The position numbers and the translations under genes are program-made. The notes below the pieces were generated by a model. That model had not been told where the DNA came from and did no database searches. It was given only the letters and a program-made list of their open reading frames with translations. A stretch of DNA of 64,000 bases from a virus: positions 64,001 to 128,000 of IMG/VR virus record IMGVR_UViG_3300019487_000003. The stretch is one strand, 5' to 3'. Positions 1 to 64,000 of this stretch are shown piece by piece; the first letter of the stretch is position 1, and every line of letters begins with the position of its first letter.

Positions 1-2
1 TA

Positions 3-122
3 TCTGTTCCTGCTACAGCATCAAGCACTGGGCAAACTGGAGATTATGCTGTGGATGCGTCATTCGCTTACTTTTGTATTGCCACCGACACATGGGTGAG
101 AGTAGCAGTTGCTACATTTTAA
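3..122 (+). CDS. C-terminus of a probable tail-fibre or other structural protein (5' end outside window)
   Basis: The reading frame is open from the window edge and stops at 120-122, giving 39 residues with no start inside the window. The end, with GQTGDYAVD, YFCIATDTW and VRVAVATF, resembles the beta-rich C-terminal repeats of phage tail-fibre and other virion surface proteins. Only the tail is seen, so the role is inferred from that similarity. Confidence 0.6.
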   Translation, partial: SVPATASSTGQTGDYAVDASFAYFCIATDTWVRVAVATF

Positions 123-151
123 TTGACATACCTGTTTGAATATTTTATAAT
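123..151 (+). promoter_or_regulatory. Vegetative (sigma70-type) promoter, leaderless architecture
   Basis: TTGACA at 123-128, a 17-nt spacer and TATAAT at 146-151. The ATG of the next gene (158) follows after 6 nt, so transcription should start at or next to the start codon. Confidence 0.8.
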
Positions 152-157
152 GTTTAT

Positions 158-367
158 ATGCAAGATTTTCTTGGAATATTTTTGATGCTCGGATTTTTTA
201 TTCTGTGCAATAAATTTATAGCATACATCAATTTTAAAGCTGGTTTTCTACAAGGGATGTATGCCTGTTTGCGTAGGCAGGGTAGAAGCGAAGAATCGGC
301 CAAGTCTTACATACAAGAATATTTGAAGCACTTACAGGAAGAAGCAGAAAAGAAAAAGGGAGCATAA
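158..367 (+). CDS. Small single-pass membrane protein
   Basis: 69 residues. A hydrophobic N-terminal segment (about residues 4-23, FLGIFLMLGFFILCNKFIAY) is followed by a charged helical tail rich in Glu and Lys. No ribosome binding site is visible, because the -10 box ends 6 nt before the ATG; translation from a leaderless mRNA is inferred. A hairpin terminator overlaps the stop codon. Function not recognised. Confidence 0.7.
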   Translation: MQDFLGIFLMLGFFILCNKFIAYINFKAGFLQGMYACLRRQGRSEESAKSYIQEYLKHLQEEAEKKKGA

Positions 368-379
368 AGCTCCCCTTTT
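358..379 (+). terminator. Intrinsic terminator
   Basis: GGGAGC (358-363) and GCTCCC (369-374) form a stem with a short loop, followed by CTTTT. It overlaps the stop codon of the small membrane protein gene. Confidence 0.65.
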
Positions 380-380
380 G

Positions 381-515
381 CTATTTGCGCTTTCTAGCGG
401 CCTTTGCTGCCTTCTTCGGAAGAGGGCAAGCCTTACAACTCTTGGCATCCTTCAAATGAAGTTTTACCAACAATCTGCATAAAAGGCATTTTGCGCGTTT
501 AAGTAGCGATCTCAT
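381..515 (-). CDS. Small basic Cys-rich protein
   Basis: 44 residues, very basic, with Cys pairs CLLC near residue 10 and CKAC near residue 28 that could bind one zinc. AAGGAG lies 6 nt before the chosen ATG; a second in-frame ATG two codons upstream is too close to it. A TATAAATA late-promoter-like site lies on the minus strand at 568-575. Function unknown. Confidence 0.6.
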   Translation of the reverse strand: MRSLLKRAKCLLCRLLVKLHLKDAKSCKACPLPKKAAKAARKRK

Positions 516-567
516 AAACATCTCCTTTACAAAATTCACAAATTCAATTACAATGAATGTGCCTTAG

Positions 568-575
568 TATTTATA
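568..575 (-). promoter_or_regulatory. T4-type late promoter-like site
   Basis: The minus strand reads TATAAATA, the T4 late consensus recognised by a gp55-type sigma factor. It lies about 50 nt upstream of the 381-515 gene. This is a motif match only. Confidence 0.4.
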
Positions 576-656
576 TGTTAAAGAGATCCACAATAAGTGG
601 AAAATATCTGAGTGGATATACTTTACATAAATAATTTTGTGAGTGGAGGATAGTAT

Positions 657-911
657 ATGCCTATTTACCAATATGGTTGTAAGAGTTGCAAACACACTTT
701 TACTGAACATTATAAGATCGATGATCGTAATATTCCTATTACGCAACCCTGCCCAAATTGTAAGGTAGAAAATCAGGTAGAAATGCATCTTGGTGTGCCC
801 GGGATTGCATTTGATTCTCTTGTAAAACCCCCTGGCGATTTTCGTGAGAGGATGCAAGAGATGAAGAAAAAGTTTAAATATGATCCATATGCGAAGATTA
901 AAGACTATTAA
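657..911 (+). CDS. FmdB-like zinc-ribbon protein
   Basis: 84 residues. The N-terminal MPIYQYGCKSC, followed by a second CPNC pair (about residue 40), is the FmdB-type regulatory zinc ribbon common in phages. The C-terminal half is charged and helical. GGAGG lies about 9 nt upstream. The gene is followed after 14 nt by phoH. A DNA- or RNA-binding role is likely but unproven. Confidence 0.75.
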   Translation: MPIYQYGCKSCKHTFTEHYKIDDRNIPITQPCPNCKVENQVEMHLGVPGIAFDSLVKPPGDFRERMQEMKKKFKYDPYAKIKDY

Positions 912-925
912 CAAAAGGAACGCAA

Positions 926-1693
926 ATGGGAAAGTCATCTAAGTTTGATGAAGTAGACCTATTAACACAAGAAGAAATCGACGAAAGAAAAAAGAAGAAA
1001 GAAGAAAAACACAGAAGACAAAGAAAAATCCTTAGTTATACTTTGAAACTGAAACATATAAGTCCACTGACTGAAAACCAAGAAAAGGTCTTTCACGAGT
1101 ATTTCAATAGACAAAATATATTGATGTATGGGTGTGCAGGAACAGGGAAGACATATGTAGGTCTTTATCTTGCACTAAATGATCTTGTTCGTGGTGATGT
1201 TAAGAATATAGTAATTGTCAGAAGCGCAGTTACATCAAGAGACGTTGGCTTTTTGCCGGGAACATTACAAGAAAAGATGGCTCTTTATGAACTTCCTTAT
1301 AAAGAAATGGTTGGTGATTTGTGCCAGCTACCAAATGCATATGAAATGCTTAAATCAAAAGATGCTTTAGAGTTTATGTCAACATCTTTTATGAGAGGCC
1401 TAACGTTTGATGATAGTGTAATCATTATAGACGAAGTTCAAAATCTAACAGAACATGAAATATCTTCTGTGTTGACAAGAGTAGGAAAAAATAGTAAAGT
1501 AATCATATGCGGCGACTTTAGACAGAATGATTTATCCATTAATTTTAAGAAGCAAGTTTCTGGATTGGACAAACTACTGGAAGTTTGTCGCAGGATGAAA
1601 TCTTTTAGTTTGATAGAATTCCAATTAGGTGATATTGTTAGAAGTGGATTCGTTAAAGAATACATTATAGCAAGATACTTGAATGAGGATTAA
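926..1693 (+). CDS. phoH: PhoH-like P-loop ATPase
   Basis: 255 residues. The Walker A motif GCAGTGKT is at about residues 69-76 and Walker B VIIIDE at 165-170, followed by the PhoH-typical ICGDFRQND segment. The first 40 residues are charged and coiled-coil-like. PhoH proteins are ATPases of the SF1-like fold; relatives are linked to RNA handling and to phosphate stress, and the family is very common in large phages. AAAAGGA lies before the ATG. It sits between the FmdB-like gene and a nucleotide-pool gene. Confidence 0.9.
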   Translation: MGKSSKFDEVDLLTQEEIDERKKKKEEKHRRQRKILSYTLKLKHISPLTENQEKVFHEYFNRQNILMYGCAGTGKTYVGLYLALNDLVRGDVKNIVIVRSAVTSRDVGFLPGTLQEKMALYELPYKEMVGDLCQLPNAYEMLKSKDALEFMSTSFMRGLTFDDSVIIIDEVQNLTEHEISSVLTRVGKNSKVIICGDFRQNDLSINFKKQVSGLDKLLEVCRRMKSFSLIEFQLGDIVRSGFVKEYIIARYLNED

Positions 1694-1726
1694 TTTTGTG
1701 TTATAATCTAAAGTGGGGAGTATATT

Positions 1727-2149
1727 ATGAGTGAAAAGAAGCAGTCAAAAGAAGGTGTCAAACACGATCAACATAAAATTCGCTGGGATTTAGTTCCTTA
1801 TGATGCTGTAAACGAGATTACAAAAATTCTCACTTTCGGAGCAATAAAATACGAGGCACGAAATTGGGAAAGAGGAATGGCCTGGTCTCGTGCCTTCGGT
1901 GCAATGCAAAGACATTTAACAAGATGGTTTTGCGGACAAGATAAAGATAAAGAAACACAATTAACACACCTCGCTAATGCTGGGTGTTGCCTATTCTTTT
2001 TGCTGGCATGGGAATTGCGTAAAGTCGGAACAGATGATAGGCCGAAATTGTCACCTGAAGTCCTAGAACATATGGACGATATGGATTTTATGGAGACTGC
2101 ATTAGAATTAATGAAAGAGTTAGCAGAAAAAGAAAAGTTGAAGAAGTAA
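1727..2149 (+). CDS. dATP/dGTP diphosphohydrolase-like protein (DUF5664 family)
   Basis: 140 residues. The segments KHDQHKIRWDLVP, FGAIKYEARNWERG and the HLTRW...HLANAGCCLFFLLAWE helices match the phage family annotated as dATP/dGTP diphosphohydrolase N-terminal domain (an all-alpha NTP-pyrophosphatase relative). The family is thought to adjust dNTP pools. A TTATAAT -10 box at about 1701 and GGGGAG precede the ATG. Substrate specificity cannot be read from the sequence. Confidence 0.75.
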   Translation: MSEKKQSKEGVKHDQHKIRWDLVPYDAVNEITKILTFGAIKYEARNWERGMAWSRAFGAMQRHLTRWFCGQDKDKETQLTHLANAGCCLFFLLAWELRKVGTDDRPKLSPEVLEHMDDMDFMETALELMKELAEKEKLKK

Positions 2150-2165
2150 TAGTCTTCATTCAAAG

Positions 2166-2711
2166 ATGGGAAGAAGGATAAAGCACCGCGGCCAATTTTT
2201 GTATCTGTTACAGAAAGTCAGAGTAAAATATAATTTCCCAAAAAATAGAAGGGGTGAATGTTTGATTCTTAAAAGAATCAAAGATTCTTACTTACGACGA
2301 TCATATGATGAAACGATTATTGTTCCTTCCGACAAAAAGGTTAGAAGACCAAAACCAATACGATGTAATAGGGAACAATATAATTTGTGGTTTATTGAAA
2401 GTTTATTAGATAATTGCCCATTAACAGGGCAAGAATTTGTTTTTGAACTTAGAGCAAATAAAAATTTAGGACCTGGACCTCATCCTCAAACACCTTCTAT
2501 TGATAAAATAGATTCAGCTTTAGATTACACTTTAGAAAATATGAGACTGGTAGTTTTTTGGGCAAATAGTGCAAGGGGAGAATGTTCTGATACAGAATTT
2601 TGTCAAAACATTCGTGAAGCATACAATCATATCAAGGATGAGCCGATACTAATTAAAGAAAAGAAGTATCTTGTGGAAATACCACATACTTTGGATAAGT
2701 TTTTAGCATAA
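2166..2711 (+). CDS. HNH-type endonuclease (putative homing endonuclease)
   Basis: 181 residues. The C-terminal half has CPLTG, then PSIDKIDSALDYTLENMRLV and WANSARGE, the layout of phage HNH nucleases (Cys, then P-S-x-D-x-I-D, then N-x-R-x-V, then N-x-A). The N-terminus is basic and probably binds DNA. It stands directly before the tmRNA gene, as free-standing homing endonucleases often stand next to conserved targets. A true homing role is inferred. Confidence 0.7.
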   Translation: MGRRIKHRGQFLYLLQKVRVKYNFPKNRRGECLILKRIKDSYLRRSYDETIIVPSDKKVRRPKPIRCNREQYNLWFIESLLDNCPLTGQEFVFELRANKNLGPGPHPQTPSIDKIDSALDYTLENMRLVVFWANSARGECSDTEFCQNIREAYNHIKDEPILIKEKKYLVEIPHTLDKFLA

Positions 2712-2718
2712 ATAATTT

Positions 2719-3084
2719 GGGTCTGAAATAGGTTCGACTGAAGATGTTGACTTATTTGTTGCACGTAGTGGATGACACTTGGCCACTTAAAAATGTGTTC
2801 GCAATCGTAGATGCAAATCAAGACGATTATTTTGAATACGCCTTAGCTGCGTAATCCCTGTTGTAAGAGAGATTAGCTAGTAGTATCTTACAATGGGTCA
2901 ACACACTAGCGGTACTCACTTGGTACCAAGGTTTCAGTGAGGTTAAAACCTAAACCGCTTGGGAATGTTTGTAGAAAGTTTGTTTGTAACGTTCTATAGA
3001 ATTTAGAAATAAAGACAAGATAAACGTGTAGAAGTAAATAACGAGAGCTTTAGGACGAGGGTGCGAATCCCTCCAGATCCACCA
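2719..3084 (+). ncRNA. ssrA: tmRNA (SsrA), phage-encoded
   Basis: The 366-nt gene begins GGGTCTG (2719-2725) and ends CAGATCC-ACCA (3074-3084), which pair as a 7-bp tRNA-like acceptor. AGGTTCGACTG near the 5' end and the T-arm GAGGG-TGCGAAT-CCCTC near the 3' end are typical of tmRNA. The resume codon GCA is at 2813 and the tag reads ANQDDYFEYALAA then TAA (2852-2854). The tag ends in ALAA, like the E. coli ClpXP degron. A tmRNA rescues ribosomes stalled on broken mRNA. The central part contains stems compatible with pseudoknots, which I did not fold fully. Confidence 0.95.
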
Positions 3085-3100
3085 ATTTTTGAGAAGTAAA

Positions 3101-3337
3101 ATGGCAAAACCTTTTAAACAATTTATCTCTGAAAAGAATTTTTATCTCGATGTAGATAATGAATGGGACAGTAAACAAAAGGCCTCTAATGAAAATGAGG
3201 CTGTCAAACAATTATTCCCAAGAGCTAAAGAGATTAAGGTTGTGGGTGCCGATGACGACGAGAGAGGAGATTCTCTTGTTTTCTCTGTTAAAGATTACGA
3301 CGGAGAAATTCTTACAGTAAAGGTATATCAAAGATAA
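3101..3337 (+). CDS. Small acidic protein with a capsid-targeting-like N-terminus
   Basis: 78 residues. It starts MAKPFKQFISE, close to the T4 capsid-targeting peptide style in which a short amphipathic leader ends in the prohead-protease site (Ile or Leu)-x-Glu. The rest is acidic with no recognised domain. The gene lies 16 nt after the tmRNA. Packaging into the head is an inference shared with the gene at 22284, which begins similarly. Confidence 0.6.
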   Translation: MAKPFKQFISEKNFYLDVDNEWDSKQKASNENEAVKQLFPRAKEIKVVGADDDERGDSLVFSVKDYDGEILTVKVYQR

Positions 3338-3346
3338 TTATCTATT

Positions 3347-3383
3347 CCTGTGGAATTAAAGAGAAATAATTTCTTGACAAGTC
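3347..3383 (+). repeat. 37-nt direct repeat carrying a promoter -35 box (copy 1)
   Basis: CCTGTGGAATTAAAGAGAAA followed by TAATTTCTTGACAAGT is repeated at 19194-19230 with one base of length difference. Both copies supply the -35 box of a promoter that reads into an RNA-gene cluster. Confidence 0.8.
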
Positions 3384-3402
3384 ACAATGAATTTGATATA
3401 AA
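3374..3402 (+). promoter_or_regulatory. Promoter of the first tRNA cluster
   Basis: TTGACA at 3374-3379, 17-nt spacer, TATAAA at 3397-3402. The leader to the first tRNA (3522) contains two hairpins, TATCCC/GGGATA near 3452 and ATGGCCC/GGGAGCCAT near 3480. Confidence 0.75.
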
Positions 3403-3521
3403 TAGAAGCATGAATAAGAATTTTAACATCCTATTGCCTCTTCCACTCTTATATCCCCTCGCGGGATAACAAAACTTTATGGCCCTTCTGGGAGCCATTC
3501 AAATACAATTATTTTAAATTA

Positions 3522-3597
3522 CGGGATTTAGCGCAGGAGATGTCGCGCTAGTTTTGGGAACTAGAACACGCAGGTGCGATTCCTGCAATCCCGACCA
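3522..3597 (+). tRNA. tRNA-Pro (UGG)
   Basis: Acceptor CGGGATT/AATCCCG with encoded ACCA. Anticodon stem CTAGT/ACTAG with loop TTTGGGA, and T-arm GCAGG-TGCGATT-CCTGC. Confidence 0.93.
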
Positions 3598-3600
3598 TTT

Positions 3601-3685
3601 GTGTCGTAACTCATACTGGATTTGAGGGGCGTCTGTAAAACGTCTGCCTTCGGGCAACGGGGTTCGATTCCCTGACGGCACACCA
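3601..3685 (+). tRNA. tRNA-Tyr (GUA)
   Basis: Acceptor GTGTCGT/ACGGCAC with ACCA, anticodon loop CTGTAAA, and a type II variable arm TGCC-TTCG-GGCA. Confidence 0.93.
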
Positions 3686-3688
3686 TAT

Positions 3689-3773
3689 GCTCAAGTGGCG
3701 GAACTGGAATACGCACCGGTCTTAGAAGCCGGCGCCGAAAGGATTGTGGGTTCAACTCCCACCTTGAGTACCA
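3689..3773 (+). tRNA. tRNA-Leu (UAG)
   Basis: Acceptor GCTCAAG/CTTGAGT with ACCA. Anticodon stem CCGGT/GCCGG with loop CTTAGAA, and a long variable arm. Confidence 0.93.
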
Positions 3774-3776
3774 CAT

Positions 3777-3861
3777 GCTTCTGTGGCGGAATGTATACGC
3801 GGTTGCCTTAAGAGCAACTGGCTGAAAAGTCGTGCAGGTTCAAATCCTGCCAGAAGTACCA
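3777..3861 (+). tRNA. tRNA-Leu (UAA)
   Basis: Acceptor GCTTCTG/CAGAAGT with ACCA. Anticodon stem GTTGC/GCAAC with loop CTTAAGA, and a long variable arm. Confidence 0.93.
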
Positions 3862-3864
3862 TAT

Positions 3865-3938
3865 GGGGAGATATGCCAAGTGAGCAGCCCGGATCAATAA
3901 CCGGGTGGTATGTTGGTAGAATCCAACTCTCCCCACCA
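3865..3938 (+). tRNA. Degenerate tRNA-like gene, anticodon unclear
   Basis: A perfect 7-bp acceptor GGGGAGA/TCTCCCC with ACCA sits in register between normal tRNAs. The rest is abnormal: the stem CCCGG/CCGGG closes an 8-nt loop ATCAATAA, the T-stem GTTGG/CCAAC closes a 6-nt loop without the TTC motif, and the D-loop lacks the GG pair. It may be a decaying tRNA, a +1-decoding tRNA or a non-decoding decoy. Confidence 0.6.
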
Positions 3939-3941
3939 TTT

Positions 3942-4018
3942 GCCGCTGTATCCCAATTGGCAGAGGAACTTGATTCAAAACCAAGATGTTGTAGGTGCAA
4001 GTCCTACCAGCGGCACCA
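3942..4018 (+). tRNA. tRNA with CAA anticodon (Leu-like, no long variable arm)
   Basis: Acceptor GCCGCTG/CAGCGGC with ACCA, anticodon loop TTCAAAA, T-arm GTAGG-TGCAAGT-CCTAC. The variable loop is only about 5 nt, unlike bacterial leucine tRNAs, so the amino acid it carries is uncertain. Confidence 0.8.
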
Positions 4019-4061
4019 TTTCTATTATAAATAATACAGTGATTAACACCATGAGGTTTGT

Positions 4062-6296
4062 ATGCGTAAGTTGATTTGTATTTCGATATTTTCCATCGGT
4101 ATATGTTTGGTTCTTCTTTCCAATCCATCGAAGAAAAATCAGAATATCCTTTCTAGTGACTACTTTTTACTTTCAAGTGATCCACTTTACAATGCCCGAA
4201 ACGATTTCGACGGCGACGGCCTTTCAGATTTAGCAGACATTTACTTTGACGGAACAAATACACAATTCATAGTTCGACCATCTTCAAATCCTTCAGCACT
4301 TCAAACACATACATTTGCAGGACAATCAGAATTTCAAGTATCGGGTAAATGGTATCTTGATAATCGTTATTATCCAGCAGCAATCAAAAATCTTGGTCAG
4401 GGTATTCCTTTAGAATGGACATTTAAAATGCCTGACAATTCAGATTTAACATTAAGTTTTGGTTATCCTGGTGATCTTGTACCAAATCAAGGTGATTTAG
4501 ATTGTGATGGAAGAACTGATATTGTTTCAACAAGAACAAATGTTCCTGGTTATTGGGAAAGATTTAGAGTTTGGTATATAGCCCCTTCTTCTGGTGGCCC
4601 TGTTATTGAAACAATTTTTGGCCTTGATACAGACAAAATTGGTATTGCAGATGTTGATGGTGATGGCTGTGATGAATTGATAGCATTGAGAGAATCAGAA
4701 TATAATTGGTTTGTAAGAAAGTTGACTGATACAGAACTTAATCCAGCACCAATTCAATGGGGATTGCCTGGAGATAATTTTCTTTTACCAGCAGACATCA
4801 ATCATGATGGTCAACCAGATTTTATCATTACTCGAAATGAGGGTGGTAAAAAGAAGGCATATGTAAGATTGTCTCATGCACCAATCGAAGAAGTTTTAGC
4901 CAACAATTCATATAGCATACTTGATTTAGATGCGCCTGATGCTGTATCAGTAGCAGGTGATTTTTTTGGTAGAGGCCCTGAATTGGGATGGGTTGGTAGA
5001 AATGGTCAATCTGGTATTAATTTAGATGGAAGCCCATTTACTTTTGCTTGGGGTAATGCAAATAATAAAGTTATGAGACCAGATGGAACTGTTTCTGAGG
5101 CATCTCGTGGCGATCAAGTAACAAATATCGGCCGCGCCGCATTTCATATCTTTAATAAGACATGGGAGTGTCAAGCGTTTCTCGCCTCGATGAATAATCT
5201 TCCTGATTTGCATATTGCTATACTCTGGGATGGACCAGGGAACCCATTTGATGGCTCTGGTGATCCTAGTTGTTTACTTTCATTGATGAATGATCCTCGT
5301 CTAAGAACACTTGAAATTCATTCAATCAATACTGTATGTTATCGCAACGGAAATTGTGCTCCTTATGAATATCTTTTTGGAGAATCAAATCTTAATGCAA
5401 GACTTGGAAGTCTTGAGCCAAGTATAGTAAATAAGTATAATGCTGTTCATGCTCAAATCAAGAGTTTTTTGGATGCAAATTTGAAACCTTGGACAACTTG
5501 TTATATTTCTCCTGGACTTGAACATGATTATAGTGGTGCAGCATCAACAAATGCCGTAGCACTTGCTAGACAAGGTGTTCCTCAATGTAAAGTTGTTATC
5601 AATCCTAACGGAGCAAATAGTAATCAAAGTCTTTCTGGTGCAGATTTCTTAGAAAAGCATAAACTGAACCCAACATTTGGTGGTGCACCTGGCTTTTCTA
5701 ACAATGATGGTGCTGACATTGATTTCCCTTCAAGTGACAGTGATTATTCAAAAACTGTTTCTGAATCTAACATGAAAAAGCATTTGCTTAACACTTCACC
5801 AAAGGCACATGCAGTATTTGTATGGATGAAAGAAGATAATTGCAGAGGAGAAAGCGGCAGAAAGCCGCCTCGTGATCGTGTTTGTAAAAACAATGGGCGT
5901 TTTGCTCTTGCTGGAAAGTTGATTGAGTCAGTGATTCCTAAAACACCGGCAACTCCTAACCCAAATCCTGGCAACCTTTCTTGTAACGTTAATGTTAATG
6001 TCACTGATGGACATAGCAGAGATTTCACATACAATCCAGATAACAGTCGAAAGAAACCTAAGTTCATTTTTCCTAAGAGCTTTGTTTCTGCACCAGATAC
6101 TGCTACTCTTGTAACTTCACAAGGTGATATTGCATGTAACAGAGCATATCCCGACGAACATTCTAATGGCCCAAGACCACGTTGGTATTGTGAAATTGCA
6201 GTTAAAGATACACCAGCAAATGTAACATTTGTTTTGTCTCATAATGGGCAAAACTATTGTGCAACAATACCAAATCCACAAAAAAGATACGATTAA
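4062..6296 (+). CDS. Large exported protein with FG-GAP/VCBS-type repeats
   Basis: 744 residues. The N-terminus (about 1-23) is a signal peptide: a basic start, then a hydrophobic run. Residues about 45-290 hold repeated Ca-binding loops (DFDGDGLSD, DLDCDGRTD, DVDGDGCDE, DINHDGQPD) of the integrin-alpha/FG-GAP beta-propeller type. The middle (about 350-620), with AILWDGPGNPFDGSGDP and a Cys-rich stretch, could be an alpha/beta barrel but I cannot assign a family. The C-terminal roughly 100 residues look like a small beta domain with Cys pairs. A secreted glycan-binding or glycan-acting role is inferred from architecture only. GAGG lies 8 nt before the ATG. Confidence 0.75.
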   Translation: MRKLICISIFSIGICLVLLSNPSKKNQNILSSDYFLLSSDPLYNARNDFDGDGLSDLADIYFDGTNTQFIVRPSSNPSALQTHTFAGQSEFQVSGKWYLDNRYYPAAIKNLGQGIPLEWTFKMPDNSDLTLSFGYPGDLVPNQGDLDCDGRTDIVSTRTNVPGYWERFRVWYIAPSSGGPVIETIFGLDTDKIGIADVDGDGCDELIALRESEYNWFVRKLTDTELNPAPIQWGLPGDNFLLPADINHDGQPDFIITRNEGGKKKAYVRLSHAPIEEVLANNSYSILDLDAPDAVSVAGDFFGRGPELGWVGRNGQSGINLDGSPFTFAWGNANNKVMRPDGTVSEASRGDQVTNIGRAAFHIFNKTWECQAFLASMNNLPDLHIAILWDGPGNPFDGSGDPSCLLSLMNDPRLRTLEIHSINTVCYRNGNCAPYEYLFGESNLNARLGSLEPSIVNKYNAVHAQIKSFLDANLKPWTTCYISPGLEHDYSGAASTNAVALARQGVPQCKVVINPNGANSNQSLSGADFLEKHKLNPTFGGAPGFSNNDGADIDFPSSDSDYSKTVSESNMKKHLLNTSPKAHAVFVWMKEDNCRGESGRKPPRDRVCKNNGRFALAGKLIESVIPKTPATPNPNPGNLSCNVNVNVTDGHSRDFTYNPDNSRKKPKFIFPKSFVSAPDTATLVTSQGDIACNRAYPDEHSNGPRPRWYCEIAVKDTPANVTFVLSHNGQNYCATIPNPQKRYD

Positions 6297-6339
6297 TAAA
6301 AGTTGAGGAATTTCGAGGATTTATACTCTCGGATTTTCC

Positions 6340-6368
6340 TTGACATAAAATAAGTAAAATGATATAAA
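6340..6368 (+). promoter_or_regulatory. Promoter for the Glu/Asp tRNA region
   Basis: TTGACA at 6340-6345, 17-nt spacer, TATAAA at 6363-6368. Just upstream, AGGAATTTCGAG and CTCGGATTTTCCT form a terminator-like hairpin for the preceding gene. Confidence 0.75.
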
Positions 6369-6434
6369 TATCAGCTATGATGATTGTAGTTTCAAATCTT
6401 AGTTTTAGAGAGAACGAGGGACGCTAATTACCGC

Positions 6435-6509
6435 GGCCTTGTCGTCTACTGGCTAGGATCTCAGACTTTCAATCTGAAGAAGTGGGGTCGGAACCCACCG
6501 AGGCTACCA
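6435..6509 (+). tRNA. tRNA-Glu (UUC)
   Basis: Acceptor GGCCTTG/CGAGGCT with ACCA. Anticodon stem TCAGA/TCTGA with loop CTTTCAA. Confidence 0.92.
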
Positions 6510-6512
6510 TAA

Positions 6513-6680
6513 ATGGAAGATGAATTAAAAGCAAGAATTGATTCTTATAGAGCAATGTCGCAGTCAACAAGCGATTCTCATACGAAACAAAGACTTGAGA
6601 GAGAAGTTGAAAAACTTGAACGTTCTTTGCGAAAAGAAGTGAGTCAGGCAAATTCAATTAAGCAATTTATTAGAGATTAA
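6513..6680 (+). CDS. Small coiled-coil protein
   Basis: 55 residues, highly charged and predicted helical, with heptad-like spacing around LEREVEKLERSLRKEV. It starts with an ATG 3 nt after the tRNA-Glu CCA end and lies between two tRNA genes. No ribosome binding site is obvious, which lowers confidence. Function unknown. Confidence 0.5.
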   Translation: MEDELKARIDSYRAMSQSTSDSHTKQRLEREVEKLERSLRKEVSQANSIKQFIRD

Positions 6681-6711
6681 GAAGATGTTAACGGAAGAAG
6701 ACGATAGATAC

Positions 6712-6787
6712 GGGAATGTAGCTCAATTGGCAGAGCGCCCGACTGTCTATCGGGAGGCTGCGGGATCATACCCCGTCATTCCCGCCA
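6712..6787 (+). tRNA. tRNA-Asp (GUC)
   Basis: Acceptor GGGAATG/CATTCCC with discriminator G and CCA. Anticodon stem CCCGA/TCGGG with loop CTGTCTA. G73 is the expected Asp identity base. Confidence 0.92.
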
Positions 6788-6792
6788 TTTAA

Positions 6793-7448
6793 ATGAATAG
6801 ATGTCTTTCTTGTGGAGAAGTCCACCTAGGAACTTTTGCAACAGGCAAATATTGTAATCGTTCATGTGCTAACAAAAGAAAACATTCACCAGAAACAAAA
6901 CTTAAACAGTCTTTAGCATCTAAACGCAATCACTCTCATAAAAATTTTCTTACACAAGAAGCAAGACAAAAAGTAAAAAAGTATGTTGAATCAATAACAA
7001 TTCACCATGCTGAAAAAACATGCCCGGAATGTTATAAAATCTTTTCATCTAAGAACAAAATATTCTGTTGTAGGGCCTGCTCTAATAAAAATACCACCGA
7101 GAAAATTCAACACGAAAAACTGTTTGCTATTTTCAAAACCAAAAAATGGATTCTGGTGCTGAATTCTATTTTGCTCGATTTTTAGAAATGAATAATATAA
7201 AATGGAAAAAGAATAATTCAATATATTTTAAATATTTGGATGGAGTAAAAGAGCGAAAATATTATCCAGATTTTTATTTGGAAGAATATGATGTTTGGGT
7301 AGAAATCAAGGGGCGATTTTATCAATCAGCTTTAGATACTTTAAAGTTAGCTTCTGTGCCCACAAAAATTTTCTATTTGATTTCTAACGATTTCCAGCAG
7401 TCATTACCAAAATTTCTTGACATTTTGAAAGAAGGATGTTATAAATAG
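6793..7448 (+). pseudogene. Homing-endonuclease-like gene split by a frameshift
   Basis: Two overlapping frames form one logical protein. Frame 1 (6793-7185) gives an N-terminal part with three zinc-finger-like Cys pairs (CLSC, CPEC, CCRAC) and a basic linker. Frame 2, read from about 7146 to 7448, gives MDSGAEFYFARFLEMNN, RKYYPDFYLEEYDVWVEIKG and a C-terminal tail: a PD-(D/E)xK-type nuclease core as in phage free-standing homing endonucleases. The switch falls at the A6 run at 7141-7146, where one base is missing or slippage could occur. It lies between tRNA-Asp and tRNA-Gly. It may be a dead gene, a sequencing indel or an expressed frameshift. Confidence 0.65.
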
Positions 7449-7449
7449 A
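7442..7449 (+). promoter_or_regulatory. T4-type late promoter-like site
   Basis: TATAAATA matches the T4 late consensus exactly. It lies between the broken endonuclease gene and the next tRNA group. Confidence 0.4.
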
Positions 7450-7452
7450 GTT

Positions 7453-7530
7453 ATGAATAAGTTTCTTTTAACATTCATTTCGACGACATCCTGTTTCACA
7501 GGAACCAGCTCAACAGGCCGTTGCCTGTAA
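7453..7530 (+). CDS. Possible 25-residue peptide
   Basis: The frame MNKFLLTFISTTSCFTG ending in GRCL resembles a very short lipoprotein or leader peptide with a hydrophobic start and a Cys. It follows TATAAATA (7442-7449), which looks like a late promoter with the ATG only 3 nt on. No family recognised. Confidence 0.3.
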   Translation: MNKFLLTFISTTSCFTGTSSTGRCL

Positions 7531-7572
7531 AATAAGTTTCAATATAGAAAATTAAATAGGAGTTTTATATAC

Positions 7573-7647
7573 GGGGAATTCGTATAGTGGCAATTACCCC
7601 AGTCTTCCAAACTGGTGACGAGAGTCCGATTCTCTCATTCCCTTCCA
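7573..7647 (+). tRNA. tRNA-Gly (UCC)
   Basis: Acceptor GGGGAAT/ATTCCCT with discriminator T and CCA. Anticodon stem CCAGT/ACTGG with loop CTTCCAA. U73 is normal for Gly. Confidence 0.92.
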
Positions 7648-7648
7648 T

Positions 7649-7724
7649 GCCTCTGTGGTGTTAAAAGTAGCATAGCTCACTTGTAATGAGCAGGCGCCGG
7701 AGCGTTACCAGGCCAGGGGCTCCA
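7649..7724 (+). tRNA. tRNA-Thr (UGU)
   Basis: Acceptor GCCTCTG/CAGGGGC with TCCA. Anticodon stem GCTCA/TGAGC with loop CTTGTAA. Confidence 0.9.
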
Positions 7725-7799
7725 TTTTAGAATATGTTTAAGAGTAAAGAAAGTAAATTAAGAAGAAAAAGATATAGAGACGGAAAATCATACTAATAA

Positions 7800-7874
7800 G
7801 CATCGTTGGCCGAGTGGTCCAGGTGACAGATTGCAAACCTGTAGACGAGTGTTCGATTCACTCACGATGCTCCA
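7800..7874 (+). tRNA. tRNA-Cys (GCA)
   Basis: Acceptor GCATCGT/ACGATGC with discriminator T and CCA, anticodon loop TTGCAAA, T-arm GAGTG-TTCGATT-CACTC. Confidence 0.92.
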
Positions 7875-7877
7875 AAT

Positions 7878-7974
7878 GGAAGAATAAGCCGAAAGATTCT
7901 GGGTAGCGGCAACCGCCTTGAAAGCGGAGGGTCCCTTAAAAGACGTGTGGGTTCGAATCCTACTTCTTCCGCCA
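7878..7974 (+). tRNA. tRNA-Ser (UGA)
   Basis: Acceptor GGAAGAA/TTCTTCC with discriminator G and CCA. Anticodon stem CCGC/GCGG with loop CTTGAAA, and a long variable arm. Confidence 0.92.
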
Positions 7975-7982
7975 TTATATGT

Positions 7983-8011
7983 TTGACATTCAGACAAATT
8001 TTTGATATAAT
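7983..8011 (+). promoter_or_regulatory. Promoter for the 8.0-9.5 kb operon
   Basis: TTGACA at 7983-7988, 17-nt spacer, TATAAT at 8006-8011. It drives three overlapping genes ending at the RNase P RNA. Confidence 0.85.
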
Positions 8012-8057
8012 CCATAACAGAATAGAACTTTGTGCTATTCTTTTTTTGGATGTTAGT

Positions 8058-8531
8058 ATGCCTTTAAGTTACCAAGACCACCTTGATAATTTGATTCGAC
8101 ATATCGAATTGGTAAGGTCCGCCGGCCTTCTCCTGGGTAAAAGATTAATTTCTCAGGGTAGACAAGAGTTTGGAAGAATTTTGATTGCTAATGCGTTTGA
8201 GCATGACAAAACAAAATTTTTCGGAATAGAATGGGATTATCTACATGCGGGAAAAGATATCCCAAAAACCCAGGTTACGTTAGCAGTTAAGCAGCATGTA
8301 TTAACAAACAGTCATCATCCAGAATATTGGGGTGGTGTTGAGAACATGCCAGAAATTGCAGTTGCAGAAATGGTGTGTGATTGGTATGCTAGAAGTCAAG
8401 AATTTGGGTCCTCATTGAGAGATTGGATAGATAAGGAAGCAGTAACAAAATTTAGCATAGATGTTAATGGTGAACAATACAGATGGATAAAAGAATTTCT
8501 TGATCTATTATTAGAGGATACTTTTGTATGA
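8058..8531 (+). CDS. DUF5662-family phage protein
   Basis: 157 residues from the ATG at 8058. An upstream in-frame extension would run through the promoter and is rejected. The segments HDKTKFFGIEW, VKQHVLTNSHHPEYWGG and AEMVCDWYARSQEFG match a widespread phage family of unknown function (DUF5662). The conserved His and Asp residues look like a metal-binding helical fold. The stop overlaps the start of the next gene by 4 nt (ATGA). Confidence 0.65.
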   Translation: MPLSYQDHLDNLIRHIELVRSAGLLLGKRLISQGRQEFGRILIANAFEHDKTKFFGIEWDYLHAGKDIPKTQVTLAVKQHVLTNSHHPEYWGGVENMPEIAVAEMVCDWYARSQEFGSSLRDWIDKEAVTKFSIDVNGEQYRWIKEFLDLLLEDTFV

Positions 8532-9046
8532 ACATTTTATACACAGAACAATATATTAAAGAAAAGATTGCAAGACTCGGAGTTGACATCAACGAGTATT
8601 ACAAAAAGAAAGTTGATCCTGTTATCGCAGTTGTAGCATTGAAGGGTGGGACTTTCTTTTATGTTGACCTTGTTAGAAACTTTCAATTCCCGGTTGAGAT
8701 GGGAGTTATTTCTACAAGTCATTATCCAAATGGTTTACCTGGTAATGCTGAAGTTGAAATAAATTTTGTTGATGCAGATGTTTTCGGAAAAAACGTCTTG
8801 TTAGTTGACGAAATCTGTTTCACAGGGAAGAGTTTGAATGTCATGAAAAATGTTTTGCAAAATCGGGGCGCACAAGAAGTTAGAACGGTGGTGCTCGTCG
8901 ATCAAAATAAACCCGATGCAATCCACAGTCCTACTTGGGCTGCTATACAATATGATGGTGACGGTTGGTTATATGGCTACGGGATGGACATTAATGGTTT
9001 ACACAGAAATATCCCTGAATTGAGAATCAAAGATGAAGAATTCTAA
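8528..9046 (+). CDS. Phosphoribosyltransferase (hypoxanthine/purine type)
   Basis: 172 residues. The PRPP-binding motif VLLVDEICFTGKSL (about residues 92-105) and the upstream VVALKGGTFFYVDL loop are those of type I phosphoribosyltransferases, closest in layout to hypoxanthine-guanine enzymes. A purine-salvage role in nucleotide supply is inferred. It is coupled to both neighbours by short overlaps. Confidence 0.8.
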   Translation: MNILYTEQYIKEKIARLGVDINEYYKKKVDPVIAVVALKGGTFFYVDLVRNFQFPVEMGVISTSHYPNGLPGNAEVEINFVDADVFGKNVLLVDEICFTGKSLNVMKNVLQNRGAQEVRTVVLVDQNKPDAIHSPTWAAIQYDGDGWLYGYGMDINGLHRNIPELRIKDEEF

Positions 9047-9503
9047 TAAAGTAATTTTCCTAGATATTGATGGTGTTCTAGTTACAAAAGAAGTTTTTGA
9101 AGAGGATCCCTTTACAGATGAAGTTAGTTGTTGGATGCACAAGTTTCATAAACCCTCTGTTGATGCTTTGAATCACTTGATTGAAAAAACAGGTGCATTT
9201 GTTGTCATTTCTTCAAGCTGGCGCAATATGCATACGTTTGAAGAACTGAAACAGAAATTTGAAAGAGAAGGCGCACATTTTAATTTTCATGAAGATTGGA
9301 GAACTATAAGAAACTATGATTGGAAAAGAGGCCAAGAAGTTTCGGAATGGCTATCAAGACATCCAGAAATAACTAGCTGGGCCTCAATTGACGATGATAA
9401 TGATTTCCTTCCTGAAAATAATCTTTTTCAAACTAGTTTTAGTCGAGGTGGATTGACAGAAGAAATAGCTAATAGTGTTATTGCACATCTAAATAAATTG
9501 TGA
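9033..9503 (+). CDS. HAD-superfamily phosphatase, SAK (RNA-repair-associated) type
   Basis: 156 residues. Motif I is IFLDIDGVLV (nucleophile Asp near residue 10), motif II is VVISSSWR and the late acidic motif is SIDDDNDF. The SSSWR motif and short size fit the HAD domain of Swiss-army-knife RNA-repair proteins. Such phosphatases can remove phosphate ends from broken RNA. The gene overlaps the phosphoribosyltransferase gene by 14 nt and ends just before the RNase P RNA. Confidence 0.75.
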   Translation: MKNSNKVIFLDIDGVLVTKEVFEEDPFTDEVSCWMHKFHKPSVDALNHLIEKTGAFVVISSSWRNMHTFEELKQKFEREGAHFNFHEDWRTIRNYDWKRGQEVSEWLSRHPEITSWASIDDDNDFLPENNLFQTSFSRGGLTEEIANSVIAHLNKL

Positions 9504-9513
9504 TAAAGTAGAT

Positions 9514-9810
9514 AAATCGAATAAGGTAGTTTGGTGAGTTGTCGCTGGTAACAGAGGAAAGTCGGGACACCATAAAAAGCGTAGTTGCTAACGGCAACAC
9601 GGAGTGATCCGCTAGATAGTGCAACAGAAAATAAACCGCCAGTTGAAGTCTTCAGTTGGTAAGGATGAAACCGAGGTTTAAGAGACCCCGATTTGCATGG
9701 TGACATGCAATATGGCAAACCTTACGTGGTGCAAGGCAGTAATTGCCGCAAAGATGAATGACAACATTGGAACAGAATCCCGCTTATGTCTGAGCTACCT
9801 TATTCGATTT
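9514..9810 (+). ncRNA. rnpB: RNase P RNA (M1-type), phage-encoded
   Basis: Bacterial RNase P signature elements appear in order: GAGGAAAGTC (9554-9563), AGTGCAACAG followed by AAACCGCC (9618-9640), GGTAAGGATGAAACC (about 9658), GTTTAAGAGACC, GGCAAACCTTACGTGG then GCAAGGC, GATGAATGAC (9753-9762) and ACAGAATCCCGCTTA (9772-9786). The ends form a 16-bp perfect P1 helix (AAATCGAATAAGGTAG with CTACCTTATTCGATTT). At about 297 nt it is compact compared with about 377 nt in E. coli. It would cut 5' leaders from the phage tRNAs, provided it can bind a protein subunit from the host or phage. Confidence 0.93.
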
Positions 9811-10120
9811 ATCTTTGTCAAAATAAAATTAACAATAAAAAATATGTTGGTTTAACAAATAAAACACTAAAGAGGAGATTTCAGGAGCATAAAGGATCGG
9901 TCTTAAGGGGAAGTCGTTTAATGTTTCATTCTGCTTTAAGAAAATATTCTATAGAGAATTTTCAGATATTATCTATCAAACATTTGAAAAACACATTTAT
10001 ATGGTTCAATGCCCTAATGGAGAAAAAATAATTATTAAAAACATAAATGAATTTGCCAAGAACCATAAATTTTGCTCATCAGGTTTATATGCTGTTGTTA
10101 ATGGCAAAAGAAAGCAATAA
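9786..10120 (+). pseudogene. GIY-YIG homing endonuclease remnant overlapping RNase P RNA
   Basis: Frame 1 (9786-10031) begins MSELPYSIYLCQNKINNKKYVGLT and continues RRFQEHK and MFHSALRKYS, a GIY-YIG domain. It stops early. A second frame from about 10003 to 10120 reads VQCPNGEKIIIKNINEFAKNH and ends in VVNGKRKQ, a NUMOD DNA-binding repeat. The intact gene must have lost sequence or shifted frame between them. The start codon and GIY strand lie within the 3' arm of RNase P helix P1. Confidence 0.7.
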
Positions 10121-10180
10121 AGGATATTTTTGTAATAGAATTAAGTAAACATTTCAATATGTTAGATATAAAATAATTCC

Positions 10181-10209
10181 TTGACTAATATTTGGATGTT
10201 TGATATTAT
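10181..10209 (+). promoter_or_regulatory. Promoter for the ornate RNA and CCA-enzyme transcript
   Basis: TTGACT at 10181-10186, 17-nt spacer, TATTAT at 10204-10209. Transcription should start near 10216. Confidence 0.75.
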
Positions 10210-10214
10210 ATAAG

Positions 10215-10790
10215 AACAGTGATAAAGACTGTTCCCAGTATAGCGGGATTTGTGTTATACAATATAGATTTTAAGTTAGTTTGACAGAGGCCACGTATAC
10301 CGAAACTAGCTTCAATTGAAAGTTCCAAGGGCATCAATCCTGGCGTGGTAAGATTGAATGTACCGAGGGCAGAGAATTGAAGAAATTCCCGAGGGGTGAA
10401 AAGCCTCTCTTTTTAAAGATTGATGAAGTTGAAGCCTGTTCCTGAGGGGATCTAGGTGGATACTTCCGGCCTAACTTGGTGTGTCGCATAAACTTTGGGT
10501 ATTAACACTTCCCGAAACAAGGCCAAGTAAATTGTGTTGGGTCTAATCTGTATCGTCTAGTAGAAGGACACTCATCAACAAGGGGAGTAATTACCTCCGG
10601 GATGAGAAACAGAGGTGCAAATCCTCTTACAGGTGAAAAGGAGAATACTAGTAAATCCCTGACCCTTTATGCCCGAGAAGCTGAGTGAGAGAGTAGCACA
10701 AGATCCGACGGGATTTTGGTTTGTTTAAAGATAATCGATAACTTTAAACAAGGGAGGTGAAAGTCCTTCTTCGGGCAGCCCCTTTTAAAT
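10215..10790 (+). ncRNA. Large structured RNA (about 575 nt) with tRNA-like domains
   Basis: There is no credible ORF between the promoter and the cca gene, but helices are dense. GGGATTT (10223) can pair with AAATCCC (10653). AGTTAGTTT pairs with GAAACTAGCT, CCACG with CGTGG across a loop, and CAATC with GATTG. A tRNA-like piece at 10548-10637 has D- and T-arm-like sequences (TCGTCTAGT, GAGG-TGCAAAT-CCTC), but its central stem CTCATC/GATGAG closes a 24-nt loop. A second tRNA-like unit at 10668-10786 is closed by TGCCCGAGAAG/CTTCTTCGGGCA. It contains hairpins CAAGATCC/GGATTTTG and TTGTTTAAAG/CTTTAAACAA. Size, tRNA neighbourhood and phage context recall the GOLLD and ROOL ornate RNAs; identity is untested. 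Confidence 0.65.
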
Positions 10791-10793
10791 ATT

Positions 10794-12107
10794 ATGTTTG
10801 ACAAATTAATTAATAATACGCTAATTAAATCATTGCACAAAGCACTTGGTAATGATTCAAGATTACATTTAGTTGGTGGTTCTGTCAGAGACACTATTAG
10901 AAATCTTGAAGTCAATGATTTTGATTTTTGTTGCGGACTAAGAAGTGAAGAAATACAAAATAGATTAGATTTGGCTGCCATTCCTAATTTTCAGTTAGGA
11001 TTTCTCACGACTGCATTAATTAATGATTTACCAATGCAAATAACACCCTTTGATTGCCGCGGTGACACTGACAAATTAGAATTGAAGATTGAGGATGACC
11101 TTAAGTATAGAGATTTCACAATTAATGCGATGGCGATTGATTTGAATACATCAACGTTTGTTGATCCATATAATGGTTTGCAAGATATTCAAAATAAGGT
11201 TTTACGTTGCCCATCTGATCCGAAGTTAATATTTTTGTCAGATCCAGTAAGAATATTAAGGCTAATTAGATTTTCTTTCACTCAAGGATTTACTGTTGAA
11301 CAATCTACTTTGTGTGCCGCAAAGGATAGAGCACATACTTTGATAATTGCTTCACAAGAAAGAATTAGAGACGAATTCGTTAAAATTTTAATGTCTGTCA
11401 CCCAGGAAACAACAGTTCAAACATTCGATGCAATCCACGAATTGGGATTATGGGAATATATTTGTCCTGAATTTGAAGAAACAATAGGTGTAACTCAAAA
11501 CGCTCATCACCTTTTTACAGTAGATCACCATATTGCTCATGTTGTATCAAAAGTTCCTAAAACAAAACTTTTGCGGCTCGCTGCTTTTTTTCATGATATA
11601 GCAAAACCAAGAACTATTTCAGAAGACGAAAATGGAAGACATTTTCTTAGGCATGAAGATGTTGGTGCCGAAATGGTTCGTGAAATAGGTGAACGTTTAA
11701 AATTATCGGATAGTGAAATAAATGATATTGCTTTGCTTGTTAAAGAACACATGCGCCCGATCAACTGTGGTCCAAAAGGTGCACGAAGATTGATCTATAC
11801 AATGGGTGATTTATTGTCACCTTGGATGAGTTTAAAATTTGCCGACAAAACTTCTGGAAAAGGTAATGCAAGTTCTTTTATCATGGACTGGATGAATTTT
11901 GTCAATATCGTAAAACACGAAAAGAATCGTCAAGATGTCCCAAATTTCAATAATCTCGCTATAGACGGAACAGACATTATGGCCCTCGGTGTGAAGCAAG
12001 GACCTAAGGTTGGTGAGATTTTGAGAAGATTACAAGAGATTGTCTTAGATGAGCCAAGTAGCAATACCATTGAAATCCTTACAGATTTTGCTCGTGGAAT
12101 GATTTAG
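10794..12107 (+). CDS. cca: CCA-adding tRNA nucleotidyltransferase with HD domain
   Basis: 437 residues. The class II nucleotidyltransferase head has GGSVRD (28-33) and DFDFC (42-46), then the RDFTINAMAID motif and the CCA-enzyme neck helices. The C-terminal HD domain has FFHDIAKPRT and RHEDVGAEM, and a later VKEHMRP helix. The enzyme rebuilds 3' CCA ends; HD-domain versions can also remove 2',3'-cyclic phosphates. All 26 tRNAs here already encode CCA, so repair of damaged ends is the likelier need. The ATG follows the ornate RNA by 3 nt with no clear ribosome binding site. Confidence 0.92.
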   Translation: MFDKLINNTLIKSLHKALGNDSRLHLVGGSVRDTIRNLEVNDFDFCCGLRSEEIQNRLDLAAIPNFQLGFLTTALINDLPMQITPFDCRGDTDKLELKIEDDLKYRDFTINAMAIDLNTSTFVDPYNGLQDIQNKVLRCPSDPKLIFLSDPVRILRLIRFSFTQGFTVEQSTLCAAKDRAHTLIIASQERIRDEFVKILMSVTQETTVQTFDAIHELGLWEYICPEFEETIGVTQNAHHLFTVDHHIAHVVSKVPKTKLLRLAAFFHDIAKPRTISEDENGRHFLRHEDVGAEMVREIGERLKLSDSEINDIALLVKEHMRPINCGPKGARRLIYTMGDLLSPWMSLKFADKTSGKGNASSFIMDWMNFVNIVKHEKNRQDVPNFNNLAIDGTDIMALGVKQGPKVGEILRRLQEIVLDEPSSNTIEILTDFARGMI

Positions 12108-12136
12108 TTGCAAATAGTTGTGGTTTGTGCTATAAT
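12108..12136 (+). promoter_or_regulatory. Promoter for the Tad-like operon
   Basis: TTGCAA at 12108-12113, 17-nt spacer, TATAAT at 12131-12136. A short leader with AAGGAG follows before the ATG at 12159. Confidence 0.75.
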
Positions 12137-12158
12137 GGATGTAGTTTAAGGAGATTAT

Positions 12159-12569
12159 ATGAATAATCAAAAAGGTGCAACGACTTTAGAGGCTGCTCTA
12201 TCGCTTTTGCCGTTTCTATTGTTTGTCTTTGGCCTAGTTCAATTATGTATCGTTTGCTATACGGCATTTTCTTTACAATACAATCTTGTTTCAAATTTGA
12301 GAGAAAGTATTGTTCAAGCGCCTGTTCCCGGAAAATCAAAATACACTCAAATTAAGGATTCCTTAATAAACGATTTGAAACTTTTCAACATTTCAACTAA
12401 AAATATTCAAGTCAATATTTGTAATGGTGTTGTTCAAAATTGTTCATTGCAAGAATCAGGACAACCGAATTCTTTCATAACTGTGAGAGTCAGTGTTCCA
12501 ACAATTACGATTGCGGGAAAAACATTTAATGTATCAGCGGAGACAATAGCAAAAAATGAACCATATTAA
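12159..12569 (+). CDS. TadE-like minor pilin
   Basis: 136 residues. The short basic head MNNQKGATTLEAALSLLPF, with Glu 11 after a Gly and followed by a long hydrophobic helix (to about residue 35), is the TadE/pseudopilin N-terminus. The rest is a small polar domain with a Cys pair. TadE-family proteins are minor components of Tad (type IVc) pili. It is the first of three such genes in an operon, overlapping the next by 14 nt. The presence of such genes in a phage is unusual. Confidence 0.8.
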   Translation: MNNQKGATTLEAALSLLPFLLFVFGLVQLCIVCYTAFSLQYNLVSNLRESIVQAPVPGKSKYTQIKDSLINDLKLFNISTKNIQVNICNGVVQNCSLQESGQPNSFITVRVSVPTITIAGKTFNVSAETIAKNEPY

Positions 12570-13071
12570 TAACAAAGGAGTCGCATTGGTCGAATTAGCA
12601 TTAGTATTGCCATTTTTCTTGGTAATCCTTTTGGGAATTATCGATGTCTCAATGACGATAAAGAAAAGTCAATATCTCTCAGTAGCGGTGAGAGAAATTG
12701 GTAACAATGCATATAGACAATGTAAAGAAGCAAATAATGGAACTGCTACAGATAATTGTCTTAAAACAAGTGTAAATGAATCAATTAGTTTCTTTAGTGC
12801 TAAAGATAGTCCTTTAAATGGATTTCAACTAGTTGTTAAATCCTGGGAAGTGAAACAATCGAAAGGTTTTGCTGTAGCCCCGTCACTGAAAGGAAGTTAT
12901 TCATTAGGAAGCGCATTTACTAGTAAATATACTTCAAATATTGTTTTAAATCTTAATTCCTATGATGCGAATTTGAGAAAAACTTTGATTACAGTAGAAA
13001 TTCTATTAGACAATTCAAAGACACCATTTTTTAATTTTAAAAGAACACTTTACGACACAACAATTTTTTAA
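12556..13071 (+). CDS. TadE/TadF-like minor pilin
   Basis: 171 residues. The start MNHINNKGVALVELALVLPF followed by FLVILLGIIDVSMTI is a second TadE-type class III signal and transmembrane helix, with Glu at the pseudopilin +5-like position. The periplasmic part has two Cys residues and no other known motif. It shares its helix style with the upstream gene, so the pair is probably paralogous. Confidence 0.8.
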   Translation: MNHINNKGVALVELALVLPFFLVILLGIIDVSMTIKKSQYLSVAVREIGNNAYRQCKEANNGTATDNCLKTSVNESISFFSAKDSPLNGFQLVVKSWEVKQSKGFAVAPSLKGSYSLGSAFTSKYTSNIVLNLNSYDANLRKTLITVEILLDNSKTPFFNFKRTLYDTTIF

Positions 13072-13081
13072 GGAGAAACGT

Positions 13082-14257
13082 ATGAATAATGAAAAGGGTG
13101 TATACCTAGTTTTTGTATCTATTTTTCTGGTTGCTCTGCTTTACTTGCTAGGATTAGCGATTGACGCGGGGAAACTTGAATTAGATAAAGTCAGATTGCA
13201 AAGGGCTTCAGATGCCGGCGCAATTGTAGGGGGATCTAGGATTGGTGATATTGCCAAAACAGATGTCGAAAAACTTGCTGTTCTTGTCGCTAAAGACAAT
13301 ATGAATATTCATAAGTTGTTTTATGATAATAAGAATATTGCAAACTATATTACAGCTAAAATGCTCACAAACACTGATTTGGCTGTTAATGCGAACACTG
13401 ATACAGAAACTTTTATTATTGGAAAGGCAGTAAAGGGTAAGGCAAATTGGAATCTATATTCAAATGCCGCATCCCAAAAGCGTCCTGTCGCTGTTGTCTT
13501 GGTTTTAGATATATCGGGTTCTATGAACGATACAATTAAGGGAACTAAGAAAACTAAGTTAGATGCTCTTAAATCAGCGGCACAGACCTTTGTTAACAGT
13601 TTTGATGAAGCAAAAGACGTTTTTTCTCTTGTAACGTTTAGTGATAACTCGTCTGTCCCATATGTGCTTGCAAAACCATTTTCAAAGGCAACTTTGAATC
13701 AAAAGATCACTAACTTATCAGCAGATGGTTGGACCAATACAGATTCAGGCGTAAAAGCAGCAAACGGGCAATTAGATAATATTGCTTCAGTAGTCGGCCC
13801 TGGATATGATGCTTACTTGAAGGTAATTGTGTTGATTACAGATGGTGCACCGAATAGAAACAATGGATCAAACTATCCTAACAGTTGTCCTAGTAACTAT
13901 AATAAAAAGGACATTGTGTATCCGATTTTAGAATCTGATAAGGCTCGCAGCAAAGGAACTGTAGTATTCAGCATCGGTATTGGTCAACAAGACTCAAATA
14001 CGTTTGATGCATTTCAAACTCAACCAACTGATTCCGATCCAGGGCAAAGTTTAATTAAGCGGGTTATGTTACACAGACTTGCAAACGATCCTTCAAGCGG
14101 CGCATCTGATCCCTCTTTTCCGTCTGGATGTTTTCCAGATTATAAGCAAATTTCAGATAAGCCTTTGGGAAGGTACTTAGAATCAACAGATCCGAATGAT
14201 ATTTCGTATATGTTGAATCAGGTAAGTTTAGAAATACAAATGAGATTGACGAAGTAG
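13082..14257 (+). CDS. TadG-like protein with von Willebrand factor A domain
   Basis: 391 residues. A TadG-type N-terminal helix (MNNEKGVYLVFVSIFLVALLYLLG, then DAGKLELDKVRLQRASDAGA) precedes a vWA domain from about residue 135. The MIDAS motif is VLDISGSMND, with TDSG and a later LITDGAPN. In bacteria TadG couples Tad pilus assembly to the envelope. AAGGAG lies 6 nt before the ATG. It completes a TadE-TadE-TadG order, with no ATPase or secretin nearby in this window. Confidence 0.85.
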   Translation: MNNEKGVYLVFVSIFLVALLYLLGLAIDAGKLELDKVRLQRASDAGAIVGGSRIGDIAKTDVEKLAVLVAKDNMNIHKLFYDNKNIANYITAKMLTNTDLAVNANTDTETFIIGKAVKGKANWNLYSNAASQKRPVAVVLVLDISGSMNDTIKGTKKTKLDALKSAAQTFVNSFDEAKDVFSLVTFSDNSSVPYVLAKPFSKATLNQKITNLSADGWTNTDSGVKAANGQLDNIASVVGPGYDAYLKVIVLITDGAPNRNNGSNYPNSCPSNYNKKDIVYPILESDKARSKGTVVFSIGIGQQDSNTFDAFQTQPTDSDPGQSLIKRVMLHRLANDPSSGASDPSFPSGCFPDYKQISDKPLGRYLESTDPNDISYMLNQVSLEIQMRLTK

Positions 14258-14265
14258 GAGATAAA

Positions 14266-14580
14266 ATGTTATTCGTTATTCAAATGTTGATTGTGGCTTT
14301 TTGTGTGCTTTTTATTGCAGTTGTTATTTGTATGCTGCTAGACGATGCAAAGTCAAAGGTTCATACTTATAAAATGTTAAAGGCCGATAACTATAAACGA
14401 GAAGCGTTTAAGGGATCATTTGGTAGCTTCGATAAGACCGAAGAAGATGCAATTGAAGCAGAATATTATGAAAATGTATTCTCTCCATTGGCAAACGGCC
14501 TACGTTGTGGTGATTATGTTATTGATACAGAAGTTAAACGTCCTGTAGCATTGATTGAGTTTGTACCAGAAAATGTGTGA
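14266..14580 (+). CDS. Single-pass membrane protein
   Basis: 104 residues. An N-terminal transmembrane helix (about 3-27) is followed by a charged cytoplasmic-type domain. It follows the TadG-like gene by 8 nt and has AGGAG before the ATG, so it probably belongs to the same transcript. No family recognised. Confidence 0.65.
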   Translation: MLFVIQMLIVAFCVLFIAVVICMLLDDAKSKVHTYKMLKADNYKREAFKGSFGSFDKTEEDAIEAEYYENVFSPLANGLRCGDYVIDTEVKRPVALIEFVPENV

Positions 14581-14935
14581 CCATAAAGTTAGTATAGAAG
14601 CATTGCTTGATTTTGTCGATGATGGAAAAACTGGCATCTTAGCCTATTACAAGTATATCATAAAATGCAAGTTATGTGATACTGTATTCTTACGAGATGT
14701 ATCAACAGAAAACGATTTACTCTATTTTGATTCAAAAGAAGCAGCGTTTGACCACTTAGATAAAACCTTTGGTGATGATTGTGGAGACAATTACCGGTTT
14801 GCTTTCCTTCAAGGGAATGGTAAAGAGTTAGAATCTTATGCAGTAGCATTTGAAAATGGTTGCTGCGGATCGTATGATAGGTTAGTTGTGGTCGGCGGAA
14901 AGAAAGCAATACTCGGATGCAACTACGGACATTAA
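14573..14935 (+). CDS. Hypothetical protein with Cys pairs
   Basis: 120 residues from the ATG at 14573, which overlaps the previous stop. CDH and CKLC could form a zinc site. The C-terminus has GCCGSYDRLVVVGG. Not recognised. Confidence 0.6.
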   Translation: MCDHKVSIEALLDFVDDGKTGILAYYKYIIKCKLCDTVFLRDVSTENDLLYFDSKEAAFDHLDKTFGDDCGDNYRFAFLQGNGKELESYAVAFENGCCGSYDRLVVVGGKKAILGCNYGH

Positions 14936-14936
14936 T

Positions 14937-15275
14937 ATGAAGACGATAGAAACAAAAAGAATACAAGAAATAACACTTGTTGATAAAGTTTATCAATGTG
15001 AAGTCTGTAATAAAATTTTTGAGCAGGAACAGGTCGCTTTGACCTGCGAGAGACTTTGTAAACAACAAGATTGTAAACACCACAACTTTAAATATAACTT
15101 CATATTTGAAGATCCTGATATGGAAGATAAAATTGAGGTTTATCGTTATTGCCCCTATTGCTTTAAAAATGAGTGCATCACCTTAGACATGCATGATTCA
15201 AAAATCTTGCTTGACAAAATAAGTAATTTACTTAAGTTGGAAATGAAAGATAGAACATTTAAGAATTGGCCATGA
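14937..15275 (+). CDS. Zinc-finger-like hypothetical protein
   Basis: 112 residues from the ATG at 14937. It has several Cys pairs (CEVC, CERLC, CKHH, CPYC), suggesting one or two zinc sites and a nucleic-acid or protein-binding role. Its stop overlaps the next start as ATGA. Confidence 0.6.
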   Translation: MKTIETKRIQEITLVDKVYQCEVCNKIFEQEQVALTCERLCKQQDCKHHNFKYNFIFEDPDMEDKIEVYRYCPYCFKNECITLDMHDSKILLDKISNLLKLEMKDRTFKNWP

Positions 15276-15610
15276 TTTTTGTTTTTGGTTCAAATTTGGC
15301 AGGTAGACATGGAGCTGGTGCGGCCGCATGGGCCTTGCACAAACATGGTGCAAAATATGGACAAGGAGTTGGTTTGCAGGGAAACTCTTATGCTATTCCT
15401 ACAAAAGACAAGAAGTTGAAACCTTTACCATTATCTGAAATAAAAAAGTATGTAGAACAATTTCTGGATTTTGCCGCGCAGAATCCAGAAATGATTTTCT
15501 TTGTAACTAAAGTTGGTTGTGGATTAGCTGGATATTCTGTTGACGAAATTGGGCCAATGTTCTATAATGCTCCTAAGAACTGTCTTTTACCCGAAGAGTT
15601 TGGTATATGA
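15272..15610 (+). CDS. A1S_2505-family phage protein (macro-domain-like)
   Basis: 112 residues. IFVFGSNLAGRHGAGAA at the N-terminus and FVTKVGCGLAGY in the second half match a phage non-structural family with a macro-domain-like nucleotide-binding loop pattern. ADP-ribose or nucleotide binding is plausible but not shown. It is translationally coupled upstream and precedes the RNA ligase gene by 9 nt. Confidence 0.7.
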   Translation: MIFVFGSNLAGRHGAGAAAWALHKHGAKYGQGVGLQGNSYAIPTKDKKLKPLPLSEIKKYVEQFLDFAAQNPEMIFFVTKVGCGLAGYSVDEIGPMFYNAPKNCLLPEEFGI

Positions 15611-15619
15611 GAAAATTGT

Positions 15620-16666
15620 ATGAGTTTATTCATTGCACCACTATCTAAGTTTGAACTTGAGAAACACCCAAATGCTGATACACTATCAATTGCAAAAGTT
15701 GGTGGTTGGCAAGCTGTAGTTAGGACTAAGGATTTCATTAATGAAACTCTTGGTGTTTATGTGCCATTAGATGCTATCGCTGCTGAAAATCATCCTTTGC
15801 TTTCTTTTCTTCAGGGAAAGAAGGTGAAGACATGTAAACTTAGGGGAGAACTTTCACAAGGAGTTTTATTGCCTTGGACAAAAGTTGTGGCTCATTTCAA
15901 AAACGATTTAAAAATGAGTGACGAATCATTAACTAAACTTTCGTTTGAAGGAAAAGACCTTGCTCCGGTTTTGCGAATTAAGAGATGGGTAGATACATCT
16001 ACAAAATTTGTTACTGGTGATGCAGAAGCCCCGCACGAAAAATTTCACAAATATACTGATATTGAAAACATTAAAAACTTTTCAAACATAATTCCATTGG
16101 GAGAAAAAGTTCATATCTCGGAAAAACTACATGGCACTTCTGCTAGATTTGCATACATTGATGGAAAGTTTATGTTAGGTTCAAGAAACATTCAATTGAA
16201 ACTTGACGCCGAGAATAAATCAATTTATCATCATGTTTTTGAAAAAGAAAATCTTAAAGAAAAATTACTTAGTGTTAGAGATATTTTCGGATTAGAAGAT
16301 GCTGCAATCTACGGTGAAATTGTTGGACCTAAGGTTCAAGATTTAAAATATGGTCAAACAGAACCAACTTTGTTTGTATATGATATAGTTGTAGATGGTG
16401 TATATGTTTTACCAGCAGCATTACAAGATGTAGCGCAAGCTCTAGGACTAAAGCTGGTTCCAGAATTAAAGATTGGTCCGCTTGAAGAAAAGGATTTTGA
16501 ACTTCGATTAGGAAAAAGCACCTTAGATGATTCACACATTAGAGAAGGTATTGTGATTAAACCAATTCTTCCTAGATGGGATCAAGATTTGGGCAGAGTA
16601 ATTTTAAAAGTCATTTCAGAAGATTATTTAATGAGAAAGGGGGCAAAGGATACTGGAGATGTCTAA
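15620..16666 (+). CDS. RNA ligase, Rnl5 (DRB0094) type
   Basis: 348 residues. The N-terminal OB-like domain (about 1-125) is followed by a nucleotidyltransferase domain. The adenylation motif is EKLHGTSARF (nucleophile Lys at about 169); GSRN, YGEIVG, EGIVIK and LKVIS are later motifs III-V. This domain order is that of Deinococcus Rnl (Rnl5), which seals nicked RNA ends. It probably repairs tRNAs cut by host anticodon nucleases, together with the HAD, cREC and CCA enzymes nearby. Confidence 0.88.
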   Translation: MSLFIAPLSKFELEKHPNADTLSIAKVGGWQAVVRTKDFINETLGVYVPLDAIAAENHPLLSFLQGKKVKTCKLRGELSQGVLLPWTKVVAHFKNDLKMSDESLTKLSFEGKDLAPVLRIKRWVDTSTKFVTGDAEAPHEKFHKYTDIENIKNFSNIIPLGEKVHISEKLHGTSARFAYIDGKFMLGSRNIQLKLDAENKSIYHHVFEKENLKEKLLSVRDIFGLEDAAIYGEIVGPKVQDLKYGQTEPTLFVYDIVVDGVYVLPAALQDVAQALGLKLVPELKIGPLEEKDFELRLGKSTLDDSHIREGIVIKPILPRWDQDLGRVILKVISEDYLMRKGAKDTGDV

Positions 16667-16931
16667 AGAACTTGAAGAAAGAGAATCATTTGTAGATTTT
16701 ATAGGACAAACTGTAAGAGTTGGTGATACAATTGTTTATCCTGCTCGTCAATCTTCTTCATTATGGTTGGATAAAGCAACAGTAGAAAAGATTAGTGTGT
16801 ATAAAGACCATTACTATGATAGTGATCAGTTCACAGATGTTTTGCAAATAAAACTTTCAAAAAAGAGAACCCTAATCCTTCTGTCAGAAATTGACAGAGT
16901 TGTGAAAATCGATTTAAAAGAAATAGAATAA
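16659..16931 (+). CDS. Hypothetical protein, KOW-like start
   Basis: 90 residues. It begins with an acidic stretch, then GQTVRVGDTIVYPAR, a small beta-barrel-like opening found in many phage proteins. It overlaps the RNA ligase gene by 8 nt. Function unknown. Confidence 0.6.
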   Translation: MSKELEERESFVDFIGQTVRVGDTIVYPARQSSSLWLDKATVEKISVYKDHYYDSDQFTDVLQIKLSKKRTLILLSEIDRVVKIDLKEIE

Positions 16932-16962
16932 AGATTCGAGATTATTAGAGAATTTCTAGTGC

Positions 16963-16991
16963 TTGACAATCATATCCATATATGATATAAT
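16963..16991 (+). promoter_or_regulatory. Promoter with leaderless architecture
   Basis: TTGACA at 16963-16968, 17-nt spacer, TATAAT at 16986-16991, then GGATGT and the ATG at 16998. Confidence 0.85.
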
Positions 16992-16997
16992 GGATGT

Positions 16998-17783
16998 ATG
17001 AGTAGAAAATTCGTATTTGGGGATATTCACGGTTGTCTTGTTCCTCTTAAAGAGAACATGGACTATATTTTTGCTAATGAATCGTTCGACAATAAGAACG
17101 ATTCTTTCATCTTTATTGGTGACTATGTTGATCGTGGCCCTAAGTCAAAGCAGGTAATTGATCTTCTGATTCAACTGAAGAAGGATTATCCTGATACTGT
17201 CTTCCTGAGAGGAAATCATGAAGACATGATGATGGATTATCTCGGACTTGGCGGTTCATACGGAAATATGTTTCTTTATAACGGTGGCAGCTCAACACTT
17301 GATTCATACAATCTTTTCAGCGCAGATGAATTTGATGGTTATCACGACATGGTTGATAGACCAGAAGAATATGAAAGGACTCAAAAGATAGTTAGAGAAA
17401 GATTTCCTGAAGATCATTATAATTTTCTTAAGTCAACTCAACTGTATCATGACACCCCTGATATTCTTTTTGTTCATGCAGGCCTTAATCCTTATCGGCC
17501 TCTTGAGGAACAAACACCTTTTGATTTTCTCTGGGTTCAAGATAATAGAGACCGATTCTTTAACTGGATGGCGAGAAAGCCATGGCATAAACTTATGGTT
17601 CATGGACACACTCCTGATGAACCAGATAAGGTTAAGAAACATGCAAAGAAAAATCGTATCAATGTTGATACGGGCTTTGTGTATGGTGGTCGTCTGACCT
17701 GTCTTGTTATTGATTCAGATGTTGAAACATCAAAGTGGAAGATGATTCAACATGATGGTGATGAAGTATTGATCCGGTATTAA
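16998..17783 (+). CDS. PPP-family metallophosphatase
   Basis: 261 residues. The full PPP signature is present: GDIHG (about 8-12), GDYVDRG, RGNHE, a VHAGL motif and MVHGHTP. This resembles lambda phosphatase and bacterial Ser/Thr phosphatases using two metal ions. Substrates could be phosphoproteins or nucleotides such as Ap4A. It is expressed from its own strong promoter, apparently leaderless. Confidence 0.88.
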   Translation: MSRKFVFGDIHGCLVPLKENMDYIFANESFDNKNDSFIFIGDYVDRGPKSKQVIDLLIQLKKDYPDTVFLRGNHEDMMMDYLGLGGSYGNMFLYNGGSSTLDSYNLFSADEFDGYHDMVDRPEEYERTQKIVRERFPEDHYNFLKSTQLYHDTPDILFVHAGLNPYRPLEEQTPFDFLWVQDNRDRFFNWMARKPWHKLMVHGHTPDEPDKVKKHAKKNRINVDTGFVYGGRLTCLVIDSDVETSKWKMIQHDGDEVLIRY

Positions 17784-17785
17784 TT

Positions 17786-18106
17786 ATGTTATACAAACCA
17801 CTTGGTGTAGATGTTTATCCAGAAATTGTGTTAGCACGATGGAGGATATTTGAAGTTTCTTCTCGTTTTTGGGAGGGGAGAACAAGACATTTTGTTGGAG
17901 ATAATCTAACCGAAGGATCGGGTAGAGTAAGTTCACAAATTGTTCAGTTCGACAAAGAAAAAATGATGGGTATAACTAGATCGAATAGGGCATATGAACT
18001 TCGCGGGCCTTCTGGGTTTGACCGTGATGGTCTTTATGTCTGGAATCGTTGGTGTGAAATTTGTGAAGCTGAAAATATCGTTGATGTAACTGAGGAATAT
18101 GAATAA
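17786..18106 (+). CDS. Hypothetical protein
   Basis: 106 residues, no recognised domain. It is rich in Arg and Trp, with NLTEGSGRVSSQIVQFD in the centre. It follows the phosphatase gene by 2 nt and overlaps the next gene by 8 nt. Confidence 0.6.
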   Translation: MLYKPLGVDVYPEIVLARWRIFEVSSRFWEGRTRHFVGDNLTEGSGRVSSQIVQFDKEKMMGITRSNRAYELRGPSGFDRDGLYVWNRWCEICEAENIVDVTEEYE

Positions 18107-19217
18107 GGGATTTCTTTTTCTAGTGTTGTTTGTTATTTCTTGTGGGTCTTCTGGTGGATCAAGCGATCCGGTTGTGTCTGAAGATCCTCGAAAGAGGGTC
18201 CTTGTGACAACAGACTTGGGTGGTGATCCTGATGATACACAATCTTTAGTTCACTTGCTTTTATATTCTGATATATTAAACCTTGAAGGTATAGTTGTCG
18301 GGTGGCCAACAGGAAACTTTGGGCTTGGACTAGCAACAATAGCTGAATATGAAAAGGATTTGCCAAATCTTTCATTTCATTCTGGTGACTATCCAACACC
18401 AGATTATTTGCGTTCAATCCTGAAACAGGGTTCAACTCGTAAATTCAATGGAACAAATGCTTCTGAAGGTTCAACTCACATTATTGCACAAGCGTTGAAA
18501 CCATCAAATAAAAAGTTGCATATTTCTGTTTGGGGAAGTATTACAGATGTGGCTCAAGCTATACATGATGCTCCAGAAATCAAACAATTTATAACAGTAA
18601 CTTCTAGTGGTGGATGGAACACTCGGCAAGATGAAGAATCGAGGGCCTATCTTTTCAATAATCATCCTGATTTAGTTTGGGTTGAACAAGATAGCACAGG
18701 ACGAGGCATTTATGTTACGGGTCTTAATGATAAAAGCAGATATGGTAATGTGGGCTTTGTTTCTCAGATTGTTAGGCCTGCTGGAAATCTTGGTGAATTT
18801 TACTATCAACAAAGTAGAAGAATCAATGTTAATGCCTTCGGTATAAAGATGGGTGATACACCAACTTGGTTTATTCCTGTTTATTCTAACGTATACGAGA
18901 ATCTTCCTGTTGTTGCACAATCAGAACCTACCGCACCTTCTTGGGGTGGCAGATATTGTCAACCAGTTCCTAATAGAGCAACATACTGGAATGATTGCCC
19001 GCATAAAGAATGGATCATTGGTGGCTACAAGGGAACATATACTGTTGCCGAACATAGACAGGCAATTTTAAATGATTGGGAACTTAGACTTTTAAGAACG
19101 TATCCTCCTGAAGTCGCAAAAGCAAAATTGATGCAATACATTTTTTCTCATGCAATGGAAATTCGTTCTTTTAAACCATTTAAACCATTTAAACCTGTGG
19201 AATTAAAGAGAAAATAA
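18099..19217 (+). CDS. Lipoprotein with DUF1593 (nucleoside-hydrolase-like) domain
   Basis: 372 residues. A lipobox (VISCGSS, Cys about 15) ends a short signal peptide. The body starts RVLVTTDLGGDPDDTQSLVHLLL, the Asp-rich metal site of the Sde182 nucleoside-hydrolase-like family (DUF1593), and continues HISVWGSITDVAQAI and GGWNTRQDEESRAYLF. In bacteria the family accompanies polysaccharide breakdown. The C-terminus has three FKPFK-type repeats encoded by 9-nt direct repeats, and its last codons form repeat copy 2. It would be membrane-anchored and act outside the cytoplasm. Confidence 0.82.
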   Translation: MNKGFLFLVLFVISCGSSGGSSDPVVSEDPRKRVLVTTDLGGDPDDTQSLVHLLLYSDILNLEGIVVGWPTGNFGLGLATIAEYEKDLPNLSFHSGDYPTPDYLRSILKQGSTRKFNGTNASEGSTHIIAQALKPSNKKLHISVWGSITDVAQAIHDAPEIKQFITVTSSGGWNTRQDEESRAYLFNNHPDLVWVEQDSTGRGIYVTGLNDKSRYGNVGFVSQIVRPAGNLGEFYYQQSRRINVNAFGIKMGDTPTWFIPVYSNVYENLPVVAQSEPTAPSWGGRYCQPVPNRATYWNDCPHKEWIIGGYKGTYTVAEHRQAILNDWELRLLRTYPPEVAKAKLMQYIFSHAMEIRSFKPFKPFKPVELKRK

Positions 19218-19230
19218 TTTCTTGACAAGT
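19194..19230 (+). repeat. 37-nt direct repeat carrying a promoter -35 box (copy 2)
   Basis: It matches 3347-3383 except for one extra A. Here it encodes the last residues of the DUF1593 lipoprotein and contains the -35 box of the next promoter. Confidence 0.8.
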
Positions 19231-19250
19231 GCAGTAAAAACAGTTATAAT
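19222..19250 (+). promoter_or_regulatory. Promoter for the 19.3 kb structured RNA
   Basis: TTGACA at 19222-19227, 17-nt spacer, TATAAT at 19245-19250. Confidence 0.8.
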
Positions 19251-19256
19251 GTATAA

Positions 19257-19592
19257 ATAAACGTGCCCTGTAGAGGTTAACTCTTTAAATGGTTTCGATC
19301 AGCAGGGAATTTAAATTAGATTGGGATATGTTAAAGCAGATATTTAATAGACAAAGACATTGGCAGATGAGCGCGGTTAGCGCAAAGGCCATCGTGCGCT
19401 TTGCGATTAATAGTCGCTCTAAACGTATCTAAGTCACCTTCCAAAAGGTTTCTTAGAGCGAAAAACTCGGGAAACCAAATTCAAAAATAAAATCGAATAA
19501 GTTTCTCTGAGGGCTACAAACTTTAAAGTGAAGTTCTTCCCTTTTAAGGAAGAAAATGCGGGGCAGTACCGTGGTGGCCTACCAATTTAAAG
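19257..19592 (+). ncRNA. Structured RNA of about 330 nt, family not recognised
   Basis: No credible ORF lies between the promoter and the 19602 gene. TGCCC (19264) can pair with GGGCA (19561). Strong local stems are CCCTG/CAGGG, CGCAAAG/CTTTGCG, CGCTCTAA/TTAGAGCG enclosing ACCTT/AAGGT, and a stem near CTTCCC/GGAAG. The 3' part ends GTGGCCT-ACCA, which can pair with AGGCCAT at about 19385, mimicking a tRNA acceptor. It may be a phage regulatory RNA or another ornate RNA. Confidence 0.55.
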
Positions 19593-19601
19593 AAGGTGTT
19601 T

Positions 19602-19949
19602 ATGGGAAAGATTAAGGTAGACGGGGTCAAATACAAATATATTGCATCTGATCCGTTGAACATTCAAGACATTTTTGCAACACAAAGATGCTTGAAACGA
19701 AAAGAGCAAATTGATAGTTTGATGAAATCTATCAATGATGGTGAAAGAATTGAACCCATCCTGCTTTTTCAAGATGATAATGGGAGAGTAAGTGTTTTGG
19801 ATGGCCATCACCGTTTAAGTGCTTATTACCTGGCTGGGCGGACAATATTAGAAACATGGGAATTTACATTGATTAAGGGAGCATATAATAAAAAGCCATT
19901 GATCTTCAAACACGTAAGATTGATGCAGGAACATGGACTTGTCGTATAA
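19602..19949 (+). CDS. ParB/sulfiredoxin-like domain protein
   Basis: 115 residues from the ATG at 19602 (AAGG about 8 nt upstream). VLDGHHRLSAYYLAG is the ParB-like nuclease/Srx motif, preceded by RKEQIDSLMKSINDGERIEPILLF. These domains bind nucleotides and occur in DNA partition and modification proteins. The last 15 nt of the gene are also the 5' end of a tRNA gene. Confidence 0.75.
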   Translation: MGKIKVDGVKYKYIASDPLNIQDIFATQRCLKRKEQIDSLMKSINDGERIEPILLFQDDNGRVSVLDGHHRLSAYYLAGRTILETWEFTLIKGAYNKKPLIFKHVRLMQEHGLVV

Positions 19950-20009
19950 AAGAATTATTGCTCCCTCTTAAGGAGACAGATCAAGGTGCAAATCCTTGCG
20001 AGTCCACCA
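19935..20009 (+). tRNA. tRNA-Lys (CUU), overlapping the ParB-like gene
   Basis: Acceptor GGACTTG/CGAGTCC with ACCA, T-arm CAAGG-TGCAAAT-CCTTG, anticodon stem CTCC/GGAG with loop CTCTTAA. The D-arm is AT-only and irregular (ATAA/TTAT). The first 15 nt overlap the upstream stop region. Confidence 0.75.
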
Positions 20010-20021
20010 TGAAAAGATTTT

Positions 20022-20097
20022 GGCCGACTGGTGAAAAAGTATATCACGCGGTGCTTCTAACACTGAGTTTCGGGTTAGATTCCTGAGTTGGCTACCA
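20022..20097 (+). tRNA. tRNA-Arg (UCU)
   Basis: Acceptor GGCCGAC/GTTGGCT with ACCA. Anticodon stem CGGTG/CACTG with loop CTTCTAA. Confidence 0.88.
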
Positions 20098-20098
20098 T

Positions 20099-20174
20099 GC
20101 TTCGTAAGCTAATCTAGTGAAAGCACTTGTCTGAAGAACAAGGGAGCTTAGGGCAGAACTAAGACGGAGCACCA
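20099..20174 (+). tRNA. tRNA-Phe (GAA)
   Basis: Acceptor GCTTCGT/ACGGAGC with ACCA. Anticodon stem CTTGT/ACAAG with loop CTGAAGA. Confidence 0.92.
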
Positions 20175-20183
20175 TAATTTTGT

Positions 20184-20260
20184 CCCTGTCGGTGAGGCTG
20201 GTAGTGCCAGCCCGTCTGATAAGCGGGTGCAGCAAAGTTCGATTCTTTGGGCAGGGACCA
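20184..20260 (+). tRNA. tRNA-Ile (GAU)
   Basis: Acceptor CCCTGTC/GGCAGGG with ACCA. Anticodon stem CCCGT/GCGGG with loop CTGATAA, and T-arm CAAAG-TTCGATT-CTTTG. Confidence 0.92.
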
Positions 20261-20261
20261 T

Positions 20262-20336
20262 GGGCTGATAGTGATAGTAGGAGCACACCGGCCTTGCAAG
20301 TCGGAAGTCTGGGAGCGTAACCCAGTCGGTCCACCA
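20262..20336 (+). tRNA. tRNA-Ala (UGC)
   Basis: Acceptor GGGCTGA/TCGGTCC with ACCA. Anticodon stem CCGGC/GTCGG with loop CTTGCAA. Confidence 0.92.
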
Positions 20337-20352
20337 AATTTTAGGAGAATGT

Positions 20353-20625
20353 ATGACTGAGGAAGAAAGAGAAAAGATATTACAAGAGTTAGTTGAGGAA
20401 AGTGAAAATTTGGGCCTCTATAATGTTGTTGATTATAAAGAGGCCATGATTTATCTGTTTAGTAACATGTCTGTTGGTGAATGGCATTATCTACAGGCAA
20501 GGTTTGAACAAACAAGAGACTTTGCTTTACTTGGATTAACAGGTAATTTGGGGTGGGAGATGCCACTGATAAGATTGATTGAAGAATGTATGAAAGAAAG
20601 TGAAAGAAGATTGAAAGAAAAATAA
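20353..20625 (+). CDS. Small acidic helical protein
   Basis: 90 residues, rich in Glu, with a GEWHYLQARFEQTRDFALLG core. TTAGGAG lies before the ATG. It lies between tRNA genes and is probably on the same transcript. Function unknown. Confidence 0.65.
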   Translation: MTEEEREKILQELVEESENLGLYNVVDYKEAMIYLFSNMSVGEWHYLQARFEQTRDFALLGLTGNLGWEMPLIRLIEECMKESERRLKEK

Positions 20626-20629
20626 TTAT

Positions 20630-20704
20630 TGACCTATGGTGTATTGGTGAGCACGAACGTCTTATAAGCGTTCTGGGAAGGTTCGATTCCTTCTAGGTCG
20701 ACCA
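20630..20704 (+). tRNA. tRNA-Ile (UAU)
   Basis: Acceptor TGACCTA/TAGGTCG with ACCA. Anticodon stem AACGT/GCGTT with loop CTTATAA, and T-arm GAAGG-TTCGATT-CCTTC. A UAU anticodon reads AUA directly and is rare in bacteria, which normally use a lysidine-modified CAU. Confidence 0.85.
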
Positions 20705-20721
20705 TAGTTTTGTGAAAGTAT

Positions 20722-20795
20722 TCCGTTGTCGTTTAATAGTAGGACAAGTGGCTGTTAACCACTGAATGTTGGTGCGAGTCCAGCCGACGGAGCCA
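20722..20795 (+). tRNA. tRNA-Asn (GUU)
   Basis: Acceptor TCCGTTG/CGACGGA with discriminator G and CCA. Anticodon stem AGTGG/CCACT with loop CTGTTAA. Confidence 0.92.
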
Positions 20796-20809
20796 TAATA
20801 GGAAAAAAG

Positions 20810-21355
20810 ATGACTGCAAAATATGAATATGTAAAAAAGTGGCACCAGAGAACGAAACAAAAATTAATTGAGATGTTGGGTGGGAAATGTAGGTCTTGTG
20901 GATATAATAGGTGTTCATCTGCTCTTGAATTTCACCATGTTGATCCAGATGAAAAAGATTTTTCAATCTCAAAGTGGCGGCAAAAGAGCTGGGAAATTTT
21001 GGTAAATGAGATTAAGAAATGCGTATTACTTTGCTCTAATTGTCATAGGGAAGTTCATGCAGGTTTACAAAAATGCCCTAAAATAATTTTTAACGATAAG
21101 GGATATAGACCTTATGATTCTTTAATCAAAGCGGAGAAAAGAAAATGTATTTGTTGTAATAAAGAATATTTTGGTTTATCTGGAAGAAAATATTGTTCGC
21201 AAACATGCAGTAAGAAAAATTCTGAAAAAATTGATTGGCCGACTAATAACCAATTGAAGCAGATGATTAAAAATGCTAACTTTGTCAAGGTTGCAAAGCA
21301 ACTTGGTGTAACAGATAATGCAGTAAGAAAAAGATTGAAAAATAATGCGAGATAG
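20810..21355 (+). CDS. HNH endonuclease
   Basis: 181 residues. CRSCGY, then LEFHHVDPDEKDF, then CVLLCSNCHREVHAG is a zinc-supported HNH nuclease core (about residues 26-85). A second Cys pair set (CICC, CSQTC) and a C-terminal helix-turn-helix-like part (VAKQLGVTDNAVRKRLK) would bind DNA. It sits inside the tRNA array and is probably a homing endonuclease. Its stop codon lies inside the next tRNA gene. Confidence 0.8.
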   Translation: MTAKYEYVKKWHQRTKQKLIEMLGGKCRSCGYNRCSSALEFHHVDPDEKDFSISKWRQKSWEILVNEIKKCVLLCSNCHREVHAGLQKCPKIIFNDKGYRPYDSLIKAEKRKCICCNKEYFGLSGRKYCSQTCSKKNSEKIDWPTNNQLKQMIKNANFVKVAKQLGVTDNAVRKRLKNNAR

Positions 21356-21419
21356 TGAAGTGGTAAAACCTGAGTCTCATAAACTCATGTCCCAGGTTCG
21401 ATTCCTGGTCTCGCAACCA
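21346..21419 (+). tRNA. tRNA-Met (CAU)
   Basis: Acceptor TGCGAGA/TCTCGCA with ACCA. Anticodon stem TGAGT/ACTCA with loop CTCATAA. The first acceptor pair T-A is closed, so it is not a typical initiator. It could also be an Ile2 (lysidine) tRNA. It overlaps the HNH gene by 10 nt. Confidence 0.88.
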
Positions 21420-21422
21420 TAT

Positions 21423-21496
21423 TCCGGAATCGTCTAATGGGAGGACGACGGCCTTTGAACCCGTAAATCTTCGTTCGAGTCGAAGTTCCGGAACCA
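21423..21496 (+). tRNA. tRNA-Gln (UUG)
   Basis: Acceptor TCCGGAA/TTCCGGA with ACCA. Anticodon loop CTTTGAA, with the last stem pair mismatched. Confidence 0.88.
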
Positions 21497-21529
21497 CAAT
21501 AGAGCACATTTTATTAAGTGTGTTGTCTT

Positions 21530-21603
21530 GTGGCTGTAGCTTAAAAGTAAAGCGTCAGGCTGTGAACCTGTCCAAGAGGGAGCATTACCCTCCTGCCACC
21601 CCA
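21530..21603 (+). tRNA. tRNA-His (GUG)
   Basis: Acceptor GTGGCTG/CTGCCAC with C73 and CCA, anticodon loop CTGTGAA. The base before position 1 is T, not the G-1 normally encoded in bacteria. Confidence 0.85.
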
Positions 21604-21610
21604 GTTTTAT

Positions 21611-21685
21611 GGGCGGTTAGTTTAATGTATAGAATCTCGGGCTACGAACCTGAGGGTAAGGGTTAGATTCCTTTACTGCCCACCA
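21611..21685 (+). tRNA. tRNA-Arg (ACG)
   Basis: Acceptor GGGCGGT/ACTGCCC with ACCA. Anticodon stem TCGGG/CCTGA with loop CTACGAA. A34 would need deamination to inosine. Confidence 0.9.
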
Positions 21686-21686
21686 T

Positions 21687-21760
21687 GCTCGGTTAGTTAA
21701 ACAGTATAACATTCGGCTTACATCCGAAAGTTGAGAGTGCGATTCTTTCACTGAGTACCA
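21687..21760 (+). tRNA. tRNA-Val (UAC)
   Basis: Acceptor GCTCGGT/ACTGAGT with ACCA. Anticodon stem TTCGG/CCGAA with loop CTTACAT. Confidence 0.9.
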
Positions 21761-21763
21761 TAT

Positions 21764-21839
21764 ACGTCGTCATGTCCCAAGGCTGGCGAGTTGGATTCCA
21801 AACCCGACTGGGAGTGTTCGATTCACTCACGGCGTGCCA
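21764..21839 (+). tRNA. tRNA-Trp (CCA)
   Basis: Acceptor ACGTCGT/ACGGCGT with discriminator G and CCA. Anticodon loop TTCCAAA, with an A-C mismatch at the end of the anticodon stem. Confidence 0.88.
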
Positions 21840-21851
21840 TTTTTATGATGC

Positions 21852-21939
21852 GGAAGGTTGACAGAGAGGTAATGTGCCCGGTTGCTAACCGGAGGCCGAT
21901 GTAAAAGTCGCCGAGGTTCGATTCCTTGACTTTCCGCCA
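21852..21939 (+). tRNA. tRNA-Ser (GCU)
   Basis: Acceptor GGAAGGT/ACTTTCC with discriminator G and CCA. Anticodon stem CCGG/CCGG with loop TTGCTAA, and a long variable arm. Confidence 0.9.
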
Positions 21940-22039
21940 CTTCTTAATGTCGAAAAAATCGTTAAAACAGTCCCTTAAATACAATTTAATCGTTTATTAG
22001 ACAGAAATATAAATCTTAAATGCGATTTAATCGAGCAAC

Positions 22040-22240
22040 TAAATATCACGTAGACTGCGGCGTGGAAGGACACGCGATTAACTTTCAGCAGTGGTAAGGC
22101 CTGGATGAGAAACACCCTAGTGCAGTGTTTCAATAGACCGTCGAGGGTTAAACGAGAAAGCCACACAATCACTCGTTAAGTCCCCTAAAGCGCCCATCAA
22201 TTTCCGGAAAATTGATGGTAAATATCGGAAAATTCCAGAG
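22040..22240 (+). ncRNA. Structured RNA of about 200 nt after the tRNA array
   Basis: The 344-nt gap before the 22284 gene has no believable ORF. It contains nested stems: ACTGC/GCAGT enclosing GCGTG/CACGC, then GAAACAC/GTGTTTC, TTAAACGAG/CTCGTTAA and CATCAATTT/AAATTGATG. I do not recognise the family. It could be an independent RNA or the leader of the 22284 gene. Confidence 0.5.
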
Positions 22241-22283
22241 GTGTTTCGAGTCACCCAGTCTACCTTATTCCCTAAATATTTTT

Positions 22284-23162
22284 ATGATAAGATCATTTAA
22301 ACAATTTTTGCGGGAATCAATCGTCGATCCCTTACATAGTTCTGTCTCTCCACAAATTTTTCAAAATCCATATTCAGACAATCCACAATTGAAGGAAGGG
22401 GTTCAAAGGCTCATAGAGAATGATTTGAATAGACTGAGTGCAGTAATCAAAATAAAAGACGTGGTGCTCGTTGGTAGCATTTTAACTAAGCGTTATAGAG
22501 AAGACACAGACCTTGATGTCCATATTCTTGCTGAAGGAACTGCAAAGGACGATGACAGATTAGCAAATCTGGCAGAAGAAAACAGTGGAAAATTAGTTCC
22601 CGGAACATTACATCCAATTAACTATTACATCATTACAAATCAAAAGGATCACGAAAGAGCTAATTCATTGGCAGATGGTGTATTCGATATTCATTCAAAT
22701 AGCTTTATCAGAAAACCCACAGACAGACCATTTGATATTTCACAATATTTTGGTGAATTCAAAAAGAAAATAGAAAAAATAGATTTAGTAACAACAGATT
22801 TGAAACATGATCTGATAGACTATCAACAGCTCAAAAATGTTCCAAAAGATGAGATTGAGAAGTTGTCAAAGATGATTGAAGATCATCTTAAAGAAATCGA
22901 GAAAGATGCTATAGAACTAGTTGACATCTACAATGAAATCAAACAAGCTCGTAAAGATGCATTTGCCGGAGAGGTAACACCTGAAGAAATCAGAAAATAT
23001 GGTGAGAAAAATAGAACACCAGGAAACGTTATTTTTAAATTGATGGAGAAATATCATTATTTGGAATTTCTGAAAAGAGTGAAAGATATAATTGGTGATG
23101 ACATGAAAGTGACAGACGATGAAGCTGAAAAACTTAACCAATTATTGAACAAGGGGAGCTAA
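22284..23162 (+). CDS. Nucleotidyltransferase-fold protein with capsid-targeting-like N-terminus
   Basis: 292 residues from the ATG at 22284 (MIRSFKQFLRES). VVLVGSILTKRYREDTDLDVHIL (about residues 52-74) is a minimal nucleotidyltransferase motif G-S-x(n)-D-x-D. The second half is a charged coiled coil. The leader FKQFLRE matches the prohead protease consensus (I/L)-x-E and the start of the 3101 gene. The protein could be packaged in the head and injected. Substrate unknown. Confidence 0.7.
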   Translation: MIRSFKQFLRESIVDPLHSSVSPQIFQNPYSDNPQLKEGVQRLIENDLNRLSAVIKIKDVVLVGSILTKRYREDTDLDVHILAEGTAKDDDRLANLAEENSGKLVPGTLHPINYYIITNQKDHERANSLADGVFDIHSNSFIRKPTDRPFDISQYFGEFKKKIEKIDLVTTDLKHDLIDYQQLKNVPKDEIEKLSKMIEDHLKEIEKDAIELVDIYNEIKQARKDAFAGEVTPEEIRKYGEKNRTPGNVIFKLMEKYHYLEFLKRVKDIIGDDMKVTDDEAEKLNQLLNKGS

Positions 23163-23770
23163 TGAAAAAGTTAATTCTATGTATCATGTTACTTTCAGGA
23201 TGTAGTGTTAGTGTAAAATTGCCAGAAACAGAAATTGTTCCTAATCAAACCGTATCTATTCCAATCAGAATAGCTTATCAGGCAGGACTAGAACACAAAT
23301 TAACAACAAGAGTTAGAATTGCAGAAGCATTTGAATCTATAGAAAAAGAGTTTCGAGTTAGATTTGATGTTCAAGCAGAAACAGAATTTGATCCGGGTTG
23401 GGAACCAGATGATTTAATCACAGACCTTAAAGTTCAAATGAAAGCTCTTGGTTGCAGATCAGTTAATATTCAAGATGGTGTACCTATTCTTTGTATCTAT
23501 AATGGAAAAGTTCTGGTTGATGCTGGTGAAGACGGAGCAATATTGGGTGTGACATGGGGCGCAACTATGTCCTTGGGTAATATGTCAGATAGAGAACTTT
23601 TTATCAATGTTCTAAGGCACGAAATAGGCCACTTGTTAGGTGCAGGACATAGCAAAGATTTAATGGCACCTTCCTTGGGAAGAGATGGATTGAAATATCT
23701 ACTCCCATTCCCTAAGGAAGCTGTAGATGAAATCAAAAAGAGATTTTTTGAGAATTTCAAACCGAGATAA
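23162..23770 (+). CDS. Lipoprotein zinc metalloprotease (metzincin)
   Basis: 202 residues. A lipoprotein signal (LLSGCSVS, Cys 14) is followed by a domain with the motif RHEIGHLLGAGHSKDLMAPS: three zinc-binding His residues, the catalytic Glu and a Met-turn. It would cleave proteins at the cell envelope. The start overlaps the upstream stop (TAATG). Phage roles could include host surface modification or exclusion of other phages. Confidence 0.83.
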   Translation: MKKLILCIMLLSGCSVSVKLPETEIVPNQTVSIPIRIAYQAGLEHKLTTRVRIAEAFESIEKEFRVRFDVQAETEFDPGWEPDDLITDLKVQMKALGCRSVNIQDGVPILCIYNGKVLVDAGEDGAILGVTWGATMSLGNMSDRELFINVLRHEIGHLLGAGHSKDLMAPSLGRDGLKYLLPFPKEAVDEIKKRFFENFKPR

Positions 23771-23773
23771 ATG

Positions 23774-23802
23774 TTGCTTGGATTAATCCGTAGTGCTATA
23801 AT
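23774..23802 (+). promoter_or_regulatory. Promoter for the cREC gene
   Basis: TTGCTT at 23774-23779, 17-nt spacer, TATAAT at 23797-23802, with an ATG 5 nt on at 23808. Confidence 0.65.
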
Positions 23803-23807
23803 CAGAT

Positions 23808-24146
23808 ATGCTTTCGGAAGTTTCCATGAAACTATATTTGGATGATAAAAGAGATTGCCCTCCCGGTTGGATATATGTTTCAACTGCTAAGGCTGCGATA
23901 GCTTTGCTTGCAAAGGGTATAGTTGAAGAACTTTCTCTTGACCATGATTTGGGAGAACCTGTTGAAGTGGTAGGCACAGGATATGATGTTGTGTTATGGT
24001 TAGAAGAACAAGTTTTTTCTCATAATAATTTTGCTGTTGTTCCTAATAAAATTACTGTCCATAGTGCTAATGTTGTAGGCAGAAGAAATATGCTTGCTGG
24101 AATTGCAAACATTGAACGTTTGCTTGATACTCGTGAAAGAATTTAA
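23808..24146 (+). CDS. Cyclic-phosphate-processing receiver-domain protein (cREC)
   Basis: 112 residues if it starts at the leaderless ATG, or 106 from the internal ATG at 23826 (MKLYLDDKRDCPPGW). The acidic pocket LDDKRDCPPGW, the ELSLDHDLGE strand and GTGYDVVLWLEE match the receiver-like domain linked to RNA 2',3'-cyclic phosphate processing. It fits the RNA-repair theme with the ligase, HAD and CCA enzymes. Confidence 0.78.
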   Translation: MLSEVSMKLYLDDKRDCPPGWIYVSTAKAAIALLAKGIVEELSLDHDLGEPVEVVGTGYDVVLWLEEQVFSHNNFAVVPNKITVHSANVVGRRNMLAGIANIERLLDTRERI

Positions 24147-24444
24147 GCAAGAACATATTAAACATCTTTGTTTTTGTGCAAAATGCAATCAACGCATTTA
24201 TCCTTCAGATGTTAGAACTGGTATTTCTTTAACGGGTAATTTTGAAGATCAATCATTTTATATAGTAACTGTATCGTGTCATGGAAAATCTGAAAGAAAA
24301 GCTATCTGTGCATTTAGCCTTAATAAGGCCTACGAAACAAGAAATAGTGAGAGGATAATGGACCTCTTGACATTTTTCCGGAGAGATGTTATTATGGACG
24401 AACATTTAAAAGAAAGGATAGCATCGATAGACGATATTTTATGA
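24133..24444 (+). CDS. Hypothetical protein with CxxC
   Basis: 103 residues from a GTG at 24133 that overlaps the cREC gene. It has CFCAKCNQ near the N-terminus and a VSCHGKSER beta segment. Its end overlaps the DNA ligase start as ATGA. Start choice and function are uncertain. Confidence 0.55.
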   Translation: MKEFKQEHIKHLCFCAKCNQRIYPSDVRTGISLTGNFEDQSFYIVTVSCHGKSERKAICAFSLNKAYETRNSERIMDLLTFFRRDVIMDEHLKERIASIDDIL

Positions 24445-25361
24445 GCATTACCCGTCCACTACTTGCAGCTCCCGTTGTCAATCTTGAAGATTTAAGATTT
24501 CCAGTTCTGGCCACCCCTAAGTTTGATGGTATTCGATGCCTGAAGATAAATGATAATGTTGTAACACGCAAATTCAAAGAGTTGCCGAATAGATTTGTTA
24601 GAGAAAAGCTGGAACACATTCTCCCTAATAATATCGATGGCGAAATCATGCTTAATACTACAAAGGGTAAACCAAAGACCCATAGACCTACGTTCAACGA
24701 AATTCAATCAGAGATCATGAGGTTTGAAGGTGAGCCAGATTTTTGTTATTATGCTTTTGATTATGTAAGAGAGCATTTGGATAAGGCTTATGTGTTTAGG
24801 ATAGAAGACTTAGAAAATTGGTATAAAAATACACATACAGTTGATCCGACACAGTTGGTAAGGCTTGTATTACCGGTTAAAGTCGAAAATTGCGAAGAAC
24901 TTACAGCATTAGAAGAAACATATTTGCAACAAGGTTATGAGGGTGTGATGATTAGACATCCATTCGGTCAATATAAGTGCGGCCGATCAACTGTTAAACA
25001 GGGTATTCTACTCAAAATTAAGCAGTTTGTAGATGCAGAGGCAGTGGTGATTGATTTCAAGGAAAAACTCCAGAACACGAATCCAAAAGAAAAAGATGAA
25101 TTTGGTCTTGCGAAAAGATCAAGTAAAAAAGAAGGCAAAATTCCAGCAAACACTTTAGGATCATTGATACTTAAAGATCCAACAACAAATGATGAATTTG
25201 ATTGTGGTAGCGGGTTTGATGACGAGTTACGAAAGGAAATTTGGGAAAACAGGCAAGACTATTTGGGTAAATTTGTGACATTCAAATATCAAAAAGTTGG
25301 ACAAAAAGACGCCCCACGTTTTCCGATTTTTAAAGGCTTTAGAGACGAAAGAGATATGTAA
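24441..25361 (+). CDS. ATP-dependent DNA ligase
   Basis: 306 residues. The adenylation motif is ATPKFDGIRCL (Lys 27), with DGEIM at about 66-70, YEGVMIRHP (motif IV) and LLKIKQF (motif V). An OB-fold C-terminal domain follows, ending KYQKVGQKDAPRFP. It is a short ligase without extra domains, as in T7 and other phages. It would seal nicks in replication or recombination. It is translationally coupled to the preceding gene. Confidence 0.88.
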   Translation: MSITRPLLAAPVVNLEDLRFPVLATPKFDGIRCLKINDNVVTRKFKELPNRFVREKLEHILPNNIDGEIMLNTTKGKPKTHRPTFNEIQSEIMRFEGEPDFCYYAFDYVREHLDKAYVFRIEDLENWYKNTHTVDPTQLVRLVLPVKVENCEELTALEETYLQQGYEGVMIRHPFGQYKCGRSTVKQGILLKIKQFVDAEAVVIDFKEKLQNTNPKEKDEFGLAKRSSKKEGKIPANTLGSLILKDPTTNDEFDCGSGFDDELRKEIWENRQDYLGKFVTFKYQKVGQKDAPRFPIFKGFRDERDM

Positions 25362-25383
25362 TAAATAAAAAAGGAGGTTACTT

Positions 25384-25620
25384 ATGTCGTCAGTTCCTAA
25401 ATTCAAATTTGAAGATTTGAAAAAAACAAGTTTGGGTTTTCCCTCAGAGTGGAAAACAGGGAATATAAGAATACATTACAGATACGGCATAGTGACTATT
25501 TTTGTTGATGAAAAGAACATCTTAGAAACTGAAAAGCATTGGGAAAGTGATGATCTGGGTGGCTTCATGTCAGATGAAGAACTAAAGAAAATCCTTGAAC
25601 ATCATGAATTATTGTTATGA
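25384..25620 (+). CDS. Hypothetical protein, tandem paralog A
   Basis: 78 residues. It shares the pattern P-S-(E/Q)-W, a RYG/RWG strand, and DDLGGFMSDEELKKIL with the next gene, so the two look like a tandem duplication. AAGGAGG lies before the ATG. The ends overlap by 4 nt. Function unknown. Confidence 0.65.
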   Translation: MSSVPKFKFEDLKKTSLGFPSEWKTGNIRIHYRYGIVTIFVDEKNILETEKHWESDDLGGFMSDEELKKILEHHELLL

Positions 25621-25916
25621 GTCTCATAGATCCTAAAACTCTCACCCAAACCTGTTCAGCATGTCCTTCACAATGGGAAGGAACACTTGAAGATGGCAGA
25701 ATGGTCTATATACGTTATAGATGGGGACACCTAGATGTTTCTGTTAGCAAGTTTGCAACAGAAAACGTTTATGATGCAGTATCAGGTGAGTTGCTTTTGG
25801 ACTACTTCAGTGGCGATGATTGGGACGGATTCATGACTCTTGCCCAACTTAATTCTATACTTGCGAAAAATGGGCTATCTAAGGACCCAGAATTCTTAAC
25901 AGAAGAAATTAACTAA
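25617..25916 (+). CDS. Hypothetical protein, tandem paralog B
   Basis: 99 residues, with CPSQWEGTLEDGRMVYIRYRWG and DDWDGFMTLAQLNSIL, matching paralog A in order. It is slightly longer at the C-terminus. The stop overlaps the next start. Confidence 0.65.
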   Translation: MSLIDPKTLTQTCSACPSQWEGTLEDGRMVYIRYRWGHLDVSVSKFATENVYDAVSGELLLDYFSGDDWDGFMTLAQLNSILAKNGLSKDPEFLTEEIN

Positions 25917-26152
25917 TGATAAAAATGCACAATGCCCATAACTTTTCTCAAGAAATTGAAAAGGCTGTTAAAGATAGAGAGTTAACTTATATAGAAGCCA
26001 TTTGCGAATTTTGTAAACAGTCAGGCCTCGAAGTTGAAAGTGTTCCCAGATTGTTGACACCTCAAATTAAGGCAAAAATTGAGAGCGAAGCCATAGATTT
26101 GAATATGTTTAAGAAAAAGAAACGTGGCAAAAAGTTAAAACTTGTCGATTAA
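25916..26152 (+). CDS. Late-transcription-type small protein (T4 gp33-like, tentative)
   Basis: 78 residues. FSQEIEKAVKDRELTYIEAICEFCKQSGLEVESVPRLL followed by a basic Lys-rich tail resembles the T4 gp33-like family of late-transcription co-activators, which has this short acidic-helix layout (EAI..FCE...E.E.V..L). The similarity is by eye and moderate. Confidence 0.5.
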   Translation: MIKMHNAHNFSQEIEKAVKDRELTYIEAICEFCKQSGLEVESVPRLLTPQIKAKIESEAIDLNMFKKKKRGKKLKLVD

Positions 26153-26153
26153 T

Positions 26154-26708
26154 ATGAAGAAGATTTTTCTTATATTATTTTTATTTTCTTGTTCTCATGC
26201 TAAACAAGAACCTATTGGCAGATTGCTCGCAAAGAAACCAGAAAGACTTTGTAATGCAACATATAAAGAGAATGAAATAAGCGTTTATAAAGAAACAAAT
26301 TCTTATGTTGCTTTATACGTTTACGAAACTCTGGGTTCTCATACTGTTGATCAGTTAAGATGCTTAATTGCAACTGAATTTGCCACAGTCAATTTTCTTC
26401 AAAGAGGTTACGATTTTAAGGTCATTACATTCTATAATCTACAAACGCACGAAGGTCTTATATACTTCTTTTCAAGGAAGGGCGTTCTGGGCGTTTTAGT
26501 TTTATCAAACATAAACGAAGAAACTATAAGAGTTAGAAACCTAAGATATAGGGGTCCAGTTGAACATCTATCAGCTATATTCGATACTGGCTCGGTATAC
26601 ATACCACTTAAATTTAAGTTCTATGACGATGAGACAATTATGCCTGTTGAGGAATTACCTCATCAGTATAGAAGATATGGTAATGTAATTAATCTGGAGG
26701 GTTTATGA
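26154..26708 (+). CDS. Lipoprotein of unknown function
   Basis: 184 residues from the ATG at 26154. The signal peptide ends LFLFSCSHA (lipobox Cys about 12). The mature part is a mixed alpha/beta domain with Cys at about 32 and 65 that could form a disulfide. No family recognised. GGAG of the next gene lies in its last codons. Confidence 0.65.
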   Translation: MKKIFLILFLFSCSHAKQEPIGRLLAKKPERLCNATYKENEISVYKETNSYVALYVYETLGSHTVDQLRCLIATEFATVNFLQRGYDFKVITFYNLQTHEGLIYFFSRKGVLGVLVLSNINEETIRVRNLRYRGPVEHLSAIFDTGSVYIPLKFKFYDDETIMPVEELPHQYRRYGNVINLEGL

Positions 26709-26989
26709 GAAAAATAATTGTAGAAGATGTTATTTTGAGAGATGAGGGAAAAATACAACTTAATTGTTCTTGTTGCGGAAGACCAAATAATCTGCCACAC
26801 AAGGATGTCGTTGTTTATTTGAAATTTTGTTCACAATTATCTTCCAATGGTTATTGGGAATGCTTTTATGAAAATTGCGAAGCATACATTGAAAGGGGTG
26901 GTAAAGTTCCGATTGAAACATTCAATAGATTTACTGACAACCAAGTGAAACAAATACTATCATTTCGTCTGAAAGAAGATTTAGAATGA
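26705..26989 (+). CDS. Zinc-binding hypothetical protein
   Basis: 94 residues, with CSCCGRP and CFYENCEAYIERGG as a likely four-Cys zinc site. It is coupled by 4-nt overlaps to the lipoprotein gene and to the gp59-like gene. A replication-linked role is suggested only by position. Confidence 0.6.
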   Translation: MRKIIVEDVILRDEGKIQLNCSCCGRPNNLPHKDVVVYLKFCSQLSSNGYWECFYENCEAYIERGGKVPIETFNRFTDNQVKQILSFRLKEDLE

Positions 26990-27576
26990 ACGTGAAACCT
27001 TTTGATGCATATAAGAAATATGTTGCATTAAAGCTCCATTTTAACTCTGAAAAATATGATTATTTCAAGTTAAATGGTGCTGTTAAGATAAAGTTAGAAA
27101 CTTTCAACAAAAGGAACGACAAATATAAGTTCCAGAAGTTAGCAAAAATACATACACCCGAAACTTTAGAAAAAATTATTGTCGCAAACTTACTTAGCAA
27201 TAAAGATTTGTGGGTGGGTGATTTACTAACTCCAGAGGCCAGGCAACGTTTGGCAGAGAGACAAAAAATAGAACAATCTCTGACTTACTTCTTTTCGGAA
27301 GATGTTAAGTTTCTTTTGTCCAAGGCAGAAGAAGGTGAAAAAATTTTTGTCGGGAAAGGAAAATTGGGTCTAGTAAAACATGCGATGCAAGGAAGTATTA
27401 ATTTGGAATCTTTCATTATCCTTACAGATATTTTGAAGTTAATGCCAAAGTTAGAAAAGAGTTTGTCAGATGATATTACGTGGCAAGATTTTAAAATGAC
27501 CGCAACAAAATACAAGCCATTCCTCAAATATGACAAAGAAAAGCTGAAAGATATTTTAAAGAAGTGCTTGCCATAG
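26986..27576 (+). CDS. gp59-like replicative helicase loader
   Basis: 196 residues. YKKYVALKLHFNSEKYDYFKLNGAV, RNDKYKFQKLA and NLLSNKDLWVGD follow the T4 gp59 pattern closely (T4: MIKQHMNGKYDVIKYNW, RRDKYFFQKLS, NLVANQDAWIGD), and the length is near the T4 protein (217). gp59 loads the gp41 helicase on gp32-coated DNA. Its position directly upstream of gp32 matches T4 gene order. Confidence 0.88.
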   Translation: MNVKPFDAYKKYVALKLHFNSEKYDYFKLNGAVKIKLETFNKRNDKYKFQKLAKIHTPETLEKIIVANLLSNKDLWVGDLLTPEARQRLAERQKIEQSLTYFFSEDVKFLLSKAEEGEKIFVGKGKLGLVKHAMQGSINLESFIILTDILKLMPKLEKSLSDDITWQDFKMTATKYKPFLKYDKEKLKDILKKCLP

Positions 27577-27700
27577 AATGGAAGCAAAGAAATCTCTTGC
27601 TCAGGATCAATAAATAGTTTATACTCATTATGTAATAAGTGCTTTATCATGATTAAGTGGATATGCAAATACTTTAATACGACAATATAGGAGAAATAAT

Positions 27701-28621
27701 ATGTCATTTGCACAATTGAAACGAAACAGCGGCGCAGCCGGCCTCAAAAAGTTGACTGAAGAAGTTGAAAAACTTAGCAGCAGCCAAAATCAAAAAGAAA
27801 ACGACGAACGATTCTGGAGACCGACCCTCGATAAGTCGGGCAACAGTCGAGCAACTATCCGTTTTCTTCCTCCAACAGACGGTGAATCCATTCCTTGGGT
27901 AAAATTGTTTTCTCATGCTTTCAAGGGACCAAACGGTTCTTGGTATATTGAGAATTCGTTGACAACTCTCGGACAGAAAGATCCAGTTGGTGACTATAAC
28001 AGCCAACTTTGGAATTCTGGTATCGAAGCTAATAAAGAAATCGCAAGAAAGCAAAAGCGAAAGCTGTCCTTTATTTCAAACATTCTTGTTGTTAAAGATC
28101 CAGCTAACCCAGAAAATGAAGGGAAAGTATTTCTCTTTAAGTTTGGGAAGAAAATCTTTGATAAAATCAATGATGTTATGCATCCTGATAATACAGGTCT
28201 TGAGGAAGATGATTCTGATTTCAAGAAAAGCGTTAATCCTTTTGATCTTTGGGAAGGCGCTAACTTCAAATTGCGCGTTGGACAAGTAGAAGGTTATGCT
28301 AACTATGACAAATCAGAGTTTGGTGTAACTGGTGCAGCGGTTGAGGGTGGTGATGCAGCTCTTGAGGAACTTTGGAAAAAGCAATACAAACTTGAAGAAT
28401 TTATTGCTCCAAGTAACTTCAAAAGTTATGATGATCTCAAGGCTCGCTTTGAAAAGGTCATTGGTGCTACGCCTGCGGAATTCCGCACTGTTGCTGAACA
28501 AGAAACGCAACCAGCTCCTGTTGGGAAAACCCAACCAGAGCCAGAAGGAAAGACAGAATCGAGTGAAACATCTTCAGATGATTCCGATGATCTTTCTTTC
28601 TTGCAAGGATTGGTTGATTAA
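27701..28621 (+). CDS. gp32-like single-stranded DNA-binding protein
   Basis: 306 residues. The core includes RFWRPTLDKSGNSRATIRFLP, HAFKGPNGSWYIENS, and SNILVVKDPANPENEGKVFLFKFGKKIFDKI, near-identical in order to T4 gp32, with an acidic Ser/Asp-rich C-terminal tail. The zinc ligands of T4 gp32 (CPVC and partners) are absent: the equivalent stretch is DYNSQLWNSG. GGAG lies before the ATG. It coats single-stranded DNA in replication and recruits gp59 through the acidic tail. Confidence 0.92.
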   Translation: MSFAQLKRNSGAAGLKKLTEEVEKLSSSQNQKENDERFWRPTLDKSGNSRATIRFLPPTDGESIPWVKLFSHAFKGPNGSWYIENSLTTLGQKDPVGDYNSQLWNSGIEANKEIARKQKRKLSFISNILVVKDPANPENEGKVFLFKFGKKIFDKINDVMHPDNTGLEEDDSDFKKSVNPFDLWEGANFKLRVGQVEGYANYDKSEFGVTGAAVEGGDAALEELWKKQYKLEEFIAPSNFKSYDDLKARFEKVIGATPAEFRTVAEQETQPAPVGKTQPEPEGKTESSETSSDDSDDLSFLQGLVD

Positions 28622-28626
28622 TCTAT

Positions 28627-28658
28627 AAGGGATGCCGTTATTATGTAACGGCTCCCTT
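28627..28658. terminator. Bidirectional terminator between convergent genes
   Basis: AAGGGA-T-GCCGTTA and TAACGGC-TCCCTT form a 13-bp stem with one bulge and a 5-nt loop. It spans the end of gp32 transcription and the last codons of the minus-strand tail lysozyme gene. Confidence 0.75.
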
Positions 28659-31127
28659 CATTGACTTTTCTTGAATTGCTAATAGTGTAGGTTCTTGTGC
28701 TCTTGTAGCTACAGGACCATTAATACCACGTTGACCGCCTGGGGCATTATCACTACTTGCAATATTTGTATTGTTAACAATATTTGTATTGCTCCCTGAT
28801 CCCATGCTGCTTTCAAGTTGCATGTTCTTTGCGCTTAGATTCCCTAAATTTGCAAATTCTTGGTTTTGTTGTGGGAGAACATCCATCTTAGAAAGTTTCA
28901 ATGCTTCTGGCAATTCACTTTCATATCGACCTCTGCCGGCAGCATAAGGAACAGCAGCTAATTGATCTGTATATTGTGATCTAGCATCATAAAAAACTTT
29001 CAGTTGCTCCTGAGGACTCATTTCGGCAAAACCTGGAGTTTCAGAAGCTCGTTGTAAAATTTTATTGATACCACCATGCTGAACACTTCCACTGAAAACA
29101 GCTTCTCTCACACCAGGATTTTCTAATTTGAATCCTAAATCTTTCGCAACTCTACTTGCTGGTTCAAAATGTGTTTGAGAAATAAACTTCTTTTGATCGT
29201 CTGCGAACGCCTCAGGATTTCTCGAAGCTACCTCTTTCCATTTTGCATCAAATTCAGATGAGCCGGGTACTAGACCCATAAACTCCTGACCAAATGCACT
29301 TTGCTCAAGATACTTTGAAAGAGTCCCAGCCTTAGAAGAAAGTTGATGTGGGCCATACGATTTACCACCCGGGTCATTTGCACCAGTTGAAATTAATCCT
29401 GCTTTAGTAGCTGTATTACTTGTTCCAGATTCAAACTTTGCAGATAAAGATCCCAACTTCTTATCTACAATCATATCACTCATGTCTTTGTCGTATTGTT
29501 TAGTTGTGATTGGCCTTTCTAGTTGATTGGCTTCAAGCATTTTATCACCAACTTTAAATCCTGCTTCACCAGGCTTACTTACCAATTGCATCACTTCTAA
29601 AGTTTTTTCTGGAGACCAACCCATTTGTTGACCTCTTTCTTTTACCTTTTCAAGTTTTTGTCTATACAAATCCTTTTCGGTAGTTTCTTTAAACATTACT
29701 CGGGAATCCTGCATAGGAGCTTCCCCTTCTAACCTCGATGCCTTATTGTAGATTTTAGTTACTTCACTTGGACTAGCGTTTGGATATGCGGCTTGTATGT
29801 TTTGCACAAGCTGATCGTCTAATAATTTTATTTCTGCTTCTTTTATTTTGACAAACTTTTGATGTAGTTGATTATCTTTCGAGACACCAAAAAATCCACC
29901 CTCTCTTGCTTTTAAATCTGCTAACTCTTGTTTAGCTTTTCTTAATTGCTCACCCTTAAATATGAATTCTTCTTTGGTAGTTAATTTCTGTCCACTTTCT
30001 CTTTTCTTTTCGTAACCACTCTTTGGTAAGTCTGCAAGTGCTTGGGGTAGTGCCTTTAAAGCTCTATACCATGCATAACCAGCTATTGCTGCAATCGTAA
30101 TCGGCAATAAAATAGGAAGCGCAACTGTTCCAATAGTTGCTGCAAGTGTTTTAAGTGCTGCACCACCAACAACTCCCCCTATAACTCCACCAAGTATATC
30201 ACCACCGAGTGAGGATGCTATACTGCTGATCCAGCCCTTATCATTTTTCATGTCTGATTTCTCTTTAACGAGAAAATCTTTAATTCCCTTCTTGCGCCCG
30301 CCTTCTGCTGTATCTTCAAGAGTATCAAATGGATTTTGTTGTTCCTTCTTTAATCTTTCTGCCTCTTGTTCAACAAGGATCTTAATATCCTTTTTCATTT
30401 CGGAAGTGTTTTCTTCTATTTGATCTAGCTTGATAGTAGAATTTTGCTCGCCAAAATTTCCTGATTGCTGTAAAGGTTCAGTAGCATCATTAAATGTCGG
30501 TGTAGCAGGACCTCTAACACTTAATCCACTATCTCTTACATTTTCGTAAAGGCCTCTTTTATCAGCCAGCATTTGTTGTTTTCTTGCTCTGCGAGATTCT
30601 AGTCCCTTTTCAACTGCACCGCCTGCCATTCTTGCAATGAAGGCCCCAATCGGATCTCCACCTGCGGCACCTACAGCAATTGAACTTGCATCTACCCCAT
30701 AATTCTTAAAGAATCCAGACGCTCTACTTGATAATCTTGATTTCAAAGAAAGGGCATTATTAAGTGCTTCTTCTGTTTGAGCTACTTGATTACTAATGCG
30801 CTTACCTTCTTGTTCCGATAATGATTCAGTTAGGGTTTTGAGTGTATTCTTTAGTGCCTTTAAACGAGTCTTTTGAGATTTCAATTCACCAAGAGAAGCA
30901 CCTTCAGAGGAAGAAATAATAGAATCAAGGATGCCCTCAACTTGCAAAGCATCGTCAGATGCGCTATCAGGCATTTCCTCTGTAGCCTTCTGTCTTTCAT
31001 CTCTTAGATTTTCATTGAGAAGAAAAAAGATCCTTTCAGATGCCGAAAGGTTGTCAGCTATCTCTTTTCTTAGAGACAATGCAGATTTTCTTTTCTTTTG
31101 TATTAGTTGTTGTAATTCTGGAGTCAT
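28641..31127 (-). CDS. Virion-associated tail protein with peptidoglycan-hydrolase domain
   Basis: 828 residues. The N-terminal third is coiled coil. Hydrophobic Gly/Ala-rich helices (about 310-360, IGGVVGGAALKTLAATIGTV) could cross a membrane. The C-terminal part (about 575-760) has FESGTSNTATKAGLISTGANDPGGKSYGPHQLSS and later QKKFISQTHF and VREAVFSGSVQHGG, the pattern of the VgrG3-like C-terminal muramidase family. This suggests a tail-tip or tape-measure-like protein that opens the cell wall during injection. At 828 residues it is short for a sole tape measure. Confidence 0.75.
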   Translation of the reverse strand: MTPELQQLIQKKRKSALSLRKEIADNLSASERIFFLLNENLRDERQKATEEMPDSASDDALQVEGILDSIISSSEGASLGELKSQKTRLKALKNTLKTLTESLSEQEGKRISNQVAQTEEALNNALSLKSRLSSRASGFFKNYGVDASSIAVGAAGGDPIGAFIARMAGGAVEKGLESRRARKQQMLADKRGLYENVRDSGLSVRGPATPTFNDATEPLQQSGNFGEQNSTIKLDQIEENTSEMKKDIKILVEQEAERLKKEQQNPFDTLEDTAEGGRKKGIKDFLVKEKSDMKNDKGWISSIASSLGGDILGGVIGGVVGGAALKTLAATIGTVALPILLPITIAAIAGYAWYRALKALPQALADLPKSGYEKKRESGQKLTTKEEFIFKGEQLRKAKQELADLKAREGGFFGVSKDNQLHQKFVKIKEAEIKLLDDQLVQNIQAAYPNASPSEVTKIYNKASRLEGEAPMQDSRVMFKETTEKDLYRQKLEKVKERGQQMGWSPEKTLEVMQLVSKPGEAGFKVGDKMLEANQLERPITTKQYDKDMSDMIVDKKLGSLSAKFESGTSNTATKAGLISTGANDPGGKSYGPHQLSSKAGTLSKYLEQSAFGQEFMGLVPGSSEFDAKWKEVASRNPEAFADDQKKFISQTHFEPASRVAKDLGFKLENPGVREAVFSGSVQHGGINKILQRASETPGFAEMSPQEQLKVFYDARSQYTDQLAAVPYAAGRGRYESELPEALKLSKMDVLPQQNQEFANLGNLSAKNMQLESSMGSGSNTNIVNNTNIASSDNAPGGQRGINGPVATRAQEPTLLAIQEKSMKGAVT

Positions 31128-31130
31128 CTA

Positions 31131-31418
31131 CTATTTAGGTTTACGGGTATTAATATCGTCAAGAGTTGCAAATCCAACATAGGCACCCACAACTGAACCC
31201 ATAACAAAATAGAACCATGTAATAACTTCTTTCAATACATTCAATCTTTCCACAGGAACTTTGAAGAAGGCCATATAAGTTACTACAAAGATAGAAATCA
31301 ATGCAGTCCATGCCATACGGCGTCTATTGCGCCATCTATCATTGTTTAAACGATTCGAGATTGTAGAATGTTCCACGGGATGCTCGTGTTTCTTTTCTTC
31401 TTTAACTGGATCAGACAT
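31131..31418 (-). CDS. Two-helix membrane protein (holin-like layout)
   Basis: 95 residues. A charged N-terminus leads to RRRMAWTALISIFVVTYMAFF and a second hydrophobic helix WFYFVMGSVVGAYVGF. This conserved two-helix protein is typical of T4-like tail regions. Its size and topology would suit a holin, but that is not shown. It is 3 nt upstream of the tail lysozyme gene and coupled to the gp51-like gene. Confidence 0.6.
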   Translation of the reverse strand: MSDPVKEEKKHEHPVEHSTISNRLNNDRWRNRRRMAWTALISIFVVTYMAFFKVPVERLNVLKEVITWFYFVMGSVVGAYVGFATLDDINTRKPK

Positions 31419-31582
31419 TATCGGCCCCTCTTGGCAAGCTCATTAGCTGCCAAAGTATTCTTTTCGTCTATGTATTTATTGAGCAGCTTAACGTAAATTT
31501 CTCTTTCAAAGGGAATCATATTCTCTATTTCTGAGAGAGTATACCCATGTAGTTGCATCATTTGAAAGTTTGTCTGATACAT
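31418..31582 (-). CDS. gp51-like baseplate hub assembly protein (tentative)
   Basis: 54 residues from the ATG at 31582. Longer readings run into the upstream gene. GYTLSEIENMIPFEREIYVKLL matches the short T4 gp51 type by the FEREIY core. gp51 acts catalytically in hub assembly. Its place right after the gp26-like gene supports the call. Confidence 0.6.
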   Translation of the reverse strand: MYQTNFQMMQLHGYTLSEIENMIPFEREIYVKLLNKYIDEKNTLAANELAKRGR

Positions 31583-31608
31583 GCTGGGAGCACTTTCATG
31601 TCCCAGCG

Positions 31609-32346
31609 TTATGCTAAAAAATCTTTTAGCCCTTCCATGACATATTCTCTGTGATTGCCGCACTGTTTACAGTCTATATTTACAATATGTCTCAATATAG
31701 GAAGTGTGTCAAAGAACTGATCGATTTTTGTAAACTCTTTCTTAGTCAGTGATTCAACAAAATCAAGAAACTCAGCAGGTGTATAGTCTTTCGCATTATA
31801 GCTTTGTTTGTCATCAAAAATTTGTTCAATGCACTTTGCAACAACTTTTAGAACAGCATCAAATTCTTGTGTTGTTCGAGCATTGCGAATTTCTTTCATC
31901 AAACCATAAGTCGGATCTTTCATAATGATCCCCAAATTTTCTCTCAACTGAATCTTTTTGGTGTGTTCTGGGAAAGTTGTTACTTCAACATTGAGAAGGT
32001 CGATTTCAACTTCAGTTGTCTTTGAACAACTAGCACACTTGCTTTCCTCTATCGGGCGGAATGTCAGGGTCAATGTTTCCCCAACTGATCGGGCGCGAAG
32101 TTGGAGTAATAGATACTCAAGATCGTATGTTGTAAGTTTATCTACATTAAGTTTATCAGGATAAACGACACAGTTATTGATAATTTGTTTTGTTGCGCCT
32201 TCGATGTCTTGATCGTTATCGCTAGATAATGCCAGAAGAACAATTTTTTCTTCTTTGACAGTGAAAGGGCGAATTTTAAGTTTTTGTTTTGTGGATGGTA
32301 AAATTGTATCGTATAAAGGGACATCAATTTTTGGTAATAAAGCCAT
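31609..32346 (-). CDS. gp26-like baseplate hub protein (T4 baseplate family)
   Basis: 245 residues from the ATG at 32346 (GGAG 8 nt upstream). KLKIRPFTVKEEKIVLLALSSDN, TTYDLEYLLLQLRARSVGE and the C-terminal CKQCGNHREYVMEGL match the T4 gp26-type hub family. A Cys set (CASC, CKQC) could bind zinc. It forms part of the hub with the gp27-like and lysozyme proteins. Confidence 0.8.
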   Translation of the reverse strand: MALLPKIDVPLYDTILPSTKQKLKIRPFTVKEEKIVLLALSSDNDQDIEGATKQIINNCVVYPDKLNVDKLTTYDLEYLLLQLRARSVGETLTLTFRPIEESKCASCSKTTEVEIDLLNVEVTTFPEHTKKIQLRENLGIIMKDPTYGLMKEIRNARTTQEFDAVLKVVAKCIEQIFDDKQSYNAKDYTPAEFLDFVESLTKKEFTKIDQFFDTLPILRHIVNIDCKQCGNHREYVMEGLKDFLA

Positions 32347-32384
32347 ACTAATCACTCCATTCAGAAATCACAATGCAACAATAT

Positions 32385-33047
32385 TTAGTCTTCAAAGGGT
32401 GAAGGTGGTGTTGTTGGAAATAGCTTGTTTGGTATAGGTGGATACAATACTAGACTTCCTCCACCATCAAATACAGCACCAGGATCAAATGAAAATGCTT
32501 CCCCACCTCTTGCAAAGTCTTCAAATGATCTCCAACGTCTATAAGCAAATTGGACATTCAATCTCAGATATTGATCAACGGCACCAGCGTCAAGTGGTTG
32601 TGGTTCGATTGTAACAGGATAAACCTCATCTAATACAACGTTGTATGTAATATTCATTTGTTCATCGAGCTTGTTAAGATAGATTCTACCTACATAATTG
32701 TCATAGTAGTTGAAATAATTATTTGTAGGATCTGTAATAGCTGTATGCCATTGATCAAATACAGTTCTAATGGCCATATCATTAGTGCAAAGAAAAGTAA
32801 CAGGCAAATCATTATAAACAACGCCATATGGCATCTTTCTAGCTACACCATATATGGTTTGGGGAGTTGTAGCAATTTGTCTACCAGGCAGCTCTGTGAT
32901 TTCTGTAAGAAAAATAACTTTGTCAATTTGTGAAAATGCACTAGCTATAGCCAAGGGAAATTGAATGAACACCAAATACCGACTAGGTGAAGCGATTCCG
33001 TTTCCTCTATCTATAATAGCTTTTAGTGCATCGATTACTGCGGGCAT
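32385..33047 (-). CDS. Tail-tube-fold protein (gp54/gp19-like tube initiator)
   Basis: 220 residues. PSRYLVFIQFP, TEITELPGRQIATTPQTIYGVARKMPYG, DLPVTFLCTNDMAIRTVFDQWH and YDNYVGRIYL follow the T4-type tail-tube fold shared by gp19, gp48 and gp54. Because gp48- and gp53-like genes are adjacent, a baseplate-side tube initiator is more likely than the main tube subunit. The other tube gene may lie outside the window. Confidence 0.75.
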   Translation of the reverse strand: MPAVIDALKAIIDRGNGIASPSRYLVFIQFPLAIASAFSQIDKVIFLTEITELPGRQIATTPQTIYGVARKMPYGVVYNDLPVTFLCTNDMAIRTVFDQWHTAITDPTNNYFNYYDNYVGRIYLNKLDEQMNITYNVVLDEVYPVTIEPQPLDAGAVDQYLRLNVQFAYRRWRSFEDFARGGEAFSFDPGAVFDGGGSLVLYPPIPNKLFPTTPPSPFED

Positions 33048-33048
33048 C

Positions 33049-33639
33049 TTACCTCTTTATCTTTTGAGAACTTTCTTCCCAAACAAATGTCTTTTTCTTT
33101 TTAACAAACATTTCTGTTGGCAGAAATATTGCAACGTTCCATTCTTTTTCATTAATCTTAACAAACTTACTCTTTATGTAAGAATACAAGTAGCGTTTAA
33201 CGCAAGGCTTAAAGGCCTTATATTTAGCTGAGGAATTAAGAAGATTATATGTCATTTTATATTTCAGTTCACCCGTAACATCTCTTTTTTCAAGCTCACT
33301 GATTTTAGACAACAAAAATGCTCTTTGTTTTGGATACAAATAGTGTAGATTCAATCCTATAAACCCACCAGGAACAGGTTTTATTGGGATACACAATGGA
33401 AAAAGGTCGTAATATGGAAGAGTTAGTTTAGTCTTAGGGTCATATCTAAAATTATACATTTTACCATACTCAAATCTATCTTGTAATCTTTCTTTATCAG
33501 AAAGCAAATCAACAGGCCTAATGGGCTTATTAAGGTTCTGCACCCTGTTACGGAACCAATCTAAAGCACTTAAACGACGTTCATTTTTAACTTTTTCGTC
33601 ATCTGCTTTTTTTAAAATATCTGAAATCTCTTTTGTCAT
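33049..33639 (-). CDS. Conserved T4-like phage protein of unknown function
   Basis: 196 residues. YNFRYDPKTKLTLPYYDLFPLCIPI and GFIGLNLHYLYPKQRAFLL form a block I associate with uncharacterised conserved proteins of T4-like cyanophages. The rest is basic. It sits between the tube-initiator and gp4-like genes, spaced by 1 nt, so a head or tail assembly role is likely. Confidence 0.65.
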   Translation of the reverse strand: MTKEISDILKKADDEKVKNERRLSALDWFRNRVQNLNKPIRPVDLLSDKERLQDRFEYGKMYNFRYDPKTKLTLPYYDLFPLCIPIKPVPGGFIGLNLHYLYPKQRAFLLSKISELEKRDVTGELKYKMTYNLLNSSAKYKAFKPCVKRYLYSYIKSKFVKINEKEWNVAIFLPTEMFVKKKKTFVWEESSQKIKR

Positions 33640-34079
33640 TATGTGATCATCCCTAGATCATGAAGCATATCTTCTGTCCAAACTTCAAATTTCCAGCCTC
33701 TCTTTTCAGCATAAACTTTAGCTGCATTAAATTTGGCAAGATTCTTTGTGTATGTAAATACTTCACGAATAAACTTTGCTTGTTTTTGATATTTCTTTCT
33801 TTTGGGTTTAACTAAATTTCTATTAGGCTTCACTTCAACCAGCAATGTCTTCCCGTTATCTAACTTAATCAAAAAATCCACAAAGTATCTGTGGATTTTG
33901 TTGTCCGTGGGGCATCTGTATGGGATGACAACTTCCTCAGAAGACCAGCAAACAACAGATTTTGTTTTATCCAACCAAAACATTACCTGCATTTCCCACG
34001 AGGACCTAAAGAATATCTTTGTTGGATCACCAATGTATTTTTCTGGGTGTTTTGGTTGAAATTGTCCTTGCCACTTCAT
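33639..34079 (-). CDS. gp4-like head completion protein (TnsA-like nuclease fold)
   Basis: 146 residues from the ATG at 34079, close to T4 gp4 (150). MKWQGQFQPKHPEKYIGDPTKIFFRSSWE is the T4-type start. VDFLIKLDNGKTLLVEVKP holds the D-x(n)-E-x-K nuclease triad of the TnsA/PD-(D/E)xK fold. It would act in head completion before tail joining. Late-promoter-like sites lie in the divergent gap upstream. Confidence 0.8.
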   Translation of the reverse strand: MKWQGQFQPKHPEKYIGDPTKIFFRSSWEMQVMFWLDKTKSVVCWSSEEVVIPYRCPTDNKIHRYFVDFLIKLDNGKTLLVEVKPNRNLVKPKRKKYQKQAKFIREVFTYTKNLAKFNAAKVYAEKRGWKFEVWTEDMLHDLGMIT

Positions 34080-34087
34080 ATAAATAT
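34080..34087 (+). promoter_or_regulatory. Divergent T4-type late promoter pair
   Basis: TATAAATA on the plus strand lies about 26 nt before the gp48-like ATG. Overlapping it, the minus strand reads GATAAATA toward the gp4-like gene, so one element may serve both structural operons. Confidence 0.55.
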
Positions 34088-34112
34088 TTATCGCAATCAA
34101 TAAAAGGTATCT

Positions 34113-34883
34113 ATGCCCACAGTCGCAGGCGGCGCAGCAAAATTATTCGCATCAGCCAAATCAACAACTAAAGCTGGCCTCTTTCAGTATCCATCTGATC
34201 TGTTCACCCCTGGGGCTGAGCCATTCATGATTTTCAACATTTTTGATTCAGTTGCTAAAAGTGGTGTAAGGCAGGGAACTATTGCAATGTATATGCCACC
34301 AACTCTTAAAGTTGGATACAATGCTCAATATGAAGACATTTCATTAGATTGGGAACGATTCAAAGCCGCTATTGGTTCCCTTGCAAATGACCCTGTTCGA
34401 GCAGCAGAAAGGTTAGGTGCCAATATTATCACCGGTGTTACTGGTGCTAACATTTCTGATCAATTTGAATTGCAAAACAGAATCACAGTTAACCCTCACA
34501 TGGCACAACTATTCAGAGGTGTCAGATTTAGAGAATTTCAATTCGACTTTCAAATGATGGCACGTAATGCACAAGAGAGCGATGCTATACAAAATATCAT
34601 CTACCAATTTAAATACGCGATGCATCCTGGGCTTGATGCAACAGATCCAGAAAGATGGTATTCATACCCTAATAACTTCACAATTGAATTCTTTTCTCCT
34701 CGGGAAGAATATCTGTTTAAAATTGGTGTCTGCGTATTGACAGGAATGGAAGTCGATTATGCCGGCAGTGGCGTACCATCTTTCTTCAGTGAAACCGGTG
34801 CTCCTGTTGATGTGAGAATGAGTTTACAATTTAAAGAATTGCAAATCGTTACAAAAGAATCTATTCAAAAATCAGGATTTTAA
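34113..34883 (+). CDS. gp48-like baseplate tail-tube junction protein
   Basis: 256 residues. An Ala-rich start, then GTIAMYMPPTLKVGYNAQYED, then FRGVRFREFQFDFQMMARNAQESDAIQNIIYQFKYAMHPGL match the T4 gp48 type. WYSYPNNFTIEFFS and a beta-rich end follow. gp48 caps the baseplate hub and starts tube growth with gp54. It heads a plus-strand operon with gp53- and gp27-like genes. Confidence 0.85.
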   Translation: MPTVAGGAAKLFASAKSTTKAGLFQYPSDLFTPGAEPFMIFNIFDSVAKSGVRQGTIAMYMPPTLKVGYNAQYEDISLDWERFKAAIGSLANDPVRAAERLGANIITGVTGANISDQFELQNRITVNPHMAQLFRGVRFREFQFDFQMMARNAQESDAIQNIIYQFKYAMHPGLDATDPERWYSYPNNFTIEFFSPREEYLFKIGVCVLTGMEVDYAGSGVPSFFSETGAPVDVRMSLQFKELQIVTKESIQKSGF

Positions 34884-34885
34884 TC

Positions 34886-35596
34886 ATGAAGCATTTCCAA
34901 TTCTTTCCTAGAGTTGAGTATTCAGAAAACATAGTGACTAACATAATGGTTAGATCAAAGATACGTGAACTTGTTTTGCAAAATCGAGTTGTATATTACG
35001 AATACGATCTAGATGATCATGAAAGACCAGACATTCTTGCCTTCAAATATTATGGCACTGCTGATAATACTTGGATTCTATTTTATGCTAATGAAGTATT
35101 TGATCCATTCTATGATTGGCTTTTATCCTATGAAGACTTCAATAAGTATATGCTTGCAAAATATCAGGGCGTAGATCCTAAAGATGCCACAAAGAGTCTC
35201 GGAACAATACATCATGTTAGTAGTAGCGGCATTAATGTGACATATGAAGAAAGAATAACACCTGTTAAAGAGGGAGATCAAATAATTTCTCCATCTGGCC
35301 AAATTAGAGATGTCGTCACAGTCATAAGTGCAGGACAGTTCAACATAGATTTGCCATTTAACAATGATCTGGTTGATGTAGATTGTGCAGTTAGAACAAA
35401 AATTCATTCTTACTATAACTCTGAAGGCCTACAAATAGATTACAAGACATGGAGAAACACTCCTGTTCAAGAGAGAGACGAGAAAACTTTTTTCCAGGTT
35501 GAGTTTGATTCAAACGAGGAAAAGAGACGAATAAAGGTGATTGATAAAGTTTACTATAATCAAATAGTAAATGAATTTGAGAGAATTTTTAGATAA
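34886..35596 (+). CDS. gp53-like baseplate wedge protein
   Basis: 236 residues. The N-terminal part VTNIMVRSKIRELVLQNRVVYYEYDLDDHERPDILAFKYYGTADNTWILFYANEVFDPFYDWLLS is the gp53 wedge domain, here followed by a beta-rich extension from about residue 95. The latter part again carries an NTPVQERDEKTFF segment. It lies 2 nt after the gp48-like gene, as expected for a wedge/hub operon. Confidence 0.88.
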   Translation: MKHFQFFPRVEYSENIVTNIMVRSKIRELVLQNRVVYYEYDLDDHERPDILAFKYYGTADNTWILFYANEVFDPFYDWLLSYEDFNKYMLAKYQGVDPKDATKSLGTIHHVSSSGINVTYEERITPVKEGDQIISPSGQIRDVVTVISAGQFNIDLPFNNDLVDVDCAVRTKIHSYYNSEGLQIDYKTWRNTPVQERDEKTFFQVEFDSNEEKRRIKVIDKVYYNQIVNEFERIFR

Positions 35597-35597
35597 T

Positions 35598-37010
35598 ATG
35601 GGATTAAATGATAACATAGGTGGGAGCAATAGTTACGATTCTCCACCACAAACAGTCATAAGAAAAGAACAAGACTTCTTATTGAAGTCAATGATTCTTA
35701 CTGCCTACAATGGTAAGAGTTATGATCTAACTAATCACAGAGCAATTTTTGAATATAAAGAAGATTTATTCAGCAATGCTATCAGTGGCAGTTTAGAATT
35801 AATAGATGCTATCGACTATCAACAATTCATGCCATTGATAGGCGAAGAAAAGTTAAAAGTAATTTTGACACGCCAAGATGAGAGCGGTAAGGCAAGAGAA
35901 GGTGGTCTATTGCCTGACCTCGAAATGAACTTCAGAATCTACAAGGTTAGTGGGAGACAACTACAAAACGAAAAAGTTCAAACATATACAATGCATTTGA
36001 TTTCTGAAGAATTAATCAAGAATCTGAAGCAAAAAGTGTATAGATGTTGGGATGATACATTCTATTCTGACATGGTAGATGAAATATACGGCGAATTTAT
36101 CAGTATAGGTAAACCTATTGTGATTGAACCAACTTTATATGAACAAGATTTTTGTTGCAGCAATATGAACCCATATGAATTCTTTCATACAATTGCTGCC
36201 CGCTCGATTTCTGCTGAAGGTAATGGCGAAGCATACATTTTCTATGAAGATAGAGAAGCATTTTACTATGTAACATTGGGTAAACTCTTGATTGGTGGCA
36301 CAAAAGAAAAATACGGCCACGCACCAAGAAAAGTTTGGATACCTAATGAAGGTAAGTTTCGTCCAATAGATTTGCCAATCGACATTGAAGTAAAAAACTT
36401 AGAACATTACCACTGGAACGGCCAACATGACATCCTTCGGAATCTCGAAGGTGGAATGTATGCACAACATCTAACAACAGTCGATCCAGTAAGACAAGTA
36501 TTTGAATTCATTCCTTTTGACTTAACAGCAGAGTTTGAATCTTTCAAGCACGTAGATAAAGAAAGATTCTTTACAGACGCATTAGACGCTCTAGCAGGGC
36601 CATTTGCACACACAAAGTTAATGCACACAAATAAAGACCACGACATTGTTCCTTGGATAGCTGATAGAGAACCAGGAATAAAACCTTTCAAATTGGAAGA
36701 GTATGTAATGAGAAGAACCTCACACATGCACCAGATAAACAATTTTAAAATGGGTATGACAGTGACAGGAGATCCTCGCAGAAAAGTTGGAGATATTATC
36801 GAAGTCACTATGCCACAAGTTGCAGGTGATGCCCATGATAGAAGACCCCAAGAACTAGATAGATACTTTCAAGGCCGCTATCTTGTTACTTCAATCAAAC
36901 ACAGATTGACGCAAACAGGCTATTCAATGGATTTGGAAATAATAAAAGACACCTTCTTTAAACCTATTGCTCACACAGATGTTGTGGATAGATACAAGGA
37001 TATCTATTAA
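35598..37010 (+). CDS. gp27-like baseplate hub protein
   Basis: 470 residues from the ATG at 35598. An in-frame ATG at 35571 overlaps the gp53 gene and is less likely. Segments such as FEYKEDLFSNAISGSLELID, EDLEMNFRIYKVSG and RTSHMHQINNFKMGMTVTGDPRRKVGDIIEVTMP fit the hub-tube domains of T4 gp27 and related contractile-tail hubs, which trimerise and carry the spike. The call rests on these segments plus operon order. Confidence 0.72.
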   Translation: MGLNDNIGGSNSYDSPPQTVIRKEQDFLLKSMILTAYNGKSYDLTNHRAIFEYKEDLFSNAISGSLELIDAIDYQQFMPLIGEEKLKVILTRQDESGKAREGGLLPDLEMNFRIYKVSGRQLQNEKVQTYTMHLISEELIKNLKQKVYRCWDDTFYSDMVDEIYGEFISIGKPIVIEPTLYEQDFCCSNMNPYEFFHTIAARSISAEGNGEAYIFYEDREAFYYVTLGKLLIGGTKEKYGHAPRKVWIPNEGKFRPIDLPIDIEVKNLEHYHWNGQHDILRNLEGGMYAQHLTTVDPVRQVFEFIPFDLTAEFESFKHVDKERFFTDALDALAGPFAHTKLMHTNKDHDIVPWIADREPGIKPFKLEEYVMRRTSHMHQINNFKMGMTVTGDPRRKVGDIIEVTMPQVAGDAHDRRPQELDRYFQGRYLVTSIKHRLTQTGYSMDLEIIKDTFFKPIAHTDVVDRYKDIY

Positions 37011-37014
37011 TCCC

Positions 37015-37043
37015 TTGACAGAATCACCAACTTTTGTTAACAT
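37015..37043 (+). promoter_or_regulatory. Promoter for the GroES-like gene
   Basis: TTGACA at 37015-37020, 17-nt spacer, TAACAT at 37038-37043. Confidence 0.6.
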
Positions 37044-37072
37044 AAGATTGTAACAAATAGTAGGATGACATT

Positions 37073-37354
37073 ATGCGTTTATTTGGAAGCAAAGTTCTTA
37101 TCAAGAAGGCCGACGAAAAATCTGTTAGCGCAGGAGGAATTCATATTCCCGAGAATCTAAGAAATTCAAACACCCCTTCAAAGGGAGAAGTTGTCGCCGC
37201 TGCTGTAGCATATATTGAAAATGGTGTTCGTGTCGAACTTGAACTAAAGAAGGGAGACCAAGTTCTGTTCTTTCCAGGACAGGCAGTAGAAATTGTTATT
37301 GAAGGAGAAAAGCTCTTTCTAATTCATGAAAAGGATGTGTTAGCACGAATTTAA
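37073..37354 (+). CDS. GroES-like co-chaperonin
   Basis: 93 residues. RLFGSKVLIKKAD, then the mobile-loop region SAGGIHIPENLRNSNTPSKGEVVAA and DQVLFFPG match the 10-kDa chaperonin family with normal length. T4 encodes gp31 for the same purpose: replacing host GroES so that GroEL can fold the large capsid protein. This one looks closer to bacterial GroES than to gp31, suggesting a separate origin. It is followed after 1 nt by a nucleotide-type gene. Confidence 0.85.
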   Translation: MRLFGSKVLIKKADEKSVSAGGIHIPENLRNSNTPSKGEVVAAAVAYIENGVRVELELKKGDQVLFFPGQAVEIVIEGEKLFLIHEKDVLARI

Positions 37355-37355
37355 T

Positions 37356-37805
37356 ATGGCATCAAAATACTCTCATCTTTATTACCTGGCAAGCCCATAT
37401 TCACATACAGACAGAAGTGTGATGGAAAAAAGGGCAGAGCAGGCAACCAAGGCCGCAGTAGACTTGTTGAATAAGGGCATTTTCGTGTTTGCACCTATTC
37501 CCTACAATGCACCTTGGGAAAAGTATAATCTTCCATTTCAGTGGGATTTCTGGGCTGAATTTGATAAAGCATTTGTTTCGAGAATGGATGCTGTTGTTGT
37601 CCTTCAACTAGAAGGATGGGACAAATCAGTTGGAGTTGCTGCTGAAGTTGAGTTTGCAAAAGAAAATTGTATTCCAGTATACTATTTGAGTCTTGAGCAA
37701 ATTGCTTCAGGGGATTTGGATCATCTTGATCCCGTTAAAGTAAAGAACGCCTCGATTGATTTACTTGTTACTAAAGCTCACGACATGCTTAAGCAAAGAA
37801 GTTAA
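37356..37805 (+). CDS. DUF1937 protein (nucleoside 2-deoxyribosyltransferase-like)
   Basis: 149 residues. HLYYLASPYSHTDRSVMEKRAEQATKAA and FDKAFVSRMDAVVVLQLEGWDKSVGVAAEVEFAKE match the DUF1937 group of the deoxyribosyltransferase/TIR-like Rossmann fold. Roles may include nucleotide salvage or small-molecule cleavage. The ATG lies 1 nt after the GroES-like stop. Confidence 0.75.
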   Translation: MASKYSHLYYLASPYSHTDRSVMEKRAEQATKAAVDLLNKGIFVFAPIPYNAPWEKYNLPFQWDFWAEFDKAFVSRMDAVVVLQLEGWDKSVGVAAEVEFAKENCIPVYYLSLEQIASGDLDHLDPVKVKNASIDLLVTKAHDMLKQRS

Positions 37806-37806
37806 T

Positions 37807-38109
37807 ATGCCATACATTAAACAAGAAGACAGAGAAACATACGAAAAGGAAATAGTTGCGTTAGTTGACAAGTTAGTAGCAACAGCTAGATTTGAAACTA
37901 TCTCAGCTTATCCTGGTCATTTGAACTACATAATTACAAGTATAGTTAAGAGAGCCTACAAGGGCGCGGCCGAACAAGATAATTTCAAACTCGGATACAG
38001 TGATTATGCTGAGATGATTAGTGTATTTGAAAATGCAAAACTGGAACTTTATAGAAGAACAGTTGCACCTTACGAAGATAAGAAAATTGAGGAAAACGGA
38101 GACGTTTAA
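37807..38109 (+). CDS. Conserved phage protein
   Basis: 100 residues from the ATG at 37807. PGHLNYIITSIVKRAYKG and GYSDYAEMISVFENAKLELYRR match a small helical family found in many phages near DUF1937-type genes. Function unknown. Confidence 0.65.
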   Translation: MPYIKQEDRETYEKEIVALVDKLVATARFETISAYPGHLNYIITSIVKRAYKGAAEQDNFKLGYSDYAEMISVFENAKLELYRRTVAPYEDKKIEENGDV

Positions 38110-38137
38110 ATGCCTCTAGTAATAGGGAATTAATGTG

Positions 38138-38572
38138 ATGGATTCCCCTCAATCGACATTCGATCCCTTCAACCCAGGAAGTGTTGATCCACTTTTACAT
38201 CCTATCGTTTATTTTCAGGAATATCCCGAAAATCCAATCAATGCAAATGAGCCTATTACAATATTAGGTCCTAATACAAAACCTAGGACCATAGCTGTTA
38301 TAGATGAATTAGGTCTTAGATTCAATAGAGATCAGTTTAACAGTATTGAGGAGGCCGCAAGTGCCTTTATGACTCATTTAGATAGGGTTGTTAAGAATTC
38401 TTATGATCCTCTCAACTTTGAAATAATTGTCCATATAAAAACTACGGCTGTATTCAAAGTAAAAATCGGGCAACCTATATGGGTAAATGAAGAACCTTCT
38501 CGCCCCTTCGACTACTGGGTCTTGAAAAAGGTAGCAAAACTTTGGTTAGAGTATAAACCTAATATTCCATAA
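38138..38572 (+). CDS. Hypothetical protein
   Basis: 144 residues from the ATG at 38138; a GTG one codon upstream is possible. It is Pro-rich at the N-terminus, then a mixed domain ending in WLEYKPNIP. No family recognised. Confidence 0.6.
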   Translation: MDSPQSTFDPFNPGSVDPLLHPIVYFQEYPENPINANEPITILGPNTKPRTIAVIDELGLRFNRDQFNSIEEAASAFMTHLDRVVKNSYDPLNFEIIVHIKTTAVFKVKIGQPIWVNEEPSRPFDYWVLKKVAKLWLEYKPNIP

Positions 38573-38585
38573 TAACAGAGGAGAA

Positions 38586-38765
38586 ATGGGTACAGACGAC
38601 CGTCCGAAACTTGATTACGAAGAAGCACTAAAAAGAAAAAAGAAACTAAAACGTGATAGAAAGAGAATTGAGGAAGACAATTACTTATCTGACATGGAAG
38701 AAGATTTGGACACTGAAGACTATAAGCTAGATCAAAATGTCCTAAATAAATTGCGGAAGCGTTAA
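38586..38765 (+). CDS. Small highly charged protein
   Basis: 59 residues, alternating Lys/Arg and Asp/Glu blocks (ALKRKKKLKRDRKR, then DMEEDLDTED). GAGGAGAA lies directly before the ATG. Probably disordered or helical. Function unknown. Confidence 0.6.
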   Translation: MGTDDRPKLDYEEALKRKKKLKRDRKRIEEDNYLSDMEEDLDTEDYKLDQNVLNKLRKR

Positions 38766-38785
38766 AATTGTGCTAACATCGTCTT

Positions 38786-39265
38786 ATGTTGAAATTAAGT
38801 TTTGCTGCCCTTTCAAAAGAATTCATTTTCAGAATAAGTGCTAGAGTTTATAAACTCGACATTGATATATTATTCGATGTAACAGACGTAATAAGTAAGC
38901 CAGCTCTAATAAAACTCCAACACCAAGAATATGGTTGGATGTTATGTTTCTTAGGCTTCATCTTTTCTGTCTTTGTAATGAAGCCTGAATCTGAATTAGC
39001 TCAGTTTGCATCAAAGTTACATTCTATTGTCCCAGAAGTTAATTCTCTTAATGTAATCTCTCAAGACGAGAGAGCAAAAATTTTTGCGAAAGCAGTTGAC
39101 GTGGTTGCTGCATCTATTAAGAAGGCTGCCAATGATGGTAAAAGAAAAACGATTGTTCAACTCTCAACAGAAGACAAAGAAATCCTAAAAGCAATAAAGG
39201 ATTTGTTTGAAGAAAATAATTATAGAGTCTACATAAGCTCATTTCAGTTAGAAATTATATGGTAG
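38786..39265 (+). CDS. Hypothetical protein
   Basis: 159 residues, with one hydrophobic patch (MLCFLGFIFSVFVM) and a charged helical second half. TAACAT lies 6 nt before the ATG with a weak TTGCGG -35 box, so it may be leaderless. It overlaps the next gene by 7 nt. Confidence 0.6.
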   Translation: MLKLSFAALSKEFIFRISARVYKLDIDILFDVTDVISKPALIKLQHQEYGWMLCFLGFIFSVFVMKPESELAQFASKLHSIVPEVNSLNVISQDERAKIFAKAVDVVAASIKKAANDGKRKTIVQLSTEDKEILKAIKDLFEENNYRVYISSFQLEIIW

Positions 39266-39795
39266 ATGTTTTTGGTAATTTCTGCAAGAAAAATTTTGAT
39301 ATTACTCTAAAACCGGATCAAATTGAGATGTTTAATGTAGTATCAAACTACTCTTTTAATATTCTCAACATGCCGAGGGGTGCCGGAACTTCAACATTCC
39401 TATATCTTTATACTCAATACCTTCAAGGAACAACTTTATTTCTTTTACCATCCCTGCATTGTGTTAAGAATATGAAAGTTGCTTTTGGTCTTAAAACATT
39501 TGACTGGCGAACAACCTTCAAAGTGGATGCAATTAATCAGGTCGGTTGTGCAGAAAAGGCCACTGATTTATTAATTATCGATCAATCACATAACATCGCG
39601 GACGCCGATTTCAGAACATTTTTTGACATCACATACAGGCACATATACAGGGAAAATCATCCAAAAATAATAATGGCCGGTAGCATATACAATCCAGCAC
39701 CTTCTCATAGATTTTGGTTTGATCTATACATCCAAGTCAAATCTCATATAGCTAACGAAATCTTGGATAACAGAGAAATAATCAATTCCATTTAA
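39259..39795 (+). CDS. P-loop ATPase-like protein, terminase/helicase-like but short
   Basis: 178 residues. KPDQIEMFNVVSNYSFNILNMPRGAGTSTFLYLY looks like a helicase or terminase Q-motif plus Walker A variant (PRGAGTST). DLLIIDQSHN is a Walker B variant, and IIMAGSIYN a motif III-like strand. The rest of a terminase is absent. It may be a degenerate or specialised ATPase domain. Catalytic competence is doubtful because the P-loop lacks the usual GKT. Confidence 0.5.
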   Translation: MVDVFGNFCKKNFDITLKPDQIEMFNVVSNYSFNILNMPRGAGTSTFLYLYTQYLQGTTLFLLPSLHCVKNMKVAFGLKTFDWRTTFKVDAINQVGCAEKATDLLIIDQSHNIADADFRTFFDITYRHIYRENHPKIIMAGSIYNPAPSHRFWFDLYIQVKSHIANEILDNREIINSI

Positions 39796-39800
39796 CGATA

Positions 39801-40361
39801 ATGTATTTTAGCACTACAGACAAAGAAAATAAGATAATCGACGCCATAAACAAGCAACGTGCGTTGGACTTGCTATATGATGTTGATAGAGAAGCTGTTG
39901 GACTAGGTGTTTCCGGAAGAGCAGAGGATTTTGTTGAGGAATGCAGCCTCTGCTTTTTCATGGAAAAAATAGAGAAGGGAAAAGAGACGATTTACTATTA
40001 TAGCTTACAGACCAATGTTGAAGCATGGATACTTGCTTTAAAGGGTTTAAACAATTTCAGTTATATGGACATGGTTCGTGAAGACAAACCACCCTGGAAG
40101 CAAATGTCTCGCAAATCCGATGTTATGAGAATCAAAATAGATTTAGATGCTGCGAAAAAGATAATTAGCTTTGACGAAAGATGTAAGCACCGAGCCTATG
40201 ATATTGCGTTTATTGTCTACCTAAAATATGCACAACAAAAGGTTTCTGTTTCAAATATGCTCGATACAATGAAACTTTTTTACAACTGGCTCAATACAGA
40301 TATGGGAAAAACCTCATTTTCTGAATGTTTTGAGTTGTGCAAACAGGCATTGAGCCGCTAA
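39801..40361 (+). CDS. Hypothetical protein
   Basis: 186 residues, mixed charged, no recognised motif. It follows the ATPase-like gene by 5 nt and may work with it. Confidence 0.6.
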   Translation: MYFSTTDKENKIIDAINKQRALDLLYDVDREAVGLGVSGRAEDFVEECSLCFFMEKIEKGKETIYYYSLQTNVEAWILALKGLNNFSYMDMVREDKPPWKQMSRKSDVMRIKIDLDAAKKIISFDERCKHRAYDIAFIVYLKYAQQKVSVSNMLDTMKLFYNWLNTDMGKTSFSECFELCKQALSR

Positions 40362-40369
40362 ATAACTTC

Positions 40370-40486
40370 ATGTTGAAACGCAAACCAGAAGACATAGCAA
40401 TTGTGCTTTTATTTGCTTTTATCTTTGTGGTTTGGTCATACTGTTTAGCTGGGTTTGTAAATCTATTGATGCACGCCCTTAAATAA
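40370..40486 (+). CDS. 38-residue membrane peptide
   Basis: A short basic start (MLKRKPED) and one transmembrane helix (IAIVLLFAFIFVVWSYCLAG). It lies 8 nt after the previous stop. Function unknown. Confidence 0.5.
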   Translation: MLKRKPEDIAIVLLFAFIFVVWSYCLAGFVNLLMHALK

Positions 40487-40595
40487 CACCCCATAAACAT
40501 GGAGGCAGCGAACGCATCATGGGGCCGAGAAACTAAAACAATCACTCTCAAAATACGAAAAGTCCCTAAGACCTAAATTAGAACTACTCAAATGG

Positions 40596-40775
40596 ATGAA
40601 TAAAGAAACTCCATTGATGTTTCTTATATTGATGTGGGGAATTTGTTTGCTTGTATGTCTTCTAGCATATCTTCCCTATTGGATGGGATGGATAGGTGCC
40701 GATCAATACAATCTTGTATTGTCTCTTATGGCATTGTTAACAACAATGATTCTTTCTATTGTTGTTGTGCTCTAA
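40596..40775 (+). CDS. Two-helix membrane protein, possibly 5'-frameshifted
   Basis: 59 residues from the ATG at 40596, with helices MFLILMWGICLLVCLLAYLP and LVLSLMALLTTMILSIVVVL. The frame stays open upstream to about 40497, encoding an amphipathic stretch (EKLKQSLSKYEKSLRPKLELL). An ATG at 40499 in another frame would join it by a one-base shift at the GGGG run 40521-40524. Its 3' end overlaps the convergent minus-strand gene by 20 nt. Confidence 0.5.
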   Translation: MNKETPLMFLILMWGICLLVCLLAYLPYWMGWIGADQYNLVLSLMALLTTMILSIVVVL

Positions 40776-40968
40776 TAGGGCCGAAACTCATCAATACGTT
40801 TGTATTGACTGTTTTTAATGTCACAACAGCCTTAGGATTAGCTTCTGATAATTGATTTGCTTGAATTACAGCATCCTCGAAATTGTAGCCAGGATATGTA
40901 TATCTGACTGTTCCATTGATGCTTATTTCAATCAAATCATTCTCTAGTGGAGTTTCTTTGTTTCTCAT
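40756..40968 (-). CDS. Hypothetical protein
   Basis: 70 residues, small alpha/beta layout with YPGYNFEDAVIQANQLSEANPKAV. The ATG overlaps the upstream gene. Last gene of the minus-strand small-gene operon. Function unknown. Confidence 0.55.
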   Translation of the reverse strand: MRNKETPLENDLIEISINGTVRYTYPGYNFEDAVIQANQLSEANPKAVVTLKTVNTNVLMSFGPIRAQQQ

Positions 40969-41125
40969 CTTGAATATAGTTCCATTCTGATATTGCTTCC
41001 TCTTTACTCAATCCCCAACAGGCTGTGCAGCCATTTCTACATTCTATTTGAATGTTATTGTCATTACCTGAAGCGTATATAACAGGCCGTTGTTTACAAT
41101 CAAAACAATTCATTGCACGTATCAT
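40937..41125 (-). CDS. Lar-like restriction-alleviation protein
   Basis: 62 residues. CFDCKQRP, CRNGCTACWGLSKEEAISEWN is the Lar-type zinc-ribbon layout with the terminal (A)-x-x-x-W-N signature. Lar proteins reduce type I restriction of incoming phage DNA. The ATG overlaps the upstream stop as ATGA. Confidence 0.62.
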   Translation of the reverse strand: MIRAMNCFDCKQRPVIYASGNDNNIQIECRNGCTACWGLSKEEAISEWNYIQDEKQRNSTRE

Positions 41126-41550
41126 AGATCCAAGTGAATGTGAAAAAGACCTACTGGTTGACTTTCAATCAAATCAGCAATCTGTAAAAAGGATAATCCG
41201 CGGTCGTTAAGTTGAGATAGACTCCTTTCGCCGTAAAAACATCCCTCCATATCATTTAATCCAAGTGACATTTGAACATTACGTGGCAGTGTTGCGGATT
41301 GTCGATTGAAAGTGAATCGTTCAGAGAAAATATTATGGTCCAAATCATTATCTTCTCTGAGCAAAACTCCCTCTACTAGATTTAATTTTTGTTTAAGAAC
41401 TTCACAGGCGACACCCAAACAGCAGTGGCCTTTGTTTGTTTTTAAAGTTCCTTTTACTTGTTGATACTCTCCAGATCGAAGCGCCGACAACCAATCTCTA
41501 ACATTCTTTTCTATCTCTTCCTTATAGAACTGCATTGTTTGCCACTTCAT
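41122..41550 (-). CDS. LRSG-CCLGVACE family protein, copy 1
   Basis: 142 residues. The family pattern is V-x-x-W-L-x-A-L-R-S-G-x-Y near residue 20, KGHCCLGVACEVL near 45, a LP-x-x-V-x-x-x-LGL block near 90 and IADLIESQPVGLF near the end. Three more copies lie at 43117, 45628 and 46035. The family occurs in many phages; its function is unknown. The invariant Cys-Cys suggests metal or redox chemistry. Confidence 0.7.
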   Translation of the reverse strand: MKWQTMQFYKEEIEKNVRDWLSALRSGEYQQVKGTLKTNKGHCCLGVACEVLKQKLNLVEGVLLREDNDLDHNIFSERFTFNRQSATLPRNVQMSLGLNDMEGCFYGERSLSQLNDRGLSFLQIADLIESQPVGLFHIHLDL

Positions 41551-41705
41551 AAATTTTTATTCCATTCATCTGTGAAATGTTTAGCTAAGAAAATCAGAAC
41601 AACTATCAAAGCAAATGCCCAAAACCATTGCCCCTTCACGATACAAAGAAAAACGTTTAACCAACAGCCAAATAGAATTAGCCATTGTAAAACATAATTT
41701 ATCAT
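41547..41705 (-). CDS. 52-residue membrane protein
   Basis: Two hydrophobic helices, VLQWLILFGCWLNVFLCIV and WFWAFALIVVLIFLA. Start and stop overlap both neighbours as ATGA, so it is translationally coupled. Function unknown. Confidence 0.6.
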   Translation of the reverse strand: MINYVLQWLILFGCWLNVFLCIVKGQWFWAFALIVVLIFLAKHFTDEWNKNL

Positions 41706-41875
41706 TTTAGCCGCTTCCTAAACACCAAAACACCAGTTGAGAAAAGTACCAGCAAGATAACCCATATCACTATCGAAACAACAAGCGGCGAAAATACAAT
41801 TAACCAATTAATTTGTGCTATTCCAGCTAGTTTCAGCACCAATAAAACAACAAATGTAACTTCAAGCAAACCCAT
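41702..41875 (-). CDS. Small transmembrane protein (Fragile-X-F-like phage family)
   Basis: 57 residues. MGLLEVTFVVLLVLKLAGIAQINWLIVFSPL with a second helix is the small phage membrane family sometimes annotated as transmembrane Fragile-X-F protein. Coupled to the downstream gene by ATGA. Role unknown. Confidence 0.65.
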   Translation of the reverse strand: MGLLEVTFVVLLVLKLAGIAQINWLIVFSPLVVSIVIWVILLVLFSTGVLVFRKRLK

Positions 41876-41876
41876 A

Positions 41877-42020
41877 CTATATTTCCTTATTCCAATACAC
41901 TAACACATTAATAGAAGACCATAACAATGCTATACAACTAAAAAGATTGGGTGGCCAAATGAAAGTTCCAGCTAATATGAATAGGAAAATTGCGACTGTT
42001 AAAATGCGGAAAAATATCAT
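41877..42020 (-). CDS. 47-residue membrane protein
   Basis: Hydrophobic helices IFFRILTVAIFLFILAGTFIW and CIALLWSSINVLVYW. Start overlaps the upstream stop. Function unknown. Confidence 0.6.
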   Translation of the reverse strand: MIFFRILTVAIFLFILAGTFIWPPNLFSCIALLWSSINVLVYWNKEI

Positions 42021-42298
42021 AGAACCTTTGCAAGTTTTTGTCTGTCTTCCATTTCATGCAAAATGATTTCTTCAAGTCCTCGTTTAGCTACAGCTATAAT
42101 CTGGACCAATTCTTCAGTCTTTCTTTTGTATGTCCCGTTTTTCTTAACCTCGTCCCAGAATTCATCAACTTCCTCTTGCAATACTGCATAAAGTTCGTGG
42201 TCTGAATTATAAGGTTTATACTTCTTCCTTACTTTTGTAATCTCGTCTTCAACAAGAGTTGAAACGTATTCAGAAATTTCACTTCGAGATAGCTTCAT
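42017..42298 (-). CDS. MazG-like helical protein
   Basis: 93 residues from the ATG at 42298. ELYAVLQEEVDEFWDEVKKNG has the E-E-x-x-E-x-x-x-E spacing of MazG-type NTP pyrophosphatases, with a second helix IIAVAKRGLEEII. It may hydrolyse (d)NTPs or ppGpp-like nucleotides. It is a single short unit, so the call is moderate. Confidence 0.55.
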   Translation of the reverse strand: MKLSRSEISEYVSTLVEDEITKVRKKYKPYNSDHELYAVLQEEVDEFWDEVKKNGTYKRKTEELVQIIAVAKRGLEEIILHEMEDRQKLAKVL

Positions 42299-42473
42299 AT
42301 GTTGCAATTTCCTTTTGAATTAAAAACTCTAAAGAAGAAAAGATAAACAATGTATCTTCTTTTGAAAGAGTAAAGTAATCTTGTGATCTAGCTTGGGTTT
42401 GTTCAATCTTGTATTTCAATACAGAACTAACAATCTTTAACTTATCTAAGATTTCTTGTTGCTGTTTTTCCAT
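42279..42473 (-). CDS. Small helical protein
   Basis: 64 residues, mostly charged helix (QQEILDKLKIVSSVLKYKIEQT). It overlaps the MazG-like gene start. Function unknown. Confidence 0.55.
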   Translation of the reverse strand: MEKQQQEILDKLKIVSSVLKYKIEQTQARSQDYFTLSKEDTLFIFSSLEFLIQKEIATYEAISK

Positions 42474-42514
42474 ATTTGTCTGCTAACCAATTATACATTA
42501 CAATCTCTTTACTG

Positions 42515-42673
42515 TCAACGTTTGAGTATTTCACACAAGCAAAGCCCTGCCCCAAAGACACCAAAGGTCAAATAAATGACATATATTTCTGGATTAGTCT
42601 CATACATGACAACAGTCCACAATATTCCACAAATCAGTCCCAAGAGTAAAAATAGAAAGTTCTTATAGGCCAT
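42515..42673 (-). CDS. 52-residue membrane protein
   Basis: Two helices, FLFLLLGLICGILWTVVMY and IYLTFGVFGAGLCLCEIL. GGAA and an overlap with the upstream gene end suggest coupling. Function unknown. Confidence 0.6.
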   Translation of the reverse strand: MAYKNFLFLLLGLICGILWTVVMYETNPEIYVIYLTFGVFGAGLCLCEILKR

Positions 42674-42914
42674 ATTTCCTTTTGACTAAAAATCGACAAA
42701 TTTCTGTTTTACTGTCATACTTTCTACAATCGTCGTAATATGATACAGCAGCAGGAATCAAATTTGATTTGTATTTGGATTCTCTTTCTTGAACATCTCT
42801 GAAAATGTATGCAACAAAACAAAGAGCAGTTAGGACTATAGCTGCAATCAAAATATTATCACTATCCATGAGATTTCCTGTGGAAAGTAGCTCTAAAAAT
42901 GAAATAAATGACAT
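42663..42914 (-). CDS. Single-pass membrane protein
   Basis: 83 residues with one helix (NILIAAIVLTALCFVAYIF) and a basic Tyr-rich tail. Function unknown. Confidence 0.55.
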   Translation of the reverse strand: MSFISFLELLSTGNLMDSDNILIAAIVLTALCFVAYIFRDVQERESKYKSNLIPAAVSYYDDCRKYDSKTEICRFLVKRKYGL

Positions 42915-42950
42915 TTAAAGCATTTCCGACCGATGTAAGGGACATATAAG

Positions 42951-43115
42951 CTATTCCTTTTTGAGCTTGTTATACATGATGAAGAATACAAACGCAAGCA
43001 CCCAATCCCAAACCATCAACCCCCAATGTCCCTGCATCCATCTAATAGGAGCTACTGTTAATGTGATTATCGCAAAGAGCAGAGATGTATAACTAAGAAA
43101 TTTGGAAACTGTCAT
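42951..43115 (-). CDS. 54-residue membrane protein
   Basis: Two helices, LLFAIITLTVAPIRWM and WDWVLAFVFFIMYNKL. It starts 1 nt after the stop of family copy 2. Function unknown. Confidence 0.6.
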   Translation of the reverse strand: MTVSKFLSYTSLLFAIITLTVAPIRWMQGHWGLMVWDWVLAFVFFIMYNKLKKE

Positions 43116-43116
43116 A

Positions 43117-43530
43117 CTATAGTTTTAAATTCTTGAACTTAAATAGTCCTTTGGGTTGTGATTCGATGAAATCAGCAATTCCCCTAAAATCTGTGCCTGA
43201 GCAATCGTTTATGTCTGAAAGATTAACATATGGAATATTTACGATTTGATCAAAGTGTCCCGACCTAGTGCTGAGGCCGAGTGAATCTTGCACATCTGGT
43301 GGAAGGTCAAAATGATAATTGTTATATCTATATGACCATCTATCTTGACCATTGGGAGCCTTGTGCTTGCGTAATCCCAAATCTCGTTTGAATATTTCAC
43401 AAGCAACACCGAGACAACAGTGGCCTTGTAGATTGCAAAGATCCTTTGTTGTTTGTTGGTATCGGCCCGATCTTAAAGCCTGTAACCATCTCTTAACATT
43501 CTGTTCTACTTGTTTCTTTGTGAATTTCAT
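43117..43530 (-). CDS. LRSG-CCLGVACE family protein, copy 2
   Basis: 137 residues with WLQALRSGRYQQ, GHCCLGVACEIF, LPPDVQDSLGLSTRSGHF and IADFIESQPKGLF. It begins MKFTKKQVEQNVKRW, like copies 3 and 4. Its ATG overlaps the upstream stop as ATGA. Confidence 0.7.
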   Translation of the reverse strand: MKFTKKQVEQNVKRWLQALRSGRYQQTTKDLCNLQGHCCLGVACEIFKRDLGLRKHKAPNGQDRWSYRYNNYHFDLPPDVQDSLGLSTRSGHFDQIVNIPYVNLSDINDCSGTDFRGIADFIESQPKGLFKFKNLKL

Positions 43531-43742
43531 GCTCGATTGCCTTTGATAACCCAGTAAGAGTTGTAAATTTCATCAATAGAACTATCTTCTGTTACTAATA
43601 ATTCATGATCATTGAACGTAAATGATACTGGACATCTGAGAATGGTTGCTAGATACCTAGCTTCTCTAATAGTATTAGATAATTCAGATCCCGGCATGAC
43701 TGTTAATTCTATCGAGAAGTTTGTTAGCCTTATTTTGCTCAT
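43527..43742 (-). CDS. Hypothetical protein
   Basis: 71 residues, beta-rich, with SIELTVMPGSELSNTIREARYLA. It shares a small alpha/beta look with the 40756 gene. Function unknown. Confidence 0.5.
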   Translation of the reverse strand: MSKIRLTNFSIELTVMPGSELSNTIREARYLATILRCPVSFTFNDHELLVTEDSSIDEIYNSYWVIKGNRA

Positions 43743-43779
43743 GTTGAATATTATCTCACAATCACACTATGGATGCAAA

Positions 43780-43995
43780 TTATTGTTTATCTGCTTTAAA
43801 ATTGAATACTTTGAAGCACCTAGGACAGTAATCATATATCCCTAATCCGTGGATACAGAAACCATAAGATGTTTCAAGCCCTATCTTTGTTACACATCTA
43901 AGTTTCTTGGGGAACAAATATCTCCAAAATGGATCTTTATCTGTCTTGGGAAGTTTACGAGAACTTTCAATTTTACACGTAGGACAAAATTTCAT
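43780..43995 (-). CDS. Zinc-ribbon-like protein
   Basis: 71 residues from the ATG at 43995. CPTC near the start and CPRC near the end could form a zinc ribbon. The middle is basic and aromatic. Function unknown. Confidence 0.55.
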   Translation of the reverse strand: MKFCPTCKIESSRKLPKTDKDPFWRYLFPKKLRCVTKIGLETSYGFCIHGLGIYDYCPRCFKVFNFKADKQ

Positions 43996-44003
43996 CGCAA
44001 TTC

Positions 44004-44234
44004 CTAGATACACTTATCTATTTCTTCGATAACATAAGACAATATCTTGTATTTAAAATAATCTTCATTTTGTTTTTTAAAGTCTTCACTTGCTAAAACC
44101 CTTTTGAAGTATTTTGATCCATCTCTGTTGCGAATTGTATAATCTGTGCTAATATGACGGCCATTATCATCTAGGTTTATAGCTGCCCAATCTCTCGGAT
44201 TGTTTTCATAGGAAGCAATAACGTTTAATTTCAT
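44004..44234 (-). CDS. Hypothetical protein
   Basis: 76 residues, charged, with NNPRDWAAINLDDNGRH. It starts 1 nt after the stop of the 44236 gene. Function unknown. Confidence 0.5.
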   Translation of the reverse strand: MKLNVIASYENNPRDWAAINLDDNGRHISTDYTIRNRDGSKYFKRVLASEDFKKQNEDYFKYKILSYVIEEIDKCI

Positions 44235-44235
44235 A

Positions 44236-44403
44236 TTAGAAAAGCAAAACGAGTAGCCCGTAAACGACTGCTACAAAGAAAGTAACGAGCCCGGCAGCCA
44301 ATTCACGAAGCGGCTTCCATTCAGGATGCAGATTTGTGAAATAGTTGGCAGCATAGAAAGAAGCACCAAAAGAAACAGCTAAAACAAGAACAAACGCGAA
44401 CAT
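44236..44403 (-). CDS. Two-helix membrane protein
   Basis: 55 residues from the ATG at 44403 (GAGGAA just upstream). Helices FAFVLVLAVSFGASFYAA and LVTFFVAVVYGLLVLLF. Function unknown. Confidence 0.6.
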   Translation of the reverse strand: MFAFVLVLAVSFGASFYAANYFTNLHPEWKPLRELAAGLVTFFVAVVYGLLVLLF

Positions 44404-44413
44404 ATTTTCCTCA

Positions 44414-44644
44414 CTAATTAAAAGACAACCAAATAATACGAGCAAATATCCAGAAAGCTGAGATAGTTATAACAATTCCCATTGCAGCTAAGGGATAGAT
44501 AAAAATCTTGTGTGTCAGATCACGATATTTGTCATACTGAATGACACAACGACGACACAAAAGATGTTGAATAGCTGGACCCTCTGGACACAAGTCAGTT
44601 CTTCTAGCAGTGGCCTTACACTTATTACAATTTTGACATTTCAT
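44414..44644 (-). CDS. Zinc-finger plus transmembrane protein
   Basis: 76 residues. CQNCNKC and CRRC give a zinc-ribbon head, followed by one or two hydrophobic helices (IFIYPLAAMGIVITISAFWIF). The start overlaps the upstream stop. Function unknown. Confidence 0.55.
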   Translation of the reverse strand: MKCQNCNKCKATARRTDLCPEGPAIQHLLCRRCVIQYDKYRDLTHKIFIYPLAAMGIVITISAFWIFARIIWLSFN

Positions 44645-45015
44645 ATAATTCTCATTATGATTTTGGAATCAGTTATAGATACACTAAATCCTAATTTTTC
44701 TAAGAACATTGCAGAAAATGTTAAAAGCTCTTTTGTTACTTCAAAGTGATAGTTACTGAAGTCAACAGTCACAGATCCATGTGTATTCAATGCTAAAAAT
44801 GCATTTGGATCTTCACATGCTTTTGCACAATTAAATAGAATATCAGCAAATTGCATCAAATCACTTGAAGTTTTTATAAAACCCGAATCACAAGAATTCT
44901 GTTGATTCAGAGTTGAAATGATTTCATTGACTGTTTTTTCTAATCCTATTCCCCTGTTTTCATAATATTTTCTTACAATTTGTGCAACTTCCTGTTTTAT
45001 AGTATTTTCATTCAT
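44641..45015 (-). CDS. Hypothetical protein
   Basis: 124 residues, soluble, with MQFADILFNCAKACEDPNAFLALN and a beta end. No family recognised. Confidence 0.6.
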   Translation of the reverse strand: MNENTIKQEVAQIVRKYYENRGIGLEKTVNEIISTLNQQNSCDSGFIKTSSDLMQFADILFNCAKACEDPNAFLALNTHGSVTVDFSNYHFEVTKELLTFSAMFLEKLGFSVSITDSKIIMRII

Positions 45016-45020
45016 AAATC

Positions 45021-45179
45021 CTACTTGAATATCTTCCGAAGAGAAAAAAGAATAACAGCTAAAAATGAATGTATTGCAACGGCCGCTGGCCAGGGGCCGA
45101 ACTTTTCTGCTAGAACGCAGAAGGCAAACGTTATAATCATAAATGCAATAAGAGCAAAAAAGAACCTTACATCATTCAT
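45021..45179 (-). CDS. Two-helix membrane protein
   Basis: 52 residues from the ATG at 45179. Helices RFFFALIAFMIITFAFCVLA and AVAIHSFLAVILFSL. ATGA overlap with the upstream gene. Confidence 0.58.
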   Translation of the reverse strand: MNDVRFFFALIAFMIITFAFCVLAEKFGPWPAAVAIHSFLAVILFSLRKIFK

Positions 45180-45352
45180 ATAGTGATTGCCAATATTGTT
45201 CCAACAAATGCCCATGCAGCAAATCCGAAAAGAAATTCATGCTCTTCCAGCGAGTCTTCTCCCTGTATTCTGAACCATAGACGCAAAAGAGATTCACCAG
45301 TATATCTAACCAGTTGAGTCCAAACAATTATCAACAAAAACGTTTTTAACAT
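45176..45352 (-). CDS. Two-helix membrane protein
   Basis: 58 residues from the ATG at 45352 (GGGAG upstream). Helices LKTFLLIIVWTQLVRY and FLFGFAAWAFVGTILAI. Function unknown. Confidence 0.58.
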   Translation of the reverse strand: MLKTFLLIIVWTQLVRYTGESLLRLWFRIQGEDSLEEHEFLFGFAAWAFVGTILAITI

Positions 45353-45357
45353 CTGTT

Positions 45358-45624
45358 TCACTCCCAAGAAAACTCTATGAAATCAGGATAAGCAGTCACG
45401 GGACGAATCGAAAATCCAAGATTCTTATAGTGTTGGAGGATTGCCTCTTTTTGTGAACTTTCTATAGTAGACTCAAATTTATAGACCATCGCATAATTCC
45501 CGAATCTAATGTTCTCTTTGATGCTTCTATCAATTTCTTTGAACTGTTGATGAAAGATTCTAGCCCGTGAATCTTTTGTCATATCCTGAGCTTTTCGCTT
45601 ATTCCAAACTCTCGAAAATATCAT
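45358..45624 (-). CDS. Hypothetical protein
   Basis: 88 residues with a basic start and a small domain ending in NLGFSIRPVTAYPDFIEFSWE. Function unknown. Confidence 0.55.
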   Translation of the reverse strand: MIFSRVWNKRKAQDMTKDSRARIFHQQFKEIDRSIKENIRFGNYAMVYKFESTIESSQKEAILQHYKNLGFSIRPVTAYPDFIEFSWE

Positions 45625-45627
45625 AAA

Positions 45628-46038
45628 TCACAAATCTAACTTCTTATAGACAAAAAGGCCTACTGGTTGACTTTCAATCAAATCTGCGATTTCATCAAAA
45701 GTTGCTTCATACAGATCGTTCATCCGTGTGAGAGAAGATGTTTCATCATTTTCAAATTCACCACTGCTATCAGTGAGCCCCAACTTGCGACGAAGCAACT
45801 CTGGAAGTGTCAAATCGTTCCATTGAAATTGCTGATCATCGGTCCCACCAAAGTCAGCGTATTTAAGATGCCTGCCGTCTTCGATTCTTCGTGCGTGAAA
45901 AACTTCGCAAGCAACACCGAGACAACAGAATTTTCCATCATTGGCCAATCTTTCCCGGCCTTGTTCATAGTCTCCGCTGCGAAGGGCCCGCAACCACTTT
46001 CTGACATTCTTCTCGACTTCTTTCTTGGAAACTCTCAT
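45628..46038 (-). CDS. LRSG-CCLGVACE family protein, copy 3
   Basis: 136 residues with VRKWLRALRSGDYEQG, GKFCCLGVACEVF, TLPELLRRKLGLTDSSGEF, LTRMNDLYEATFDEIADLIESQPVGLF. It is coupled to copy 4 by ATGA overlap, so copies 3 and 4 are a direct tandem. Confidence 0.72.
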   Translation of the reverse strand: MRVSKKEVEKNVRKWLRALRSGDYEQGRERLANDGKFCCLGVACEVFHARRIEDGRHLKYADFGGTDDQQFQWNDLTLPELLRRKLGLTDSSGEFENDETSSLTRMNDLYEATFDEIADLIESQPVGLFVYKKLDL

Positions 46039-46439
46039 ATTTTTAAATTCCTATACTTGAACAAACCACTAGGCTGAGACTGAATGACATTAGCAATTTG
46101 CTCAAAAGAATGTCCCGTATCATTCAAACGAATAAGTGAAAAGTCATTGTATTTACCATCATGATTCTGAAGGCCTAATAGTTGACGAACCTTATCTGGA
46201 AGATTAGCTCTTGCCCATTTTAATGAACCATCATCCTTGTATTGCCAAACACATAATTCTTTTCCACCCGAGGTCACACATTTCTGTTTTTCTATCTTAA
46301 AGACTTCGCAAGCTACACCGAGACAACAATGCTTACCATTATATGATAGACTGTTAGTGCCTTGCTTATAGTCACCTGAACGAAGGGCCTTAATCCAACG
46401 TCGAATGTTTCTTTCTACTTGTTTCTTTGTTATCCTCAC
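46035..46439 (-). CDS. LRSG-CCLGVACE family protein, copy 4
   Basis: 134 residues from a GTG at 46439 with AGAGG just upstream. A longer reading to 46565 runs through a G+C-rich stretch unlike its neighbours and is rejected. It carries IRRWIKALRSGDYKQG, GKHCCLGVACEVF, LPDKVRQLLGLQNHDGKY and IANVIQSQPSGLF. Confidence 0.7.
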   Translation of the reverse strand: MRITKKQVERNIRRWIKALRSGDYKQGTNSLSYNGKHCCLGVACEVFKIEKQKCVTSGGKELCVWQYKDDGSLKWARANLPDKVRQLLGLQNHDGKYNDFSLIRLNDTGHSFEQIANVIQSQPSGLFKYRNLKI

Positions 46440-46599
46440 ATTACCTCTGAGATTGAGTTTATGCCGGCCTATGCTGGCCAAAACTCCATACACGGCCTGT
46501 GGGCTCACGCTGCGCGGAATCCCGGCCCCCTCGGTAAAAGGCCGCCATAGTCCCCGTTTCCACAAGTCCCTAAACTATTCTATTACAACTCTATCACAC

Positions 46600-46794
46600 C
46601 TAAATGTTTTCGTCAATGGCCTTTATCTTACCTTCCATAGTATTCCGAAAATATAGACTATAATGCTCATCACAATAAACCCTTATACTTTTCCCCAACT
46701 CGGAAAGGCCTACAAGGTCACCACATTTTCTCAGTCTCTCTCTTTCGTTAGTGTAGGCCAACTCGATTCTATTTTGGAATTCTTGTCTTGTCAT
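46600..46794 (-). CDS. Small helical protein, first gene of the minus-strand operon
   Basis: 64 residues, charged. The -10 box TATAAT ends 6 nt before the ATG, so the mRNA is probably leaderless. Function unknown. Confidence 0.6.
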   Translation of the reverse strand: MTRQEFQNRIELAYTNERERLRKCGDLVGLSELGKSIRVYCDEHYSLYFRNTMEGKIKAIDENI

Positions 46795-46800
46795 ATTTTT

Positions 46801-46829
46801 ATTATAACATTGCTTGACTTTCGAGTCAA
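46801..46829 (-). promoter_or_regulatory. Minus-strand promoter of the small-gene operon
   Basis: On the minus strand, TTGACT (46829-46824), 17-nt spacer, TATAAT (46806-46801), then AAAAAT and the ATG at 46794. Its -35 box lies beside the plus-strand -35 box in the palindrome TTGACTTTCGAGTCAA. Confidence 0.8.
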
Positions 46830-46842
46830 TAGGTGATAAAAT
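46814..46842 (+). promoter_or_regulatory. Plus-strand promoter for the rod-shaped RNAs
   Basis: TTGACT at 46814-46819, 17-nt spacer, TAAAAT at 46837-46842. It overlaps the divergent minus-strand promoter. Confidence 0.75.
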
Positions 46843-46893
46843 GGCCTATATAATGATGAACAACCGGAGCTTTTGCTCCAGGTGAGTGATATA

Positions 46894-47033
46894 AATTTGG
46901 GTGGATAACTTCTTTTCAATCCTAATCGGTGTATCTCTGGATACTTAAAATGGCCGGTACTTCTGAGAAGGTCGGGTGCGCCAGCGGCCTTATTAAAGAT
47001 TGCGAAGTGTGTTAGTTCTTATCCATCCAAATT
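46894..47033 (+). ncRNA. Rod-shaped structured RNA 1 (about 140 nt)
   Basis: AATTTGGGTGGATAA (46894-46908) pairs with TTATCCATCCAAATT (47019-47033) as a 15-bp closing stem. Inside, CAATC/GATTG extends it and hairpins GTATC-TCTG-GATAC and CTTC-TGA-GAAG branch off. No ORF fits. Upstream at 46866-46879 there is a separate GGAGC-TTTT-GCTCC hairpin. Family not recognised. Confidence 0.65.
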
Positions 47034-47073
47034 CTAGGATTGTGCAATCACTGGCGCTTTCTTTTGTATTTGG

Positions 47074-47210
47074 ATTGAGTGGTGTGGATGGAGATTCTGG
47101 GCCATGGCCAGAAGGAACTAGGAAATTGATTGCGGAATGATCACCGCCGCTTCCTAGCTAACAGGGCTGATGTTAACCTCTCCTGACAAGTTCCATCCAC
47201 ACCATTGAGT
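47074..47210 (+). ncRNA. Rod-shaped structured RNA 2 (about 137 nt)
   Basis: GGTGTGGATGGA (47081-47092) pairs perfectly with TCCATCCACACC (47192-47203), extended outward by several more pairs. The interior has CTAGGAA/TTCCTAG enclosing GCGG/CCGC and a GGCCATGGCC element. Size and closing stem (GTGGATGG type) resemble RNA 1, suggesting a tandem pair. Confidence 0.65.
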
Positions 47211-47380
47211 CCAAGACTTTCTCAAAACCACCCATTTTCTTGTTCACGAAAACAGACGATTCCCATCAAATGTAACATTCTTGTATCATTTTGTAACAAT
47301 TTAAAATATCGAGTGTTTCTAAGCACTTAGCTGGAAAGAAAGTTCTCAAGTGGATTGGGAATTCAGACGATATTATATGT

Positions 47381-47635
47381 ATGACGATGAAAAGCAACAA
47401 AAACGCAACAATTCTTAAGACGCCCTATCATATCATTTTGTTTTCATATCAGACGCCAGTGGTCATTGTTGATCATATGCGGTCAACAGTCTATAAGACT
47501 AGTAAAAAGTGGTCGTCCACCACTTCTAAGCATATCAATGAATTCATTCGCCGCGGTGGCTGGAATAACGTTGTCGAGGTCGAGCAGGAATTCATTTATT
47601 CACAAGTTCCTAATACCTCAGTGGAGCGCCTGTAA
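47381..47635 (+). CDS. Hypothetical protein
   Basis: 84 residues. A basic start is followed by PYHIILFSYQTPVVIVDH and INEFIRRGGWNNVVEV. A TATTAT box lies 4 nt before the ATG; no good -35 box is seen. First gene of the plus-strand early-type region. Function unknown. Confidence 0.55.
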   Translation: MTMKSNKNATILKTPYHIILFSYQTPVVIVDHMRSTVYKTSKKWSSTTSKHINEFIRRGGWNNVVEVEQEFIYSQVPNTSVERL

Positions 47636-47636
47636 T

Positions 47637-47852
47637 ATGTTGACTTGGGAACAGGCCTTCGCTGAATTGAATGAGCACCAAAATGGGTATCCTAAATTGA
47701 TGACACCCGTCCGATACATTACTCGGCACCTACACAATGTTCCTAGTGATTGTAGCATTATCCGGGTTAGTGTTAGCCCTTTTGGATTTAATGAATTCGT
47801 TTATGTTCATAACAGCACGATTAAGGCCGTTCAGGAGGGAACTGTAAAGTGA
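47637..47852 (+). CDS. Hypothetical protein
   Basis: 71 residues from the ATG at 47637, 1 nt after the previous stop. MLTWEQAFAELNEHQNGYPKL at the N-terminus. Function unknown. Confidence 0.55.
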   Translation: MLTWEQAFAELNEHQNGYPKLMTPVRYITRHLHNVPSDCSIIRVSVSPFGFNEFVYVHNSTIKAVQEGTVK

Positions 47853-47874
47853 ATCTAACTTTTGAAAACTGCCT

Positions 47875-48147
47875 TTGGTTGGAAACTCTTTTGTTGGTTG
47901 CTTTAATGTTGGTGCTCCAATAGTGGAAATTAAGAACGTTCTGGAGTTGGATTTAGGAACAATTTATGGTGATGTTGAACCATACACGGCCGAAGGATTC
48001 TCGAAATTTCAGGCCTGGCTTGACGCTAATAATGCTCTTTATGTTTCTTATGATTCCCGCTGGAAGCATAGTGCTGCTATTGGTGATGCGCTTGAAAAAG
48101 CAAAGGCATTTGGCAAGTCGTTAATCGTTTTTGAATACATGAGTTAA
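47875..48147 (+). CDS. Hypothetical protein with uncertain or frameshifted start
   Basis: 90 residues if a TTG at 47875 is used; no ATG lies near. A better start, GTG at 47849 behind AGGAGG, is in another frame and would need a one-base shift within about 25 nt. The body has VEIKNVLELDLGTIYGDVEPYTAEGF. A 5' indel is likely. Function unknown. Confidence 0.5.
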   Translation: MVGNSFVGCFNVGAPIVEIKNVLELDLGTIYGDVEPYTAEGFSKFQAWLDANNALYVSYDSRWKHSAAIGDALEKAKAFGKSLIVFEYMS

Positions 48148-48148
48148 T

Positions 48149-48403
48149 ATGCGAAAAACAATTGAAATTGAAACCTTGAAAAAATACGTCAACCGAGAAT
48201 TGCGCGGATGTAATTCTGTTGACTATCGCCTGCGCCTCTGCGCCTTGATTGAAACCATGTTGCATAGTGTCCATTCCTATAAGGGTTTTGCCTATCTGAA
48301 TGGTACCCAAGTTCCTGATGGTTGTGAACCTGGGATCGTTTGGGATCATGAGGCGCGTCAAGCATTGGCCTATCCTGATGAAACCCGGAGAGCATACCTG
48401 TGA
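48149..48403 (+). CDS. Hypothetical protein
   Basis: 84 residues, charged helical start (IEIETLKKYVNRELRG). It follows the previous stop by 1 nt. Function unknown. Confidence 0.55.
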   Translation: MRKTIEIETLKKYVNRELRGCNSVDYRLRLCALIETMLHSVHSYKGFAYLNGTQVPDGCEPGIVWDHEARQALAYPDETRRAYL

Positions 48404-48645
48404 ACAAAAAGCGAAAATACAGCCACTATCTTGTTGAGGTAACATACAAGAATAGTTCCCACGTGGCTGCGACCTCGGCCATTACCTATAGAAGTGCATT
48501 ATCAGCATTTGAATTCTTTTCTTTTGATATGCATGAGAACATTAAAGATGTCTCCATTTATTTGTATATCGACAAGAATCCTAAACATCGTGTTTTTATG
48601 AAAGGTATAACCAGTGAAGGCTCACGAATTTCTTCCGTTAGTTGA
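48400..48645 (+). CDS. Hypothetical protein
   Basis: 81 residues from a GTG overlapping the previous stop. The basic N-terminus KKRKYSHYLVEVTYKN leads into a small beta domain. Function unknown. Confidence 0.5.
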   Translation: MNKKRKYSHYLVEVTYKNSSHVAATSAITYRSALSAFEFFSFDMHENIKDVSIYLYIDKNPKHRVFMKGITSEGSRISSVS

Positions 48646-48829
48646 GACGTATAAGGGCCACAAGGTCCGTGTTTTTACCCATGAGTGTAGGTTGTGCACC
48701 ACAGGCTTTAAGTATAAGGGCCTGATAACAGGGGCCTTTATGGTCGAAACAAAATATTATGCCAGTCCAATCAAGGTGTTAGAGCAAGCCCATGAAATCA
48801 TTGACAATTATCTTAAAAGAAATGTTTGA
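48614..48829 (+). CDS. Hypothetical protein
   Basis: 71 residues from a GTG overlapping the previous gene by 32 nt. FTHECRLCTTGFKYKG could bind metal. Function unknown. Confidence 0.5.
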   Translation: MKAHEFLPLVETYKGHKVRVFTHECRLCTTGFKYKGLITGAFMVETKYYASPIKVLEQAHEIIDNYLKRNV

Positions 48830-48854
48830 CGATTTCCACAATATATGAGATAAT
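48826..48854 (+). promoter_or_regulatory. Leaderless-type promoter
   Basis: TTGACG, 17-nt spacer, GATAAT at 48849-48854, then TTATAC and the ATG at 48861. Confidence 0.75.
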
Positions 48855-48860
48855 TTATAC

Positions 48861-49088
48861 ATGATGAATCAAGTTCAAGCAAAAACAGAATTTTTGAAGC
48901 GCCTTCGCAATTTGTTAGCAGATTTCGGTGCGTCGATTCAAGCTGAGGATCATTGGCAAGGCTATGCTGAATGTGGATCAGATATTCGGATGACAGTCAC
49001 CATTCCGGCCGTCTATGATGAATCGGGTGATTGTATTCAAGAATATACAGAAATCAACCTCAGCACTTTTATTGATTATAAGGATTAA
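48861..49088 (+). CDS. Hypothetical protein
   Basis: 75 residues: a helical start, then an acidic beta segment (GSDIRMTVTIPAVYDESG). It is read from a leaderless-type promoter. Function unknown. Confidence 0.6.
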   Translation: MMNQVQAKTEFLKRLRNLLADFGASIQAEDHWQGYAECGSDIRMTVTIPAVYDESGDCIQEYTEINLSTFIDYKD

Positions 49089-49089
49089 T

Positions 49090-49419
49090 ATGTTTACACG
49101 TAAAGACTACTTGGCTGCCGATCGTGGTACAGGTGCACACCGCAAGTATTATGCCCAGTTGGTAACTCCTGGCCTGTTGCGTCTGGTAGAAAGCGCCTTT
49201 ACCATTAAGCGCCTCAAGGAAGCCTATGCAAAGGATGAGCATTTTAATAGTATCCCATTAATTCAATGGGACAACTTGTCGAGCATAATCTCCATGAATG
49301 TTAGTTCCTCGAAGATTAAGGAGCTAGGCGACTATTGGACCCTTTCTGGTCTGGTTTGCGTGGCCAAAGAGGCAGCCTTACAACTAGTTGAAATTGCTAC
49401 AGAAAAAGAAAATAGCTAA
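49090..49419 (+). CDS. Hypothetical protein
   Basis: 109 residues from the ATG at 49090. DRGTGAHRKYYAQLVTPGLLRLVESAF, then a helical C-terminus. The T-G-A-H-R-K-Y-Y block is seen in other phage early proteins. Function unknown. Confidence 0.55.
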   Translation: MFTRKDYLAADRGTGAHRKYYAQLVTPGLLRLVESAFTIKRLKEAYAKDEHFNSIPLIQWDNLSSIISMNVSSSKIKELGDYWTLSGLVCVAKEAALQLVEIATEKENS

Positions 49420-49458
49420 ACCCTCGAAAACACTAGCAATAAAAGTGTGGATTATCCA

Positions 49459-49487
49459 TTGACCTAGGCCTGTGGCCATGAGATAAT
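49459..49487 (+). promoter_or_regulatory. Leaderless-type promoter
   Basis: TTGACC, 17-nt spacer, GATAAT at 49482-49487, then GGATAC and the ATG at 49494. Confidence 0.75.
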
Positions 49488-49493
49488 GGATAC

Positions 49494-49676
49494 ATGATGA
49501 ACGAACAAACAAAGCTAAGTTTAGCAAACGACGAAAACGAATACCAGGCATTTTTGATTGCCACTGGTAACACTATTAAGCAGGTAAATCAAACTGCTTT
49601 AGTGATTAAGAACCTTGGTGAAACCAACCAACAGAAGACCGAGGAAAAGGGTCTTTTCATGATCGAGATTTTTTAA
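49494..49676 (+). CDS. Hypothetical protein
   Basis: 60 residues, starting MMNEQ like the gene at 59929. Charged and probably helical. Read from a leaderless-type promoter. Function unknown. Confidence 0.55.
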   Translation: MMNEQTKLSLANDENEYQAFLIATGNTIKQVNQTALVIKNLGETNQQKTEEKGLFMIEIF

Positions 49677-49677
49677 T

Positions 49678-49866
49678 ATGTCTAGTTTTGAAACTATCAC
49701 AGTGACTCCCGAGTTATTGAGAAAACGATATAACCTGGTAGTGACTGACCAGCTCGCTAAAGTCAAATTGGCAGAAGAGGTTGGTCGAAAGTTGGAGATT
49801 GTGGTTGAGTATACTCCATTTGGCCGAGTTTTGCATAACGTGAGGGTAGCTAATGTTCGATCCTGA
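49678..49866 (+). CDS. Hypothetical protein
   Basis: 62 residues, beta-rich (ETITVTPELLRKRYNLVV). It follows the previous stop by 1 nt and overlaps the next gene by 14 nt. Function unknown. Confidence 0.5.
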   Translation: MSSFETITVTPELLRKRYNLVVTDQLAKVKLAEEVGRKLEIVVEYTPFGRVLHNVRVANVRS

Positions 49867-50083
49867 ATACCTGCTTTATATTGATAGTGTGAGAGAAGAA
49901 GGCCGACAAGGCTATGCGAAAGGATTCCCAAATCCCTATCCGTTCAATTCCTCTGAATACACGGCCTGGGAATCCGGCTACTATGACGCATTGCACCAGC
50001 AGGAAGGTGATGTATGCGGATACCATGATGACTATGAACCATATGAACCGAGTCCCTACAATGGAGACGATTTAGATGAATAA
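49853..50083 (+). CDS. RMF-like small acidic protein
   Basis: 76 residues. EEGRQGYAKGFPNPYPFNSSEYTAWESGYYDAL resembles the ribosome modulation factor pattern (G-x-x-A-x-x-x-G ... N-P-Y ... W-x-x-G). RMF dimerises idle ribosomes. The acidic tail is unusual. Similarity is by eye. Confidence 0.5.
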   Translation: MFDPEYLLYIDSVREEGRQGYAKGFPNPYPFNSSEYTAWESGYYDALHQQEGDVCGYHDDYEPYEPSPYNGDDLDE

Positions 50084-50330
50084 GGAGAAATTGCTTGAAA
50101 GTGTTGAAAGGATTTTTCATGATCAGTGGCTTCCTATTAAGAACACTAGTGGTATTATTAACGTTGTTTATGACCTGCTTATGTCAAGCGGCCTATCAGG
50201 AGATGAAATCTCGGCTATTGAGTATAAGGCCGCAAAACGTGCTGTTGCTAGTCTTGAGGAATTTAATTTAGATGCAAGCCATGTTAAATGGGCACTATCA
50301 AACCTTCAGGTGTTCAAAAAATATGAATAG
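50076..50330 (+). CDS. Hypothetical helical protein
   Basis: 84 residues, all-helical pattern. ATG overlaps the previous stop by 8 nt, with GGAG-like sequence upstream. Function unknown. Confidence 0.5.
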   Translation: MNKEKLLESVERIFHDQWLPIKNTSGIINVVYDLLMSSGLSGDEISAIEYKAAKRAVASLEEFNLDASHVKWALSNLQVFKKYE

Positions 50331-50565
50331 TATATACCCATATGATACATTGCTCACCGAATTCAAGCACCTGGTCCATATGCATGACCTGACCTATGTT
50401 TTCTCGGATGACCATTCCGCCTTCCAGCGAGGCAATAGATCGCTGTCCCATATAGTGGCCTTTGCAAAGGAACACCTTGAATGGAAGGACGCCGTCACCA
50501 TCTGGAACGATAATGTTGACAAGAAGCTAAGAGAAGGTTTCCGCAACCAATTCTATTGGGAATAA
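50323..50565 (+). CDS. Hypothetical protein
   Basis: 80 residues from the ATG at 50323, overlapping the previous stop. It is His- and Trp-containing (HMHDLTYVFSDDHSAF). Function unknown. Confidence 0.5.
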   Translation: MNSIYPYDTLLTEFKHLVHMHDLTYVFSDDHSAFQRGNRSLSHIVAFAKEHLEWKDAVTIWNDNVDKKLREGFRNQFYWE

Positions 50566-50566
50566 C

Positions 50567-50752
50567 ATGAAAGAAGTTTACATAGTATTGGCCCAACATA
50601 TAGACGATTCACCACATCGTTTAACCTATTCAATCTCAGATGTATACACATCCAAAGAATTGGCCTATGATAAGCAACAACAGTATTGCCTATATTATAG
50701 AGACTATGATTATATTCAAGTGGTTATCGTGACAAGGGCCCTATGGGAATAA
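50567..50752 (+). CDS. Hypothetical protein
   Basis: 61 residues, with many Tyr residues. It starts 1 nt after the previous stop and overlaps the next gene by 10 nt. Function unknown. Confidence 0.5.
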   Translation: MKEVYIVLAQHIDDSPHRLTYSISDVYTSKELAYDKQQQYCLYYRDYDYIQVVIVTRALWE

Positions 50753-50922
50753 AGCTAAAACATGGAATGAAGGGATCCAATGGTGGCCGTGCTAGGTGTG
50801 AAAAGACCGCAGAGCTAAAGAACAAATCTAAGGGCCTCCGTCGCCTGGCGGATAGGGCCGAAATTCAGGAAAATTTAAAAGAACTGGGATCCGATAGGCC
50901 GGCCAAACCGGCCAAAAAGTGA
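50743..50922 (+). CDS. Small basic protein
   Basis: 59 residues, rich in Lys and Arg (HGMKGSNGGRARCEK ... PAKPAKK). Probably nucleic-acid binding. Overlaps the upstream gene. Function unknown. Confidence 0.5.
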   Translation: MGIKLKHGMKGSNGGRARCEKTAELKNKSKGLRRLADRAEIQENLKELGSDRPAKPAKK

Positions 50923-51063
50923 GAATTGATCAAAAACTGGAACTTAATATGAAAGTTTTAGGGCTTATTAAGCGGGATGTGTGACAGACAGACAGATTTG
51001 AAAAGTTTTTCCAAAATTTTTTCGGAGAAAAATTAGATAGTCTATTAGAGTTTTTCCATAGAC

Positions 51064-51092
51064 TTGCTATTTCCAGTTAGATGTGAGATAAT
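51064..51092 (+). promoter_or_regulatory. Leaderless-type promoter
   Basis: TTGCTA, 17-nt spacer, GATAAT at 51087-51092, then GAATAT and the ATG at 51099. Confidence 0.7.
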
Positions 51093-51098
51093 GAATAT

Positions 51099-51788
51099 AT
51101 GCTATTAGATAACACAGTAATAGAAAAGCCTAAACGTCGAGTAATAATCCAGTCAACCTATCTTGACACTCTAAAAGAAAAGGCCTCCCTGATTCACGAC
51201 ATTGCTTTAAGAATCTCGGCCCTTGCTGAGAGCGATCATGTTAATTCTGGCTTCAAAGACGGCCTGCTTTCACTTCGGCCTCTGATATTTCAGAACCTTC
51301 TTAAGTTATACTACTCTGAAGACTTTCAAGAGCTACGATTTATCACCGGCGTTCAAGAGAAGGCCCGCTTTGAACTGAAAGGTAAACGAATCGGTCTTGC
51401 TATCACTAATAACGATATGTTTTCGTCTAATACTCAATTTGTGCTCAAGAGCAACACTGCACAATCTGTCATGCCCGCAGTGAAGGACTTTTGTGACGAG
51501 ATGTGGTTGATTCAACTACAAAAACGCACGACAGAGAGTGGAATCACGTTCGCTTCCATTAACTATGAAGGCCTCTCTTATATGTGCGAGTATGATCAGA
51601 GACTCAAGAATATCATTCTGAAGGGGAATCGAATCTATCAGAATCGCAAAAACAGCAATGTTACGTTTCTTAAAGAGTTTCGATATGTTTTGTTGCCTGA
51701 AACGAATAGCAAGAATCAAACGATAGACGACGTGATTTATGAATGTATCGAAAAGCTGGTTCTTTCAGTTGGAGAGTTTAATAGATGA
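51099..51788 (+). CDS. Hypothetical protein
   Basis: 229 residues, the largest early-type protein between 47 and 57 kb. It has a helical first third, a beta-rich middle (K-G-K-R-I-G-L-A-I-T) and a helical end. No family recognised. Read from a leaderless-type promoter. Confidence 0.65.
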   Translation: MLLDNTVIEKPKRRVIIQSTYLDTLKEKASLIHDIALRISALAESDHVNSGFKDGLLSLRPLIFQNLLKLYYSEDFQELRFITGVQEKARFELKGKRIGLAITNNDMFSSNTQFVLKSNTAQSVMPAVKDFCDEMWLIQLQKRTTESGITFASINYEGLSYMCEYDQRLKNIILKGNRIYQNRKNSNVTFLKEFRYVLLPETNSKNQTIDDVIYECIEKLVLSVGEFNR

Positions 51789-51928
51789 TTGCTCTATATT
51801 GTGTTTGTTTGATTGCTCTTTTCGTATTGATATTACCAGAAAGAAAAGGTTATACTCCTAGGCCATCAAAATTGATGCGGCCTCCGAAGGGAGGAACTGG
51901 TGCAACAAAGATTGTGAGGAATGTATGA
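51785..51928 (+). CDS. 47-residue membrane peptide
   Basis: One N-terminal helix (IALYCVCLIALFVLIL) and a basic Pro/Gly tail. ATGA overlap with both neighbours. Function unknown. Confidence 0.5.
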   Translation: MIALYCVCLIALFVLILPERKGYTPRPSKLMRPPKGGTGATKIVRNV

Positions 51929-52143
51929 AAGCGCAAGATATATCGATTAAAATAAAGGCGCTCGAAAATCAGTTGTCGGCACTAATCATTCTTCGGGATG
52001 ACTCCGAAAAAGCATATCAAGAATTGGCAGCATTTAGTTCAAGATTGCTAGAGGAAACGAAAAGACGGTATAGTGAATTGGAGCGAAGGAAAAAGTGTGT
52101 GGAACGAATTCGGGAAGAGCTGTTGGACGCATTAAAAGAATAG
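51925..52143 (+). CDS. Coiled-coil protein
   Basis: 72 residues, heptad-rich from end to end (IKALENQLSALIIL ... ELERRKKCVERIREEL). ATGA overlap with the membrane peptide gene. Function unknown. Confidence 0.55.
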   Translation: MKAQDISIKIKALENQLSALIILRDDSEKAYQELAAFSSRLLEETKRRYSELERRKKCVERIREELLDALKE

Positions 52144-52144
52144 A

Positions 52145-52173
52145 TTGACAAATAGATTGGAACTTGATATAAT
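52145..52173 (+). promoter_or_regulatory. Promoter of the 52.2 kb operon
   Basis: TTGACA at 52145-52150, 17-nt spacer, TATAAT at 52168-52173. A leader of about 20 nt precedes the ATG at 52200. Confidence 0.8.
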
Positions 52174-52199
52174 ATTGGAAATTGTGAGTGGGTTGTGTA

Positions 52200-52427
52200 A
52201 TGTCAAAGTTTGACTATTCAAAAATGAAGCAAGAACAAGATTTAGAATATCAGGGACATAGTATTCAAATCTTTAGTTTTGACCCTACTAACAAATATGT
52301 TAGCGGGGGAAAGACTATGTATCTCTTTACTATCGATAAGGATAGAGAAGGAGATTATGCTTATGTAAATTTTGATATTGCTTTGCAGGATGCAAAGGAT
52401 CTCATTGATCATGAACGTGGACTATGA
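52200..52427 (+). CDS. Hypothetical protein
   Basis: 75 residues from the ATG at 52200; a GTG-rich upstream reading is rejected. DYAYVNFDIALQDAKDLIDHE at the end. Overlaps the next gene by 4 nt. Confidence 0.55.
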   Translation: MSKFDYSKMKQEQDLEYQGHSIQIFSFDPTNKYVSGGKTMYLFTIDKDREGDYAYVNFDIALQDAKDLIDHERGL

Positions 52428-52612
52428 AATTTAGTTTCTTAGATAAGATTTTTGATAAACTTTTTGCTTTAGCAGCAAAGGATTGTAATTGTCGAAAGTC
52501 TCAACATGGTGAAGCTGTTTTTTGTAAGAAGTCAAAACAAGTTCGCTGGCTTTGTAAGAAGTGCTTGAAATTGAGTCCTGTCCGCGAAAAGAGTGTTAAA
52601 GAGGTTTGGTAG
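52424..52612 (+). CDS. Cys-rich small basic protein
   Basis: 62 residues with CNCRKS, CKKS and CKKC, a possible zinc site. Function unknown. Confidence 0.5.
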   Translation: MKFSFLDKIFDKLFALAAKDCNCRKSQHGEAVFCKKSKQVRWLCKKCLKLSPVREKSVKEVW

Positions 52613-52615
52613 AAA

Positions 52616-52825
52616 ATGAAACCAGATAGTGTTAAGTTGGGATTTTATCAAGAGTCTGATTGTTGTTCTCACAATGATAATGGACATGAACTTTTTATAG
52701 AAACCCAGGATGGTGGGGGTGGTGCTTATGTCGTTATCAAAACCGATCGCTGGGCACTTGATTTAGAAGATATTGATAAGTTTGCTGAAACATTAAAGTC
52801 GGCTCTTGGGTTGATTGAAAAATGA
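52616..52825 (+). CDS. Hypothetical protein
   Basis: 69 residues, with CCSHNDNGHELFIETQDGGGGAYVVI then LDLEDIDKFAETLK. The end resembles the gene at 54265 (EASKIIIALKEL), so both may be small paralogs. Function unknown. Confidence 0.5.
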   Translation: MKPDSVKLGFYQESDCCSHNDNGHELFIETQDGGGGAYVVIKTDRWALDLEDIDKFAETLKSALGLIEK

Positions 52826-53082
52826 AAATCAAATATCTAATCTATGAAAAGAGTGTTCATGTAATGGTTGCCATGATCGGCGAATTTGAAGATCATGAAG
52901 AATCGGACGAACTAAGACGTGGTGTTATTCTTGAACCTAATCCTGATGGTGAAGATTTTGTAGAAAATTGGACATTCGATTTGAATGATCAAGACACAAT
53001 TTTAAACAGATTCTCACAAGATGGATTTATTGTTTATAATGTTCCAGTAGAGATACAAACTGTATTTGTAGATAGAAAATGA
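52822..53082 (+). CDS. Hypothetical acidic protein
   Basis: 86 residues, acidic, beta-rich. Overlaps both neighbours by 4 nt. Function unknown. Confidence 0.5.
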   Translation: MKIKYLIYEKSVHVMVAMIGEFEDHEESDELRRGVILEPNPDGEDFVENWTFDLNDQDTILNRFSQDGFIVYNVPVEIQTVFVDRK

Positions 53083-53315
53083 AAAAGGATATAAAAGATG
53101 TAATTGCGAAGGCTTTAAAAAGCTATCGTCAACAGATAGTTTATAAACAGGATTCTGTAAGAGCATCTACACAAGAGCAAATAAAAGCATTTCATAATTC
53201 ATCATCAAAAGATAGTTTGCTTCTCTCTTTGAAGGATGAAGTTCTTTTGATTGACGAAGCATTGAAGTTTGTCGAATATAAACCCGTAGACATAAACAAG
53301 ATTACTTGGGATTAA
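53079..53315 (+). CDS. Hypothetical helical protein
   Basis: 78 residues, helical, with a KSYRQQIVYKQDSVRAS core. Function unknown. Confidence 0.5.
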   Translation: MKKDIKDVIAKALKSYRQQIVYKQDSVRASTQEQIKAFHNSSSKDSLLLSLKDEVLLIDEALKFVEYKPVDINKITWD

Positions 53316-53343
53316 GTCTCCACCCCTTTGAACCCCACCACCT

Positions 53344-53562
53344 ATGAAATATCCTGAACACGGAAAATTAAGTGTTATTGCTTCAGACTCTCAACTATGC
53401 GGAGAGTTTCTTGATTGGTTGACTTGCGAGAAAAATATTAGTTTGAAAAATAATTCTATTCCTGATTTGCTATCAGAATTCTTTAACATAGATCAAGCTA
53501 AAATTGAGCAAGAAAAAGTTCTAATGCTTGCTCAAATTAGACAAGCTAATAAGCTCGAATAA
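53344..53562 (+). CDS. Hypothetical protein
   Basis: 72 residues, with two Cys residues and a helical end. No strong ribosome binding site. Function unknown. Confidence 0.5.
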   Translation: MKYPEHGKLSVIASDSQLCGEFLDWLTCEKNISLKNNSIPDLLSEFFNIDQAKIEQEKVLMLAQIRQANKLE

Positions 53563-53611
53563 AGAAATTTATAAGTCCTTGAAATCGTTAGATTTTTAGA
53601 CGAAGAAAAAT

Positions 53612-53641
53612 TTGACAAGTTTGCTCAATCCATGAGATAAT
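53612..53641 (+). promoter_or_regulatory. Leaderless-type promoter
   Basis: TTGACA, 18-nt spacer, GATAAT at 53636-53641, then GGATAC and the ATG at 53648. The CCATGAGATAATGGATA context recurs at 49475 and 59911. Confidence 0.75.
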
Positions 53642-53647
53642 GGATAC

Positions 53648-53923
53648 ATGATGAAAATTGATCAGAATGTAGCAAGTAGTTTTAAGGTCGGTGACAAGAT
53701 TAAAATCACTCACGACTTTGGGGATTATCGTGTTATCTGCGGGATGAAGTATAAGACGACTGACAAGGATCGTGTTAAAACGGATGTCGCAATCGTAAAA
53801 AAGATCGGTAATAAGTTAAATCGTCTTTATCTTGTGTCTGAATTCGGGTATGGTTATACCCTCGTATTAGGTGTAATGCATGAAGGTGTATCTACTAAAA
53901 TCGAATTGATTGAAAGGAAATAA
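53648..53923 (+). CDS. Hypothetical protein
   Basis: 91 residues, beta-rich (VGDKIKITHDFGDYRVICGMKYK), basic. Possibly an SH3- or KOW-like fold. Read from a leaderless-type promoter. Confidence 0.55.
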   Translation: MMKIDQNVASSFKVGDKIKITHDFGDYRVICGMKYKTTDKDRVKTDVAIVKKIGNKLNRLYLVSEFGYGYTLVLGVMHEGVSTKIELIERK

Positions 53924-53925
53924 TT

Positions 53926-54114
53926 ATGAAAATGTCACAAGTGTTTAAGATTTGGGATCCTTCAACAGGTAAATACTTCTATGAGATTCATTGGGGTATG
54001 ACCGGTGATAAACAATTCTCGACTGCCGAGGACTTGCTATCGTTTATGAGTAGCAAGAATATTACACATATGGAATTTTTTGTGGTTGATAAAGATGAAA
54101 GTAAAAGCCAATAA
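53926..54114 (+). CDS. Hypothetical protein
   Basis: 62 residues, mixed. The N-terminal FKIWDPSTGKYFY motif also opens the gene at 54265 (FKIWDDQLGTRIE). Function unknown. Confidence 0.5.
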   Translation: MKMSQVFKIWDPSTGKYFYEIHWGMTGDKQFSTAEDLLSFMSSKNITHMEFFVVDKDESKSQ

Positions 54115-54265
54115 AGATGTTGACGTATTAGTGGGTTCTAAGTATGTTCGTCTTAGAAAGAACCAGAGTTATAATGTTGTTAAAGTTCAACAGTATAAAA
54201 TAATGATTCAAGTCGGAAAGAACGTCTATTCCTGGGTCTTGAGAAAGGACTTTGACGTTGAATAA
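54095..54265 (+). CDS. Small basic beta protein
   Basis: 56 residues from the ATG at 54095, overlapping the previous gene by 20 nt. VGSKYVRLRKNQSYNVVKV looks like a small beta-barrel. Function unknown. Confidence 0.5.
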   Translation: MKVKANKDVDVLVGSKYVRLRKNQSYNVVKVQQYKIMIQVGKNVYSWVLRKDFDVE

Positions 54266-54474
54266 TGAATACTACATTGGAAAAATATTTTAAGATTTGG
54301 GACGATCAATTAGGAACTAGAATTGAACTAGGTCCTGATAGAGAGGGATTGGATCTAATAGAATTGCGACAATTTGATCACAATGGTGAAGAAATTGGTG
54401 TGGGAATTCTTTTGAATTCTCAAGAGGCATCAAAAATTATAATTGCATTAAAGGAATTGATTAAAGAAGATTAA
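54265..54474 (+). CDS. Hypothetical acidic protein
   Basis: 69 residues. It shares FKIWD with the 53926 gene and its helical end with the 52616 gene. The ATG overlaps the previous stop (TAATG). Function unknown. Confidence 0.5.
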   Translation: MNTTLEKYFKIWDDQLGTRIELGPDREGLDLIELRQFDHNGEEIGVGILLNSQEASKIIIALKELIKED

Positions 54475-54747
54475 ATGGAAACTGAGAGAGTTATTTTCCG
54501 TAAATTTAATGACGGTGATATTATTGCTCTGTTCCCTGACCTTGTTGGTGACATCAATAATCGTTATTGCTTGTCTTATCAGCATATGGGCCAACACGGT
54601 TCAGCGGCACCAGAATTGGTTTACGTCACCAAGCTGGCAACCGAAGACGAATACAGAGAATTGAAAGAAGAATTGGAACGCATCGGATATAAACTCAAGA
54701 TTGTTAAAAGATTTATTAACCCCTTGTATAAAACTGGGAGAAGGTAG
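54475..54747 (+). CDS. Hypothetical protein
   Basis: 90 residues. DIIALFPDLVGDINNRYCLSYQHMGQHGSA matches a small phage family often seen next to early genes (ALFP..., SYxHxGQHG). Function unknown. It ends 1 nt before the clamp-like gene. Confidence 0.6.
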   Translation: METERVIFRKFNDGDIIALFPDLVGDINNRYCLSYQHMGQHGSAAPELVYVTKLATEDEYRELKEELERIGYKLKIVKRFINPLYKTGRR

Positions 54748-54748
54748 T

Positions 54749-55348
54749 ATGAGTGATTTCACTCGTGTTCAAGTTAACGCATCAACTCAAAAATTGCAGG
54801 TTGCTGCTAGTTCGGACGAAACTCGTTATAATATTACTGGTGTTTACTTTGACGATAATGTCAATGTTGCAACAGACGGCCATATTATGGCCGTAGAAAA
54901 GAAGGAAAAGGTGGATGAGCCTGTTCCATCTAAGACGATTCTTAAGTTCAATAAACCAAAACAACTTGATAAAAATAGAGGCTCTGAAACCTTTTTTAGA
55001 CTTGAAACAAAATACGTTTCAGAACAAGGTTCAGTGGCAGAACGTACCACCGGGGCATTTCCGGACTATAGTAATGTTATCCCCTCAGAGTTTAAAACTC
55101 CTGTAAGGATTGCTTTTAACCTTGCGTTATTGACTCGCCTTGCTGCGGCATTAGAACATAATAATCGTTCACTCGTTACACTTGAATTCGATGGGAGTAG
55201 CCCTCTAGGACCTATTCTTGTTGATGTCTCGAATCAAGATGGCAGCGGCCGACCAAATAAATTTGGTGTCTTAATGCCTTGCCGAACAGACGATGTTGGT
55301 GAAACTTTGTTACAAAGAGCTAAAAGATTTGTTTTTGGAGTTAAATAA
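54749..55348 (+). CDS. Short beta sliding clamp (DnaN)-like protein
   Basis: 199 residues from the ATG at 54749 (GGGAGAAGG upstream). TGVYFDDNVNVATDGHIMAVEK is the DnaN ATDGHRL-type motif, GAFPDYSNVIP the Y-P-N-Y-x-x-V-I-P motif, IAFNLALLTRLAAAL the domain helix and GPILVD...GVLMPCR the terminal M-P-(V/I)-R strand. At about half the length of bacterial DnaN (about 366), it covers roughly the last one and a half domains. It may form a different ring, decoy or host-polymerase binder. Confidence 0.72.
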   Translation: MSDFTRVQVNASTQKLQVAASSDETRYNITGVYFDDNVNVATDGHIMAVEKKEKVDEPVPSKTILKFNKPKQLDKNRGSETFFRLETKYVSEQGSVAERTTGAFPDYSNVIPSEFKTPVRIAFNLALLTRLAAALEHNNRSLVTLEFDGSSPLGPILVDVSNQDGSGRPNKFGVLMPCRTDDVGETLLQRAKRFVFGVK

Positions 55349-55530
55349 TGAAAGTTGGATTTACTTTCTTCATAAGTGCTACACTAGAAGCATCTAGGGA
55401 ATGTCCAAAAGATAGAGAAGCTGATTTTGATCAGTGGGCCTCAGAAATGGAACATGAATTAAAGGAAAATTTTGCTGCGAAATTTCCGCAGTTAAATATA
55501 GAGACCGTAGATTCGTGGGAATATGAATGA
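55348..55530 (+). CDS. Hypothetical protein
   Basis: 60 residues, acidic helical centre. The ATG overlaps the clamp-like stop (TAATG). Function unknown. Confidence 0.5.
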   Translation: MKVGFTFFISATLEASRECPKDREADFDQWASEMEHELKENFAAKFPQLNIETVDSWEYE

Positions 55531-55648
55531 ACGAAAGATTTGCCCGATTAATCGAGAATTCGATTTTGATGAAGATGATTGGGTAGAAGAGGAACCAATT
55601 GAAGAAACGGAACAAGTGAATCTTGATCCTATCGAATGTTGGGACTAG
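55523..55648 (+). CDS. Very acidic 41-residue protein
   Basis: It begins MNERKICPINREFDFDEDDW and is then nearly all Glu and Asp. It overlaps the previous stop by 8 nt. Such acidic proteins can mimic DNA, which is speculation here. Confidence 0.45.
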   Translation: MNERKICPINREFDFDEDDWVEEEPIEETEQVNLDPIECWD

Positions 55649-55652
55649 TAAG

Positions 55653-55832
55653 ATGAGTAATTACACTGACGAACAATTGGCAGAATTGCCTATAACTAAG
55701 CATCCAAGTGACTGTCAATGTCCTAAGTGTAAATCAGGAGACGAATGGCTGCCCTGCTGTTGCTGCAACAAAACCCTTGTTGCTGTTTCATCTGGGTTCG
55801 ATACTTGTGATGCATGTTTAGCAAAGGTATGA
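55653..55832 (+). CDS. Zinc-ribbon protein
   Basis: 59 residues from the ATG at 55653. CQCPKC, CCCCNK and CDACLAK provide two likely zinc sites. Function unknown. Confidence 0.55.
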   Translation: MSNYTDEQLAELPITKHPSDCQCPKCKSGDEWLPCCCCNKTLVAVSSGFDTCDACLAKV

Positions 55833-56143
55833 ATAATTTAGCGCAAGAATTGATAATCAAGTTGATGGCATCTTTAACAGAGGTTCAAGAAACAGTTAAG
55901 GATACAAGAGAGAAGTTGAATCAAAGAAACGACGTTCCTCAAGATGTTTTTAATAGACTTGATTCGTATGATGAAATAGTGACAAAGCAAAAAATTCTTT
56001 GCGAAGAACTTGACAATCACTTTAAGACCAAAAATGTGGTAGAAATTGCCCGTTGCGTAAAATTGATGAACTGTTATTCTTCGATGATCAGGGACGATGC
56101 TCACGAGATTCTAACGAATCACTCTAATATACTGAAACAATAA
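55829..56143 (+). CDS. Helical hypothetical protein
   Basis: 104 residues from the ATG at 55829. Coiled-coil-like with two Cys residues. ATGA overlap with the zinc-ribbon gene. Function unknown. Confidence 0.55.
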   Translation: MNNLAQELIIKLMASLTEVQETVKDTREKLNQRNDVPQDVFNRLDSYDEIVTKQKILCEELDNHFKTKNVVEIARCVKLMNCYSSMIRDDAHEILTNHSNILKQ

Positions 56144-56186
56144 GTCAATATACTATAATCATTAGACATTAAACACACAAAAAGAA

Positions 56187-56216
56187 TTGACTTTCCTTTG
56201 TGGATTGTGTTATAAT
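56187..56216 (+). promoter_or_regulatory. Leaderless-type promoter
   Basis: TTGACT, 18-nt spacer, TATAAT at 56211-56216, then ATAGTT and the ATG at 56223. Confidence 0.75.
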
Positions 56217-56222
56217 ATAGTT

Positions 56223-56546
56223 ATGATAGACTATACAGATGAGGCACCTTTAGAAGTGACACCAGAAGTAGGAATGGGAATAACTTATAGTGTGGGGTCG
56301 GACTCTTACCCGGGAACTATTAGTCGAGTTTCAGCATCGGGGAAAACTTTTTGGTTCAAAAAGGATGACTTTCGAGCCCGAAAGGATTCAAACTACTATG
56401 GTAATCAAAAATGGATTTATTTGCCAGACCCCGAGGCACAGGAAGAAAAAGTAACGAGAAGCAAAAGAACAGGTAAGTGGCGACGCCAGGGTGGTGGCCA
56501 TGTTTATGTTGGTGAAAGAGAAACATATCAAGATCCTCATTTTTAA
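56223..56546 (+). CDS. Hypothetical protein
   Basis: 107 residues from the ATG at 56223. GMGITYSVGSDSYPGTISRVSASGKTFWFKKDD and the Arg-rich end (SKRTGKWRRQGGGHVYVG) match a small basic phage family in which the first half looks like a beta-barrel. Read from a leaderless-type promoter. Function unknown. Confidence 0.6.
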   Translation: MIDYTDEAPLEVTPEVGMGITYSVGSDSYPGTISRVSASGKTFWFKKDDFRARKDSNYYGNQKWIYLPDPEAQEEKVTRSKRTGKWRRQGGGHVYVGERETYQDPHF

Positions 56547-56554
56547 GGTATTAA

Positions 56555-56749
56555 ATGAATAAGACATATTTAATAGACGAAAAGAAGGCTCAATTTTTAA
56601 GAAAGTTGAAAACTGTTGCAAACGAGTTAGATAAAACTCTTGTAGAGTTAAACGATCAATATCTGAAAACAAACGATAAGAATGTTTTGCTCTTGATTAA
56701 AGATGCAAAAGAGAAAAGAGATGAGATTTGGTTAAAACATGGTGTATAA
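56555..56749 (+). CDS. Small coiled-coil protein
   Basis: 64 residues, charged helix (KLKTVANELDKTLVELNDQY). It overlaps the next start by 1 nt (TAATG). Function unknown. Confidence 0.5.
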   Translation: MNKTYLIDEKKAQFLRKLKTVANELDKTLVELNDQYLKTNDKNVLLLIKDAKEKRDEIWLKHGV

Positions 56750-56961
56750 TGACGGTTCAAAAATCTAAGAGAGCCAGAAATAAGGAAGTGGAAAGACTTG
56801 TCAGGAATTTTCTTCTTGATAAGAGATTGGAACTTGCTAGAAAAGTTTCCAATAACAAAGCATCTATGAAAGCACTTTCACAAGATCAAAGGAAGGTAAA
56901 GCAAATGCTTGCTGACATCAATCGTCAAATTGATGAACTTGGGATCCGCATTAAAGAATAG
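56749..56961 (+). CDS. Small basic helical protein
   Basis: 70 residues from the ATG at 56749. Basic helix-rich (SKRARNKEVERLVRNF, KVKQMLADINRQIDEL). Function unknown. Confidence 0.5.
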   Translation: MTVQKSKRARNKEVERLVRNFLLDKRLELARKVSNNKASMKALSQDQRKVKQMLADINRQIDELGIRIKE

Positions 56962-56985
56962 CTGTGGATTGAAGGAAAATATTCC

Positions 56986-57014
56986 TTGACAAATATCTTG
57001 GACTTTGCTATAAT
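56986..57014 (+). promoter_or_regulatory. Promoter of the 57.0 kb gene
   Basis: TTGACA at 56986-56991, 17-nt spacer, TATAAT at 57009-57014. A leader with ATGGAG precedes the ATG at 57064. Confidence 0.85.
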
Positions 57015-57063
57015 AGTGGAGTAAGATAAAAATGCGTGAGCATTTAATAATGAATGGAGATGT

Positions 57064-57342
57064 ATGAAATTGACTGAAGAAAAGAAAACGCTTGTTACAA
57101 ATTTGAAGGCGAAGTATGGCACTAATGTCGTAACTCGCAAGCAAATTCTTGAGTTTGTGAAGTCTCAAGGTGTTTCCTTTGACGGTTCTCGTGTTCCTTC
57201 TGGGACTGAGTTTCCTCACTGGATTACTAACAACAAGAACATCCGTGTAGGGCGCGGCGCATATAATCTTGACTTGCTGGAAAGCACTGTCAAGGCTTCT
57301 GCTACTAATGGAGCAGATGCGTCAACAGTAGAAGCAAACTAA
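57064..57342 (+). CDS. Probable DNA-binding early protein
   Basis: 92 residues. VTRKQILEFVKSQGVSFDGSRVPSGTEFPHWITNNKNIRVGRGAYNL is winged-helix-like and basic. The gene has its own strong promoter, a clear leader and a strong terminator, so it is likely expressed highly as a single gene. A regulatory role is inferred. Confidence 0.6.
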   Translation: MKLTEEKKTLVTNLKAKYGTNVVTRKQILEFVKSQGVSFDGSRVPSGTEFPHWITNNKNIRVGRGAYNLDLLESTVKASATNGADASTVEAN

Positions 57343-57363
57343 AAAGTTCTGCTTTATATTGGT

Positions 57364-57396
57364 GGCAGAGTGTTAACACCACTCTGCCTATTTTTT
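57364..57396 (+). terminator. Intrinsic terminator
   Basis: GGCAGAGTG (57364-57372) pairs with CACTCTGCC (57380-57388), followed by TATTTTTT. Confidence 0.9.
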
Positions 57397-57412
57397 ACCC
57401 AAAATCTTTGTT

Positions 57413-58297
57413 ATGGATATGTTTCGCAGTTTACTAGTCCTTTTATTGATTTCAGTTAGTGCAAATTTTGCACAAGCTCAATCTCAAAAAGGATTCATGA
57501 TTAATCCTTACCGCACCACTTGGTTACCACACGACATTCGAGAGACTAGCAGCCTAGGGGCGAATCTGTTTCGATATTATATTTACTATCCAGAAGGCGC
57601 TGTTCCTGGGACATGGACACCAACACAATACAAAGAATTCCTTGCAGCACATATCTATCAAATAGATAATATCCTTCCAATTGTGCAACAGCAGGGAGCA
57701 CAATTAGTTATAGACTTACATACACCCCCTTGCGGCTTTCAGGGCAGATATTTTAAGATGTTCTCAGACTTGAATTGTCTCGGACAGTTTTATGAGGCCT
57801 GGGATATTCTATCAAAGCATTATGCTTATGATCCTCGTGTTGCATCTTATGATTTACTTAATGAACCTGCAACAAAAGATTATAAGTTCTTAAACGCTAT
57901 CTATAGGACCGCTACCTGGGTTGTGAGACAGAACGATCCTAATAGGATTGTTATAGTTGAATCAGCCTTTGGTAACCCTCTATTAGTAAACAAGTTAGAA
58001 CATGGCCTTTATAATACGTGGTATTCAGCTCACGTTTATTGTGCAGGAAACAGTTCATCTATTTCAATGATTGATAAGATTGTTTCTTTCAAACGAAAGT
58101 ATAATGAACCATTCTATGTTGGTGAAATCGGGTGTGAAACATATAAGAAAAATGCCGCTAAGTTTATTGATAAGGCTCTAGCAAAGTTTCGTCAACATAA
58201 TATCTCTTGGACTTATCATGCATGGGCAGAAGCACCTATGTGGGAACCACGAGGAACTAGCGTGTTCCCAGTCTTACAAAAGTACCTTGCACAATAA
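57413..58297 (+). CDS. Secreted glycoside hydrolase, family GH5-like
   Basis: 294 residues. The signal peptide (about 1-22) ends ANFAQAQ. The barrel has GANLFRYYIYYPEG, QLVIDLHTPP, YDLLNEPAT with the acid/base Glu 151, AHVYC and FYVGEIGCET with the nucleophile Glu 238, then WTYHAWAE. All GH5 landmark residues are present, so it should be active on a beta-glucan or similar polymer outside the cytoplasm. A soluble secreted form is unusual in a phage; it could degrade host slime or release glycans. Confidence 0.85.
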   Translation: MDMFRSLLVLLLISVSANFAQAQSQKGFMINPYRTTWLPHDIRETSSLGANLFRYYIYYPEGAVPGTWTPTQYKEFLAAHIYQIDNILPIVQQQGAQLVIDLHTPPCGFQGRYFKMFSDLNCLGQFYEAWDILSKHYAYDPRVASYDLLNEPATKDYKFLNAIYRTATWVVRQNDPNRIVIVESAFGNPLLVNKLEHGLYNTWYSAHVYCAGNSSSISMIDKIVSFKRKYNEPFYVGEIGCETYKKNAAKFIDKALAKFRQHNISWTYHAWAEAPMWEPRGTSVFPVLQKYLAQ

Positions 58298-58343
58298 ATC
58301 TTAGAAATCTAATCATTTCAAAGTCTTACATCAACACAATTTT

Positions 58344-58372
58344 CTTGCATTTTCCATAGAAATTTGTTATAA
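58344..58372 (+). promoter_or_regulatory. Promoter of the 58.4 kb operon
   Basis: TTGCAT, 17-nt spacer and TATAAT just before 58373. A leader with AAGGAG precedes the ATG at 58410. Confidence 0.7.
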
Positions 58373-58409
58373 TATACTATACAATTAATAAGGAGACCTT
58401 AGGTCTAAT

Positions 58410-58694
58410 ATGAAAATCGACTTGACAAAATTAACAGAACAAGAATTATATGCTCTTAATAAGCAGATTGTTTCCCGCCTGAAATTGTTACACACAATTA
58501 AACAGACTACTGCCCTAGCACAATTTATTATTGGTGATAGTGTTAGTTTTAAGGACAAGCATAATAGAAAAGTTGTGGGAATCGTAAAAAGTCTCGGCCG
58601 TAAAAACGCAAAGGTTGACGTTCAAACTGTTGATGGTGTCCCGTCAATGCCAATGCGATACACTGTATCCCCCTCACTCTTGTCTAAGGTTTAA
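58410..58694 (+). CDS. Hypothetical protein with a KOW/SH3-like end
   Basis: 94 residues. A helical start (TEQELYALNKQIVSRLKLL) is followed by GDSVSFKDKHNRKVVGIVKSLGRKNAKVDV, an SH3-like nucleic-acid-binding layout common in phage early proteins. Function unknown. Confidence 0.6.
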   Translation: MKIDLTKLTEQELYALNKQIVSRLKLLHTIKQTTALAQFIIGDSVSFKDKHNRKVVGIVKSLGRKNAKVDVQTVDGVPSMPMRYTVSPSLLSKV

Positions 58695-58695
58695 T

Positions 58696-58956
58696 ATGAA
58701 AACAGTTCGCACCCCTGTTGCAGAAGTAAAAAACAATACTAAATTTGAAATTGTTGAAATTTTGCAACAACCAGTATTGCATCATTACAAAAGTAATTGG
58801 AGACAGAGGGACGTAACTCTTTTTGAACACCCAGAAGATAACACGAGAGTTTTATCTATCGGTATTACTTTTTGTGGTTCAAAAATGATTGTTTGTGATG
58901 ATCCCAAAACTTCATTTGAATACGAATTGACTCATAAACCTAAGGAGACAAATTAA
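58696..58956 (+). CDS. Hypothetical protein
   Basis: 86 residues from the ATG at 58696, 1 nt after the previous stop. Beta-rich. Overlaps the next start (TAATG). Function unknown. Confidence 0.5.
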   Translation: MKTVRTPVAEVKNNTKFEIVEILQQPVLHHYKSNWRQRDVTLFEHPEDNTRVLSIGITFCGSKMIVCDDPKTSFEYELTHKPKETN

Positions 58957-59210
58957 TGTTAACTATCAAGAATACAACCTGCAATACATGGTTTGAACGT
59001 GATAGAGCTATGATATTGATTGAAGATAAGAAAACAGGGGAAACTATTGCTGAATTTTGGGATGAAACTGTTGGCCAACTTGTTGAAGATGGTTTTCTGA
59101 ATCCGAAAGATTGGCATGGTTCAAGCATTAGTTATTTAAACGATCTTTGGGGTAATACTCCTTGGACTCCTGAATTGCACAATCGTTTAATGAAGTCTAA
59201 AAATGTATGA
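58956..59210 (+). CDS. Hypothetical protein
   Basis: 84 residues, acidic, with RAMILIEDKKTGETIAEFWDE. The next gene has a similar strand (NDAETGESIISATLE), so the two may be paralogs. Function unknown. Confidence 0.5.
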   Translation: MLTIKNTTCNTWFERDRAMILIEDKKTGETIAEFWDETVGQLVEDGFLNPKDWHGSSISYLNDLWGNTPWTPELHNRLMKSKNV

Positions 59211-59407
59211 GAAATGTTAGGGTGACAAACATTCATCGTGGTTCTGGTGCAAGAAACAAATACATTTATGCTATGTTAAATGATGCTGAAACAGGGGAGT
59301 CTATAATTTCTGCAACATTAGAATATGTTCTAAAAGCGATCTCTGAAAGAGAATATAATCTGGTAGATGTTAAACAATTTTGTTCAGATGTTGCAGATAT
59401 ATTATAA
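59207..59407 (+). CDS. Hypothetical protein
   Basis: 66 residues, ATGA overlap upstream and TAATG overlap downstream. Function unknown. Confidence 0.5.
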   Translation: MRNVRVTNIHRGSGARNKYIYAMLNDAETGESIISATLEYVLKAISEREYNLVDVKQFCSDVADIL

Positions 59408-59901
59408 TGCCAATTGCTAGGAAAGAATATTTAAAGATAGTTAGGGAAATAAGAAATTTGGTCCCTAACATTAAAATTGTTTCCGACGACGATATAGTTG
59501 AAGGAGATAATGGATGTTATTGTGAAACTGATAATACAATATACATCCGTTCTTTAGATAGATACAGATCAGTTAAAATGTGTCGGCATGTTTTGTTTCA
59601 TGAATTATCTCATTGGGCTGCAAAGAGTGGTAGAGGTGGCAGAGTTAAAAAATTTGCAACAGGAAATAAAGTTTTAGATAGACATAATAATTATGCTTTA
59701 GAGGAAATCATAGTTGACAAGGTTGCTTTTTCTTTATGCTTAGAGCTAAAATCAGCTATTGATAAAAGAAATCATCAAAAATATGTCAATAGATTTGTTA
59801 AATACTTAACAATATTAGACGCTGATATAGAGCATTATATAGAAAATAAATGTAAATCATTGAAATCATTCATTAAAAACTATAAGAAAAATTTGACATA
59901 A
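59407..59901 (+). CDS. Zincin metallopeptidase, ArdC-C-terminal-like
   Basis: 164 residues from the ATG at 59407. LFHELSHWAAKSGRGGRVKKF gives the HExxH zinc motif, followed by NYALEEIIVDKVAFSLC with the third-ligand Glu region. This is the layout of the ArdC C-terminal zincin, here without the N-terminal single-strand DNA-binding domain. ArdC proteins protect DNA from restriction. A peptidase of other targets is possible. Confidence 0.7.
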   Translation: MPIARKEYLKIVREIRNLVPNIKIVSDDDIVEGDNGCYCETDNTIYIRSLDRYRSVKMCRHVLFHELSHWAAKSGRGGRVKKFATGNKVLDRHNNYALEEIIVDKVAFSLCLELKSAIDKRNHQKYVNRFVKYLTILDADIEHYIENKCKSLKSFIKNYKKNLT

Positions 59902-59922
59902 TAGCGTCTTCCATGAGATAAT
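59893..59922 (+). promoter_or_regulatory. Leaderless-type promoter
   Basis: TTGACA, 18-nt spacer, GATAAT at 59917-59922, then GGATGT and the ATG at 59929. The promoter overlaps the end of the zincin gene. Confidence 0.75.
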
Positions 59923-59928
59923 GGATGT

Positions 59929-60120
59929 ATGATGAATGAACAAATTAAATATGTGGTTGGCCAGACATATAAAACTAATGGTCTTAACTCTAAGTGTAAT
60001 CCAGTTATCCTCAAGGTTGTATTGATCGAAATTCTTCCTCAAAAGGATGAATTCGGTCGTGACTGTCTAATCAGTGACAAAGGGTTTAAAGTTTTAGCAA
60101 GTTTGAAAGATTTGTTTTAA
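59929..60120 (+). CDS. Hypothetical protein
   Basis: 63 residues, starting MMNEQ like the 49494 gene. Beta-rich (YVVGQTYKTNG). Leaderless-type. Function unknown. Confidence 0.55.
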   Translation: MMNEQIKYVVGQTYKTNGLNSKCNPVILKVVLIEILPQKDEFGRDCLISDKGFKVLASLKDLF

Positions 60121-60158
60121 TAACTAATTCTATTGTTTCAAAATTGAGTAATTAATAC

Positions 60159-61124
60159 ATGACAACAAAAAGAAAACATTTTAAAAGAAACGATATTCAC
60201 TCACCTTCACAAATTGTTCCCAGTGATTATGAATTCGTGGCATTTGATTATATAAAAGTTATGGGTATCGAAGATGCCCATTTTCTTAAACATGAACGTG
60301 AAATGAAACGTGCCCATATGTCTATGACTAAGGGAAAATATTCGCGCCACGAACAATCCGAGGGTGCTGGTGGTTGTCAATGCTGCGGCGCTAATGCTGT
60401 TTATACTTGCACGTTTTATCATCAAAAAAGTAATGAGTATATTCATGTCGGTTCTATTTGCGCTGATAAACTTGATTTATCTTATAGCGATGAACAATTT
60501 AATTTGTTCAAGAAATCTGTTCGTCTTGAAATTAAAATTGCAAAAGGTAAAGCTAATGCACAACGTATTTTAGCAGAAATTTTCTATGAGAATCAAGCTA
60601 AAAAGGTCTGGGACATTTACAATACAAATTGGCATTCCGAAGAATATAAGGGACGTAAACTTTACGAGGAAATCACAATTCGGGACATGATTACAAATGT
60701 CGTTCGCTATGGTGATTTTAAAAGTAACAAGCAAATTGACTTCATGAAAAATTTGCTCAATCAAATTGATAATAGAGAAGTAATTGCAAAACGACGGGCA
60801 GATGAACGTGCCAATGCCGCAGAATGTCCTAATGGTCGTGTAACCTTTGTTGGTGAAGTTATTAGCATCAAGGAACAGGTTTGTCTTTATGGATATAATG
60901 CGACACAATTAAAAATGCTTGTTAAATCTGAAACGGGTTTTATGGCATATGGTAGTGTTCCTTCAGGACATGGAATTCAGCGTGGTTCAGTAGTTGAATT
61001 TTCAGCTACATTCAAGCAATCTGCAAACGATCCAAAGTTTGGTTATTTTAAACGTCCTTCTAAGTGCAAAGTAAAGGTTTCTGGTGAGACTGATTTAGAA
61101 GAAATTCTTCGCGTGAACCAATAA
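60159..61124 (+). CDS. Conserved phage protein with zinc-binding core
   Basis: 321 residues. GGCQCCGANAVYTCTFYHQKSNEYIHVGSICADKL is a treble-clef-like Cys cluster found in a large family of phage and plasmid proteins of unknown role. The middle is basic and helical. The C-terminal part (GRVTFVGEVISIKEQ ... GSVVEFSATFK) looks like an OB-fold. Single-stranded DNA or RNA binding is a reasonable guess. Confidence 0.65.
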   Translation: MTTKRKHFKRNDIHSPSQIVPSDYEFVAFDYIKVMGIEDAHFLKHEREMKRAHMSMTKGKYSRHEQSEGAGGCQCCGANAVYTCTFYHQKSNEYIHVGSICADKLDLSYSDEQFNLFKKSVRLEIKIAKGKANAQRILAEIFYENQAKKVWDIYNTNWHSEEYKGRKLYEEITIRDMITNVVRYGDFKSNKQIDFMKNLLNQIDNREVIAKRRADERANAAECPNGRVTFVGEVISIKEQVCLYGYNATQLKMLVKSETGFMAYGSVPSGHGIQRGSVVEFSATFKQSANDPKFGYFKRPSKCKVKVSGETDLEEILRVNQ

Positions 61125-61133
61125 GGAGAATAT

Positions 61134-61556
61134 ATGTTTAATCGTGAAATGCCGAAAATAGACTTCGCAAAAATGAATTCGTTGTTGATGCAATTAGATC
61201 CTCAATATGATGTTTATGAGTTTAAAGGAATCACTCGCTATCTGTTTAAGAAGGATGGAACAGTTCGTGCGACGAAACCTAAGGTAGATAAAAATAATCC
61301 TATTACGGGTAAGGCCGCTTATGTTTGGAGAATGTTAGTTTTTGCAGTTTCTCCTAAACCGCAACATCAATGTATGCCTTGCACCGCTGATTTTGATTTG
61401 CCTGCATATGACGAAAACGGAAAGTGGTCGTCTAAGATTGCCAGATCAATGTCGAAGGATTTACAACCTCTTGAAGACCTTTTGCTTGAATGTATCGACA
61501 AAAGACAATGGTTCGGAGTCCAAAGGTGGGCACGAGCATTTGGTGTAATAAACTAG
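61134..61556 (+). CDS. Hypothetical protein
   Basis: 140 residues. ITRYLFKKDGTVRATKPKVDKNN and KAAYVWRMLVFAVSP form the core; CMPC could bind metal. AAGGAG lies upstream. It follows the 60159 gene closely and probably acts with it. Function unknown. Confidence 0.6.
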   Translation: MFNREMPKIDFAKMNSLLMQLDPQYDVYEFKGITRYLFKKDGTVRATKPKVDKNNPITGKAAYVWRMLVFAVSPKPQHQCMPCTADFDLPAYDENGKWSSKIARSMSKDLQPLEDLLLECIDKRQWFGVQRWARAFGVIN

Positions 61557-61563
61557 GAGTAAT

Positions 61564-61764
61564 ATGGAACAGTTGGTAGATAAGAAAGTAAAAATGACCC
61601 TTGTAGGAAAAGATGGTAACGCTTTTAGTTTAATGGGTGCATTTGCTGCTGAGGCAAGACGACAAGGTTGGACGAAAGAAGAAATTGGGAAAGTAACCGA
61701 TGCTTGTATGTCCGGTGATTATAATAATCTCATATGCGTTTTAATGACTCATATTAAAGGGTGA
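61564..61764 (+). CDS. Hypothetical protein
   Basis: 66 residues. VGKDGNAFSLMGAFAAEARRQGWTKEEI matches a small phage family (G-K-D-G-N-x-F-x-x-x-G) with an adjacent helical end. Function unknown. Confidence 0.6.
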   Translation: MEQLVDKKVKMTLVGKDGNAFSLMGAFAAEARRQGWTKEEIGKVTDACMSGDYNNLICVLMTHIKG

Positions 61765-62024
61765 CAATGACTAGGATGAAAGCGACTCTGGAGATGATTA
61801 TGATTCAGAGAACTTGGATAAAAAATAAGGATCTAATGTCAAGCGATGAACAAATCCAAACTTTAAAAAAGTTGATTCTTGATTATTCTCGGAAGCTAGA
61901 TATGAAAGAATTTGCCGACGAAGAATCTCAAGAAGATTTACTTGATGCAATCGATCAATGCTTTTCGCAAATAGCTCAAATCGAGCTTAGTTTAGCATCG
62001 AAGTCAAAGAAGTATTCACATTAA
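61761..62024 (+). CDS. Helical hypothetical protein
   Basis: 87 residues, coiled-coil-like, acidic. ATGA-type overlap upstream. A second in-frame ATG could be the true start. Function unknown. Confidence 0.5.
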   Translation: MTMTRMKATLEMIMIQRTWIKNKDLMSSDEQIQTLKKLILDYSRKLDMKEFADEESQEDLLDAIDQCFSQIAQIELSLASKSKKYSH

Positions 62025-62035
62025 TAAATAATAGA

Positions 62036-62299
62036 ATGAAGCGACCGATGACAGAGAAGGAATTTAATTTATTCTTCACTCCTATAGTGAGTAATGCTCA
62101 TTTACATGGAATTGATAGTCGTGAAACCCAAGTCGGGATTATCGGTCTTGTTAAATCTATTAAAGATTCTGGAGTAGAAACCATCGAATGGTTTAAGCAA
62201 GGAATCAAATCAAAACTCTCTCATATCAAAAATCAATCAAATGATTTCCATAACGATATGAGAGTGGTACTTGACAAAGTGTTGAACAGTTTGTTATAA
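62036..62299 (+). CDS. Hypothetical protein
   Basis: 87 residues, with helical segments. The promoter of the next operon lies in its last codons. Function unknown. Confidence 0.5.
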   Translation: MKRPMTEKEFNLFFTPIVSNAHLHGIDSRETQVGIIGLVKSIKDSGVETIEWFKQGIKSKLSHIKNQSNDFHNDMRVVLDKVLNSLL

Positions 62300-62300
62300 T
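62271..62300 (+). promoter_or_regulatory. Promoter of the 62.3 kb operon
   Basis: TTGACA at 62271-62276, 18-nt spacer, TATAAT at 62295-62300, inside the end of the upstream gene. Confidence 0.75.
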
Positions 62301-62326
62301 TGATATAACGACTGTATTTGGTTATT

Positions 62327-62803
62327 ATGAAGGTCCCTGAAAAGATCCAAAAACTTAAAAGTCCGGAAACCCTGGCCTTTGAACTTTCTTTACTAGAAAG
62401 ATTCCCTACATTGTTTCGTGCATTGTATGAGGAGGATCTTTCAAAGTATAAGGTTCCTCTTCAACAGAGGGGAGTCGAAATTGAGAAAGGTTGGTGGCCC
62501 ATCTTAGAGAAGCTATCACAAGGCCTACAGTTAATAACAGACAAAGTTTATTTCTCTCAAATCAAACAAAAGTTCGGTTACTTTACTGCATATATTGAAA
62601 AAGAAGAAACAATTGATCCTACAGTATATACAGAAGTGTGTCGCCATATTTCTATGGCTGTAGACGAAGCATTAAAATCTTGTGAGACCTGTGGTAAAAC
62701 TGGAACAATATTTTGCACAGAAAAAACTTATTTGTATTGTGCCTGTGAGGAACATCGTCAAGCAAAGTCCGATGTATGTATTATGGGAGAATTAGATGAT
62801 TGA
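62327..62803 (+). CDS. Hypothetical protein with C-terminal zinc ribbon
   Basis: 158 residues from the ATG at 62327. The first 120 residues are helical (RFPTLFRALYEEDL ... GWWPILEKLSQGL); CETCGKTG, CTE and CACEEH form a zinc ribbon at the end. A phage family of unknown function carries this layout. Confidence 0.6.
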   Translation: MKVPEKIQKLKSPETLAFELSLLERFPTLFRALYEEDLSKYKVPLQQRGVEIEKGWWPILEKLSQGLQLITDKVYFSQIKQKFGYFTAYIEKEETIDPTVYTEVCRHISMAVDEALKSCETCGKTGTIFCTEKTYLYCACEEHRQAKSDVCIMGELDD

Positions 62804-62891
62804 TAGACTTTTTAATGTTGTGATTAAGATGGTTGTTTTTGTCTTCCTTCTTAAGCTGATTTGTGGAGTTTTGTTTTTCATTCTTATATGA
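62796..62891 (+). CDS. 31-residue membrane peptide
   Basis: Almost wholly hydrophobic (VVIKMVVFVFLLKLICGVLFFILI). It overlaps both neighbours by 4-8 nt, supporting coupled translation. Confidence 0.5.
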   Translation: MIDRLFNVVIKMVVFVFLLKLICGVLFFILI

Positions 62892-63187
62892 TTAGAGTAT
62901 TGACAGGTAAAACAATTAAGGTAGAAAACGCCTTGATAGTAAAGATTTCCAAAGCACCTTTAAATGTTACTGAGGAAGTTAACACGCCTATCAATATAAC
63001 AATGCAGTCAGAAAAGTATGGTATAATCTTTTCTTCTGTAAGAAAATCATGGGCAAAGATAGTGAAGATTGGTGATAAAATTTCTGGAACAATGGTTGTT
63101 CAAAAAAGAGGTTTTGAAGGATCACCGATTCTTGTTGCTAAGAAAATTGTAAAAGTAAAAATTGAGTTTGGTTCTGAAAATGGATGA
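62888..63187 (+). CDS. Small OB-like protein, paralog A
   Basis: 99 residues from the ATG at 62888. It shares the K-E/G-K start, a KS-x-x-W-A/I-K strand-turn and a V-A-K-(K/R) end with the next gene. Nucleic-acid binding is possible. Confidence 0.55.
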   Translation: MIRVLTGKTIKVENALIVKISKAPLNVTEEVNTPINITMQSEKYGIIFSSVRKSWAKIVKIGDKISGTMVVQKRGFEGSPILVAKKIVKVKIEFGSENG

Positions 63188-63467
63188 TTTTGTTTTAGAT
63201 TCTTTCCTTGGTAAAGAAGTCTTGCTTAATGAAGCAACAGTAGATTGTATTTACTCAAAATCTCAGAGAGTAAAGAATAATGTGTTGCAACAACAAACGA
63301 TTGTGATTGTTAATAGCAAAGAATTTGGTAGAGTTTGTTTCAGTAGTAGAAGCAAATGGATTAAAGAAATAAATGAGGGTGATTTGGTAGATGTTCAAGT
63401 GACACTTAACCTTCCGGGGAAGGATATTGTCCTTGCTAAAAGACCAAAGCTATTAAAGAGACATTAA
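63180..63467 (+). CDS. Small OB-like protein, paralog B
   Basis: 95 residues from the ATG at 63180. FSSRSKWIKEINEGDLVDVQV parallels FSSVRKSWAKIVKIGDKISG in paralog A. Overlaps it by 8 nt. Confidence 0.55.
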   Translation: MDDFVLDSFLGKEVLLNEATVDCIYSKSQRVKNNVLQQQTIVIVNSKEFGRVCFSSRSKWIKEINEGDLVDVQVTLNLPGKDIVLAKRPKLLKRH

Positions 63468-63468
63468 T

Positions 63469-63960
63469 ATGTTCAAAGATCCTTTAGTTTTAATTGCATT
63501 TTTTCTTAGTGTTTTTATCCTTTCTGTATCAGTAGGGATGATTTTATTTACCCTATACGAAATTCTTTACATTGGAATCAAAAATCTTATTAATGAAATT
63601 GGCTTCTACAAGAATAGAAGATTTTATTTAAAAAGTCGAGAACATTTTAAAGAGAGATTAAACCAAATAGGACAAAACCCAACACAATCAAGCGGACTTC
63701 CTCCACCGGGAGGCCCTCCACCACAATCTGGACCGCACAAACCATCACCATTTAGTGGTATGAACTTGAATAATTTTGACTATGAATTTGATTTTACATC
63801 TACAGATGCTCTGTCTTTGTTGGAACTTATACGACCAAAAATAAAATTTATTGAAGATGAAATAAAATTTGGTGGCCTAACTCCCGAACAAAGAGGAGAA
63901 TGTAACACCACTTTGCTTGTTTTGAAGTATATAGCTAGTGAATGTGAGAGGCTGATATAA
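63469..63960 (+). CDS. Membrane-anchored protein with Pro-rich linker
   Basis: 163 residues. An N-terminal transmembrane helix (about 8-32) is followed by a basic helix, a Pro/Gly-rich linker (about 72-95, LPPPGGPPPQSGPH) and a helical C-terminal domain. Function unknown. Confidence 0.6.
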   Translation: MFKDPLVLIAFFLSVFILSVSVGMILFTLYEILYIGIKNLINEIGFYKNRRFYLKSREHFKERLNQIGQNPTQSSGLPPPGGPPPQSGPHKPSPFSGMNLNNFDYEFDFTSTDALSLLELIRPKIKFIEDEIKFGGLTPEQRGECNTTLLVLKYIASECERLI

Positions 63961-64000
63961 TGACTATCACCTATTATAGTCCGTATGGTAAAATTGATAT
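63960..64000 (+). CDS. Start of a further gene (3' end outside window)
   Basis: An ATG overlapping the previous stop (TAATG) opens a frame reading MTITYYSPYGKID to the window edge. Too short to classify. Confidence 0.45.
   Translation, partial: MTITYYSPYGKID

Follow-up and report, generated by a model that had tools for sequence, protein, structure and literature searches.

A bacterial type-A-like RNase P RNA gene in a T4-type phage, with related RNAs in other virus records

A contig from a T4-type myovirus carries a gene for a bacterial type-A-like RNase P RNA (rnpB), and the gene is viral. It runs from P1 to P1 at positions 9511-9813 on the plus strand of the window, by which we mean the whole 64,000-nucleotide stretch analysed (positions 64,001 to 128,000 of IMG/VR record IMGVR_UViG_3300019487_000003). 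RNase P RNA usually counts as a distinguishing mark of cellular life, and the tRNAs of phages are taken to rely on the host enzyme; phage copies would mean that in some viruses a central ribozyme of the host is replaced by one of their own, and that rnpB should no longer be read as marking DNA as cellular. We regard the spread of RNase P RNA among large phages as a larger finding than the single gene.

The RNA and its trimmed outer helices

The Rfam class A model (RF00010) matches window positions 9526-9802 (+) over its full length (model 1-367) with 187.7 bits and an E-value of 4e-59, the gathering (curated) cut-off being 100 bits, and a search of the whole 167,808-base record located a single copy, that at 9511-9813. 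An earlier note, made from the letters of the DNA, had claimed that the conserved blocks of bacterial RNase P RNA are all present in order, and this is borne out by the end-to-end match and by the presence of all five conserved regions, CR-I to CR-V. We drew the secondary structure manually on the basis of the Rfam alignment, checking every pair; 13 helices can be drawn, with 90 of 91 pairs standard, namely P1 (24 bp), P2 (6 bp), P3 (3 bp), P4 (7 bp), P5 (4 bp), P7 (5 bp), P8 (5 bp), P9 (4 bp), P10/11 (6 bp), P12 (11 bp), P13 (5 of 6 pairs), P14 (6 bp) and P15 (4 bp). The RNA is identical to the Rfam consensus at 101 of the 121 highly conserved (upper-case) positions, and its folding stability lies above that of all 100 shuffles (z -5.6); minimum-free-energy folding alone recovers just part of the hand-drawn model.

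The catalytic core is whole. CR-I (GAGGAAAGUC) and the 5' strand of P4 lie at 9554-9566 (GAGGAAAGUCGGG), CR-V and the 3' strand of P4 at 9772-9786 (ACAGAAUCCCGCUUA), and the seven P4 pairs enclose the bulged U9562, so that both the covariance-model match and the P4 bulge on which the earlier note had staked its reading are in place. In the P4 pairs CCGG/CCGG is replaced by CGGG/CCCG, two changes that together leave the pairing intact. We rejected this GUCGGG variant as a phage-only mark because it is common in cellular groups, among them Bacteroidales, Coriobacteriia and Clostridium. The specificity domain (P7-P14) is present with CR-II and CR-III: P8, with a UAACG loop, and P9 occupy 9584-9611, and P10/P11, P12, P13 and P14 occupy 9614-9722, with GNRA loops (GUGA) retained in both P9 and P14.

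Two IMG/VR contigs, L078 and L087, which have an exact stretch around the P15 hairpin in common with the window, served as relatives for comparison. Between the window and these contigs there are 51 double-sided, pair-preserving changes, located in P1 (nine core pairs), P2, P7, P8, P9 and P14, a figure to be read as a count and not as a test, since the strands were registered by hand; P13 of the two relatives was left out.

The periphery is both extended and reduced. The perfect 16-bp P1 of the earlier note is real and longer than claimed, with 19 perfect pairs (9511-9529/9795-9813) and five more that include wobbles, so that the 5' strand (9511-9534) and the 3' strand (9790-9813) form an unusually long helix of 24 bp. 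The same note had suspected a trimmed ribozyme, and rightly: P3 (9545-9554) is cut down to 3 bp closed by a GUAA loop, and P15, which follows CR-IV at 9728-9749 and is identical in L078 and L087, is a bare 4-bp hairpin (GGCA-GUAAU-UGCC), so that the L15 GGU is gone along with P16/P17. P18 is missing also, UGCCGC running straight into AAAGAUGAAUG, and is kept in both relatives. The L15 GGU, P16/P17 and P18 are peripheral criteria of type A RNase P RNA, P18 being variable among its members, and they serve as aids to substrate binding and folding. The L15 GGU pairs with the tRNA 3' CCA (PMC4264200). A lack of encoded CCA as the reason for the missing GGU is not supported, as all 20 tRNA genes of the window encode CCA, and inspection across contigs revealed no association between the presence of GGU and encoded CCA.

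The phage record and its tRNA genes

Genes for a terminase, tail sheath, baseplate hub, tail tube cap, tail protein, gp32, gp59 and DNA ligase are found across the record, and identify it as that of a T4-type myovirus. Its closest gp32 relatives, at about 50-59% identity, are proteins of cyanophages and Pelagibacter phages; six such gp32-related phages gave no RF00010 match. The large terminase gene (G000:C1:158811-161353) matches as two pieces about 1 kb apart, which suggests an intron, intein or endonuclease insertion. Two other ORFs of the window (57413-58297 and 18099-19217) encode a cellulase of glycosyl hydrolase family 5 and an Sde182-like nucleoside hydrolase.

The nearest neighbours of the RNase P RNA on both sides match phage families. 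Upstream, an ORF for a HAD_SAK_2 phosphatase of the RNA-repair type (9033-9503, +; Pfam E 1e-25, phrog_1818) ends 7 nt before the RNA. Downstream, a truncated GIY-YIG homing-endonuclease frame (9786-10031, +; Pfam and phrog matches) overlaps its 3' end, the first residues of the frame being encoded by the P1 3' strand, and a NUMOD-like tail, recognized by eye, continues in another frame (9786-10118). Farther along lie a CCA-adding tRNA nucleotidyltransferase (10794-12107, +; Pfam PolyA_pol, phrog_2244) and an RNA ligase (15620-16666, +; PF09414, phrog_968). The decayed endonuclease is separated from the CCA enzyme by about 600 nt without a clear gene (10140-10790); this stretch has a modestly stable fold (z -2.25), no Rfam match and no intron-containing tRNA, and is possibly another structured RNA.

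A tmRNA with the tag ANQDDYFEYALAA lies at 2719-3084 (+; RF00023, 132 bits, and ARAGORN), and it and the CCA enzyme stand near the RNA as the earlier note had it. The same note counted 26 tRNAs; tRNA calls give 20, nine in one cluster (3522-7874, +) and 11 in another (19935-21939, +), and the record has none outside the window. The tRNAs, tmRNA, CCA enzyme and RNase P RNA share one strand, and the tRNA closest to the RNase P RNA is 1.6 kb away. With U at -1 in 13 of the 20 genes and G at +1 in 14, the phage tRNAs appear to be ordinary RNase P substrates.

Neither RnpA (PF00825) nor HARP, the protein-only RNase P (PIN_5, PF08745), was matched on the record. The Pfam search for RnpA, which a divergent RnpA would escape, was equally negative on 36 other candidate records.

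Related RNAs in other virus records

Scanning IMG/VR for core motifs of RNase P, together with Rfam, gave a candidate set of 43 records, this one included. When each record was searched as a whole, 41 gave a single significant RF00010 match, which exceeded the curated cut-off in 32, and phrog_2 detected a phage terminase in 16 of the 43, in some cases weakly. Because motifs guided the selection, and because prophage flanks may be present among the small contigs, these figures apply to this set and should not be taken as rates. No credible 16S rRNA was found among 37 candidate records. We excluded short rnpB-bearing contigs (many of L004-L028, also L026/L031), which are probably host DNA flanking prophages, and a search for related loci with the CCA enzyme as query yielded none. 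The same RNA occurs, as identical rows, in separate assemblies (L064/L085, L047/L062, L100/L102 and L101/L104), which makes chance joins less likely.

In a set of 30 loci the RNase P RNA lies within 12 nt of a tRNA gene in 17 and within 1.5 kb in 24, and all called tRNAs are on its strand; in L034, L002 and L046 it sits between tRNAs at distances of 0-8 nt. Several members are miniature forms (L046, L052, L068, L077, L093/L098 and others) in which CR-I to CR-V span 152-213 nt, where most of the cellular RNAs compared have about 288-309 nt. L046, L052 and L068 match RF00010 with E-values of 1e-16 to 1e-19, under the cut-off, and most of their specificity domain is missing. The phage RNAs offer natural examples of how far an RNase P RNA can be trimmed. 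The DNA analysed for L052, L068 and L077 contains no tRNA. L073 and L083 have the motifs and no RF00010 match, and are doubtful RNase P RNAs; the tRNA array that holds the doubtful RNA of L073 also contains a GOLLD RNA (RF02032, L073:2630-3102). The P12 region of the L100/L102 RNA has an insert with a stem-loop resembling a tRNA-Ile anticodon arm (CCGGACUGAUAAUCCGG).

Across a quick maximum-likelihood tree built from 105 RNAs we count 6 changes of the phage label, where shuffles give 34; the RNA of the window belongs to a starred set of 48 rows, 41 of them phage. The cells were sampled by P4 variant and branches are long, so the tree is evidence of grouping and not of a single origin. Phage RNase P RNAs thus appear mostly to group apart from the sampled cellular ones. 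It is plausible, though somewhat less likely than not, that the RNase P RNAs of large tailed phages form an old family of phage lineage, some members of which (CR-I to CR-V spans of 152-209 nt) have almost lost the specificity domain; these RNAs would be working enzymes tuned to phage tRNA arrays and would free phage tRNA maturation from the host RNase P RNA.

Among 50,697 GenBank phage records, searched by blastn with seven phage RNAs and by megablast with one locus, no convincing case was found, MT836823, MT835987, MT835993 and MT839420 aside. Two records filed as phage, MW495066 and MT835553, have rnpB amid cellular genes and appear to be bacterial DNA filed in error, actinobacterial-looking in the case of MT835553; MD-2021a contains a prophage adjoining a host rnpB, and a match in Atu_ph04 is due to chance. 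Searches of 5.39 million open-access papers turned up no account of an RNase P RNA encoded by a phage. Megaphages whose circularized genomes were analysed with all Rfam models were described with only tRNAs and a tmRNA (PMC8172020), and in a study of ribozymes that phages use at tRNA 3' ends RNase P is regarded as a cellular enzyme (PMC10879173).

Function, alternatives and known systems

We consider it probable, in line with the suggestion of the earlier note, that the RNA is catalytically active and, with RnpA borrowed from the host, matures the tRNAs and tmRNA of the phage, its activity and its partner both being inferred from sequence. The conservation of core and specificity domain predicts an endonuclease acting in trans on pre-tRNA and pre-tmRNA. 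The RNA would be cut out of a long phage transcript; in other phages its ends may be set by tRNA processing, since in L034, L002 and L046 it is so closely flanked by tRNAs. RnpA contacts CR-IV/P15, J18-2 and the P2-P3 region of the RNA, and host RnpA could be bound through these retained elements. The holoenzyme would remove the 5' leaders from the 20 pre-tRNAs and the pre-tmRNA, so that late in infection phage tRNAs could be supplied without recourse to the RNase P RNA of the host. On a record where neither RnpA nor HARP was matched, the host's RnpA is the simplest choice of partner; the lack of an RnpA gene fits its use without proving it, and does not in itself show that host RnpA is used. 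Two observations weigh against this explanation: the L15 GGU, P16/P17 and P18 are missing, yet all 20 tRNAs encode CCA, and the nearest tRNA in the window is 1.6 kb off.

An active RNA that works with an unrecognized phage protein, or without protein, as a self-contained phage enzyme, is unlikely. It would accord with the failure to find RnpA on this record or 36 others, with the many small unassigned ORFs of the window and with the unusually long P1, which could stabilize a protein-poor RNA; the regions known as RnpA contacts are retained, however, and nearly every bacterial host would make RnpA available. Somewhat less probable again is a decoy that captures pre-tRNAs or the RnpA of the host and interferes with host RNase P instead of processing phage tRNAs. 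Phages often titrate host factors, and the trimmed outer helices and missing L15 GGU could be seen in this light, but a decoy has no need of an intact CR-I, bulged P4 and CR-V, and in other contigs the gene lies inside tRNA arrays.

The decayed GIY-YIG endonuclease at the RNA 3' end invites the thought that a host rnpB was captured with nearby tRNA genes, or through homing-endonuclease traffic, and is a passenger no longer needed. We think this improbable: the helices have been kept by compensatory changes, the phage RNAs mostly group apart from the sampled cells, and the gene recurs in about 40 records, one copy in each. By far the least probable of the alternatives is mis-assembled host DNA or a cellular contig misfiled as viral. 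Such errors exist, as MW495066, MD-2021a and MT835553 illustrate, and the earlier note had itself raised a host or chimeric contig, but phage-type genes lie on both flanks of the RNA, GC around the locus is even (35-39%), T4-type genes stand 17-25 kb away and occur across the record, and the same rnpB turns up in other phages that were assembled separately (L064/L085, L047/L062, L100/L102). An active phage RNase P RNA served by host RnpA remains our preferred reading, and phage copies of the RNA open a test of how phages protect their tRNA supply during host shutdown.

The RNA resembles bacterial class A RNase P RNA (RF00010) in CR-I to CR-V, the bulged-U P4, P5, P7-P15, the type-A P13/P14 and the GNRA loops of P9 and P14, and differs from it in its location on a phage genome, its 3-bp P3 and 24-bp P1, the absence of P16/P17, P18 and the L15 GGU, and the lack of rnpA on the record. 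The RNase P RNAs of cyanobacteria and the Paulinella chromatophore likewise lack the L15 GGU, but prefer substrates without CCA (PMC4264200), whereas the tRNA genes here are CCA-encoding in 20 of 20 cases. The theta ribozymes of gut phages are also phage-encoded and mature phage tRNAs, although they are HDV-like and cleave themselves in cis at tRNA 3' ends (PMC10879173), whereas the action of RNase P is in trans and at the 5' end. Phage T4, with a tRNA cluster that requires 5' processing, depends on host RNase P RNA (PMC11143913), while the T4-type phage described here has a gene of its own.
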